Under the pieces are notes generated by a model. That model searched no databases and was not told the origin of the DNA. It saw only the letters and a list, made by a program, of their open reading frames with translations. Shown here piece after piece: positions 1 through 40,284 of a stretch of 40,284 bases of DNA (its first letter is position 1; each line of letters starts with the position of its first letter). The position numbers and the translations under genes were made by a program. The DNA is from Desulfuromonadales bacterium (GTDB lineage: Bacteria > Desulfobacterota > Desulfuromonadia > Desulfuromonadales > Syntrophotaleaceae): assembly GCA_013619105.1 (NCBI GenBank), contig JABXKU010000014.1, positions 1-40,284 on the forward strand. Reading direction: 5' to 3'.

Positions 1-910
1 GGGTGGGCATTTCGTCACGGAGTTCATCAAGCAGCCCGCCGACGTAAGCCACATCGCCCAGGTCTGGGACGATGGACCGGTTTTGAATGTCCCTCGGGGA
101 GGTCGGATCTGGACCGGTAGCGGATATCTCGGTGATGAACCAGCCAAAACGGCTCAGGCTGGCCAGATTCTGTTGTTCCCAGAGTCCGCCGTCGACGGCC
201 TTTTCCACCCGACAGCCCGGCAGGTTGGCGAGGCCGAAATCGAGGGACAGGGTGCAGGGGGAAGCATATTCCTGTACCCGTTCGAGAATCCGCTGCAGGT
301 TGATGGTGGCGCTCAGGCTCATGGCCTCGCCCAGGCCCTTGGGGTTGAAGCGCCCCGGCAGAACCCGTAGCGCATTTAGCACGCCGCCGGTGCTGTTCAG
401 CAGATAGAGATCCAGCACCGGTTTCGCCCGCAGAATGGCCTGCTGAAGTTCCTCGTTGCCGATGGGCTGGGCCTGATCGATGCCGTTGTAGACCTTCTGT
501 GCCATCAGGTGTTTGAGATGTTTGCCGATGACGCTGCCCGACAGGTCGGCCAGAACCGCCGTTACCGCCATGCCCCGTTCAAGAACAATTGGATCGCCCG
601 CGGTGAAAAAAGTTAGCGCTTCGGCTTCGATTTGTAGGCTGCGCAGGCGGGTTGGCAGCAGCTCCGGCTTGCTGGTTGGCAGTAGCCAACAGCGCCAGCC
701 CCTCCGGAGCAGAATGGCGGCACTGGGCGCCAACTCTTCACGGGGGCCTTCGGCCAACAGGTTTGGCCCACGGCCAATAAGGCGCTGGCGGGCCAGGTAG
801 AGGTCGATTCCCGGTTGGCCGTCCAGTTCGGCCAGCAGGCTGTCCAGTTCGTTGCTGCCGGCGGCAATGCTGTCGACAATCAGCAGATGGGGATTGGGAA
901 TTTCGGACAT
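1..910 (-). CDS. Unrecognised conserved-looking protein, cut by the left window edge
   Basis: About 303 codons are visible without a stop, reading leftward from an ATG at 908-910; the C-terminus lies outside the window. A CAGGAG sequence about 11 bases upstream supports the start, and an overlapping shorter frame on the same strand is clearly a shadow. The protein begins MSEIPNPHLLIVDSIAAG and is soluble-looking: no signal peptide, no membrane segment, regular alternation of hydrophobic and charged residues. I recognise no domain or catalytic motif. It lies 54 bases downstream of the DUF3422 gene on the same strand, so the two are probably cotranscribed. I cannot assign a function; confidence is for its being a real gene. 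Confidence 0.75.
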   Translation of the reverse strand, partial: MSEIPNPHLLIVDSIAAGSNELDSLLAELDGQPGIDLYLARQRLIGRGPNLLAEGPREELAPSAAILLRRGWRCWLLPTSKPELLPTRLRSLQIEAEALTFFTAGDPIVLERGMAVTAVLADLSGSVIGKHLKHLMAQKVYNGIDQAQPIGNEELQQAILRAKPVLDLYLLNSTGGVLNALRVLPGRFNPKGLGEAMSLSATINLQRILERVQEYASPCTLSLDFGLANLPGCRVEKAVDGGLWEQQNLASLSRFGWFITEISATGPDPTSPRDIQNRSIVPDLGDVAYVGGLLDELRDEMPT

Positions 911-964
911 AGTGAAATGCGGTCTCCTGAGCGTTTATGGCAGGGTTCAGCTAGGGGGTGAATG

Positions 965-2269
965 TCAGGGTTCACAAAGGGGTTTTTTTATCAGACGCTT
1001 CTTGATGTGCTTGACTCCCCACCAGACCGTCCCTAGCACCAGCGGCACCAGACAGGCCAGAACCACCTTTTTCTTCAGTGCTAAAGCCTCCAGAGGCAGC
1101 CCGCTAAGAACGTAGCTGATCAGGCCGATCATATAGTAGCTGATGGCCGCCACGGACAGTCCTTCGACCGTTTCCTGCAGGCGGAATTGTAAGTCGCTAC
1201 GGCGGTTCATGGCCGCCAATAGGTCCTTGTTCTGCTCCTGCATGGTTAGGTTGACCCTGGTTCGCAATAGATCGCCGGCCCGTTCGATGCGTTTGGAAAG
1301 ATCTTCGAGCCAGTTTTGCACCGATTCGCAGGTACGCAGACCTGGATTAAAGCGACGGGACATGAATTCGGCCATGGTCATGTGTCCTTCGACCTTGTCT
1401 TCTCGAATATTCTCCAGACGACTCATGACCAGGTCGCGATAGGCCCACGTGGCAGAGAATCGGGCATTGGTCTCGGCTCTCCAGGTTTCCAAGCGGGTCG
1501 ATAACAAGGACAGCTGCTCTAGCAGGCGGCGCTCAGCATCGCCGGTGTCGGTGTTGGGGATGCGAGCCAGCATTGCCGCCAGTTGTCCATCCATCTCATG
1601 CAGTTCCGGCGCCAGTCGTTTGGCGATGGGCATGGCCAGTTGGGCGAAGAGGCGATAGGTTTCCATTTCATAAATGCGCTGCACTAACCTGCCCATGCGA
1701 CATTCACCCATACCACGGTTTTGGATCAGGATGCGGCCGAAACCGTCGCTGTGCAGGAGAAAAGCCGAACAGATCAAGGCCTTGCCCGCCTTGGACTGAC
1801 TGAGCACCAGTTGCCGACCTTCAAAGGCCTCGGCCAATGCGGATGGGCTGAGGTCCGCTTCCTCGTCCACCACCTCCAGGTGCAGGGCCGCCACTGCCTG
1901 GCCGGGTAACGAGGCCAGCCAGTCCTCCGGAGCCTGATCGAGAACCCGCTGCTTGAACAACGCGCCGCGGCCTTTGCGCGCCAGGGTCAGAGCGTAGAAC
2001 TCCATATGTCGGTCCCAGCGCAGTGTAAAGGGCCCGCAATCCTGCCAGAAGGAGACCGTGGTGGCCTCGGGCGGCAAGACAGAAAAACGCTCACAGAGTT
2101 CGCAGACCAGTTCAAAGGCTCGGTTCAGTTCCTGCGGAGTAGCCTTGAAGGCCAGGTGGGAGATCTGCTGCGGTATGGCCACTGCGCGAAAAGGCCGAGC
2201 GTGCAGCTCCTCGTAGAGCTGATCGCGCAGGGGATGGGTGGAAAAGGGCAGACAATAGTAATCGGACAT
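965..2269 (-). CDS. DUF3422 family membrane-anchored protein
   Basis: 434 residues. The N-terminus carries the family hallmark in which HPLR is followed by ELHARPF (about residues 9-24), and the C-terminus has two hydrophobic helices (about residues 375-395 and 402-420) followed by a basic tail, the usual DUF3422 layout of a large soluble domain plus a C-terminal membrane hairpin. The ATG at 2267-2269 is preferred over an upstream in-frame start because GAGGAG lies about 9 bases ahead of it and the family homology begins there. The family is widespread in Proteobacteria and its role is not established. The middle of the protein is rich in Leu/Glu/Arg helices. It probably leads an operon with the truncated gene downstream and is divergent from efpL. 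Confidence 0.85.
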   Translation of the reverse strand: MSDYYCLPFSTHPLRDQLYEELHARPFRAVAIPQQISHLAFKATPQELNRAFELVCELCERFSVLPPEATTVSFWQDCGPFTLRWDRHMEFYALTLARKGRGALFKQRVLDQAPEDWLASLPGQAVAALHLEVVDEEADLSPSALAEAFEGRQLVLSQSKAGKALICSAFLLHSDGFGRILIQNRGMGECRMGRLVQRIYEMETYRLFAQLAMPIAKRLAPELHEMDGQLAAMLARIPNTDTGDAERRLLEQLSLLSTRLETWRAETNARFSATWAYRDLVMSRLENIREDKVEGHMTMAEFMSRRFNPGLRTCESVQNWLEDLSKRIERAGDLLRTRVNLTMQEQNKDLLAAMNRRSDLQFRLQETVEGLSVAAISYYMIGLISYVLSGLPLEALALKKKVVLACLVPLVLGTVWWGVKHIKKRLIKKPLCEP

Positions 2270-2406
2270 AGGGGCAGGCTCCTCGGCAAGAAGAACTCCG
2301 ATTATGGCACGGTCGCTCGCAGCGGGCAACTGCGGGAAACAAAAATATCATCGGGGGATATTTACATCCTATACTAGGTGTGGCGTGTAGCTTTTGCAGT
2401 GTAAGA

Positions 2407-2436
2407 TTGTCATGGACAACGGTTTTATGCTAGATT
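2407..2436 (+). promoter_or_regulatory. Candidate sigma70 promoter for efpL
   Basis: TTGTCA at 2407-2412 is followed 18 bases later by TAGATT at 2431-2436, which is preceded by TGC (extended -10). It would give a leader of about 35 bases before the efpL ATG at 2477. Judged by eye only. Confidence 0.35.
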
Positions 2437-2476
2437 TTCCCGGTTTGGCAAACCAAGAAAATAACAGGAGAACAAT

Positions 2477-3040
2477 ATGGCTACTACCGCCGATCTGAAA
2501 CGCGGCCTGGTGATCCAGATCGCCCAGGCTCCCTGTCTGGTGCTCGACATCACCTCCCAGTCCCCCTCCGCCCGGGGCGGCAGCACCCTTTTTAAGACCA
2601 AGTACCGCAACCTGCTCACTGGCCAGGTGCTGGAAAAAGCCTTTAAAGGCGGTGAGCGCATCGACGAAGCTGACTTCGAACGGCGCAAGAGCCAGTTTCT
2701 CTATCCCGATACCGAGGGCGGGGTCTTCATGGACCTGGAAAATTACGAACAGTACGAGCTTGCCGGTGAATTGTTCGAAGGGGTAAAGGACTTTCTTCTC
2801 GAAGGGATGGAGATTCAGCTTGGTGTATTTGAAGGCCAGGTAGTGAGTACCGAGCTGCCGCTGACGGTAGAGCTGCTGGTCACTGAAACGGCCCCGGCCA
2901 TAAAAAAGGCTACCGCCACCGCCCAGACCAAGGAAGCTCTACTGGAGACGGGATTGCGGCTGCAGGTTCCCGGTTATCTTGAGTCCGGCGAAAAAATTAA
3001 GGTTGATACCCGTGAAGGTCGCTTTATTTCCCGGGCCTGA
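2477..3040 (+). CDS. efpL: Elongation factor P-like protein EfpL (YeiP type)
   Basis: 187 residues with the three-barrel layout of EF-P: KOW-like N-domain (about 1-63), central OB domain (about 65-125) and C-terminal OB domain (about 130-187). The loop that reaches the peptidyl-transferase centre reads SPSARGGSTL with Arg at position 33, the arrangement of E. coli EfpL/YeiP (SPTARGAATL), not the PGKG-type loop with a modifiable Lys of canonical EF-P. The C-terminal half also matches YeiP (ETAP.IK, LQVPGYLESGEKI). EF-P family proteins relieve ribosome stalling at polyproline and similar motifs. The start has AGGAG about 8 bases upstream. The GIY-YIG-like gene follows after 53 bases and probably shares its transcript. 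Canonical EF-P is not in this window. Confidence 0.9.
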   Translation: MATTADLKRGLVIQIAQAPCLVLDITSQSPSARGGSTLFKTKYRNLLTGQVLEKAFKGGERIDEADFERRKSQFLYPDTEGGVFMDLENYEQYELAGELFEGVKDFLLEGMEIQLGVFEGQVVSTELPLTVELLVTETAPAIKKATATAQTKEALLETGLRLQVPGYLESGEKIKVDTREGRFISRA

Positions 3041-3093
3041 TACGATTTCGCTGCTTATTTATAGATTTATCGAAAATAGAGAAGGAGAGACAG

Positions 3094-3393
3094 ATGCCGG
3101 TCGGTACTGGAAAAATTATTAGAGAGATGCGAGATTTTATTGCTCGCCATGATGAGAATTACAACAACTGGTATGTCGGCATTACCGCCGATCCCATCAG
3201 CCGATTGCTTGATGATCACAAGGTTGATATCAATGTCGACCTGTGGCTGTGCAGCGAAGCTTTCTCCAATGAAGAAGCGCGCAAGGTCGAAGATCGTCTT
3301 ATCTCAGAATCCGGCGTGACCGGTGGTTGCCAGGACGATAAGACCGGGCAGTTCGTTTATGCTTATCGCATGAGCGACAATACCCAGCCCTAG
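3094..3393 (+). CDS. Small GIY-YIG-like protein
   Basis: 99 residues. The segment NWYVGIT (about residues 27-33) followed by an Arg/Leu helix and DDH resembles the core of the GIY-YIG fold (Y.G, then a conserved Arg), and a later helix with EDRLIS supplies a Glu like the family's metal ligand. It is too short to hold the usual accessory DNA-binding domain of GIY-YIG nucleases, and the first GIY strand is not clear, so nuclease activity is not assured. GAAGGAG lies 8 bases before the ATG. It follows efpL by 53 bases and a strong terminator follows it, suggesting an efpL-led two-gene unit. Alternative: a non-catalytic domain that shares the fold. Confidence 0.7.
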   Translation: MPVGTGKIIREMRDFIARHDENYNNWYVGITADPISRLLDDHKVDINVDLWLCSEAFSNEEARKVEDRLISESGVTGGCQDDKTGQFVYAYRMSDNTQP

Positions 3394-3433
3394 GTCGAGG
3401 GACTCAGGGGGTTAGGTTTTGCCTCACCCAAAC

Positions 3434-3470
3434 AAAATGGCCCCGCCAATGATTCGGTAGGGCCATTTTT
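3434..3470 (+). terminator. Rho-independent terminator after the efpL unit
   Basis: AAAATGGCCC (3434-3443) pairs perfectly with GGGCCATTTT (3460-3469) and runs into T residues; loop of 16 bases. The A-rich 5' arm could let it act in both directions. Confidence 0.8.
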
Positions 3471-3622
3471 ATGCCAGAAGCGTTAAGTCACGCCCAGGAA
3501 ATTCTGGCGGTCAGTTCTCCCTTTCTTCAACCTTATTACTCCATGCTTGCGACAGCTGCACTTGGTTGTTGGTTTTGCTACCAGTAGACTCCCGTCCACC
3601 CTCACATGCTTTCGAGAGAGTC

Positions 3623-4102
3623 ATGAATAAACCAGCCCTTCTTCTCCAAATCATCGCTCGCTTAGAGTCCGCTCATGCCTCGGCGCTGCAGGCGGCCAAG
3701 ACCGCTCATTCTGCTGCCACCCACGAAGAGAACATTCCCGACAATAAGTACGCCACCCTTGGCCTGGAGGCCTCCTACCTAGCCCAGGGCCAGGCCAATC
3801 GTGCCCAGGATATTCTGGTTTCCCTGAAGGCCTTTCGACAAATGGTCGTACAAAAGTTTTCAGACGCGACACCGATCCGCTTGACGGCGTTGGTGCAGCT
3901 AGAGGATGAGGGGGGGGCAAGCAGATTGGTGTTTCTCGGTCCTGCGGCCGGCGGCCTGTGCCTGACCTTTGAGGAACGGGAGGTTATGGTCATCACCCCA
4001 GCTTCTCCTCTGGGAAGGGAGCTGCTCGGAAAGCGCTGCGGCGATTCGCTGCAGATCAGAACCGACGGCCTTCGGGAATATGAAATTGTTTCGGTCTGCT
4101 GA
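3623..4102 (+). CDS. GreA/GreB C-terminal-domain-like protein
   Basis: 159 residues from the ATG at 3623. The N-terminal half (about 1-75) is helical and holds the signature THEENIPDNKYATLGLEASY, known from a family of small proteins whose C-terminal part resembles the FKBP-like domain of GreA/GreB. The C-terminal half contains FLGPAAGG and VITPASPLGRELLGKRCGD, the Gre-domain pattern. Family members are often labelled transcription elongation factor GreAB or, misleadingly, 3-oxoacyl-ACP synthase. The N-terminal coiled coil is shorter than that of true GreA and lacks a clear acidic tip, so RNA polymerase cleavage activity is uncertain. An in-frame start 57 bases upstream would add residues unlike the family, so it was not used. 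Confidence 0.75.
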   Translation: MNKPALLLQIIARLESAHASALQAAKTAHSAATHEENIPDNKYATLGLEASYLAQGQANRAQDILVSLKAFRQMVVQKFSDATPIRLTALVQLEDEGGASRLVFLGPAAGGLCLTFEEREVMVITPASPLGRELLGKRCGDSLQIRTDGLREYEIVSVC

Positions 4103-4305
4103 CGAGTTGCAATGGGCGCAACCTGCTGGTGAGTTGCATCCCTGATTGTCACTCTGTCCGAAGTTACCCATTATTCCTCTGCCTCTGGTAGACTGAACTT
4201 CCTAGGAAAGTATTTGGGGGAGAGACAACGGAGCAGCTGGGCTCCTTTAGTTAACGACCAATGTGCTGGTCTCAATGACGGTGCTGCAAAAGGATGGTTT
4301 TGGGC

Positions 4306-5844
4306 ATGACCTACAAGTTCAGGGATATTGTTGACGTCAAGGCTGTTCAGGTGCTGATGGACAAACTCTGGCTGGCCTCCGGCATCCCGACGGGGATTAT
4401 CGATGTCGATGGTACGGTTTTGGTCGCTACCGGCTGGCAGGATATCTGCGCGAAGTTCCATCGCCAAAATCTCGGGACCAAAGTCCGTTGTCAGGAAAGT
4501 GATGCTTACCTCGCCCGGCATCTGCAGGAGTTGGCCAACCTGCCCCCGTGCGGTTACGTAGAGTATCAGTGCGGCAACGGTATGATTGACATCGCCATTC
4601 CCATTGTTATTGAGGGTCGGCATCTAGCTAATATTTTTCTGGGACAGTTTTTTTACGAACCTCCGCAAGAGACATTCTTTATCAACCAGGCGCGCCGCTA
4701 CGGTTTTGATGAGGTTGCGTATCTGAAGGCTTTGCGCCAGGTCCCTATATTCTCCCGCGAGAAAGTAAGCGAGATCCTAGCGTTTAATAGCAGTCTGGTG
4801 GATTTACTAACCCGCATGGGGGTTGAAAAACTGCGCCAGATCGAGACGCAACAGGAACTATTAAAGTCCGAGGAAAAATTCCGTACCCTGTTTGAAGGCT
4901 CAAACGATGCAGCCTACATCCTGGAGCCCGATGGCAAACTGCTTGAAGTCAACCGGATGGCCTGTGAACAGTTCGGTTTCTCTCGCGATGAACTGCTCGG
5001 TAAAGCCATGTTTGAGTTGTTGGCGCCAGACAAGGTGGCTAACTTCAGCAATCGGGTGCAGGAGATTCAACAAAAGGGGCGGCTGGTCTTCGAAACCAAG
5101 CATCTCGGCAAGGACGGCGTCCCTTTCCCGGTCGAGGTCAGTGTGCGATCCTTTGAATACCAGGGGCAGCCGGCACTGCTAGGCACCTTTCGGGATATAA
5201 GCCAACGTAAGCAGAATGAAGAAAAGTTACGCGCCTCGCTGAAGGAAAAGGACGTGCTCCTGCAAGAAATCCATCATCGGGTCAAGAATAACCTGCAGGT
5301 GGTATCGAGCCTGCTTTACTTGCAGTCGGAAAAATTCAACGATCCGGAACTGACCGCCTGCTTTCTCGAAAGCCAGAGTCGTATCTGCTCCATGGCATTG
5401 GCCCATGAGCAACTCTATCAGACGAAAAACCTGTCCGAGGTCAGGTTGAAAACCTATGTGGAAAGTTTGGTCGCCCAATTGCAGCAATCCTTTTTGCTCC
5501 CGGATCAAGCGATCACCTGTCGACTTGAGGTTGAAGAGTTTGTACTCAATATTGAAAAGGTCATTCCTTGCGGTCTGTTAATCACGGAATTACTGTCCAA
5601 TGCCTATAAGCATGCCTTTGTTGACGGCAGGACGGGCAATATCACTATTTCGATGCATCGCTGTGGTAAACAGGTCGTGTTGGCTGTGGCCGATAACGGA
5701 GTGGGACTGCCTACAGGGTACGATTGGTGCCAGGCCAAGACCCTTGGTATGCATCTGATGACCGCCTTGACTAACCAGCTCAATGGGACTCTTGAATTGG
5801 AACAGGACCATGGCACCCTATTCAAGGTACGGTTTGTTCCCTAA
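4306..5844 (+). CDS. Sensor histidine kinase: PocR domain - PAS - HisKA_2 - HATPase
   Basis: About 512 residues, no signal peptide or membrane segment, so cytoplasmic. Residues about 1-170 form a PocR ligand-binding domain (SGIPTGIIDVDGTVL near the start, then conserved Cys in CQESD and PPCGYVEYQCGNG, and IFLGQFF). A PAS domain follows (about 190-305, ending GTFRDISQRK). The kinase core is of HisKA_2 type: EIHHRVKNNLQ with the phosphoacceptor His at 323/324, then N-box ELLSNAYKH and G1 DNGVG. PocR domains are known or predicted to sense small hydrocarbon derivatives such as 1,2-propanediol. No response regulator is adjacent, so it is an orphan. The start is ambiguous: ATG at 4294 or 4306; AGGA 11 bases before 4306 favours the latter. 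Confidence 0.88.
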   Translation: MTYKFRDIVDVKAVQVLMDKLWLASGIPTGIIDVDGTVLVATGWQDICAKFHRQNLGTKVRCQESDAYLARHLQELANLPPCGYVEYQCGNGMIDIAIPIVIEGRHLANIFLGQFFYEPPQETFFINQARRYGFDEVAYLKALRQVPIFSREKVSEILAFNSSLVDLLTRMGVEKLRQIETQQELLKSEEKFRTLFEGSNDAAYILEPDGKLLEVNRMACEQFGFSRDELLGKAMFELLAPDKVANFSNRVQEIQQKGRLVFETKHLGKDGVPFPVEVSVRSFEYQGQPALLGTFRDISQRKQNEEKLRASLKEKDVLLQEIHHRVKNNLQVVSSLLYLQSEKFNDPELTACFLESQSRICSMALAHEQLYQTKNLSEVRLKTYVESLVAQLQQSFLLPDQAITCRLEVEEFVLNIEKVIPCGLLITELLSNAYKHAFVDGRTGNITISMHRCGKQVVLAVADNGVGLPTGYDWCQAKTLGMHLMTALTNQLNGTLELEQDHGTLFKVRFVP

Positions 5845-5890
5845 AAAAAGCTAAGCAGAGAATACGTTTGATCTTTTGCCGCAGGCCAAT

Positions 5891-5924
5891 GCAAAAAGGC
5901 TCCCCGTAGTGGGAGCCTTTTTGC
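5891..5924. terminator. Bidirectional terminator between convergent genes
   Basis: GCAAAAAGGCTCCC (5891-5904) is the exact reverse complement of GGGAGCCTTTTTGC (5911-5924) with a 6-base loop. T tracts exist on both strands, serving the kinase on the plus strand and the transglutaminase on the minus strand. Confidence 0.9.
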
Positions 5925-5996
5925 GTTCATTACGCAGCGGATAGATCCGCCCTGTTTCTGTCGCAGCAAACGACGCTGAACAAATGGTTCCGGCTG

Positions 5997-7007
5997 TTAC
6001 TGCTCCTGATAGGTGAAGCTGTAGGAGAAGTTTTTCGGGTCGTAAAAGTCGAGGGGCTTGCCATCCACCTCGGCATAAGGGTAGCCGAAGGTGTTGAGTG
6101 CCGGGCCGGCCTGGGCAGGGTTGAGCAACAGATCCCGTCCGCTGGCCAGCTTGAAGCGGTAGGCGTCGATGCCGCCCCAGAAATAGTCCCGCAACTCTTG
6201 TGTCTTGGGGCTGTCGAGCTCCATTTTGCCCACCAACATCGCTTTGCGCACGTCAGCCGGATCGGTCGAGATCCAGCCGGCACCGGGGATGAAGACTTCC
6301 GCCCAGCAATGTTGCCAGCTGCTGATGTCCTGTTTAGCCGTCTTACCCAGGCGCAGGCCGAAGACCTCGCGCGCCGGCACACCCGCCGCTCGGCACAGGG
6401 CCACATAGACCGAAGAGATATCGGTGCATTTGCCGCCGGGGCTCAGCAGCAAGGCGCACACATCCCCCTTGCCGCAGCCACGAGTCTGCGGATTGCGGTA
6501 CATATTTTCGACGGTCCAGTCGTAGATCGCCTTGGCCTTTGCCAGGGCCGTAGGCTTGTCCTCGACAATTCTGTTTGCCAGTTCCTGCACGGCGCCATCG
6601 ATGGGGCCGAGTTTGGTGGCGGCCAGATATTCAGCATAGTCGGCCACATTCCAGGCCGGTTCCTCGTTCGGCAGTGTGCCGCGCCGAAGCTCCTGGCGAT
6701 TGACGCTGAAGTTAAGCTCAAGCTTGCGCAACTTCGTGCCCTGGGGCCACTCGACGTAAAGAGCCGGGGTGCCATTAATATTGTCGGTGGTGACTGCGGC
6801 GGAGGCATAGTCACCATGCCACTCGATGTCGCTGATGGTCTGGTGCTGATCGGAGACCGGGTAAGGAATCCACAGGCGAACCGCTGCGTTTTCCGGTTGA
6901 GCGGACAGGTCGAACTGCATGGTCACGGAACCGGAGTGGTTCGCTGCCCAGCCCGTAGGGGCGCTGATCAGTAGGAAGAGGGCCAACAGCAACAAGATGC
7001 GTTTCAT
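5997..7007 (-). CDS. Exported transglutaminase-like protein
   Basis: 336 residues from the ATG at 7005-7007, with CAGGAG 6 bases upstream. Residues 1-21 are a signal peptide (MKRILLLLALFLL, ending GWAA). The C-terminal half is a transglutaminase-like fold with the complete triad: Cys194 in GGKCTDISS, His233 in WQHCWAEVF and Asp249 in STDPAD. In bacteria such papain-like proteins act as peptidases or amidases on periplasmic substrates more often than as crosslinkers. The N-terminal region (about 25-120) is a beta-rich domain often found before this fold. The gene is monocistronic, with a terminator on its 3' side and a good -35 box upstream. Substrate unknown. Confidence 0.85.
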   Translation of the reverse strand: MKRILLLLALFLLISAPTGWAANHSGSVTMQFDLSAQPENAAVRLWIPYPVSDQHQTISDIEWHGDYASAAVTTDNINGTPALYVEWPQGTKLRKLELNFSVNRQELRRGTLPNEEPAWNVADYAEYLAATKLGPIDGAVQELANRIVEDKPTALAKAKAIYDWTVENMYRNPQTRGCGKGDVCALLLSPGGKCTDISSVYVALCRAAGVPAREVFGLRLGKTAKQDISSWQHCWAEVFIPGAGWISTDPADVRKAMLVGKMELDSPKTQELRDYFWGGIDAYRFKLASGRDLLLNPAQAGPALNTFGYPYAEVDGKPLDFYDPKNFSYSFTYQEQ

Positions 7008-7093
7008 AGAGACTCCTGATGGGAAAATGTCCAAGTTGTGCAGTGTCATTGTATGATTTGATACCGTAACGCTAGGGTTTTTATTGGGTGGTC

Positions 7094-7122
7094 AGGCTAG
7101 ATAGTTGACCTTGTTATGTCAA
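7094..7122 (-). promoter_or_regulatory. Candidate promoter for the transglutaminase gene
   Basis: On the minus strand a perfect -35 TTGACA (7122 down to 7117) is followed after 17 bases by TAGCCT (7099-7094). Leader to the ATG at 7007 would be about 80 bases. The -10 match is weak. Confidence 0.35.
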
Positions 7123-7221
7123 ATTGAAAATAGCTATTAAACCCACGGTTCTTATTTAAAAAAACAATAGGGCTAGTAGCAGGTTCGAGTCGAAATGTGT
7201 TCAAAAAACGGCCGCTATGAA

Positions 7222-7253
7222 AAAAGGCTCCCCCGCTGACGGGAGAGCCTTTT
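7222..7253 (-). terminator. Terminator of the ABM-domain gene
   Basis: AAAAGGCT (7222-7229) pairs with AGCCTTTT (7246-7253); the stem extends through C-rich and G-rich segments with one mismatch. On the minus strand it ends in a T run, 31 bases past the stop of the ABM gene. Confidence 0.75.
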
Positions 7254-7283
7254 GATTTTGCTCATTATGTTTAAATGTGTTGA

Positions 7284-7604
7284 TCAGCTTTGTTTCTGCC
7301 ACATCGAATCAGCGGGGAACAGGTGGTTGCCGGTGGAGATGTCCAGCGGCGCGGCCAGCCAATCCTTGGTGGCCTCCAGCCAGGTCTGAAAGTGCGGAGT
7401 TTCTTTATGCACGTCAAAAGCCTGCTCGCTGGTGTAGACCTCATAGAGGTGCAATTTATTAGGGTCGGCGTGGTCTTCAACGATGTTGAATAACAGGCAG
7501 TCGGGCTCGTTGTTTACCGACCCACGCCCGTCAGCCAGCATGGCTTCGATGAATTCTTCACGATGTTCCGGTTTGACCTGGACCTTGACGATGACAGCAA
7601 ACAT
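7284..7604 (-). CDS. Antibiotic biosynthesis monooxygenase (ABM) domain protein
   Basis: 106 residues forming a single dimeric ferredoxin-like ABM domain: MFAVIVKVQVKPEHREEF at the start, then GSVNNEPDCLLFNI, LYEVYTSEQAFDVHKETPHF and a C-terminal tail. This pattern resembles LsrG and YgiN-type proteins, cofactor-free monooxygenases or isomerases acting on quinones, AI-2 derivatives or other small molecules; sequence alone does not say which. GGAGGAGC lies just upstream of the ATG at 7602-7604. It is flanked by a terminator downstream and 300 non-coding bases upstream, so it is probably a single-gene unit. Confidence 0.85.
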   Translation of the reverse strand: MFAVIVKVQVKPEHREEFIEAMLADGRGSVNNEPDCLLFNIVEDHADPNKLHLYEVYTSEQAFDVHKETPHFQTWLEATKDWLAAPLDISTGNHLFPADSMWQKQS

Positions 7605-7905
7605 GCGCTCCTCCTGGTGTGAATGGAAAGACGATCAGTGCTTTCGACCATGCCGGCCATGATCTGTTAATGAAAAGCATTAAAACAGTGGAGGCAGGGA
7701 TGTCAAGGGATTGTCGATTTTTTGGCGTGAATTTAGGGCGTCAGCGTCTTAATATAGCCGCACGCATCGTGGTGACAGGGCCTGAAGTCAGCTTCAAGTC
7801 GTGGATAGTAACGCCCAAGCTCAATCAGGCCACTGCCGAAGCAGCAGCCTGCGGTGGGATCGGACAAAAGCAGATGAACCCGATGATTCGATCAAATGCA
7901 ATCTG
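7605..7905. other. 301-base intergenic stretch
   Basis: Lies between the 3' end of the M23 peptidase gene and the start of the ABM gene, both on the minus strand. It must hold the ABM promoter and the peptidase transcript end, but I see no convincing hairpin with a T run, no clear promoter and no credible small gene. Confidence 0.5.
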
Positions 7906-9231
7906 TCAATTGTTGGCGGTTTCGCTCAGCTCTTGTGGCTCGGTAGCCGCCAGTTGGGTAGAGGCGGGGGGGGCGTCACTTAGTTGAGCAATGAGGGGAT
8001 CGATAGTGGTTTTATACGCGACCATGTTGGACTTGGAGACCGGTACGGTCGGTGTGGATTTAAGCCGGGCCGGGTTGATAGGGCGGCCATTTTTGTACAT
8101 GCGGAAGCAGAGGTGAGGGCCAGTGGCTAGGCCGGTGCTTCCGACGTAACCGATGGTTTGGCCCTGAGCAACTCGCCGGCCCTTCCGCATCTTTTTGGCA
8201 AAGCCGTTCATGTGCAGGTAAAGGCTTTTCATGCCGTTGCTGTGGCGCAATTCGATGAAGTTGCCGTTGTATTTGGTCCGGCCGATTCTGCTTATGAAAG
8301 CATCGCCAATGGCCTTGATGGGTGTGCCGGTTGGGGCTGCATAGTCAATGGCCGGGTGGGCCTTCCAGGTTTTGGAGATAGGGTGGAAGCGGCGCAGGGT
8401 GAACCCGGAAGAAATGCGACTGAAGGCCAGCGGGGCTTTCAGAAAGGCCTTGCGCAGGCTCTTGCCTTGCTCGTCGTAATAGGCGGCGCGCTTCTCACCG
8501 TCCTTGAACAGATAGGCCTGAAAGTTTTTTCCCCGGTTGGCAAAGCTGGCGGCCAGGATACGACCGTAGCCGGACTGCTTGCCTTCGCGGAAGCGTTTTT
8601 CGACCAGAACTTGAAAGCTGTCGCCGCTCTGAATGTCACGGATGAAGTTGATGTCCCAGGCAAAGATATCGGCCAGGTTGATAGCAAGGGTTTCGCTTTC
8701 TCCGCTGTCGAGCACGGCACCGAACAGGCTGCTGGTGATAGTGCCTTTGATCACTTGCTGTTCAACGGTATAGGGAATGGCCGTTCGAGAGATGTCGAAC
8801 CCCCCTTCGTTTTGCAATACGATCAACTGTTCTTCATTGTCGATGTCGTATTCAAACCGTTCAAAGGCACCATCCCGCAGGGCCAGGCGATAATCTTTTC
8901 CCGCACAGAGCTTGGATAAGGGGAAAACTTCTTTGCATTGCAGGTTAAGGTTATGAATCTGCTGTGGGGTAAAGATATGGCCGAGCAGGGAGGTGATGGT
9001 TTCGCCGGGTTGAATGGCGCCTCGAATCAGTTCCCGCCGTACTTCGGGTACTGCTGCTATCACCGGCACTGTCTTGATGTCGGCTTGGGCAATTTTTTCG
9101 CTCGGCTGGCGGTTGGACAATAAAAACAGGCCTCCGAGCACCAGCAGCACCAGCAGCGGAAGCAGAAACCGACGATTGGAACGGTTCCGTTGGACCAGAG
9201 AGGTGCGCGGCGGGTTGAAATCATTATTCAT
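7906..9231 (-). CDS. Membrane-anchored M23 family metallopeptidase (MepM-like)
   Basis: 441 residues. A basic N-terminus and one hydrophobic helix (about 21-39) anchor it in the inner membrane, facing the periplasm. Residues about 70-125 resemble the OapA/LysM-like region of MepM-type endopeptidases (GETITSLLG), followed by a second domain and the M23 peptidase domain (about 270-390). Visible catalytic residues are His292 and Asp296 in HPAID, His340 in LYLH and His373 in GPHLC. The usual HxH motif reads HLC, so Cys375 takes the place of the third zinc-ligand His. Likely role: cleaving peptidoglycan crosslinks during wall growth. A proline/alanine-rich tail ends the protein. Start supported by the membrane anchor position. 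Confidence 0.88.
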   Translation of the reverse strand: MNNDFNPPRTSLVQRNRSNRRFLLPLLVLLVLGGLFLLSNRQPSEKIAQADIKTVPVIAAVPEVRRELIRGAIQPGETITSLLGHIFTPQQIHNLNLQCKEVFPLSKLCAGKDYRLALRDGAFERFEYDIDNEEQLIVLQNEGGFDISRTAIPYTVEQQVIKGTITSSLFGAVLDSGESETLAINLADIFAWDINFIRDIQSGDSFQVLVEKRFREGKQSGYGRILAASFANRGKNFQAYLFKDGEKRAAYYDEQGKSLRKAFLKAPLAFSRISSGFTLRRFHPISKTWKAHPAIDYAAPTGTPIKAIGDAFISRIGRTKYNGNFIELRHSNGMKSLYLHMNGFAKKMRKGRRVAQGQTIGYVGSTGLATGPHLCFRMYKNGRPINPARLKSTPTVPVSKSNMVAYKTTIDPLIAQLSDAPPASTQLAATEPQELSETANN

Positions 9232-9553
9232 GGTAATAGTTCCTGACTAAATGCTATGGACATCGGCAGCCCGAAAGCTTGCTTGTCATCGTATCGACCT
9301 TAACCAACAGATGGTAGCAATTTTTCCCATCTTTTGTCCAGTGTCTGACTTTGGTGACATGAGTTGAAGGGACTATTAGCTCTTTGTTTATTGACAGGGC
9401 CGCGCATTGCCAAACCACGGTAAATATTCTATCTTGGTTTCAAGCGTTAACGGTACTTTATCGCCTGTGGGGACGTTAGGCAGTCCTCGTGGTAAAAAGC
9501 CGCTGGCAGTTATTAATATATCCAACCTTTTATGCATAGACAGGATCAAAAAA
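9232..9553. other. Divergent intergenic region between the M23 and PepT-like genes
   Basis: About 320 bases, more AT-rich than the flanking genes. TTGACA occurs at 9391-9396 but has no convincing -10 at proper spacing. An in-frame extension of the PepT-like gene back to 9407 was judged non-coding. Promoters for both flanking genes must lie here, but none is clear. Confidence 0.5.
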
Positions 9554-10690
9554 ATGGTTAATCGACAACGTATCGCCCAGGAATTTAGTAGGCTGGCTAG
9601 TATTTCCAGTCCGGCTTTTGGCGAAGGGGAAATCTCGCGCTATTTGGTCCAACGTCTACAGGAACTCGGAGCAACGGTGGTGATGGATGACGCCGGGAAG
9701 AAAATCGGCAGCGAGAGCGGTAACCTGATCGCGACCTTTCCAGCTAATGGAAAAGACTGCGAACCGCTGTTGGTTTCGGTTCATATGGATACCGTTGGCC
9801 CGGCCGTAGGGGTGCAACCGGTGCTCAAGGACGGGGTCTTCACCAGCGCTGGGGAAACCATTCTCGGTGCCGATGACAAGGCCGGCATCACCGAGATTAT
9901 CGAGGCGCTGGAAGTGGTCCGGGAACAGGGTATTCCCCATGGCCCCGTGGAGTTGGTGGTCGCCGTTTGTGAAGAGGTGGGACTGCTCGGCGTTAAGCAT
10001 CTCGATTGCAGCAAGGTCACTTCCCGTCGTGGTGTGGCCCTCGATACCTCGGGGGTCGATTGGTTGATTAATACCGCACCGGGGGCCAATAAAATGCGTT
10101 TTGAAATTATCGGTCGCGAGTCTCACGCCGGTATCGACCCGGAACAGGGCATTTCGGCTATCGCCGCTGCGGCCAAAGGGGTGGCCGCCATGCGTCTGGG
10201 ACGCATTGATCATGAGACTACCGCCAATATCGGTACCTTTAAGGGCGGCGAGGCCATAAACATTATTCCCCGTAAGGTCGTGTTGGAAGGGGAGGCGCGC
10301 AGCCACGATGAAGCCAAACTGACGGCGCAGACTGAGCATATGATCGCTTGTCTGGAAGACGCGGCCCGGGAAGCTTCTTGCGTTATCGACGGGGAGCGGG
10401 TTGACGTGACCGTCAAACGGGAGGTGGTCAGCGACTACCCCCGCATGGCGGTGTCTGCCGATGCGGCCATTGTGAAACTGGCTCAACGGGCCGCTGTTAA
10501 TCTCGATCGCACTCTCGAGGTGCGGGACGGTGGAGGTGGCAGCGACGCCAATATTCTTAATAGTTACGGTATCGAGACGGTGATCCTGGGCACTGGTATG
10601 TGCAAGGTGCATACAGTGGAAGAATCGGTAAGCGTGGCGGATATGGCGCAGGTGGCGGAACTGCTGGTGGAGATTATTCGTTTGGCTTAA
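9554..10690 (+). CDS. M20 family peptidase, PepT-like
   Basis: 378 residues from the ATG at 9554, with AGGA 9 bases upstream. It matches the PepT-like branch of the M20 zinc aminopeptidases: SVHMDTV (first His ligand), GADDKAG (bridging Asp), EEVGLLG (catalytic Glu), ALDTSG (Asp ligand) and GMCKVHTVEE (last His ligand) are all present in order, with the dimerisation domain between about 185 and 300 (FEIIGRESHAG). It should be a cytoplasmic two-metal peptidase acting on short peptides. The exact substrate (tripeptide or other) cannot be read from the sequence. No partner gene is adjacent. Confidence 0.88.
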   Translation: MVNRQRIAQEFSRLASISSPAFGEGEISRYLVQRLQELGATVVMDDAGKKIGSESGNLIATFPANGKDCEPLLVSVHMDTVGPAVGVQPVLKDGVFTSAGETILGADDKAGITEIIEALEVVREQGIPHGPVELVVAVCEEVGLLGVKHLDCSKVTSRRGVALDTSGVDWLINTAPGANKMRFEIIGRESHAGIDPEQGISAIAAAAKGVAAMRLGRIDHETTANIGTFKGGEAINIIPRKVVLEGEARSHDEAKLTAQTEHMIACLEDAAREASCVIDGERVDVTVKREVVSDYPRMAVSADAAIVKLAQRAAVNLDRTLEVRDGGGGSDANILNSYGIETVILGTGMCKVHTVEESVSVADMAQVAELLVEIIRLA

Positions 10691-11091
10691 AAAGGCGGTA
10701 GAATTGATAGCCCCCTCGGCCAGGTTGAGGTGTATAGATCAAAGAAAAGACGGCTTGCCCATCGCCGGGCTCCTGTCGCCGTAGCGGTGCATATGCGTTA
10801 TTGGTTTTTCACCAACAGCAACTGCCACCACTGTTTGGGAAAACAATCGGCCGATCGTTTCAGCAACCAGCTTTCGGGAATAGGGCCGCGCAAAGAAATT
10901 GATGCAGCTGCAGGATGCGACTAGGGTTATCAGCCTTTTCCTTACCTGCGTGACAGTATGCCCCACGCAGTGGCAGCCATTTTTTGCCTACTTTTTGTTG
11001 GCTTGGACAAAAAGTAGGGCGGTTGGCGGGCCGCGACCCGCCGGTTTTGTTTTTGGATGGTTTCTAATAATAATTCAGGGCTCCTGAATCA
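10691..11091. other. 400-base non-coding stretch with palindromes and a possible gene remnant
   Basis: Contains a minus-strand open frame (10798-10920, ending KQWWQLLLVKNQ) that reads like the end of a protein but has no start; the hairpin pair at 10987-11042; and a 7-base-arm palindrome ATTCAGG/CCTGAAT at 11073-11089. No clear terminator for the upstream peptidase gene was found. Confidence 0.45.
10987..11042. repeat. Tandem palindromes, REP-like element
   Basis: CCTACTTTTTG (10987-10997) is the exact reverse complement of CAAAAAGTAGG (11008-11018), loop 10 bases; 6 bases later GGCGGG (11025-11030) pairs with CCCGCC (11037-11042). The paired hairpins in an intergenic region look like a dispersed repetitive extragenic palindrome. 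Only one copy is in the window. Confidence 0.6.
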
Positions 11092-11199
11092 ATGAAATTC
11101 CCCATCTCCCCCCACATGCAGCAGGTGCCGTTCCCGCCCCTGTCCGAGGTATTGATGCCCAAAGCGCTACGACATTTGCAGGAACTGTCCATTGACTGA
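11092..11199 (+). CDS. Possible 35-residue small ORF overlapping the hrpB start
   Basis: ATG at 11092 to TGA at 11197-11199; the product would begin MKFPISPHMQQVPFPPL. Its last 8 bases overlap the TTG start of hrpB, an arrangement that would permit translational coupling. The ribosome binding site is weak (CAGGG 12 bases upstream, inside a small palindrome). Composition is plausible but not convincing, and it may be chance. Confidence 0.25.
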   Translation: MKFPISPHMQQVPFPPLSEVLMPKALRHLQELSID

Positions 11200-13756
11200 T
11201 CGTATTTCAGCTGAAATCGCCCTTGCCAATGCCGGCCGTTTGCCCATAGACGAGTTGTTGCCCGATCTGCGCCGCGCCCTGATCGACCATGACTGCGCGG
11301 TGCTGCAGGCCGAACCGGGGGCGGGTAAGACCACCCGCGTGCCCCTGGCCCTGCTCGACGAGCCGTGGTTGGACGAGCAGCGCATCCTGATGCTCGAGCC
11401 TCGTCGGTTAGCAGCCAGCAATGCGGCTCGTTACATGGCCGATTGCCTTGGTGAGCAGGTCGGCGGCACCGTCGGCTACAGCATCCGCTTTGAGCGCCGA
11501 GTATCCCGTCGGACCCGGATCGAGGTAGTGACCGAAGGAATCCTGGCTCGCCGGCTGCAGAGCGACCCCTATTTGGAGGGGGTCGGCCTGGTGATCTTCG
11601 ATGAATTTCACGAGCGAAATCTCCATTCGGATCTAGCGCTGGCTTTGTGCCGCGATGTGCAGCTAGGGTTGCGTGATGACCTCAAACTGCTGGTCATGTC
11701 GGCCACCCTCGACGGTGCGCCAATCGCGAAATTGCTCGGCGACGCGCCCCTGCTGTCTAGCAGCGGGCGCAGCTTTCCGGTGGGGGTAAGCTATCTCGAT
11801 AAGCCCCCGGTGGGCCGCACCGCCGAAGTTGCCGCCGCGGCGGTGGTACGGGCCTGGCCGGCCACCAAAGGCGATCTGCTGGTCTTTCTTCCCGGCGTTG
11901 GCGACATTCGCCGCTGCAGAGAGTTGCTGGCGGAACATCCGACCATGAGCGAAGCGCTGCTCTGCCCCCTCTACGCTGATCTTCCCTTTACCGAACAGGA
12001 ACGGGCTCTGACCCCCGCAGCTCAGCGTAAGGTGGTGCTGGCCACCAATATCGCCGAGACCAGCCTGACCATCCAAGGGGTGCAGGTGGTGATCGACAGC
12101 GGCTACATGCGTCAGCCCCGTTTCGATTCTGGTTCTGGATTGCAGCATCTGCAGACGGTGCGCATTTCAGCCGCCAATGCCGTTCAGCGGGCCGGACGAG
12201 CCGGGCGTCTGGGGCCGGGTGAGTGTCGGAGGTTGTGGACCGAAGGGGAGCAGGGCAGTCTGTTGCCCTTTGCGCCGCCGGAAATCCGCTCCGCCGATCT
12301 GGCTCCCTTGGCTTTGGAGTTGGCTCGTTGGGGATTGGCCGATGCCGAGCAGTTGGCCTGGCTCGATCCGCCGCCAGCAACAGCCATGGCACAGGGGCGG
12401 CAATTGCTAAGACTGCTCGGCGCCCTCGACGAAACGGAGCGCATCACCCCTTATGGCGAAGGGATGGCGGCCTTGCCTGCTCATCCCCGTCTGGCTGCTT
12501 TGCTGTTGACGGCCAAGGCGCGGAAACAATTGTTCCTGGCTTGCGACTTGGTGGCTCTGTTGTCGGAACGGGATCTTTTGCGACAGCAACGGCGGGCATC
12601 CCACCGTAGCGACTGCGACCTTTTGGAACGATTGGAGCTTCTCACCGCTTGGCGTGCTCGGCGCAGGCTGGCGATTCCTTTTGATGCCGGCGCTTGTCGG
12701 GCCGTCGACCGCACGGCCCGTTATTGGCGAAAACACTTTGCCTTGCCGGATGAGCCGGTAACGGTTGCACCAACAGCAAAAACGCTCAGCCCGCTGCTGG
12801 CTGCGGCCTATCCCGACCGCATCGGTCGCCTGCGGCAGGGAGGCGATGGCCGCTATCTGCTCAGCGGCGGTCAGGGAGGAAAGCTTTCCCCCCGTAGTGG
12901 GGTCGGTGAGGTCGAACTGCTGGTGGCGGTGAATATGAGCGGCGGTAAGAACGGCGATGGCCAGATTGATTCGGCCTGCGTGATTCAGGTCGAGACTTTA
13001 GAAGAGCTGTTTGGTGATCGCCTGGCCTGGCAGCGAAAAGTTCGCTGGGACCGGGAGCGGCAAAGGGTGGTTGCCTGTGAAGCTCGTTTGCTGGGCACTC
13101 TGCCCCTGGTCGAACGACCGGTAGCCGCCAGGGCCGAAGAGGTGCTACCGGCTCTCTTCGAGGGCCTGCGCCTGCTCGGTCTGGATGCCCTCGGCTGGAG
13201 CCGAGCCGCTCGTGCCCTGCAGCAGCGGGTTCAATTTATAGCAGCAGCCTATCCCGAGAAAGAGTGGCCTTCTTTTTCCTCTGAGGCCCTGCTGGCCAAT
13301 CTTGAATCCTGGCTGGCCCCCTTTGCTACCGGGCTACGTAGTCGCGATGACTTGTCTCGCTTTAACCCTTTGCCGGCTTTGAGTGCCTGTCTTAGCTGGC
13401 CGCAGCAGCGTCTTCTCGATGAGGCGGCTCCGACTCATCTGCCCGTTCCGAGCGGCCGTAGGGTGGCCCTCGAATACCAAGCTGAAGGGCCACCGGTGTT
13501 GGCGGTCAAACTGCAAGAACTGTTTGGTCTGGCCGATACGCCGCGGGTCGCCGCCGACCGAGTGCCGGTGCTGATTCATCTGCTGTCCCCGGCACGGCGG
13601 CCTCTCGCCGTCACTCAGGACCTCGCCAGTTTCTGGAACAATGTCTACCCCGAGGTGAAAAAGGAACTGGCCGGTCGCTATCCCAAGCATCCCTGGCCGA
13701 ACGATCCCTGGAAAGCGCTTGCGACCCCTTCGGTCAAGCACAAAAAAAGGCCCTGA
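11192..13756 (+). CDS. hrpB: ATP-dependent helicase HrpB
   Basis: 854 residues, normal for HrpB. Motif I is EPGAGKTT (residues 41-48), motif II is DEFH (137-140, the HrpB form of DEAH), motif III is MSAT, and motif VI reads QRAGRAGR. The ratchet and HrpB-specific C-terminal region follow, with AAYPDRIGRLRQGGDGRYLLSGG and the final KHPWPNDP block typical of the family. It is a DExH superfamily 2 helicase; its substrate in most bacteria is unclear. The start is a TTG at 11192 with AGGA 8 bases upstream; no in-frame ATG lies near. A terminator for the convergent mscS gene overlaps its 3' end. Confidence 0.93.
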   Translation: MTDRISAEIALANAGRLPIDELLPDLRRALIDHDCAVLQAEPGAGKTTRVPLALLDEPWLDEQRILMLEPRRLAASNAARYMADCLGEQVGGTVGYSIRFERRVSRRTRIEVVTEGILARRLQSDPYLEGVGLVIFDEFHERNLHSDLALALCRDVQLGLRDDLKLLVMSATLDGAPIAKLLGDAPLLSSSGRSFPVGVSYLDKPPVGRTAEVAAAAVVRAWPATKGDLLVFLPGVGDIRRCRELLAEHPTMSEALLCPLYADLPFTEQERALTPAAQRKVVLATNIAETSLTIQGVQVVIDSGYMRQPRFDSGSGLQHLQTVRISAANAVQRAGRAGRLGPGECRRLWTEGEQGSLLPFAPPEIRSADLAPLALELARWGLADAEQLAWLDPPPATAMAQGRQLLRLLGALDETERITPYGEGMAALPAHPRLAALLLTAKARKQLFLACDLVALLSERDLLRQQRRASHRSDCDLLERLELLTAWRARRRLAIPFDAGACRAVDRTARYWRKHFALPDEPVTVAPTAKTLSPLLAAAYPDRIGRLRQGGDGRYLLSGGQGGKLSPRSGVGEVELLVAVNMSGGKNGDGQIDSACVIQVETLEELFGDRLAWQRKVRWDRERQRVVACEARLLGTLPLVERPVAARAEEVLPALFEGLRLLGLDALGWSRAARALQQRVQFIAAAYPEKEWPSFSSEALLANLESWLAPFATGLRSRDDLSRFNPLPALSACLSWPQQRLLDEAAPTHLPVPSGRRVALEYQAEGPPVLAVKLQELFGLADTPRVAADRVPVLIHLLSPARRPLAVTQDLASFWNNVYPEVKKELAGRYPKHPWPNDPWKALATPSVKHKKRP

Positions 13757-13780
13757 GAAAGGAGTTCCCTTCCCAGGGCC
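13742..13780 (-). terminator. Terminator of the first mscS gene
   Basis: GGCCCTG (13749-13755) pairs with CAGGGCC (13774-13780). Read on the minus strand the stem ends in a run of seven T residues. It overlaps the last codons of hrpB on the other strand. Confidence 0.75.
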
Positions 13781-13840
13781 AGATGGCTTGCCATCTCAGC
13801 GCTATATTACGACAGTAACTGAAAATTTTTCGGTTGAGGC

Positions 13841-14662
13841 TCAGGTCGCCGGCTTGTCCGCCGGTACCGGAATCATATGTACGTCGCTCTGCGGGTAAGG
13901 AATCGAGATGCCTGCTTCGTCAAAGCGCAGCTTGATGGTTTCCAGAGTGTCGAAATAGGTGGGCCAGTAGTCGCTGCCCTTGACCCAGGGACGGAAGGCG
14001 AAGTTGACGCTGCTGTCGGCCAATTCCAACACGGCCACCACCGGCGCAGGGTCCTGGAGGAAACGATCCTCAGCGGTGATAATGTCGAGCAGCACCTCTT
14101 TGACCTTACGAATGTCGTCATCGTAGCCAACGCCGATGACCAGGTCCAGCCGCCGGGTGTCTTTGGTGCTGTAGTTGACGATATTGCCACCGAGTAGGCT
14201 ACCGTTGGGTATGATCACCGTTTTGTTGTCGCCGGTTCTAAGCTGGGTGCTGAAGATCAGAATCTGCTCAACGACACCAGCTGTGCCGCCGCCTTCGATG
14301 AAATCGCCAGCCTTGAAGGGTTTGAAGATGGTCATCATCACCCCGGCGGCAAAGTTGGACAGGGAACTCTGTAGGGCTAGACCGATGGCCAGGCCGGCGG
14401 CACCGATTACGGCAATCAGCGAGGTAGTCTGAAAGCCGACCTGGTTAAGGGCGGCGATGATGACGAAGACCAACAGGCCCGAGTAGGCCAGGTTGCTAGT
14501 GAAGCCAATTAATGTGGGCTCTACATTGCGGCTGCTGAGAATCTTGCGCAGCAGTTTGGTCAGCAGCTTGCTGAGCCAGATGCCTAGTGCCAGAATAACG
14601 ACGGCACCGAGGATGCGAATTCCGTAAACGGTCAACCATGCATTGACGGTATCCATTTCCAT
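13841..14662 (-). CDS. mscS: MscS family small-conductance mechanosensitive channel
   Basis: 273 residues, close to E. coli MscS. Three membrane helices: about 10-35, 55-78 and the pore helix TM3 (about 85-125) with the Gly/Ala-packing pattern GAAGLAIGLALQSSLSNFAAGVMM. A cytoplasmic beta domain (VVEQILIFSTQLRTGDNKTVIIPN, about 130-170) and alpha/beta domain follow, ending IPYPQSDVHM as in the family. It releases solutes under hypo-osmotic stress. GGAGG lies upstream of the ATG at 14660-14662. Divergent from the MFS gene, across an intergenic region that holds three direct repeats. A second, longer MscS-type gene lies at 29038-30162. Confidence 0.93.
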   Translation of the reverse strand: MEMDTVNAWLTVYGIRILGAVVILALGIWLSKLLTKLLRKILSSRNVEPTLIGFTSNLAYSGLLVFVIIAALNQVGFQTTSLIAVIGAAGLAIGLALQSSLSNFAAGVMMTIFKPFKAGDFIEGGGTAGVVEQILIFSTQLRTGDNKTVIIPNGSLLGGNIVNYSTKDTRRLDLVIGVGYDDDIRKVKEVLLDIITAEDRFLQDPAPVVAVLELADSSVNFAFRPWVKGSDYWPTYFDTLETIKLRFDEAGISIPYPQSDVHMIPVPADKPAT

Positions 14663-14695
14663 CTTTCCTCCTTGGGGTGTGAAAGGGTTGCCTGC

Positions 14696-14764
14696 AGTGT
14701 TTGTTTACAGCAAGGTAATAGTGTTTGTCTTATTGAGAAGTATTAAACAATAAGTGTTTGTTTA
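14696..14764. promoter_or_regulatory. Three direct repeats between divergent mscS and MFS genes
   Basis: AGTGTTTGTTTA at 14696-14707 and 14753-14764, and AGTGTTTGTCTT at 14720-14731. Starts are 24 and 33 bases apart. An inverted repeat CTTATTG (14729-14735) / CAATAAG (14748-14754) sits between the second and third copies. This looks like a regulator-binding region controlling one or both flanking genes. Confidence 0.5.
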
Positions 14765-14786
14765 AACGCAAGGGGCCATAATCGTT

Positions 14787-15986
14787 TTGCTACCAAAATT
14801 ATTCGCGAATTCGTCAAATCAACCTCGTCTCTACAGCGCTGCGTTTGTCGCCATGGCGGTGGCTAATTTTGCCGCAGCAGCCAGTTTCGGGGTGTTTTTT
14901 CTATTTCCTCTGCTGATTGAAAAGCACGGCGGAACCAAGGCCGATATCGGTCTGGTCATGGGGGTTTTCGCTCTGGCGGCGACCCTGTGCCGACCCTGGG
15001 TCGCCGAGCTGATCGACCGCTTGGGGCGCAAGCACAGTTATACCATCGGTTCCCTGCTCATGACCCTGCTGCCCTGCTGCTATCTGGCCCTCGGCAGTGA
15101 CTTGGCAGCTACCTATCTGCTTCTTCTGGCGCTGCGTATTGTTCACGGGGTCGGCCTGGCTCTCTGTTTCACCGCCTGTTTTACCTATGTCGCCGACATT
15201 GTGCCGCCGGCCCGTCTCAATGAAGGCATCGGCATGTTCGGCATTTCTGGCTTGGTCGGCTTGGCTGTCGGCCCCAGTCTGGCCGAATTGGCCCTGGTCC
15301 GCTGGGGCGAACCGGCCTTTTTCTATACCGCCAGCGGCCTGGCGGCTATCGGTCTGGTCTGTCATCTGCCCTTGGCCGAAACCCTGATGCGCGGCACCAC
15401 GGCTGGCGGAGTTTCCTTCTTCGCCGTGCTGCGGCGACCCAAGATGGTTCTGGTGTCGGTGCTTGCGGTGCTGTTCGGTTTTGGCCTGGCCGCTGCCGGA
15501 AACTTTGTCGCGCCGCTGGCCGTGGAGCGGCGTATCGCCTTTGTTTCCCTTTATTTTCTCTGCTATTCGGCGGCGGCGGTGCTGGTGCGCCTAGTGGGGG
15601 GCCGGCTGGCTGATCGCTTTGGCGAGCGGCGCATGGTGCCCTATGCGCTGAGCATCACCGGCATCGGGCTGCTGGCTTTGACACTGGTTCACGGTCAGTT
15701 TGCCCTGGCCGCCGCTGGGCTGGTCGCCGGTTGCGGTCACGGCCTACTCTATCCGGCCCTCAATTCCTGGGCGATTCGCGGCGAGCCACCTGCGGTGCGC
15801 GGCAAGGTGACCGGTATCTTTACCGGCGCTCTTGATGCCGGAAACTTCAGTGGTTCGCTGTTGCTCGGTCTGGTCGGCGAATGGTGCGGTTTGTCTGTTT
15901 TGTTTCTGGTCGCCGGTGGTGCTTTGCTGACCGGTTTATTGGTTCTGTGGCGAAGTGGCGGCGACAGTGTGTCAAATAAAGCCTAA
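14787..15986 (+). CDS. MFS transporter
   Basis: 399 residues with 12 predicted membrane helices and the MFS loop 2-3 signature DRLGRKHSY (about residues 77-85), repeated in weaker form as GRLADRFGERRM in the second half. The first helix begins near residue 18 (AAFVAMAVANFAAAASFGV). The start is TTG at 14787 with AAGGGG about 12 bases upstream; the first in-frame ATG would cut into helix 1. Similar transporters are general efflux or solute carriers; no substrate can be read. It is divergent from mscS, with a set of three direct repeats in between, hinting at a dedicated regulator that is not adjacent. Confidence 0.88.
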   Translation: MLPKLFANSSNQPRLYSAAFVAMAVANFAAAASFGVFFLFPLLIEKHGGTKADIGLVMGVFALAATLCRPWVAELIDRLGRKHSYTIGSLLMTLLPCCYLALGSDLAATYLLLLALRIVHGVGLALCFTACFTYVADIVPPARLNEGIGMFGISGLVGLAVGPSLAELALVRWGEPAFFYTASGLAAIGLVCHLPLAETLMRGTTAGGVSFFAVLRRPKMVLVSVLAVLFGFGLAAAGNFVAPLAVERRIAFVSLYFLCYSAAAVLVRLVGGRLADRFGERRMVPYALSITGIGLLALTLVHGQFALAAAGLVAGCGHGLLYPALNSWAIRGEPPAVRGKVTGIFTGALDAGNFSGSLLLGLVGEWCGLSVLFLVAGGALLTGLLVLWRSGGDSVSNKA

Positions 15987-16227
15987 TGGTTCCAGATGTT
16001 TTCCGCTCAGGCGCAACCCAGTGGCTCATTTTGGAACTAAGAGGCTACACATTTATTTTTGTAAAAAATAAGATTCCGTTGATAAGTTTTTTCATGTAGA
16101 ATCCCGCCTTTATTGCAATTGTTCTTCCCTAAATTTATTCCAAACAATATGTCTCTTTGAAAAGGGTTCCGGCCTGTCTGTGCTGGAGTCCGTTCGCATT
16201 GCTATATGTAATCTATCAGGAGGAGTC

Positions 16228-18489
16228 ATGAATATTCAGTGGAAAATCAGCGGTATGTGTATCGCCCTGGTGTTGATAACGGCTTTGTCCATCGTTGGCA
16301 TCACTCTTTATCAGAAGAATGTGATAGAAAATAAGGTTGATGCCATCATCTCGGCGCAGGGCCGCGACGAAACAGCTAAGGCCGCACAGAGCGTCTACCT
16401 GATGTGTCAGGCCATGTACGAATCGGTCAGCCAGACGGTAGCCAACAATCTGAAGGTGGCCGAAGAGGTTATGTCCGGTGCCGGGCCGGTTAACTTTGCC
16501 GAAGAGACGGTTGCCTGGCAGGTGGTTAACCAATATACCAAACAGAAAACGACCCAGAGGCTACCGAAGATGATGGTCGGCCAGCAATGGTTGGGGCAGG
16601 TGAGCAAGGGCAATGCGGTTAGCCCACTGGTGGACAAGGTTAAGGACTTGGTCGGCGGCACCTGTACCATCTTTCAGCGTATGAACACCGAAGGTGACAT
16701 GTTGCGGGTGGCGACCAACGTGCAAAAGCTCGACGGTCAGCGCGCCATCGGTACCTATATCCCCCGCATTAATCCCGACGGCAAACCCAATCCGGTCATC
16801 AGTTCGGTTCTGCGTGGCGAGACCTTTTACGGCCGCGCTTATGTGGTCAACGCCTGGTATATCACGGCCTATAAACCAATTTGGGATGCCGCCCATGAGC
16901 AGGTTGTAGGCATTCTCTATTTCGGTGAGAAACAGGAAAATGTCGCCAGCCTGCGTAAAGGTATCATGGATACCGTGGTCGGTAAGACCGGCTATGTGTT
17001 CGTGCTTGGCGGCAAGGGTGACCAGAAGGGGCGCTTTGTGATCTCCAAAGGCGGTCAGGTGGATGGCAAACCGATGTACGATGTTCAAGATGCCGAGGGG
17101 CGCCCGTTTATCCGTTCCATAGTGGATAATGCCCTGGCCATGGAGCAGAACAGTGGCTCGATTCCCATCGCCTTTCAAGCGTACTCGTGGAAAAACGAAG
17201 GAGAAAGCGCGCCGCGCCAGAAACTCGCCGCTATTACCTATTTTGCTCCTTGGGACTGGGTTGTCTGTGCCTCAATGTATGAGGACGACCTGCAGGAGAC
17301 AATCGACCAGGTGGAAGGTGGTTTGAACAGTATGATCCGCTGGGTGGCACTATTGGCGGCCCTGGTGGTGACGCTGGCCGCTACCGGCGGCTTTCTGCTA
17401 GCGCGGGGTATCAGTCAGCCCTTGCGGGCGGCGGTAGCGATGATCGTCGATCTTGAGCGGGGGCAACTCGACCGGCGTCTGAATCTGCAGCGCAAAGACG
17501 AGATCGGTCAGATCGCCACCACCATGGACTCCTTTGCCGACAATCTGCAAAGCGAGGTCTTGGCGGCCTTCGACAAGTTGGCCGCCGGGGACTTCACATT
17601 TGAAGCCAAGGGGCTCATTGCCGCACCCCTAGCTCGGGCTAACAGCAGCCTGCAGGAGGTTATCACCCGCGTGCAGTCTGCTGCTCAAGAGATCGCCAGC
17701 GCTGCATCCCAGGTCGCTGACTCCAGTCAGGACCTGTCTCAAGGGGCCACCGAATCGGCAGCATCCCTGGAGCAGATATCCGCTTCTATGACCGAATTGG
17801 CGGCTCAGACTCGAGACAACGCCGATAACGCCAACCAGGCCAACCAGCTGTCGGCCACGACCAAGACCTGCGCTGTTGAAGGTCGGGAGTTGATGAACGG
17901 CATGGTGCTGGCGATGAGCGAGATCGACCAGGCCAGCGGCGATATCTCCAAGATCAACAAGGTAATCGATGAAATTGCGTTCCAGACCAACTTGTTGGCC
18001 CTGAATGCCGCTGTCGAAGCGGCTCGCGCCGGTCAGTACGGCAAAGGGTTTGCGGTGGTCGCCGAGGAGGTACGCAATCTGGCGGGTCGCAGCGCTAAAG
18101 CCGCCAGAGAGACGGCCGAATTAATCGACAACGCTATGGACAAGACCCGCAACGGTAGTGAGCTTGCTGGCCAGACCTCCACCGCTCTGGATGGCATCGT
18201 GTCTGGGGCGACCCAAGCGACGGAACTGATCGGCGACATCGCTGCCGCCAGCGGCGAGCAATCGGCGGGTATCGGTCAGGTGCATCAGGGGCTGGGACAG
18301 ATCGATCAGGTCACCCAGCGCAATACTGCCAATGCCGAGGAAAGCGCTGCGGCCTCCGAGGAGCTATCAAGTCAGGCAGAACAGTTGCTGCAGATGCTGC
18401 AGCAGTTCAAGGTAGGGCAGCCAACAACCGTTGCTTCTTCTGCCCAGGCCTTGCCGGCACCGGAAAGGTCCTCTTTGTACCTTCCCTAG
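16228..18489 (+). CDS. Methyl-accepting chemotaxis protein with Cache sensor
   Basis: 753 residues from the ATG at 16228, preceded by AGGAGGAGTC. Helix 1 (about 8-30) and helix 2 (about 372-395) flank a long periplasmic region of the Cache_3-Cache_2 type, with [15 protein letters not shown] and [25 protein letters not shown] domain follows ([12 protein letters not shown] onward), then the signalling domain with the hairpin tip [20 protein letters not shown] and the conserved block [17 protein letters not shown]. There is no NWETF-type pentapeptide at the C-terminus. A short AT-rich palindrome lies upstream (16053-16071). No che genes are nearby, so it is an orphan receptor. Confidence 0.93.
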
Positions 18490-18527
18490 GGCCCACAGAG
18501 TAACTGTTTTAAAGAAATTTTCTCCGT

Positions 18528-18565
18528 GACCAAGGGGGCTCCATTCGGAGCCCCCTTGGTCTTTG
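18528..18565 (+). terminator. Strong terminator after the chemoreceptor
   Basis: A perfect 15-base stem, GACCAAGGGGGCTCC (18528-18542) with GGAGCCCCCTTGGTC (18547-18561), 4-base loop, then TTT. Confidence 0.85.
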
Positions 18566-18729
18566 TGGCAGAATCTGGTATGTAAAAGGGAATATCCCTT
18601 GTCGATTTATGGCTCGAGGCTCGCGGACCGTCGTGAAGGTGGTTGGTCAGGAAGCGGATAACAGCTTTAATCCACAGCAACTGAGATTAATAATTTTATT
18701 GCCTGCATAGTGGGAAGATAGCGAGTGTT

Positions 18730-19011
18730 ATGAAGACCTATTATCTGGAATTTCGTGCTCAGGAAGCCCCTCTTGGGACTGCCGAGAGTCCGATCGAAGA
18801 GAAGCGGGTTCGGTTCTGGGTCGTTGACCGTGATCCGGACGGTGCTCTGCGCCGTGCCCATCACTATCTGGTACAGAATGGCTGGCAGCCCGCTGGCCTG
18901 GAACGTCCCCCGGCAGAAGTTGTTGCGCCGCTCGATGATGGCGACGAGCAAGAGGTTGCCTGCTACGAACAGGCTCATCGCCACGGCATTGCCATGGCGG
19001 TAGCCGGCTAA
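18730..19011 (+). CDS. Small conserved-looking protein of unknown function
   Basis: 93 residues, beginning MKTYYLEFRAQEAPLG. It is acidic, with a WVVDRDPDGALRRAHHYL segment that suggests one alpha/beta unit, and has no signal peptide or membrane segment. Overlapping frames on both strands lack this composition. It stands alone between a terminator (18528-18565) and a weak terminator (19064-19084), so it has its own transcript. The ribosome binding site is weak. I do not recognise a family with confidence; the pattern resembles small conserved hypotheticals of Desulfuromonadales. Confidence 0.65.
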   Translation: MKTYYLEFRAQEAPLGTAESPIEEKRVRFWVVDRDPDGALRRAHHYLVQNGWQPAGLERPPAEVVAPLDDGDEQEVACYEQAHRHGIAMAVAG

Positions 19012-19063
19012 TCTTTCCGAAGCCCAGCTTCCGCACGGTAAGCTCCCCGCTCCTGTTAAAAAT

Positions 19064-19084
19064 AAGGGGCCTTTTGCCCTTTTT
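19064..19084 (+). terminator. Weak terminator after the 93-residue gene
   Basis: AAGGG pairs with CCCTT around a short loop with one bulge, followed by four T residues. Short stem, so low confidence. Confidence 0.35.
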
Positions 19085-19212
19085 GCCAAACAGTTTGCGG
19101 TTGAATCGGGTTGGTATCCGGTTTAGTCTAGGGCCCAATAAGTATCTTCTCCGGCGGGTCTGTTTTGAAGACTTCGGCCGATATAGTTTATAGCGTTGGA
19201 TAAGGAGTTTTC

Positions 19213-20070
19213 ATGGCAGCGAAATTGCTGGAAGGAAAAGTGGTCGCCGAAGGGGTGCTGGCAGATGTAGCCAGCCGTGTTGCAGTGATGAAAGGTCGAG
19301 GTGTCACTCCCGGCCTCGGGACCATTCTGGTTGGCGCTGACGGTCCGAGTGTCAGTTACGTCAATAAAAAACGTGAAACCTGCAAGTCGGTAGGGATCGC
19401 TTCGTTCCATATTGAAATCCCGGCCAGTGCCAGTCAGGCTGATTTGCTGGCAGCAGTCAAGGACTTTAACGACAGTCCTGACGTCGACGCTTATATCATT
19501 CAGTATCCCCTGCCCAGCGGTTTCGACTTCAACGAAGCTCTGTTGATGATGGATCCCGACAAAGATGCTGACGGCTTGCATCCTGTCAATCTGGGTCGTC
19601 TGGTGCTGCAGGAACCGGGGCCAGTACCCTGTACGCCGGCGGGTATTCGCGAGATGCTTAAGCACTATCAGATTGCCGTGGAAGGCAAGGAGGTGGTGAT
19701 CATCGGTCGCGGTCCGACTTTGGGTCGTCCCCTGTCCCTGCTCATGACTCTCAAACAGCCCTTCGCTAATGCCGCGGTGACCGTGGTCCATTCGGGCATT
19801 GCCGACCTGGGATCCTATACCCGGCGGGCCGATATTGTCATCGCAGCAGCCGGTTGTCCGGGGATCGTTCAGCCGGATATGGTGCGACCAGGGGCGGTGG
19901 TGATTAGCGGTGGTATCAGCTGGGAGGGGCGGCGACTTCTGCCCGACGTGGCCGAAGAGGTCGGAGAAGTGGCCGGCTGGATCACTCCCCGGCTCGGCGG
20001 GGTTGGGCCGACTACCGTGGCTATGTTGCTGCGCAATACCATGCTGGCGGCGGAACGGCGCGTAAGTTGA
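19213..20070 (+). CDS. folD: Methylenetetrahydrofolate dehydrogenase/cyclohydrolase FolD
   Basis: 285 residues, the normal FolD length. Catalytic residues are present: Tyr49 and Lys53 in SYVNKK, Gln97 in QYPLP and Asp120 in DADGLHP. The NADP-binding loop reads IGRGPTLGRP. FolD interconverts 5,10-methylene- and 10-formyl-tetrahydrofolate in the cytoplasm. Several normally strict motifs are changed: QLPLP is QYPLP, VIDVG is VISGG (231-234), and PGGVGP is LGGVGP. From memory, DADGLHP.NLGRLVL, IGRG..(V/L)GRP and MVRPGA resemble actinobacterial FolD more than typical proteobacterial FolD. AAGGAG lies 7 bases before the ATG. It is a single-gene unit ended by a strong terminator. Confidence 0.88.
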   Translation: MAAKLLEGKVVAEGVLADVASRVAVMKGRGVTPGLGTILVGADGPSVSYVNKKRETCKSVGIASFHIEIPASASQADLLAAVKDFNDSPDVDAYIIQYPLPSGFDFNEALLMMDPDKDADGLHPVNLGRLVLQEPGPVPCTPAGIREMLKHYQIAVEGKEVVIIGRGPTLGRPLSLLMTLKQPFANAAVTVVHSGIADLGSYTRRADIVIAAAGCPGIVQPDMVRPGAVVISGGISWEGRRLLPDVAEEVGEVAGWITPRLGGVGPTTVAMLLRNTMLAAERRVS

Positions 20071-20124
20071 TCTCGAGATGTTGAACTATCTCGTAGCCAT
20101 TTCATGTTGAAACGATCTGAAAAC

Positions 20125-20155
20125 GCCCGCACTCATAAGTAGTGCGGGCATTTTT
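20125..20155 (+). terminator. Terminator after folD
   Basis: GCCCGCACT (20125-20133) pairs perfectly with AGTGCGGGC (20141-20149), 7-base loop, followed by ATTTTTG. Confidence 0.88.
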
Positions 20156-20280
20156 GTTTGTCTGTTTTAATTCGGCCGAAAAAATATTGTCTGCTGTGGC
20201 GCCGGGAGATTTATGCGCTATAGTATGCCGCTGTTGTGGCTCGAAACTGTTGTTTGCCTGATTTAACTGTTGGAAGATTT

Positions 20281-22509
20281 ATGTGGATTAAAAAACCTTT
20301 CTTGAAAATGTTGCTTCTTGTTCTAATGGTATCCGGGTTTTTTTGTCCCGATTCCGTTTTATCCGGTGAACAGTCTCCCTCGGTCCTTGTGGTTCATTCC
20401 TATCATCCCGAGCTCGGATGGACGGGAAATATCAACAGCGCGGTACTCGGTGAGCTAAAGAAAATCAGACCGGATATTGATGCTCAAATAGAATATCTGG
20501 ATGCCAAACGATATGTCGAATCGTTCTATTACGAACAGGTTCTTAAGGAACTCTACCGTTACAAGCTCAAGGGGCGAAGTTACAGTGCGGTTCTGGTTTC
20601 CGACAACCGGGCACTCGATTTTGTGCTGGGAATTCGCCAGGAGTTGTTGCCGGGGGTTCCGCTAGTCTTTTGCGGGGTTAATGATTTTGATAAAAGCATG
20701 TTCCGTGGCCAGGTGGGGATCACCGGCGTTGCGGAGCAACCGGATTATTTCGAGACCCTGCAGACGGCGCTGCGTCTGCATCCTGCTACAAGAAAGGTTG
20801 TGGTTGTCGGCAACAAGCGGACAACGACCGGCCGCTTGATTCAGCAGCGATTGCAGGCACTGCCCGGCCGGGTATCGCCGGAGGTGCAATTTTCCTTCTG
20901 GAACGATGTGCCGCTGGAAGAACTGCAAACCCGCCTGAAGGGATTGGAGGCCGATAGCCTGGTGCTGTTGAGCGTCCTGGTCCGAAATGCCGCTGGCCAA
21001 CCCCTGACGTTTGCCGAAAGCAGCGAGGCCTTGCGGGCTGTCTGTCCGGTGCCCATTTACGGTTTCTGGGGTTTTTTTCTTGATCACGGCATTGTCGGCG
21101 GCAAACTTATTTCTGCCGCCGAGCAGGGGCGTCTGGCCGCCGGGTTGCTGCTGCGCATTCTCGACGGTACGCCGGCCGATGATCTGCCGGTGATCACCGC
21201 CGGTGCCAACCAATACATGTTCGATCATCGTGAACTGGTCCGCTTTGGCCTGACCGTGCAGGACCTGCCTCCCGATAGCCAGGTGGTTAACCGCCCTTCC
21301 AGTCTCTATGCCATCGATAAACACTACCTGTGGCTGGGGGGCGAGGGGCTGGTACTGCTGACGGCCATCAGCCTTTTGCTGGTCTGGAACATTCGTGGCC
21401 GGCAACGGGTCAAGAGGGAGCTGGAGCAAACCCTTGTCGAGGCGGAGCAGGCCAGGGACAGCGTCGACCTCATTCTCAAGTCGGTGACTGAAGGCCTGAT
21501 CGTTGCCGACATGAATCAGCGCATTACCCGGATGAACCGCGCCGCCGAAACGCTTATGGGGGTGACCTTTGAGCAGGTGCAGGGGCAGGCGTTGCGCTCG
21601 GTGTTGCCGCAGGAAGGACTGCCGGGAGTCTGGTTGCAGCCGGGCCGCCGGCCCCGCCAGCAGATCGAATGGGAGATTCGTGCTCCCAGTACCCGCAAAC
21701 CGATTTTGATCCAGGCCCGCACCGGGTATGTGGAGAGTGCCACCGGGCAACGTTCGGGAACTATTTCCATTCTGCGGGATGTTACCCGGGAGCGGGAGAT
21801 CGATCGTTTCAAAAACGAATTTATCGCCACCGCCGCCCACGAGCTGCGCACCCCGCTGACGGCGGTCATGGGCTTTGCGGAAATCCTGTTGCAGCAGGAA
21901 CGGTTGGGCGGGTTCGATGCTGTGCAACAACGCAATTATCTTGAGATCATTTTCCAGAAGGCTGATGCCCTGGGTCGGATCATAGGCGATCTGCTCGATA
22001 TCAGCCGAGTGCAGCTCGGCCAGAGCCTCCCCCTGGAAAAAGGTCCCTGCGATCTTTGCGACCTGGTGCAGCGGGCGGTGATCCCCTTTCAGCAGGTGCA
22101 GAGCGGGCATTGTTTTGAGTTCGACCTCCCCAGTGAACCGGTGGAGTTGGACATCGACGAAGGGAAGGTGCTGCAGGTGCTGGACAACGTGCTCAGCAAC
22201 GCGGTGAAGTTTTCACCCGATGGCGGTCGCATTTCGGTAACGTGCCGCAAGCTGGGTCCCGAATTCCGGGTTTCGATCGAGGACCAGGGGATTGGCATGT
22301 CGCCGGAACAGCTGGAAAGGGTGTTTGACAAGTTTTTTCGGGTCGATGCCTCTAACTCAGCGGCCGGTGGCCTGGGGCTCGGCATGACCATCGCCAAGAC
22401 CATCGTCGAGGCCCACGGCGGTCAGATGATGGTCGAAAGTTGTCTCGGCCAAGGCACCAATGTGACCTTTACCCTGGTCGAGGAGGGGGTCATGGAGGGC
22501 TTTTTGTAG
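20281..22509 (+). CDS. Sensor histidine kinase with ABC-substrate-binding-like periplasmic domain
   Basis: 742 residues from the ATG at 20281 (GGAAG 8 bases upstream). A signal-anchor (about 5-28) leads into a periplasmic domain of ABC_sub_bind type (about 34-330, starting VLVVHSYHPELGWT), followed by a membrane helix (about 350-370), a PAS domain (about 395-505), and a HisKA/HATPase core with H-box AAHELRTPLT (His520), N-box NVLSNAVKFSPDGG, G1 EDQGIGM and G2 GLGLGM. No receiver domain is fused and no response regulator is adjacent. The sensor domain resembles solute-binding proteins for aromatic or amino-acid-like ligands, but the ligand is unknown. A glutamine amidotransferase gene follows after 27 bases. 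Confidence 0.9.
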   Translation: MWIKKPFLKMLLLVLMVSGFFCPDSVLSGEQSPSVLVVHSYHPELGWTGNINSAVLGELKKIRPDIDAQIEYLDAKRYVESFYYEQVLKELYRYKLKGRSYSAVLVSDNRALDFVLGIRQELLPGVPLVFCGVNDFDKSMFRGQVGITGVAEQPDYFETLQTALRLHPATRKVVVVGNKRTTTGRLIQQRLQALPGRVSPEVQFSFWNDVPLEELQTRLKGLEADSLVLLSVLVRNAAGQPLTFAESSEALRAVCPVPIYGFWGFFLDHGIVGGKLISAAEQGRLAAGLLLRILDGTPADDLPVITAGANQYMFDHRELVRFGLTVQDLPPDSQVVNRPSSLYAIDKHYLWLGGEGLVLLTAISLLLVWNIRGRQRVKRELEQTLVEAEQARDSVDLILKSVTEGLIVADMNQRITRMNRAAETLMGVTFEQVQGQALRSVLPQEGLPGVWLQPGRRPRQQIEWEIRAPSTRKPILIQARTGYVESATGQRSGTISILRDVTREREIDRFKNEFIATAAHELRTPLTAVMGFAEILLQQERLGGFDAVQQRNYLEIIFQKADALGRIIGDLLDISRVQLGQSLPLEKGPCDLCDLVQRAVIPFQQVQSGHCFEFDLPSEPVELDIDEGKVLQVLDNVLSNAVKFSPDGGRISVTCRKLGPEFRVSIEDQGIGMSPEQLERVFDKFFRVDASNSAAGGLGLGMTIAKTIVEAHGGQMMVESCLGQGTNVTFTLVEEGVMEGFL

Positions 22510-22536
22510 CCGACGCTATAACCGAGGAGAAACACA

Positions 22537-23244
22537 ATGCGTATTCACTGCCTGCAACATGTGCCATTCGAAGGGCCGGCGGCCATCGCCGACTGGGCGG
22601 CGAAACGAGGTCACTCCCTGGTCATCAGCCGACTCTATGCCGGTGAGGCACTACCGTCGCCGGATGTTTTCGACTGGCTGCTGATCATGGGCGGGCCGAT
22701 GAATATATACCAGGAACTGCAGTATCCCTGGCTGGCCGCGGAAAAGGCCTGTATCGATCAGGCTCTGGCTGCCGGTAAGACGTTGCTCGGCATCTGTCTC
22801 GGTGCTCAGTTGCTGGCTGAGCGGCTTGGTTCACCGGTTTATGCCGGAGCCGAGCGGGAGATCGGCTGGTGGCCTCTGCACTTGACCGAAGCCGGGCGTC
22901 AGTCGAATCTTTTCGGCGAGATGGACGAACCGCTACAGGCCTATCATTGGCACGGCGATACCTTTGAGCTGCCCGTCGGAGCCGATTGTCTGGCCAGTAG
23001 CAGCGCCTGTGTTCAGCAGGCCTTTTTGTACGATCAGCGGGTGCTCGGCCTGCAATTTCACTTTGAGTTCACCGCACAGAGTATGCGGCGACTCATCGAT
23101 CATTGTGCCGAGGAGATAGTGCCCGGAAACTATGTGCAGAGTGTCGAGCAGATGCTGGCGGCACCGCCTGCGGTCTTTGAGCGCCTGCATGAAACCCTCT
23201 ATCGTCTGCTCGATCGCCTGGCGTCCGTTGACAGGACTACTTAG
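22537..23244 (+). CDS. Class I glutamine amidotransferase (GMP synthase-like domain)
   Basis: 235 residues, cytoplasmic. The triad is complete: Cys87 in GICLGAQ, His175 and Glu177 in QFHFEFT; the oxyanion region reads LIMGGPMNIYQE. Stand-alone proteins of this type include amidotransferase-like enzymes that hydrolyse glutamine or gamma-glutamyl compounds (PuuD/YfeJ-like); no synthetase partner is adjacent. GAGGAG lies 6-9 bases before the ATG. It starts 27 bases after the sensor kinase, so the two are probably cotranscribed, though a functional link is not evident. A long nested palindrome begins 2 bases after its stop. Confidence 0.88.
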   Translation: MRIHCLQHVPFEGPAAIADWAAKRGHSLVISRLYAGEALPSPDVFDWLLIMGGPMNIYQELQYPWLAAEKACIDQALAAGKTLLGICLGAQLLAERLGSPVYAGAEREIGWWPLHLTEAGRQSNLFGEMDEPLQAYHWHGDTFELPVGADCLASSSACVQQAFLYDQRVLGLQFHFEFTAQSMRRLIDHCAEEIVPGNYVQSVEQMLAAPPAVFERLHETLYRLLDRLASVDRTT

Positions 23245-23246
23245 CT

Positions 23247-23389
23247 AGTTTTCATCCGGAAACGGCCCTTTCCCCCAATCTCGGCGTCAATCCGCGCCCT
23301 TACGTGTGCGGCGTAAACAGCTACGCCTCCGTGCAAGGGCTTGATTTCCTTGACCTTGGGGAGAATTGCTCGTTTCCCATATGAAAACT
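23247..23389. repeat. 143-base nested palindrome (type 2)
   Basis: Nested complementary arms, outer to inner: AGTTTTCAT (23247-23255)/ATGAAAACT (23381-23389); GGAAACG (23258-23264)/CGTTTCC (23371-23377); GTCAA (23286-23290)/TTGAC (23350-23354); CCCTT (23297-23301)/AAGGG (23335-23339); GGCGTA (23310-23315)/TACGCC (23322-23327). The whole stretch can fold into one long interrupted hairpin. It begins 2 bases after the amidotransferase stop. No protein-coding content is evident. Confidence 0.7.
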
Positions 23390-23415
23390 TCACTGTGTCC
23401 ATTTAGAGTTTCCGA

Positions 23416-23559
23416 ATGGGCACAAGCTATTTTGATTACCTCATCCAGAATAAAGAGCGTCTGTCGCAGTGTGCGGTGGGCGCTCTTTTTGCTAGAGGCT
23501 GGTTTCCGGAAATGGCAGCGCAATCGATACAATGGTTACTGGCGCGGGTTAAATTGTAG
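23416..23559 (+). CDS. Possible 47-residue small protein
   Basis: ATG at 23416, stop TAG at 23557-23559. The product begins MGTSYFDYLIQNKERL and has a protein-like mix of aromatic, charged and hydrophobic residues, ending in a short amphipathic stretch. There is no good ribosome binding site, and a terminator-like hairpin lies inside the frame. I recognise no family. It could be a real small gene, a remnant of a longer gene, or chance. Confidence 0.3.
   Translation: MGTSYFDYLIQNKERLSQCAVGALFARGWFPEMAAQSIQWLLARVKL
23452..23490 (+). terminator. Terminator-like hairpin
   Basis: AAAGAGCG (23452-23459) pairs with CGCTCTTT (23481-23488), followed by TT. It could end the kinase-amidotransferase transcript that runs through the upstream palindrome. 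Confidence 0.55.
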
Positions 23560-23702
23560 CGCTCCGGTGCGGATTGTGTCTGATTGAGACGTTGGCTAGG
23601 AACAGGAAATGGTGCTTGTTGTACCCTGTGATGCATAACAAGTGTACGAAATAACGGGGATAAATTCAAAACTTTGCTAGAAATGCGGTTGTGGCAACAG
23701 CT

Positions 23703-23730
23703 TTGCAATGACGTATACAATTGTTTGTAT
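23703..23730 (+). promoter_or_regulatory. Candidate promoter and operator for the ribbon-helix-helix gene
   Basis: TTGCAA (23703-23708) and TTGTAT (23725-23730) are 16 bases apart. The -10 lies within a perfect inverted repeat ATACAA (23715-23720) TTGT TTGTAT (23725-23730), a size typical of operators. Autoregulation by the downstream protein is an inference. Confidence 0.35.
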
Positions 23731-23795
23731 TTAATCGGTTAAGGTGCTTGGTCTTTGACTGACTTTGTGTAACAGGGTTCATTGGAGGGTGTGTT

Positions 23796-23954
23796 ATGGG
23801 TAAATCCGTTGAAAGTCCTAAAAAGTTTATTGTCTCCTGCCGCATCAACGACCGCGAGATGGAGCAGCTGAAGAAGCTGGCTAAGCAGTCGGGAACCAAT
23901 ATCTCCAATCTGTTGCGAAGAAGTCTGCTCGGTTTGACGGAGGTCGAAGGTTGA
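23796..23954 (+). CDS. Small ribbon-helix-helix DNA-binding protein
   Basis: 52 residues, with GGAGGGT 5 bases upstream of the ATG. Residues about 10-45 have the ribbon-helix-helix pattern: a beta strand FIVSCRIN, helix 1 DREMEQLKKLAKQSG, the turn TNIS and helix 2 NLLRRSLLGL. Proteins of this size and shape (CopG/Arc type) are dimeric repressors, often the antitoxin of a toxin pair or a lone regulator. No toxin gene lies next to it: downstream is a nested palindrome whose first bases overlap the TGA stop, then a terminator and ileS. An inverted repeat upstream could be its own operator. Target genes unknown. Confidence 0.72.
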   Translation: MGKSVESPKKFIVSCRINDREMEQLKKLAKQSGTNISNLLRRSLLGLTEVEG

Positions 23955-24079
23955 TGGCGTCGCAAAAAGTCCGTCCTACGGCGTTACGGCGTTTTTTCGA
24001 GGACCTCGACATACTAAATGTATGCCCTTGCCCCTGAAAAAACACCAGGCCTTGTAGGGCGAAATTTTTGCTTAGCCAT
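23953..24079. repeat. Dispersed nested palindrome (type 1), copy A
   Basis: About 93% identical to 38147-38273 (eight substitutions and one single-base indel by eye), and similarity continues about 20 bases further (CTGTAAGTTT). Nested arms: ATGGC (23954-23958)/GCCAT (24075-24079); CAAAAA (23963-23968)/TTTTTG (24065-24070); CCTAC (23975-23979)/GTAGG (24054-24058); GTTTTTTC (23991-23998)/GAAAAAAC (24036-24043); CATAC (24010-24014)/GTATG (24020-24024). No open frame with protein-like content. It begins on the stop codon of the ribbon-helix-helix gene. Confidence 0.9.
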
Positions 24080-24136
24080 TCTGTAAGTTTTTTCGAATTA
24101 ATTTAGGTTTGGTCTCGTTTGTAGTTGCTAACGCCC

Positions 24137-24155
24137 GACGCCCCGCAGGGGCGTC
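24137..24155. other. Perfect GC-rich hairpin upstream of ileS
   Basis: GACGCCCC (24137-24144) pairs with GGGGCGTC (24148-24155) around a GCA loop. It lies 15 bases before a terminator hairpin. Function unknown; it could be a transcript-end structure or part of an ileS leader. Confidence 0.6.
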
Positions 24156-24170
24156 TCACACTGGAATTCA

Positions 24171-24194
24171 GGTCTCCTCTTGGAGGCCTTTTTT
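24171..24194 (+). terminator. Rho-independent terminator upstream of ileS
   Basis: GGTCTCC (24171-24177) pairs with GGAGGCC (24182-24188) with one G-T pair, loop TCTT, then six T residues. It probably ends the transcript of the ribbon-helix-helix gene; attenuation of ileS is the alternative. Confidence 0.75.
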
Positions 24195-24195
24195 C

Positions 24196-24224
24196 TTGTA
24201 CTTATGCGGCCGTTTTGCTAACTT
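24196..24224 (+). promoter_or_regulatory. Candidate ileS promoter
   Basis: TTGTAC (24196-24201), 17-base spacer, then TAACTT (24219-24224) preceded by TGC as an extended -10. It would start transcription just past the terminator, with a leader of about 40 bases. Judged by eye. Confidence 0.3.
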
Positions 24225-24269
24225 ACTTGACTTGATTTTTACCCATGAAAGCAACGCGGGAGCAGCGAT

Positions 24270-27053
24270 ATGGATTACAAAACGACCCTCAATCTGCCGG
24301 TAACTGATTTTCCCATGCGCGGAAATCTGCCCAAACGGGAACCGGAGATGCTCGAGAAGTGGCAGACCGAAGGGCTCTATCAGAAGCTCGAAGAGACAGG
24401 GAAAACTCTGCCTAACTTCACTTTGCACGATGGACCTCCCTATGCCAACGGACACATCCATATCGGTCATGCGCTGAACAAGATTCTTAAGGATGTGGTG
24501 CTGAAAAGCCGCCGTATGCAGGGTTTTTACGCCCCTTACGTACCGGGCTGGGACTGCCACGGCTTGCCCATTGAACTGATGGTCGATAAGAAACTCGGCA
24601 AGAAAAAACGCGATATGAGCAAGAGCGAGATCCGCAAGGCTTGCCGCGAGTATGCTGCCGAGTGGGTCAAAATTCAGAGCGACGAGTTCGAACGTCTTGG
24701 CGTTTTTGGCGAATGGGATCGCCCCTACTTGACCATGACCGAGCACTACGAAGCTTCCACCGCTCGCGAGCTGGCCAACTTTGCCGAGCAGGGTGGTCTT
24801 TTCAAGGGTAAGAAACCGATCCACTGGTGTTCTTCTTGCGTCACCGCTCTGGCTGAGGCCGAAGTCGAATACGCCGACCATACCTCGCCGTCGATCTTCG
24901 TCAAGTTTCCCTTTGCCGATGAGCTGCCCGAGGAGCTGATGGAGTTGGCTGGCCGGAGCCTGTCCTTTGTCATCTGGACCACCACCCCTTGGACCATTCC
25001 AGCCAACCTGGCGGTCTGTCTCAACCCGGAGCTACCCTATGCCGTGGTCGAAGCTGGCGATGAACTGCTGGTGATTGCCGAGGGCCTGGTGACCAGTGTT
25101 ATGAGCCAGCTGGACATTGACGACTACCAGATTGTAACGACTTTTGATGCCAAACTGTTTGAGCGCAAGGCCTGCCGTCATCCCTTTTATCAGCGCGATT
25201 CGATGCTGGTTCTCGGCGATCACGTCACCCTTGAGGCCGGTACCGGCTGCGTACATACTGCCCCCGGTCACGGTCAGGATGATTATGTGGTCGGGCTCGC
25301 TTACGGCTTGGAAATTCTCAATCCGGTCAACGACTACGGCAAATACGTGGCTGATCTGGAGCTGTTCGGCGGCATGAAGCTGGCCGAAGCCAACGAGGCG
25401 GTCAACGCCAAGCTGGAGGAGGTCGGCGCCCTGCTCAAACTGGGCAAGGTTTCCCACAGTTATCCTCACTGCTGGCGCTGTAAAAAGCCGGTCATCTTTC
25501 GCGCCACGGAGCAGTGGTTTGTCTCTATGGCCGCCAACGATCTGCGTGAAAAGGCCCTGCAACACATCAACGATGTGCAGTGGATCCCACGCTGGGGCCA
25601 GGAACGCATCTACGGCATGATCGAAAAGCGTCCCGACTGGTGCATCAGCCGCCAGCGCAGCTGGGGGGTGCCGATCACTATTTTCTATTGTGCCAGCTGC
25701 CGCGAAGCCATGACCGACGGCAAGCTTATGCACCATATCGCAGATCTCTTCGAAGAGACGGGTAGCGACATCTGGTTCGAAAAAGAGGCCTCCGAGTTGG
25801 TGCCGGCCGGTACCGCTTGTCCCTCTTGCGGCGGTGGCGAATTCGTCAAGGAGACCGATATCCTTGACGTCTGGTTCGACTCAGGTGTTTCCCACGCTGC
25901 GGTCCTCGAAAACCGGGACTATCTCAACTCCCCGGCCGATCTCTACATGGAAGGTAGCGACCAGCATCGCGGTTGGTTCCATTCCAGCCTGCTTGCTTCC
26001 GTTGGTACTCGCGGTGTGGCTCCCTACAAGGCGGTACTGACTCACGGTTTCGTGGTCGACGGCAAGGGCAAGAAGATGTCCAAGTCGACCGGTAACGTGG
26101 TTGCTCCCGAAGAAATTATCAAGAAGTTCGGCGCCGAAATCCTGCGTTTGTGGGTGGCGGCTCAGGACTATCGGGACGATATTCGCGTTAGTCAGGAGAT
26201 TCTGCAGCGCATCTCCGACGCTTATCGCCGTATTCGCAACACCGCTCGCTACATTCTCGGCAATATTCACGACTTCGATCCGGCGACGGACAGTGTTGCA
26301 GATAGTGATTTGCTGGAAACTGACCGCTGGGCCCTTGGTCAATTGGAGGATCTGGTCGTTCGGGTGGAGAAATCCTACGACGATTACGAATTTCACGTAA
26401 TCTACCACGCGGTGCACAACTTCTGCAGCGTAGAGATGAGCTCCTTTTATCTCGACGTACTCAAGGATCGTCTCTACATTTCACCGCCCAGAAGTCTGGC
26501 CCGGCGCAGTGCCCAGACCGCTATGTACCGCATTCTCGATGCCTTGACCCGGCTTGTGGCTCCGGTGCTGTCATTTACCGCCGAGGAAATCTGGCAGTAT
26601 CTGCCCGGCGAGCGGGAGCAGAGTGTGCATCTGGCTCGCTTCCCCCACTTTGAAAACAGCCTGATTGATACCGCTCTTAACGAGCGTTACCGGCAATTAC
26701 TGGCGGTTCGTTCCGATGTGAGCAAAGCGTTGGAGTTGGCCCGCAACGAAAAATTGGTTGGGCATTCCCTCGATGCTCGGGTTTTGCTGGAGGCGCCGGC
26801 AGGCCCGGTGGCTGAGCTGCTCGAAGATTATCGGGAGGAGTTGGCCACCCTGTTCATTGTTTCCCAAGCGGAACTCTGCACTAACTTGGAAACCTCTCAA
26901 GTTGGCGAGGCCGTGCCTGGCCTTAAAATCCGCATCGAAAAGGCCCAGGGCGATAAATGCGAGCGCTGCTGGAACTACTCGGTTACCGTCGGTGCCGATG
27001 AGACCCATCCCGGCGCCTGCCAGCGTTGCCGGGAGGCTCTGGCGGCTTCATGA
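24270..27053 (+). CDS. ileS: Isoleucyl-tRNA synthetase
   Basis: 927 residues, typical for the bacterial enzyme. Class I motifs: HIGH at 64-67 ([10 protein letters not shown]) and KMSKS at about 602-606. The editing domain CP1 lies between ([26 protein letters not shown]). The C-terminal zinc-binding element CERCWNYS...CQRCREAL is complete. It charges tRNA-Ile in the cytoplasm and edits misactivated Val. Its stop overlaps the lspA start (ATGA), as expected for a cotranscribed and translationally coupled ileS-lspA pair, an arrangement common in Proteobacteria. No T-box leader was seen. Confidence 0.97.
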
Positions 27054-27538
27054 TGATAAACCGGTTGCGTCTGGCGCTGCCCATCGCCGGGTTAGTAGTC
27101 TTTTTTGACCAACTCAGCAAGGTCTTTATCGATCGGCGCTTCGATCTCTACGAGTCCCTTGAGGTGGTGGAGAACTTCTTTCATATCACCTATGTGCGTA
27201 ACAAGGGGGCGGCCTTCGGTCTGTTCGCCGATAGCGCCTTTCGGGTGCCGTTTTTTATCTGTGTGGCTCTGCTGGCGGTGGTCGGCATCCTTTGGTATTT
27301 GAACCAGGTGGAGGACTCTCAGCGGGGTCAGCAGATCGGCCTGAGTCTGGTCCTCGGCGGCGCCATCGGCAACCTGGTGGATCGGGTGCGGCTCGGCGAG
27401 GTAATCGACTTTCTCGATGTGCACTGGTACCGCCATCACTGGCCAGCCTTTAACGTGGCCGATATCGCTATCTGTGTCGGGGTCGGACTGCTGCTGCTCG
27501 GTCTGTGGCAAGTTGAGCGGCAGATGAAACGGATCTGA
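27050..27538 (+). CDS. lspA: Lipoprotein signal peptidase (signal peptidase II)
   Basis: 162 residues and four membrane helices. The catalytic Asp pair is visible: Asp120 in GEVIDFLD and Asp138 in FNVADIAI, with the conserved GNLVDR block before them and FFDQLSK in the first helix. It cleaves the signal peptide of diacylglyceryl-modified prolipoproteins at the inner membrane. The ATG at 27050 overlaps the ileS stop by 4 bases, with GGGAGG about 14 bases upstream; a longer frame from 27026 would overlap ileS needlessly. A terminator follows 18 bases after the stop. Confidence 0.95.
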
Positions 27539-27555
27539 TCCCAGGATAAAACTGT

Positions 27556-27593
27556 AAAAGCCGCCTCGAGATAGTTTCACGGGGCGGCTTTTT
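27556..27593. terminator. Bidirectional terminator between lspA and the rhomboid gene
   Basis: AAAAGCCGCC (27556-27565) pairs with GGCGGCTTTT (27583-27592), with T runs at the 3' side of each strand. It sits between convergent genes. Confidence 0.85.
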
Positions 27594-27611
27594 ATTGGAC
27601 TTGGTTTGGCG

Positions 27612-28592
27612 TTACTGATTGAGTGCCGCCAGCCAGGCGCCGATAATCAGGGCCGCGCTGCCTAGCCCCGCCAGCAGGTTGCTCCAGCGGCGCTCGGTGC
27701 GCTGGCCAGGCCAGAAAAGGCTACTCAGCCAGCCGAGGCCCAGTCCGGCAACGAAGCCCCACAGGTGGCCGCCGATATCGGTCAACTCGCCGCTGCTGCC
27801 GAGCAGGCCGAGCAGCGCAAGGGCCGCCGCCAGAGGCAGGGGCCAGCGCCGCCGCAAAGAGTGGCGATGGTGGCAGGCGCTACGGGCCGCCAGGATGGCG
27901 ACGGTGCCGAATACCGCCGTCGATAGTCCCACCGAGCGATGGTTTAAAGGCTGTAGCAAGGCATTAGCCAGGTTACCCAGCGTGCCAGCAAGCAACACCA
28001 GAGCCCAGCCTCGACCGATACCGAGTTCGCGGTTTAAGCGATCGATGAAAAAACCGCCGATCAGGAGGTTGCCGAGCAGATGCAGACCATCGGCATGTAG
28101 GGTTAAGGCGGTGACGGCTCGCCACCATTGACCGGCGAGAATCGCCCCGGCATCGGCATTGCCGAGCTGCAGCCAGTCGATGCTTAGGCCGTGGAGTCCT
28201 GGAATATTCAGGCTGCTCAGATTGTGAAAGATGCCGAGCAACGCCAGCAGTGACAGGGTGATCAGGCTATTGCTTTTAAGGGGCACCGATGGTGCCAATG
28301 GTGGCGGCCAGTTATGGTTCTCCGTTTCGTAACGGTGCAGCTCGTCGAGAGCCCTGAGCTGTCCTTTTTCCGGCACCCACAGTTGCCAACGCCCCGCCTG
28401 CTGTTCCAGGCGGCAGGGCAGGCCCCGCGCTTCAAGAACCAAGGCCCAGAGCCGAGCCCGTTTGCGAGTGAGGGGGCCGATCAAGCTTCTGTCCACCTCT
28501 TGCGGGTCGATGGTCTGCCAGGCCGGCTCTGCACGAGCATCATCATCTGTGGCTTGTTGCTCTGGCAATTTGCCATTTGAAAAATTCTGCAC
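27612..28592 (-). CDS. Rhomboid family intramembrane serine protease
   Basis: 326 residues. A soluble N-terminal part (about 1-105) precedes at least six membrane helices. The catalytic dyad is Ser224 in VGLSTAVFG and His276 in DIGGHLWGF; the conserved HxxxxHxxxN motif is at His166, His171 and Asn175. The usual GxSG is GLST here, still with the nucleophile and the first Gly. Rhomboids cut single-pass membrane proteins within the bilayer; substrates are unknown. The assigned start is GTG at 28590-28592, without a good ribosome binding site, so the true start may be further inside. The 5' end faces the DUF4911 gene head to head, 11 bases away. Confidence 0.88.
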   Translation of the reverse strand: MQNFSNGKLPEQQATDDDARAEPAWQTIDPQEVDRSLIGPLTRKRARLWALVLEARGLPCRLEQQAGRWQLWVPEKGQLRALDELHRYETENHNWPPPLAPSVPLKSNSLITLSLLALLGIFHNLSSLNIPGLHGLSIDWLQLGNADAGAILAGQWWRAVTALTLHADGLHLLGNLLIGGFFIDRLNRELGIGRGWALVLLAGTLGNLANALLQPLNHRSVGLSTAVFGTVAILAARSACHHRHSLRRRWPLPLAAALALLGLLGSSGELTDIGGHLWGFVAGLGLGWLSSLFWPGQRTERRWSNLLAGLGSAALIIGAWLAALNQ

Positions 28593-28603
28593 AGGAGGGT
28601 CCG

Positions 28604-28840
28604 TTGCTAAAGAGCTATTATTGTTTGCCGCGTCGCCAGATCGGTTATCTGCGTTTCATCCTCGAAAGTTACGACGGTGTGGCTTTTGTGACGACTCTGG
28701 ATAATCGACAGGCGCTGGTCGAGGTCGCTTATCCCGCCTCCCGTCGTAAGGATGCGCAGGCCCTATTGGCCGCTTTGGCTGAAGAATGCACCATGACCGC
28801 GGCCGCCGCACCGCTAACTTCCGAAGACTCTCCCCTGTAA
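28604..28840 (+). CDS. DUF4911 family small protein
   Basis: 78 residues from a TTG at 28604, chosen because AGGAGG lies 5 bases upstream; a TTG at 28577 in frame would precede that site. The sequence begins LLKSYYCLPRRQIGYLRFIL with ESYDGVAFVTTLD following, the pattern of DUF4911, a small family common in Geobacter and relatives. The predicted fold is a small alpha/beta domain like ACT-type units, with no membrane segment. Function unknown. Its promoter must lie within the 5' part of the divergent rhomboid gene. A remnant of a PEP synthase gene starts 18 bases after its stop. Confidence 0.75.
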   Translation: MLKSYYCLPRRQIGYLRFILESYDGVAFVTTLDNRQALVEVAYPASRRKDAQALLAALAEECTMTAAAAPLTSEDSPL

Positions 28841-28857
28841 ATCCTTCCATCGCCGAT

Positions 28858-28998
28858 GTTATTGGCCGAGTAAAAAAGGCCGGCCGCAAGAACGGTATCT
28901 GCAGCCAGGCCCCAAGTGACTACTCGGAGTTCGCCGAATTTCTGGTCCAGTGCAGCATCGACAGTCTGTCCCTCACTGCCTACACGGTGCTGGCCACC
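28858..28998 (+). pseudogene. Remnant of the C-terminus of phosphoenolpyruvate synthase
   Basis: About 47 codons in one plus-strand frame read like the extreme C-terminus of PEP synthase/pyruvate phosphate dikinase-type proteins: NGICSQAPSDYSEFAEFL followed by IDSLSLT, against the family pattern GICGQ(G/A)PSD...FA..L...GIDS(I/L)SLNPD. No other part of the roughly 800-residue enzyme is present; upstream is the intact DUF4911 gene. The Gly of GICGQ is Ser and the NPD motif is lost (LTAYT), so it is degraded. It is best read as the leftover of a deletion. Confidence 0.65.
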
Positions 28999-29037
28999 CC
29001 CTCTGCAGGTGCTAGCATTGGAAAAGCGGTTGGAGCC

Positions 29038-30162
29038 TTAGTGCTCGACCAGCGGTAGGGTCTCTTCTTCGTCAGCATTGCGCAGGTAGATGCTGCGACT
29101 GGGAAAGGCGATCTCCATGCCGTGGGCCTCAAGAATGTCCATGATCTGCAGGCAGACGTTCTCGCGGGCGTCGAGGTACTCACCCCAGACCGTGGTTTTC
29201 GTGAAGCAGTAGACCAGGATGTCGAGGGATGAGGCACTAAACTCGGTGAAGTTGACCAGAAAGAAATCCTGGTCGATGGCGGTGTGGGTCCGAAGCATGC
29301 CACGAATCGCCTCCACGGCCCGGCGCATCTGCTCCGGGCTGGTTTCGTAGGTGACGCCGATAGTCAGCTTGATGCGCCGCTTGGGCATGCGGCTAATGTT
29401 ATCCACCGATAGGTTGGCGATGATGTTGTTCGGTACCGTGATCAGGGTCTTGGCAAAGGTGCGGACCTTGGTCGAGCGAAAGCCGATCTCCTCGACGGTA
29501 CCCTCCATGTCGCCGGCCTTGATCCAGTCGCCGATGAGAAAAGGCCGGTCGAGGATGATCATGATCGAACCGAAGATGTTGGACAGGGTGTCTTTGGCTG
29601 CCAGGGCTACCGCCAGACCGCCGATACCGAGGGAGGCAAGCAGGCCGGAGATGGAATAACCGAGATTCTGAATGGTCATGATCACGGCCAGAAAGATGAT
29701 GAAGGCCCGCACGCTCTTGCGGATAAAGGGCAGCAGGTGGTCGTCGAGGGTCGATTCGGTTTTGCTCACCCAGCCGGAGAGAAAGGCTTCGAGGAGCGAC
29801 ACCAGATTGAACAGCGCCCAGGCGATGTCGAAGGTCACCAGGCCCTTGAGCAGACCGTAGGCGCCGCGCCGCAGGTTGACAGGCTCAGTTGGCAGTTGCA
29901 GTATCTGCAAGGCAATGAACAGACCGATGATGATCAGCAGCAATTCCGCCGGTTTTCTAATGCTCTGCAAAAAGAGATCGTCATAGCGGCTTTTGGTGCG
30001 GGTTGCCAGGGGAAAGATCACTTTGACGAACAGGTGGGCAAATACTTTTTTCATTATCAGTGCCGCGATTAGCACCACGAAGGCGCCGGCAAAGCGGCTC
30101 AGGCTAATGCCGAGAAAGGTCTCTTGTAGAATGGTTTCCAGTGTAGCGAAGAATGCGCTCAT
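29038..30162 (-). CDS. MscS family mechanosensitive channel, larger type
   Basis: 374 residues from the ATG at 30160-30162, with GGAGGA about 7-12 bases upstream; an in-frame start 60 bases earlier is less likely. Four or five hydrophobic helices precede the pore-lining TM3 (about 165-200: SGLLASLGIGGLAVALAAKDTLSNIFGSIM), followed by the cytoplasmic domain (FRSTKVRTFAKTLITVPNN) and a C-terminal alpha/beta region. Relative to mscS at 13841-14662 it has two extra N-terminal helices, like YbdG/YnaI-class channels. It should gate on membrane tension. It stands alone, divergent from the aconitase gene. Confidence 0.9.
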   Translation of the reverse strand: MSAFFATLETILQETFLGISLSRFAGAFVVLIAALIMKKVFAHLFVKVIFPLATRTKSRYDDLFLQSIRKPAELLLIIIGLFIALQILQLPTEPVNLRRGAYGLLKGLVTFDIAWALFNLVSLLEAFLSGWVSKTESTLDDHLLPFIRKSVRAFIIFLAVIMTIQNLGYSISGLLASLGIGGLAVALAAKDTLSNIFGSIMIILDRPFLIGDWIKAGDMEGTVEEIGFRSTKVRTFAKTLITVPNNIIANLSVDNISRMPKRRIKLTIGVTYETSPEQMRRAVEAIRGMLRTHTAIDQDFFLVNFTEFSASSLDILVYCFTKTTVWGEYLDARENVCLQIMDILEAHGMEIAFPSRSIYLRNADEEETLPLVEH

Positions 30163-30490
30163 CTTAATTCCTCCATTGATGTATACCTGGATTCGTAAGT
30201 CATTGACGGAAATATAGCGCAAGTTATTGACCTGCCTAAGGGGTCAAAAACTCACCGACGAACCTATGGCTGAGCCTAAGATATTTTGAAAGCCTTATTC
30301 AGGCCAAGCACTTAGACTCTTTTCTCGCCCCTTACTCGCGGAACCAGGTTATAATTAAAGCGCTTTTTACTTAACAGAAGGGGGCCGGGAATGCAAGCGG
30401 CCCTTGATTTCCCTGTGTGCTGTATTGTTTTGGCACTGAGGACTATTTGGTGTATTCGCGAAAACTAATTGGATGATAAAGGGAGTTGTC

Positions 30491-32428
30491 ATGGCTCACA
30501 ACCTGACCGAAAAAATTCTTGCCGCTCATCTTCTGGAAGGAACTCTTGATTCCGGGGCAGAGATTGCTATCCGTATCGATCAGACTCTGTTGCAGGATGC
30601 CACCGGTACCATGGCCTTGCTCGAGTTTGAGGCTCTTGGCCTGGAAAGAGTGCGGGCCGAGCTGGCCGCCCAGTATGTCGATCACAATCTGTTGCAGACT
30701 GATTTTCGCAACGCCGACGATCATCGCTACCTGCAGAGCGCCTGTGCCCGCTACGGTATCCATTTCAGCCATCCCGGAAACGGTATCTCTCATCAGGTGC
30801 ATCTGGAAAATTTTGGCCGCCCCGGTTTGACTCTGCTTGGCGCTGACAGTCACACGCCTGCTGCTGCGGGCTTGTCCATGCTGGCCATGGGGGCCGGTGG
30901 CCTCGACGTGGCCCTGGCTATGGCTGGCCGCCCCTATTACCTGCCCTGCCCGCAGGTTCTGGGGGTGCGGTTGACGGGAAAACTGTCTGACTGGGTGAGC
31001 GCCAAGGATGTCATTCTCGAGATGCTGCGGCGCTACGACGTTAAGGGTTGCGTCGGCATGGTGGTGGAATACTATGGTCCCGGCGTCGCTACTTTGTCCG
31101 TCGAGGATAGAGCAGCCATCGGCAACATGGGCACCGAGCTTGGCGCCACCAGCTCACTGTTCCCTTCCGACGAGCAGACCCGCGCCTATCTGGCCGCCCA
31201 GGGGCGCGAAGAATCTTGGCAGCCTCTGTCCGCCGATGAGGGCGCCCGTTACGATGCCTATGACGAGATCGATCTGGCTACTGTTGAACCCCTTATCGCC
31301 TGTCCCTCATCGCCGGGCAAGGTGGTGGCGGTGGCTGAGGTGGCCGGCACCAAAGTCCATCAGGTGATCGTCGGCTCCAGCGCCAACAGCGGTTACAAGG
31401 ATCTGTTGCGGGTGGTGCGCATCCTCGAAGGCCGTCACAGCGCCCCGGAGACCGATCTGCACATCAACCCCGGCAGTCGCCAGGTACTAGAGAATATTGC
31501 CGAGGCCGGTGGCATTCTGCCGCTGATGATGGCCGGGGCCAAGATTCATCAGTCCGGCTGTCTCGGCTGCATCGGCATGGGCCAGGCGCCCGGCACCGGC
31601 CAGGTCAGTCTGCGCACCTTTCCCCGCAACTTTCCCGGCCGCTCCGGCACCAAAAACGACCAGGTCTACCTCTGCTCTCCCGAAACGGCCATGGCTGCCG
31701 CTCTAACCGGGGTCATCACCGATCCCCGGGAGCTTGCAGAACAGATGGCCTACCCACAGATTGAAGAGCCGCAAAAGCGGCTTATAGACCGTTCATCGGT
31801 CGTCTATCCCAGTGAGAAACTACGCCTTACCGAGGTGGTGCGTGGTCCAAATATTAAACCCTTTCCCGAATTTGCTCCGCTGCCCGAGGCCTTGCGACTC
31901 ACCGTGGCCATTAAGGTGGGCGACAATATCTCCACCGACGGCATCATGCCCGCCGGCAACAAAGTGCTGCCGCTACGCTCCAACATCGAGGCGATCAGTG
32001 AATTCGTCTTCTATCAGCTGGATTCTGACTTTCATTCCCGCTGTCGCGAACTGGGCGATGTGGCGGTGGTCGGCGGTGACAACTACGGCCAGGGCTCCAG
32101 TCGCGAGCACGCCGCTTTGGCACCGCGATATCTTGGAGTAAGGGTTAAGCTGGCCAAGAGTTTCGCCCGCATTCACCAGGCCAACCTGTGCAATTTCGGT
32201 GTTTTGCCATTGATTTTTAAGAATCAGGCCGATTACGATCGGCTGGCAGAGGGCATGGTGCTCGAAATCGTTGATGTGCGACAGCGCGTCGAACGGGGCG
32301 ATAGGGAAATACCCGTGCAGTTGAACGGTGATGTGGTCATCGCCTTGCTGGATGTATCTCAACGTCAGCGAGATAGTCTGCTAGCAGGAGGAACGCTGAA
32401 CCAGGTGCGGCAGGAACTGGTGGAATGA
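30491..32428 (+). CDS. Aconitate hydratase (Aquifex/Geobacter-type)
   Basis: 645 residues, with GGGAG 7 bases before the ATG. The layout is the aconitase superfamily: domains 1-3 (about 1-420) with GADSHTP and the Cys pair Cys357-x-x-Cys360 in SGCLGCIGMG, then the swivel domain 4 (about 460-645) with GDNISTDGIMPAG and YGQGSSREHAAL. It interconverts citrate and isocitrate in the TCA cycle. The motif that normally supplies the first cluster Cys (GSCTN) reads GSSANS at 295-300, with Ser297 where the Cys is expected. The leader from a possible TATAAT at 30350 would be about 130 bases and contains a GGGCCG/CGGCCC hairpin. No other TCA gene is adjacent. Confidence 0.88.
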   Translation: MAHNLTEKILAAHLLEGTLDSGAEIAIRIDQTLLQDATGTMALLEFEALGLERVRAELAAQYVDHNLLQTDFRNADDHRYLQSACARYGIHFSHPGNGISHQVHLENFGRPGLTLLGADSHTPAAAGLSMLAMGAGGLDVALAMAGRPYYLPCPQVLGVRLTGKLSDWVSAKDVILEMLRRYDVKGCVGMVVEYYGPGVATLSVEDRAAIGNMGTELGATSSLFPSDEQTRAYLAAQGREESWQPLSADEGARYDAYDEIDLATVEPLIACPSSPGKVVAVAEVAGTKVHQVIVGSSANSGYKDLLRVVRILEGRHSAPETDLHINPGSRQVLENIAEAGGILPLMMAGAKIHQSGCLGCIGMGQAPGTGQVSLRTFPRNFPGRSGTKNDQVYLCSPETAMAAALTGVITDPRELAEQMAYPQIEEPQKRLIDRSSVVYPSEKLRLTEVVRGPNIKPFPEFAPLPEALRLTVAIKVGDNISTDGIMPAGNKVLPLRSNIEAISEFVFYQLDSDFHSRCRELGDVAVVGGDNYGQGSSREHAALAPRYLGVRVKLAKSFARIHQANLCNFGVLPLIFKNQADYDRLAEGMVLEIVDVRQRVERGDREIPVQLNGDVVIALLDVSQRQRDSLLAGGTLNQVRQELVE

Positions 32429-32747
32429 TCCTGAAATAGGTCGTGTTACTATAGTCAGTTGAGGGTTTAGTCGATCAAATTGAACAATCGGTTTTGGTTG
32501 ATAGGGTTTGAATATGTCCCCTGATTTATGGACCCTCTTCCTCTGCCGCTTTTATCCGCTGCAGATTGCGGTTATCCCTCTCGCGATTTGACAGCAATAC
32601 AGGGGCTGGTGTAAGAAACACAGGTTGTTTTAGTGGCTTTCTTTTAGTGGAAAATTCGGGCTATCAGAGCGTGATTTTATCTGCTGGCGATACTGCGATT
32701 GACCGCACCTTTGAACTTAAATGTCTTTTTGACAGGTTGATTTTGTT
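32429..32747. other. 319-base non-coding stretch before the fusion gene
   Basis: AT-richer than its neighbours. No terminator with a clear stem was found after the aconitase gene. A 61-codon TTG-initiated frame at 32566-32751 ends over the next gene's start but has no ribosome binding site or protein-like pattern. TTGACC at 32699 lacks a well-spaced -10. Confidence 0.45.
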
Positions 32748-34970
32748 TTGAACAAATTACTCAAACTCCGTTACTGTTTGCCCCTCGCCGTAGGGGATGT
32801 CATCTCCAGCCTGCTCTCGCCGTTTACCTGGGGCTATCTGAGTCATAAATCGCAGGCTCCCCTGCGAATTCCTGAAGGTTTTTTCGGTATAAATATCGCT
32901 TCTTCCGAGGACGAGCGTTGCGATGATTATGTATTGGCCCGTCTTCGGGAGCTCGGCATCAATAATGTGCGGATGGGATTTAGCTATTGTAGTTTTGACG
33001 GCCCGGTAACCCGATTTCTTGATAAACTTCTTGATGAGAAATTTGAGGTTTCTTTGGTGGTTCTTCCGCCCTTGGACATGGCCAGAAAGATGCTGGCGGA
33101 CAAAGGAGCGCAGGAACAATGGCGGGCCTTTGTTGCCGAGGTGTTCAGCCGCTATGCCCAGCGGGTTGAGGTTTTCGAGATCGGAAGCACCCCCAACCGT
33201 AAGAAATGGTCCGGCTTTTGCCCCCGCAGCTATCTACAGGCTTGGGACATTGCTTGCGAGGCGGCGAAAGATCATGCCGTCATTTTGGCGGGACCAAATA
33301 TTCAAGACTTTGAGCCCCTCTACAATGCCGTCATTTTGTCTGCCATGGGGCGTATTTCACGGGCTCCCGATATTCATACCAACAACTTGTTTGTCGAACG
33401 GGTTATCGAACCTGAGGCTTATGACCATCGTGTTCTGGGGCGTTGGGCGACTAACCTGCTAAAGCTTAATCTGGTCAAAAAAGCGCGTATCTTGCAGTCT
33501 TTGGGAAAAAAGGCCGGCAGCCAGAAGACTTTTTCGACCTGTAAGTTCTGGTCGACCAAACGGCTGCGCCGTTGGTCACTCTATCCGCAGGATAAGAAGG
33601 TTGACTACCTGGCCCGTTATCTGCTGCTGGCCGCTACCAGCGGTTCCTTGGGCCGGGTCTACTGGGGGCCGATGATCTGTGGGCGCGACGGCTTGATCGA
33701 TGATCTGGCCGAGGATTATCCCACCATCGATCATTCAAGCTTTTACAAACGGGTCCGTGGTGATGTCGAAGACTTTACCGTAACCCCGGCATTTTTTGCC
33801 CTGGGCTATGTCGCCCAGCGCCTTCGCAACGCCTACTGTGACTGGGCCTTCAGTGACGCCAACGGGGTTAGCCTTTTTGCCTTTACCGGCGCCGACAATG
33901 AGGTGTTTCATGTTTGCTGGTGCCGTGACAGCCAAGCCTATAGGCTAGATGAGCTGTACAGTGCGGAGCAACTGGCCGGTGCTATTTTTACCAATGCTTG
34001 CGGCAAAATCGTCGATTCACCTGTGGCGATCAACGAACGGCCGTTGTTTATCGATTTTCCGCGGCTGACCAACCAACAATTACCGGAGCGCCGGTCAATG
34101 TTAAAAAAGTGCAAAACAGATATCCTTTATGTTGCCCTGCCCAAGGTGCAGGCCTTGCCTTGGAAAAACCGCCACTGGCGCGGAGCTTTTACCACCACCG
34201 ACGAATTGCCTTCCCCGACACTGGGCGACCAGTTGGCTCCGGACGAAGTGGTGCAAAAAGCTGAACTGGCGGTGCTGCGGGACCGCCGCAACCGGTTGTG
34301 GAATATCGCCCACCCTCTTGATGGGAGGCGGCAGCTGACGGTCAAGTTCAATCGCCCGCGGGGCAGCAAACGTCTGCTGTATCTCTGCAAGCCGAGCAAG
34401 GGGCTGCGCCACTGGAATACCGCCTCCAAGATGTTGCAGAAGGGCATCAGCACGCCCTTGCCGGTGGCCTTTTATGAGCGTCACCGCAACAGCGGGGTCA
34501 GGGACAGCTACTATATCTGTCAATATATCCCCGGGGCGTTTTCCTCACGCCAGGTGTGCAACGCTTTTCGGCAAGGGCAAACAGAGTACCGGGGGCTCGA
34601 TAAACAGCAGTGGTTTGATCTGCTCACGGGCTTTATTTGCAATATGCACAATGCCGGTATCCTGCATCGGGATCTTTCCGTGGGTAACCTCATACTTACC
34701 CAGGAAGATGACGGTAAAATTACCCCTTACCTGATTGACATCGGCCGAGCCAAATTGATGAAGAAGGCTCTTGTTGGGCGTATGCGTATTTTAGATCTGA
34801 TACGGATCTGCTATAAGCTTGATTGGCCGGATCGAGAGCTGTTAATCCAGTGTTACTGTAAGAATTGGGGCCAGTCATTACCCTCCTATTGGCGGTTGGC
34901 GGTTAAATATTATGACATTAAGCAAGGCAGCAAAAAGTATCTAAAGGGCAAGCTTAAGAAAAAACGCTGA
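32748..34970 (+). CDS. Fusion of a glycosidase-like TIM barrel and a WaaP/Kdo-type kinase domain
   Basis: 740 residues. Residues about 40-440 look like a glycoside hydrolase barrel: FFGINIASSEDER, then alternating strands and helices (LRELGINNVRMGFSY; FEVSLVVLPPL; RVEVFEIGSTPNRKKWSGF; HAVILAGPN). Where such enzymes usually carry the acid/base in WNEPN, this has GSTPN (146-150), so hydrolysis is doubtful. Residues about 490-740 form a kinase of the WaaP/Kdo/InaA family with complete HRDLSVGN (His640, Asp642, Asn647) and IDIGR (Asp664), and a candidate ATP-binding Lys in TVKFN. Such kinases phosphorylate LPS core sugars. No signal peptide is seen. The start is TTG at 32748 with a weak AGG 11 bases upstream. 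The tail is Lys-rich. Confidence 0.75.
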   Translation: MNKLLKLRYCLPLAVGDVISSLLSPFTWGYLSHKSQAPLRIPEGFFGINIASSEDERCDDYVLARLRELGINNVRMGFSYCSFDGPVTRFLDKLLDEKFEVSLVVLPPLDMARKMLADKGAQEQWRAFVAEVFSRYAQRVEVFEIGSTPNRKKWSGFCPRSYLQAWDIACEAAKDHAVILAGPNIQDFEPLYNAVILSAMGRISRAPDIHTNNLFVERVIEPEAYDHRVLGRWATNLLKLNLVKKARILQSLGKKAGSQKTFSTCKFWSTKRLRRWSLYPQDKKVDYLARYLLLAATSGSLGRVYWGPMICGRDGLIDDLAEDYPTIDHSSFYKRVRGDVEDFTVTPAFFALGYVAQRLRNAYCDWAFSDANGVSLFAFTGADNEVFHVCWCRDSQAYRLDELYSAEQLAGAIFTNACGKIVDSPVAINERPLFIDFPRLTNQQLPERRSMLKKCKTDILYVALPKVQALPWKNRHWRGAFTTTDELPSPTLGDQLAPDEVVQKAELAVLRDRRNRLWNIAHPLDGRRQLTVKFNRPRGSKRLLYLCKPSKGLRHWNTASKMLQKGISTPLPVAFYERHRNSGVRDSYYICQYIPGAFSSRQVCNAFRQGQTEYRGLDKQQWFDLLTGFICNMHNAGILHRDLSVGNLILTQEDDGKITPYLIDIGRAKLMKKALVGRMRILDLIRICYKLDWPDRELLIQCYCKNWGQSLPSYWRLAVKYYDIKQGSKKYLKGKLKKKR

Positions 34971-35070
34971 ATATTTTAAGCCCAGTAGGTTGGCAGTTGC
35001 AGGCGAAGCTCTTATTGCTGACCTGGGTTGCTTTAACGCTGGCTCTGCCCTGTTTAGCGGAGAGAATTAA

Positions 35071-36552
35071 ATGCGACGTATGACCCTGAAAACAAAATTG
35101 ATTCTGTCGGTCAGCATTATCCTCATCGTCGGTTTTGTTCTGACCAATATCAATAACTACCTGGCCTCTAGCCGCTCGGTGCGCAAGGGTATCATCGACC
35201 ATGCGCTGCCCCTGACCCGCGACAATATCTATTCTGAAATTCAAACCGACCTGATGCGGCCGATCTTCATCTCGTCGCTGATGGCCAACGATACCTTTCT
35301 CAAGGACTGGGCTCTCGGCGGTGAACGGGAGGCGGATAAGGTCATTCGCTATCTGCAGGTGATCGAGGAGAAATACGGCTTTTTTTCGACCTTTTTCGTC
35401 TCCGAGCGGACCGGGCGCTACTATCACTTCAACGGCATTCAGAAAAAGATCAGCCCGGAAGATGCTCACGATGTCTGGTATTACGACTTTAAGGCCCTGA
35501 ACAAGCCTTACGATCTGGTGGTGGACACCAACGAGGCGGCAGAGAACAGCCTGACCATCTTTATCAATCACCGACTTAATGACTACCAGGGCCAGTTGCT
35601 CGGTGTGACCGGCGTCGGACTCAATATGGAGATGGTGGCCAACCTCCTTAAATCCTACCGGCAGCGCTACGGGCGGGACATCTACTTGGTCGACCAGCAC
35701 GGCCTGATCAAGGTGCACAAGGACCAGAGTCTGGTTGATCAGGTGAATATCAGCGCCTTGGAAGGGCTGAGGGAGCTGGGGGGGCGGGTACTGAACGCCA
35801 AATCGGACAGTGGTTCCTTCGACTTCTGGCGAGGTGGCCGGCATATCCTTCTGACCTCCCGCTATCTTCCTGAATTTGAGTGGTTTTTATTCGTTGAGCA
35901 GGATGAGACTCAGGCCCTGGCCGGCCTTCGTCGTACCCTATATAAAAATTTGGCGATCGATGGCCTGATTATTTTCGCCATCCTCGCCATTATCGTCTAT
36001 ATCCTCAACCGCTTTCAGGGCCAGCTCGAGAAGATGGCCACCATCGACAAGCTGACAGGGGCTTGCAACCGGCGGGAGTTTGATCGTCGTTTCGAGATGG
36101 CTTGCTACATGAGCAAGCGGCAGGGTGCGCCCTTTTCCGTTATTCTCTTCGATATCGACGATTTCAAGGCCGTCAACGATCGGCTCGGGCATATGGCCGG
36201 CGATCACGTGCTGAAAGAGATCGTTAACCTGGCCGCCGGCCATATTCGTCAGAACGACCTGGTGGTCCGCTGGGGCGGCGATGAATTCGTACTTTTGCTT
36301 CACAACGAACTAGGCCAGGCACGGCAGGTGGCGGAACGGTTACGGACTGAGGTTCGCATTCAGAAGTTGCTAGCCGGTTACGGTGGTGACTCGGCGGCGG
36401 TGACCATCAGTTGCGGCGTGGCAACCTATAAGGAAGGCGAGACTTTGGATCATCTTATGATGCGGGTCGACGGCGCTCTGTACGAGTCGAAAAGGCGGGG
36501 CAAGGACCAGACCGTTGCGCTACCAGCGACGGCAGAACCGAAACCGGTTTGA
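35071..36552 (+). CDS. Diguanylate cyclase with periplasmic Cache domain
   Basis: 493 residues. Helix 1 (about 8-28) and helix 2 (about 298-318) enclose a dCache-like periplasmic sensor (FISSLMANDTFLKDWALGG; FFSTFFVSERTGRYYHFNG; GVTGVGLNMEMV; IYLVDQHGLIKVHKD). The GGDEF domain (about 330-485) has an intact active-site motif GGDEF at 402-406 and an inhibitory I-site RQND at 393-396, exactly five residues ahead, so it should make cyclic-di-GMP and be product-inhibited. The GGDEF start motif DKLTGACNRREF is normal. GGAGAG lies upstream of the ATG. It follows the barrel-kinase fusion by 100 bases on the same strand and may be cotranscribed. Confidence 0.93.
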   Translation: MRRMTLKTKLILSVSIILIVGFVLTNINNYLASSRSVRKGIIDHALPLTRDNIYSEIQTDLMRPIFISSLMANDTFLKDWALGGEREADKVIRYLQVIEEKYGFFSTFFVSERTGRYYHFNGIQKKISPEDAHDVWYYDFKALNKPYDLVVDTNEAAENSLTIFINHRLNDYQGQLLGVTGVGLNMEMVANLLKSYRQRYGRDIYLVDQHGLIKVHKDQSLVDQVNISALEGLRELGGRVLNAKSDSGSFDFWRGGRHILLTSRYLPEFEWFLFVEQDETQALAGLRRTLYKNLAIDGLIIFAILAIIVYILNRFQGQLEKMATIDKLTGACNRREFDRRFEMACYMSKRQGAPFSVILFDIDDFKAVNDRLGHMAGDHVLKEIVNLAAGHIRQNDLVVRWGGDEFVLLLHNELGQARQVAERLRTEVRIQKLLAGYGGDSAAVTISCGVATYKEGETLDHLMMRVDGALYESKRRGKDQTVALPATAEPKPV

Positions 36553-36801
36553 AGCGGTTCTGCATCCACCATGGGCCAGGGTTATCCACAATGGGCGGAC
36601 AGAACAAGCCCTGTATGCACAGGGTGTCTTGGCAACTATTGGCAGGCCGAGCAGGTTAGCTCTGTTCTATCCACTGCGGCTGTGTAAAACCCCCTGCATA
36701 GACTGAAAGAGACGCACGCTATCCTTTGATTTTGCGAAGGAATCACCCTTTTGCCTAAATATTAGGCACACAGGAAAACCTTCTGCACATCCGCTAAAAC
36801 T
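36553..36801. other. Intergenic region after the cyclase gene
   Basis: Holds a perfect DnaA-box-like TTATCCACA (36582-36590), a small hairpin CCCTGT/ACAGGG (36609-36624) and a 7-base-arm inverted repeat TGCCTAA/TTAGGCA (36752-36768). No coding potential is visible. None of these is assigned a function. Confidence 0.45.
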
Positions 36802-36834
36802 AAGGCCCGTCTTCACCAGAGTGAGACGGGCCTT
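36802..36834. terminator. Terminator between convergent cyclase and msrA genes
   Basis: AAGGCCCGTCT (36802-36812) pairs perfectly with AGACGGGCCTT (36824-36834), 11-base loop. T-rich flanks are modest on both sides. Confidence 0.75.
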
Positions 36835-36851
36835 GCTGTTCTGTTGGCAAA

Positions 36852-37508
36852 CTATTTGGTGGCGCGTTCTGCGCTCCAGGCGCGGTCTAGAAAGCGATCC
36901 CGACCTGAGTTGTAGCGGTAAAACTTATAGCGCAGTGGATTTTTCTTATAGTAATCCTGATGATAGTCCTCAGCCGGATAAAAGGTTGTCGCCGCCACGA
37001 TCTCAGTGATAATCGGTTTATCGAAACGCCCAGAGTCTTCCAGGGCCTGTTTAGAGGCTTCAGCCAACAGTCGTTGCTCTTCGTTCAGGTAAAAAACCCC
37101 AGAACGGTACTGATTTCCCCGGTCTACAAACTGTCCGTTGCCGTCCGTCGGGTCGATGTTCATCCACAGGGTTTCAAGTAGCTGTGGATAACTTGCTTGG
37201 GAAGGATCAAAGACGATTTCTATGGCCTCGGTATGACCGGTACCGCCGGCTGAGACCTCCTGATAGGTCGGGTTAATTTTCTCCCCGCCAGTATAGCCAG
37301 AGGTCACCGAGAGTACCCCCGGTAGCTTTTCAAAGGGGGACTCCATGCACCAGAAACAGCCCCCGGCAAAGATTGCCAATTCCGTGTGGGCCGCAATGGC
37401 GGCCGTCCGTTTAGTTTCTGTCATATCCCCGTCCTTTTTGTCTGCGGCCACCACTGTTACCAACCCAGCGGCTAGTAAAGTCAACACCAGAAGTGCGAGT
37501 CGTTTCAT
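36852..37508 (-). CDS. msrA: Exported peptide methionine sulfoxide reductase MsrA
   Basis: 218 residues. A signal peptide (about 1-22: [15 protein letters not shown], ending VVAA) sends it to the periplasm. The catalytic motif is GGCFWCMES, with Cys51 as nucleophile; Cys54 is the only other Cys in the protein, so the C-terminal resolving Cys of many MsrA enzymes is absent. GYTGG and HTEAIEI and the Tyr-rich C-terminus are family-typical. It reduces methionine-S-sulfoxide in oxidised envelope proteins. It starts 23 bases after the msrB stop with GAGACGACC-type spacing upstream, so it is the second gene of an msrB-msrA operon. Electron donor unknown. Confidence 0.93.
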
Positions 37509-37531
37509 GGTCGTCTCCTTGTCGCAGCTCT

Positions 37532-38056
37532 TTATTGATTGGGGGTGAAGTCGAGGGCCGCGGAATTCATGCAGTAGCGCTTACCCGTCGGCGCAGGACC
37601 GTCATCAAACACATGGCCGAGATGGCCGCCGCAGCGGGCGCAGACCACTTCGGTCCGTACGGTGAAGAACTTACGGTCTTTTCTCAATTCCACGTTATTA
37701 GCGTCGATGGGCTCAAAATAGCTCGGCCAGCCGGTACCCGATTCGAACTTGGTCTCAGAGCGGAACAGGTCAAGGCCGCAGCCAGCGCAGGTGTAGACGC
37801 CCACCTCATGATGATCGTTGTACTTGCCGGTAAAGGCCCGCTCGGTTCCTTCCTCCCGTAGCACGTGGTACTGCATCGGGTCCAATAGTGCTTTCCATTC
37901 GGCGTTATTCTTAACAACCTTTTCGCTCATGACGTACCCCTCTTGTTCGGCAGAAAAGACGCGAATGGTCTCAATGCCCGCTGCCGCAGTGCCTAGAGGC
38001 AGGCCGAGCAACAGGAATGACAGAAAAGTCAGTAGAGCTTTTGTTCCGTGTGCCAT
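37532..38056 (-). CDS. msrB: Exported peptide methionine-R-sulfoxide reductase MsrB
   Basis: 174 residues with a signal peptide (about 1-26, ending TAAAG). The zinc site is complete (Cys90, Cys93, Cys139, Cys142 in CAGC and CARC), and the nucleophile is Cys162 in [20 protein letters not shown] and [11 protein letters not shown] are the standard MsrB blocks. It reduces the R isomer of methionine sulfoxide, complementing msrA downstream. GGAGG lies upstream of the ATG at 38054-38056. A sensor kinase/regulator pair and a palindromic repeat sit directly upstream on the same strand. Confidence 0.94.
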
Positions 38057-38146
38057 CGATGAACCTCCTTGGCTTGTGTTGTATTTGACTGCAGCTTAAC
38101 GCAAGCAGGTAAAGGCGCAGGCAAGGACAGGTAAAGATTCAGTAAA

Positions 38147-38273
38147 GATGGCGTTGCAAAAAGTCCGTCCTACGGCGTTACGGCGTTTTTTCAGGACCTC
38201 GACATACTAGATGTATGCCTTCGCCCCTAAAAAAACACCAAGCCTTGTAGGACGCAATTTTTGCTTAGCCATC
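38147..38273. repeat. Dispersed nested palindrome (type 1), copy B
   Basis: About 93% identical to 23953-24079. The terminal inverted repeat is perfect here: GATGGC (38147-38152) and GCCATC (38268-38273). It has the same internal arms as copy A (CAAAAA/TTTTTG, CCTAC/GTAGG, CATAC/GTATG), though one arm has a mismatch in the A run. It lies between the histidine kinase stop and the msrB start, so a read-through transcript would contain it as a long hairpin. Confidence 0.9.
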
Positions 38274-38358
38274 CTGTAAGTTTATGCGAATGCATCATTA
38301 AGGTCTTGGGATAGTTTACCGCAGACCAGGATGGAAGCGATAGAAGGGGGTAGGGCAG

Positions 38359-39438
38359 TTAACGGGGCAACCAGAACCAAATGCGAGTTTCTTCTGAGTC
38401 GCTTTCGGCGCCGACTTTCCCGCCGTGGGCCTCAATCAGCTGTTTCACGATGGCCAGACCGAGACCGGCGCCGCCCGCTTCGCGGGAACGAGAAGCGTCA
38501 GTGCGGTAGAATCGTTCAAAGATTAAAGGCAGGTCCTTGTCGGCGATTGGGGCGCCGTTGTTGGCAAAGGCCACTTCGATTCCCCCTTCGATATCCTCGG
38601 AATCCACCGTCAGGTGTCCCCCGGCAGGAGTGTATTTCCAGGCGTTCTCCAACAGGTTGCGGACCGCCTGCAGCAGCTTGTCCCGATCGCCGTGAACGCG
38701 CGCTGCTTGGGGAAGAATGGTGCAGGAGACAGAGATCTTTTTCCCTTCAAAGTTGGGTCGATAGAGGGCCAACATTTCACTAATCAAGACTCCCAGGTCC
38801 AGGTCCCGTTTGTCGAGATAGGCGTCGGCTGCATCGGCCTTGGCCAGTTGCTGAAGATCCTCTACCAAATGCACCAAGCGCAGGTTCTCCTCTTGCAACA
38901 TGACAAAGGTCTGTTTCTCCGGGGGTAAAACCCCATCACTTAGTCCTTCTAGATAACCGCGCAGGTTGGTTAGAGGGGTTCGCAGCTCATGGGCGACATC
39001 GGCGACCATCGTTTTGCGCAGCTTTTCAACCCGTTCCAGGCTGTCGGCCATGGAGTTAAAGGCACTGCCCAGTTCGCCGACTTCGTCGTTGACCTTGACC
39101 TCGATTCGAGTGGCAAAATTGCCGGCAGCCACTTCGCGGGTCGCCGTCACCATCTTTGAGAGGGGACGCAGCACTCGGCGGGTGAGTAGGTAACTGAGCA
39201 GCAGCGCCAGCAGCAGGCCTGCCAGGCTGGCCCAGAGCAGGTAATAATTAATGGCGGTAAGAAAGGCGCGGTGGGTCTCCACCGGCTCAATCATGTAGTC
39301 ATCCATCAGCACCATGAAGTAATTAGCCGCCAGTCGGTCAATAGCTAGCCAGATGGTCAGTACCACCACGGCGATCACCGGCAACACGTTGACCAGCAAC
39401 AGTTTCCAAAGCAGGCGCTGTTTCATCGGCTCTTTCAT
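38359..39438 (-). CDS. Sensor histidine kinase of an OmpR-type pair
   Basis: 359 residues from the ATG at 39436-39438, with GAGGAAGG about 8 bases upstream. Two membrane helices (about 11-33 and 65-87) flank a short periplasmic segment of about 30 residues, followed by HAMP (LRPLSKMVTATREVAAGNF), H-box VADVAHELRTPLT (His150), N-box NLLENAWKYTP and G2 GGAGLGLAIVKQ. The G1 box reads NNGAPI in place of DNGxGI, a variation seen in BaeS-like kinases. The tiny sensor loop suggests that it senses envelope state or a partner protein, not a soluble ligand. It starts 4 bases after the stop of its regulator gene. Confidence 0.92.
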   Translation of the reverse strand: MKEPMKQRLLWKLLLVNVLPVIAVVVLTIWLAIDRLAANYFMVLMDDYMIEPVETHRAFLTAINYYLLWASLAGLLLALLLSYLLTRRVLRPLSKMVTATREVAAGNFATRIEVKVNDEVGELGSAFNSMADSLERVEKLRKTMVADVAHELRTPLTNLRGYLEGLSDGVLPPEKQTFVMLQEENLRLVHLVEDLQQLAKADAADAYLDKRDLDLGVLISEMLALYRPNFEGKKISVSCTILPQAARVHGDRDKLLQAVRNLLENAWKYTPAGGHLTVDSEDIEGGIEVAFANNGAPIADKDLPLIFERFYRTDASRSREAGGAGLGLAIVKQLIEAHGGKVGAESDSEETRIWFWLPR

Positions 39439-39442
39439 GGTC

Positions 39443-40150
39443 TTAGCCTTCCTCGTCGGCAAACCGATAGCCGAAACCACGCACCGTGTGAATGTAGCGG
39501 GGCGCGTTGGGATCATCGCCTATCTTTTGGCGCAGCTTGCCGATGTGCACATCCACCACCCTGTCGATCACCGATTCCCCATGGTCATAGAGTCGGTTGA
39601 GCAGTTCCTCGCGGCTTTGCACGCGCCCCGGTGAGCGCATCAAGGCGTAGAGCAGTTTATATTCCACGGCGGTTAGGGCCACCGTCTCATCGTCTACCGT
39701 TACCTTGTGTTTAGCTAGATTGAGAGTTAAGCCGTCGTGCTGCAGGACCTCTGTATTGATCGGTGCAGCAGGTCGCACGCGGCGCAGGATGGCTTTGACG
39801 CGCTCTACCAGCTCCCGTGGGCTGAAAGGTTTGACCACGTAATCGTCCGCCCCCAGCGACAGCCCCAGCACCCGGTCGATCTCTTCTTCTCGGGCGGTCA
39901 GCATCAAGATCGGCACCTCCGATACCTTACGCAACTCCCGACAGATCTCCCAGCCGTCCATCCCTGGCAACATCACATCCAGAATCACAAAACCCGGTTT
40001 CTCCCGTTGCGCCGTCTCCAACACCTGCGCGCCATCGTGTATTTCCAAAGTAGCGAAGCCTTCCCGTTGCAGGTACGTCGCCACCAGCGCCGCAGTGTTG
40101 CGGTCGTCTTCGACGATTAGGATGGGGCCGGACAGGTTGGCAGGGCTCAT
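39443..40150 (-). CDS. OmpR/PhoB-type response regulator
   Basis: 235 residues from the ATG at 40148-40150 (CGGAGC 7 bases upstream). Receiver domain (about 9-122) with acidic pair ED(D) at 14-16, phosphoacceptor Asp58 in ILDVMLPGMDG and Lys107 in DDYVVKPFS. Winged-helix DNA-binding domain (about 135-232) with LTAVEYKLLYALMRSPGRV and the recognition region RVVDVHIGKLRQKI, ending IHTVRGFGYRF. It is cotranscribed with the kinase downstream. The msrB-msrA pair next in line on the same strand is a plausible target. An extended -10 promoter lies about 50 bases upstream. Confidence 0.94.
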   Translation of the reverse strand: MSPANLSGPILIVEDDRNTAALVATYLQREGFATLEIHDGAQVLETAQREKPGFVILDVMLPGMDGWEICRELRKVSEVPILMLTAREEEIDRVLGLSLGADDYVVKPFSPRELVERVKAILRRVRPAAPINTEVLQHDGLTLNLAKHKVTVDDETVALTAVEYKLLYALMRSPGRVQSREELLNRLYDHGESVIDRVVDVHIGKLRQKIGDDPNAPRYIHTVRGFGYRFADEEG

Positions 40151-40199
40151 GGTGTGCTCCGATAGGGGCTTGTATAGGAGGTTTGGAAAAGTTGCTGTC

Positions 40200-40208
40200 A
40201 TTATAGCA
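40200..40208 (-). promoter_or_regulatory. Extended -10 promoter of the regulator-kinase operon
   Basis: On the minus strand the sequence reads TGCTATAAT, a perfect extended -10. No good -35 is visible, as is common for extended -10 promoters. The leader would be about 43 bases. Confidence 0.5.
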
Positions 40209-40284
40209 AGTTTCCGTTGGAGGGCGGAAGGGGCAGGGTGGATTTTGGGTTGACAATCGAAAGCCCGCGGATGAAGATGGCATC

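Follow-up and report, generated by a model that had tools for sequence, protein, structure and literature searches.

A two-domain gene at the locus

The window (the whole stretch of 40,284 nucleotides analysed here) carries on its forward strand, at 32748-34970, one continuous open frame of 740 amino acids that begins with TTG at 32748 and ends with a stop codon at 34968-34970. The TTG start is uncertain by several codons; candidate starts vary between relatives, and no strong ribosome-binding site was seen. A preliminary description of this DNA had taken the frame to be continuous over 740 codons and to join two domains in one protein, while allowing for a hidden frameshift between the halves. 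No frameshift is present: the two-part frame is intact and uninterrupted in 9 other genomes, which rules out both a chance frame and a frameshift joining two genes, and the two halves are fused in one frame. The motifs first noticed in the translation lie at residues 45-50 (FFGINI), 146-151 (GSTPNR), 640-647 (HRDLSVGN) and 663-667 (IDIGR). The features of the gene are as follows.

32748..34970, + strand: two-domain gene, 740 aa, TTG (start codon uncertain); open frame and 9 full-length relatives
32748..32867, + strand: residues 1-40, fast-evolving, mildly hydrophobic N-terminus; omega and Kyte-Doolittle, boundary approximate
32868..33782, + strand: residues ~41-345, predicted GH39-like barrel; profile comparison, inferred boundaries
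33189..33191, + strand: Thr148, column of the GH39 acid/base Glu; hhalign and joint alignment, Thr in 10/10 members
33546..33548, + strand: Phe267, column of the GH39 nucleophile Glu, alignment less certain here; Phe 8, Ala 1, Glu 1 (n=10)
33783..34082, + strand: residues ~346-445, probable beta-sandwich after the barrel, compare PslG-type GH39; low-confidence alignment extension, inferred boundary
34083..34247, + strand: residues ~446-500, variable linker; 47-86% identity to four relatives
34248..34967, + strand: residues 501-740, Kdo/WaaP-family kinase domain with basic C-terminal tail; Pfam match at 554-688
34344..34346, + strand: Lys533, ATP-binding lysine; 10/10 members
34410..34412, + strand: His555, helix-C glutamate position; His 8, Ser 2 (n=10)
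34665..34688, + strand: HRDLSVGN, residues 640-647, catalytic loop; D642 and N647 10/10, H640 8/10, R641 9/10
34737..34739, + strand: Asp664 of the DFG-type motif (D-I-G here); Asp in 10/10

Relatives, distribution and selection

Full-length fused relatives, with 32-95% identity to the window protein, were found in seven genomes of the order (G001, G002, G003, G008, G010, G088 and G089) and in two from another class of the phylum (G459 and G481), giving ten members of 730-741 aa as translated. A scan of genome contigs returned two close relatives, and the proteins at loci L032 and L033 are 93-97% identical to that of the window; relatives sought in viral contigs and plasmids were not found. 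The N-terminal half is uncommon. Its profile matches 9 of 277 genomes of the class, own genome included, one of these matches (G009) being a broken remnant, and 3 of 395 genomes drawn from the phylum, the own genome again among them; the 10-member version matches 2 of 8 genomes in the class of G481, both already counted as relatives. This half is fused to the kinase in all 10 intact cases, and no stand-alone copy was seen in the class, phylum and G481-class genome searches. What survives in G009 is residues 1-110 and 626-739, interrupted by a stop, and in G007 only 658-739; G004, of the same genus, gave no match in the order or class searches, a pattern that suggests gene loss in the genus of G009 and G007. 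Since so few genomes of the class (9 of 277, including the broken one) match the N-terminal half, the function is evidently dispensable.

Both halves are under purifying selection. Between the window protein and four relatives, omega is 0.07-0.09 for residues 41-320, 0.05-0.15 for residues 321-445 and 0.08-0.15 for the kinase (501-740), compared with 0.18-0.41 for the linker and 0.30-0.49 for residues 1-40, synonymous change being close to saturation in the most distant pair. The barrel region is thus constrained as strictly as the kinase or more so, and is therefore not a decaying remnant.

The kinase half

The C-terminal third is, from its sequence, a Kdo/WaaP-family kinase (PF06293), as the preliminary description had supposed: PF06293 matches residues 554-688 with an E value of 8.8e-9 and 35.5 bits (curated cut-off 21.3 bits), and it was found in 8/8 members scanned. 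When the 10-member profile was compared with solved structures, the best match was the RfaP/WaaP LPS heptose kinase 6dfl (E 2.2e-6), followed by a ribosomal S6 kinase (E 2.9e-5), and a profile built from three further frames of PF06293 type in the order aligned with the kinase half at a probability of 98.6%. Scores against the WaaP heptose(I) kinase equivalog NF011703 (39.1 bits, cut-off 170) and the Kdo kinase equivalog NF002475 (25.9 bits, cut-off 142) are both below threshold; at 39.1 bits against a cut-off of 170, the protein is therefore a member of the family and not WaaP itself. Matches from PADLOC (to PD-T4-6 and others) were considered as a sign of a defence role and set aside, being weak and confined to residues ~568-675 inside the kinase.

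Lys533, Asp642, Asn647 and Asp664 are invariant in 10/10 members. The statement that every kinase hallmark is present has nonetheless to be narrowed: HRDLSVGN and IDIGR are there, but the helix-C glutamate is absent in 10/10 members (His in 8, Ser in 2), His640 is replaced by Phe in 2/10 and Arg641 by Leu in 1/10. The helix-C gap does not exclude membership of the Kdo/WaaP family, because two of five other LPS-type (PF06293-type) kinases compared also lack Glu at this column.

A predicted GH39-like barrel in the N-terminal half

Standard family searches gave the first half no name. At E <= 10, eight curated families were listed for 8 members, all of kinase type, leaving the N-terminal half without a family match; PF01229 (GH39) was not detected in the 8 members scanned and has no match in the own genome; NCBIfam listed nothing for any of the ten N-terminal halves; and comparison of their profile with solved structures returned nothing credible, the best match being myomesin at E 0.29. 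By eye, EIGSTPNRKKWSG was judged similar to the GH39 block around NEP, and it was from this motif that the GH39 family was chosen before the profile test. Sequences of GH39 type were gathered through PF01229 matches in the phylum and by tblastn of one such sequence against plasmids (10 of the 25 records listed were taken, of 39 in all), and not by similarity to the query. One of them, L070, had no match to the GH39 set and was removed; 20 of the 22 assembled sequences were aligned into the profile, L100 and L105, the shortest at 354-357 aa, having been omitted before any scoring.

Against this GH39 profile, the 10-member N-terminal half scored 51.0 in hhalign with a probability of 86.9% (query 35-334), and 55.9 with a probability of 89.1% when the query was extended to 35-494, residues 87-215 being aligned. 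For query 35-334, the maximum over 100 column-shuffled GH39 profiles was 22.9, the reversed GH39 profile and the kinase profile each scored 13.3, and the highest reversed control (kinases) reached 25.8. Other families of clan GH-A gave 18-19 (GH5), 24-25 (GH10) and 38.5-38.6 (GH42-like), the values for query 35-334 being 18.4, 24.1 and 38.6. With the catalytic and most GH39-like block masked, the half still aligned in the same register at a score of 35.3. As a yardstick, comparing the GH39, GH5, GH10 and GH42-like profiles with one another in an identical setup gives six pairs with scores of 39-269, although the GH5/GH42-like value of 268.6 is inflated, 5 of the 14 GH42-like rows lying at the same genome places as GH5 rows, and the other pairs span 39-100. 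Single-sequence hhalign targets (3 GH39-like and 15 GH5) could not be told apart from background (71 proteins) or from 30 shuffled sequences, and one of the latter, at 23.8, headed the list of 119; only the deep GH39 profile proved decisive.

Assignment of the N-terminal half to clan GH-A, with GH39 the nearest of the four families tested (GH5, GH10, GH39 and GH42-like), is well supported by these profile comparisons. The GH42-like score of 38.5-38.6 counts against specificity for GH39, which is the best of the four and not the sole match. The glycosidase-like barrel proposed earlier for the first half has thus found a basis in profile similarity to a barrel family, with scores of 51-56 against a shuffled maximum of 22.9. 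Structure prediction adds little. AlphaFold was run on three near-identical rows (the window protein, L032 and L033) and returned a pLDDT of 35.6 and pTM of 0.33 for residues 35-494, and 43.7 and 0.45 for residues 39-326; because these models are poor, the predicted fold leans on the profiles. In the low-confidence predicted secondary structure, strand and helix alternate through the first part. A Foldseek search with the low-confidence 39-326 model gave 0 matches at E <= 0.001, and its top rows (a nuclear pore entry, KaiC, an SRP GTPase and others), none of them reaching that value, were dismissed as meaningless.

Catalytic columns

Both hhalign and a joint MAFFT alignment place E-I-G-S-T-P-N-R-K-K-W-S-G on the GH39 block E-x-W-N-E-P-N-...-W-x-G, a register that puts Thr148 at the acid/base position; this column holds Thr in 10/10 members and Glu in none. 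The strand-7 segment S-T-C-K-F-W-S aligns on x-x-T-E-W-S and so puts Phe267 at the nucleophile position, an assignment that falls outside the confident part of the hhalign alignment; Phe occupies the column in 8 of the ten members, Ala in G481 and Glu in G459. An initial placement of the lost nucleophile at Cys265 was replaced by Phe267 on the hhalign and joint alignments. Invariant acidic residues occur elsewhere in the barrel (E144, D187, E189, E217, E221 and D226), and within residues 247-281 the ten members share none. The missing glycosidase catalytic residues are a point absent from the preliminary description.

The consulted parts of the GH39 literature give the catalytic pair at these positions as Glu160 and Glu277 in XynB (PMC6933502), and as Glu162 and Glu279 in GsXynB (PMC7242879). 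The same part of PMC6933502 reports that CmGH1, a GH39 enzyme from Croceicoccus marinus, is an active beta-glucosidase with Gln157 and Tyr264 instead of the Glu pair. Locus L106 in our GH39 set, which comes from the species and strain of CmGH1 (Croceicoccus marinus E4A9), has Q157 and Y264 at the two columns, matching that description. Because the Glu pair is lost, and yet CmGH1 is reported active with neither Glu, hydrolysis by the barrel appears unlikely though possible.

Gene neighbourhood

An aconitase-family gene and a Cache-GGDEF gene flank the gene in the window, and a scan of 20 of the 33 window frames of at least 90 aa (a greedy set) found no LPS or polysaccharide gene at E <= 1e-10. 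G001, G002 and G003 show the same setting on the sides covered, and in G008, G010 and G459 no LPS gene was seen by eye in the sequence heads. The remaining loci differ. Upstream of the gene in G089, and opposite to it in direction, are two PF06293 kinases, of which one is weak (23.2 bits, cut-off 21.3) and truncated at the contig end; on the other side follow SIS-domain, PfkB-plus-cytidylyltransferase and HAD-type genes that by domain content are GmhA-, HldE- and GmhB-like. In G481 the gene is accompanied by a methyltransferase of the phospholipid/isoprenylcysteine type, a frame that has no match, another that contains two PF06293 stretches, and a GT2/GtrA glycosyltransferase, and in G088 a PF06293 kinase adjoins the gene. 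LPS-type neighbours are therefore present in 2/10 loci, or 3/10 with the lone kinase of G088 counted, two of the contigs being shorter than 5 kb. The earlier remark that no LPS or EPS gene lies beside the gene stands for the window, over the 20 of 33 frames scanned, but does not carry over to the relatives in G089 and G481. Elsewhere in the own genome, contig C1 carries three further PF06293 matches inside a 5.3 kb span, and a single frame of 516 aa accounts for two of them; by eye, other frames near these kinases resemble lipid A and core genes.

Cellular location

Hydropathy (Kyte-Doolittle, best mean over 19 residues within the first 48) ranges from 0.15 to 1.63 among the ten members; residues 1-40 of the window protein reach 1.27. 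The highest value, 1.63 in G010, is close to the usual threshold for a membrane segment, and the remaining nine members are at or below 1.31. All ten have basic C-terminal tails, whose last 25 residues contain 7-12 Lys/Arg and 1 Asp/Glu. These properties fit a cytoplasmic protein that would touch the inner membrane. Phosphorylation of the LPS core is placed at the inner leaflet in the portion of PMC6147952 consulted.

A proposed glycan kinase with a sugar-binding barrel

We hypothesize that the gene product is a glycan kinase located in the cytoplasm, that its substrate is probably LPS core, and that the barrel serves as a non-hydrolytic sugar-binding module; we assign this reading a probability of roughly 0.45. 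At the inner face of the inner membrane, the WaaP/Kdo-type domain would phosphorylate a hydroxyl group of a sugar with the gamma-phosphate of ATP, and the most likely acceptor would be the lipid A-core oligosaccharide. The GH39-type barrel and beta-sandwich would no longer hydrolyse; instead, we infer, the conserved pocket may hold an oligosaccharide and thereby select or position the acceptor for the kinase. For a kinase on LPS core speak WaaP as the closest solved relative, the heptose-type locus of G089, the PF06293 neighbours in G481 and G088 and the inner-leaflet core phosphorylation described in the consulted part of PMC6147952. Counting against the hypothesis as a whole are the small number of LPS-type loci, the other PF06293 kinases in the genome, the patchy occurrence and the helix-C Glu gap. 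It is tempting to go further and picture the pseudo-glycosidase as a quality gate in LPS core modification, by which phosphate would be added only onto an oligosaccharide of the right length or composition, but we hold this more specific version to be doubtful.

The best-surviving alternative retains the architecture and changes the acceptor, which would be the precursor of an exopolysaccharide or of another lipid-linked glycan, or else a free sugar or protein. Seven of the ten loci (G008, G010 and G459 by eye from sequence heads) have no PF06293 or LPS-type neighbour, the own genome already has other PF06293 kinases, and the WaaP equivalog score is far from its cut-off (39.1 bits against 170), all of which favour another acceptor; set against them are the status of WaaP as closest solved relative by sequence and the heptose-biosynthesis-type neighbourhood in G089. 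On balance we judge a different acceptor somewhat improbable.

Less likely still is a barrel that remains catalytic through non-canonical residues, trimming or transferring a sugar on a lipid-linked glycan whose product the kinase would then phosphorylate. In its favour stand the strong conservation of residues 41-320, with invariant acidic residues elsewhere in the barrel, the Glu that G459 has at the nucleophile column, and the reported activity of CmGH1 with Gln and Tyr (PMC6933502, in the part consulted). However, the acid/base column is Thr in 10/10 members, the nucleophile Glu is missing in 9/10, and residues 247-281 contain no invariant acidic residue. Finally, a pseudokinase in the C-terminal half, with the whole protein acting as a scaffold or sensor built of two pseudoenzymes, is very unlikely: the helix-C Glu is missing in 10/10 members, and the EDTA MIC fold-shift table of PMC6147952 (as consulted in part) gives 128 for E78A of P. 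aeruginosa WaaP, but Lys, catalytic Asp, Asn and DFG-type Asp are all invariant here, E78A has a value in that same table where K51A, D163A and D188N are entered as no growth, and 2/5 of the other LPS-type kinases compared likewise have no Glu at this column.

The hypothesis of a kinase with a non-hydrolytic sugar-binding barrel would, if true, have some reach. LPS core phosphates help to keep the outer membrane together, and to our knowledge the choice of sugar by LPS kinases is little understood. A kinase with a covalently attached, glycosidase-derived barrel would provide a direct and separable handle on acceptor recognition, and would be a further clear example of a GH39-type fold that is kept in the absence of its catalytic pair. 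The picture suggested is of a kinase carrying its own sugar-gripping arm.

Comparison with known systems

What is new in this gene is the domain architecture; the kinase family is known, and the system is not of a new kind. Among the full-text search matches listed, as judged by titles and abstracts and with few subscription journals covered, none describes a fusion of barrel and kinase; a term search of PMC1821047 gave no occurrence of 'glycos', 'domain fusion' or 'fused'.

WaaP/RfaP (6dfl, PF06293) belongs to the same kinase family, and the ATP lysine, the HRD Asp and the DFG-type Asp are all present here, whereas the solved WaaP chain has 259 residues, which leaves no room for another domain as large as the one here. 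According to the consulted part of PMC6147952, WaaP retains Glu78 on helix C and has His168 at the place that is Asn in kinases; the present protein departs from it at both places, with His or Ser at the former and Asn647 at the latter. Four loci of the same order (L056, L018, L024 and L016), with tandem PF06293 kinases and a kinase-glycosyltransferase frame, are likewise multi-domain and of the same kinase family, but there the partner is a second kinase stretch or a GT2 transferase and not a GH-type barrel. The GH39 enzymes XynB and PslG share an alignable conserved block, and have the order of barrel and beta-sandwich that is predicted here (for PslG, as given in the consulted part of PMC6933502); the proteins described here differ in having the acid/base Glu in 0/10 and the nucleophile Glu in 1/10 members, in giving no PF01229 detection and in being fused to a kinase. 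CmGH1 likewise lacks both canonical Glu, but it is reported as an active beta-glucosidase (PMC6933502, in the same part), and its counterpart in our set, L106, is not fused to a kinase.

Fragments, a probable remnant and related kinase frames

The genus to which G007 and G009 belong retains no more than pieces of the fusion gene: G009 (L040) has residues 1-110 and 626-739, and G007 (L041) just residues 658-739. Upstream of the fusion gene, the window itself holds a short frame:

28786-29058 (+), 90-aa frame

A total of 58-59 of its residues match, at 74-76% identity, a frame of 755-816 aa that occupies the same spot in G003, G007 and G009, and by this likeness the short frame is probably the remnant of a gene lost from the window's genome.

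PF06293 kinase stretches also occur in other frames:

L056:13240-14787 (contig C1 of the same genome), single 516-aa frame containing two consecutive PF06293 kinase stretches
L016:538-3072 (-) (genome G075), 845-aa frame combining two PF06293 stretches with a GT2 glycosyltransferase domain (554-716)

The cluster around the former looks LPS-related by eye, and tandem frames resembling it are found at L018 and L024, in the same order; the latter is a kinase-glycosyltransferase arrangement.

Variation at the nucleophile column

In the alignment, a single fusion member of the 10, L055:8747-10942 from another class of the phylum (G459), carries Glu at the GH39 nucleophile column, with Thr still at its acid/base column. 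This Glu is likewise missing from five of the 20 GH39-like proteins (L101, L102, L068, L069 and L107), which have Ala, Ser or Arg instead, and additionally from the CmGH1-like sequence of Croceicoccus marinus E4A9 (L106), which has Tyr.
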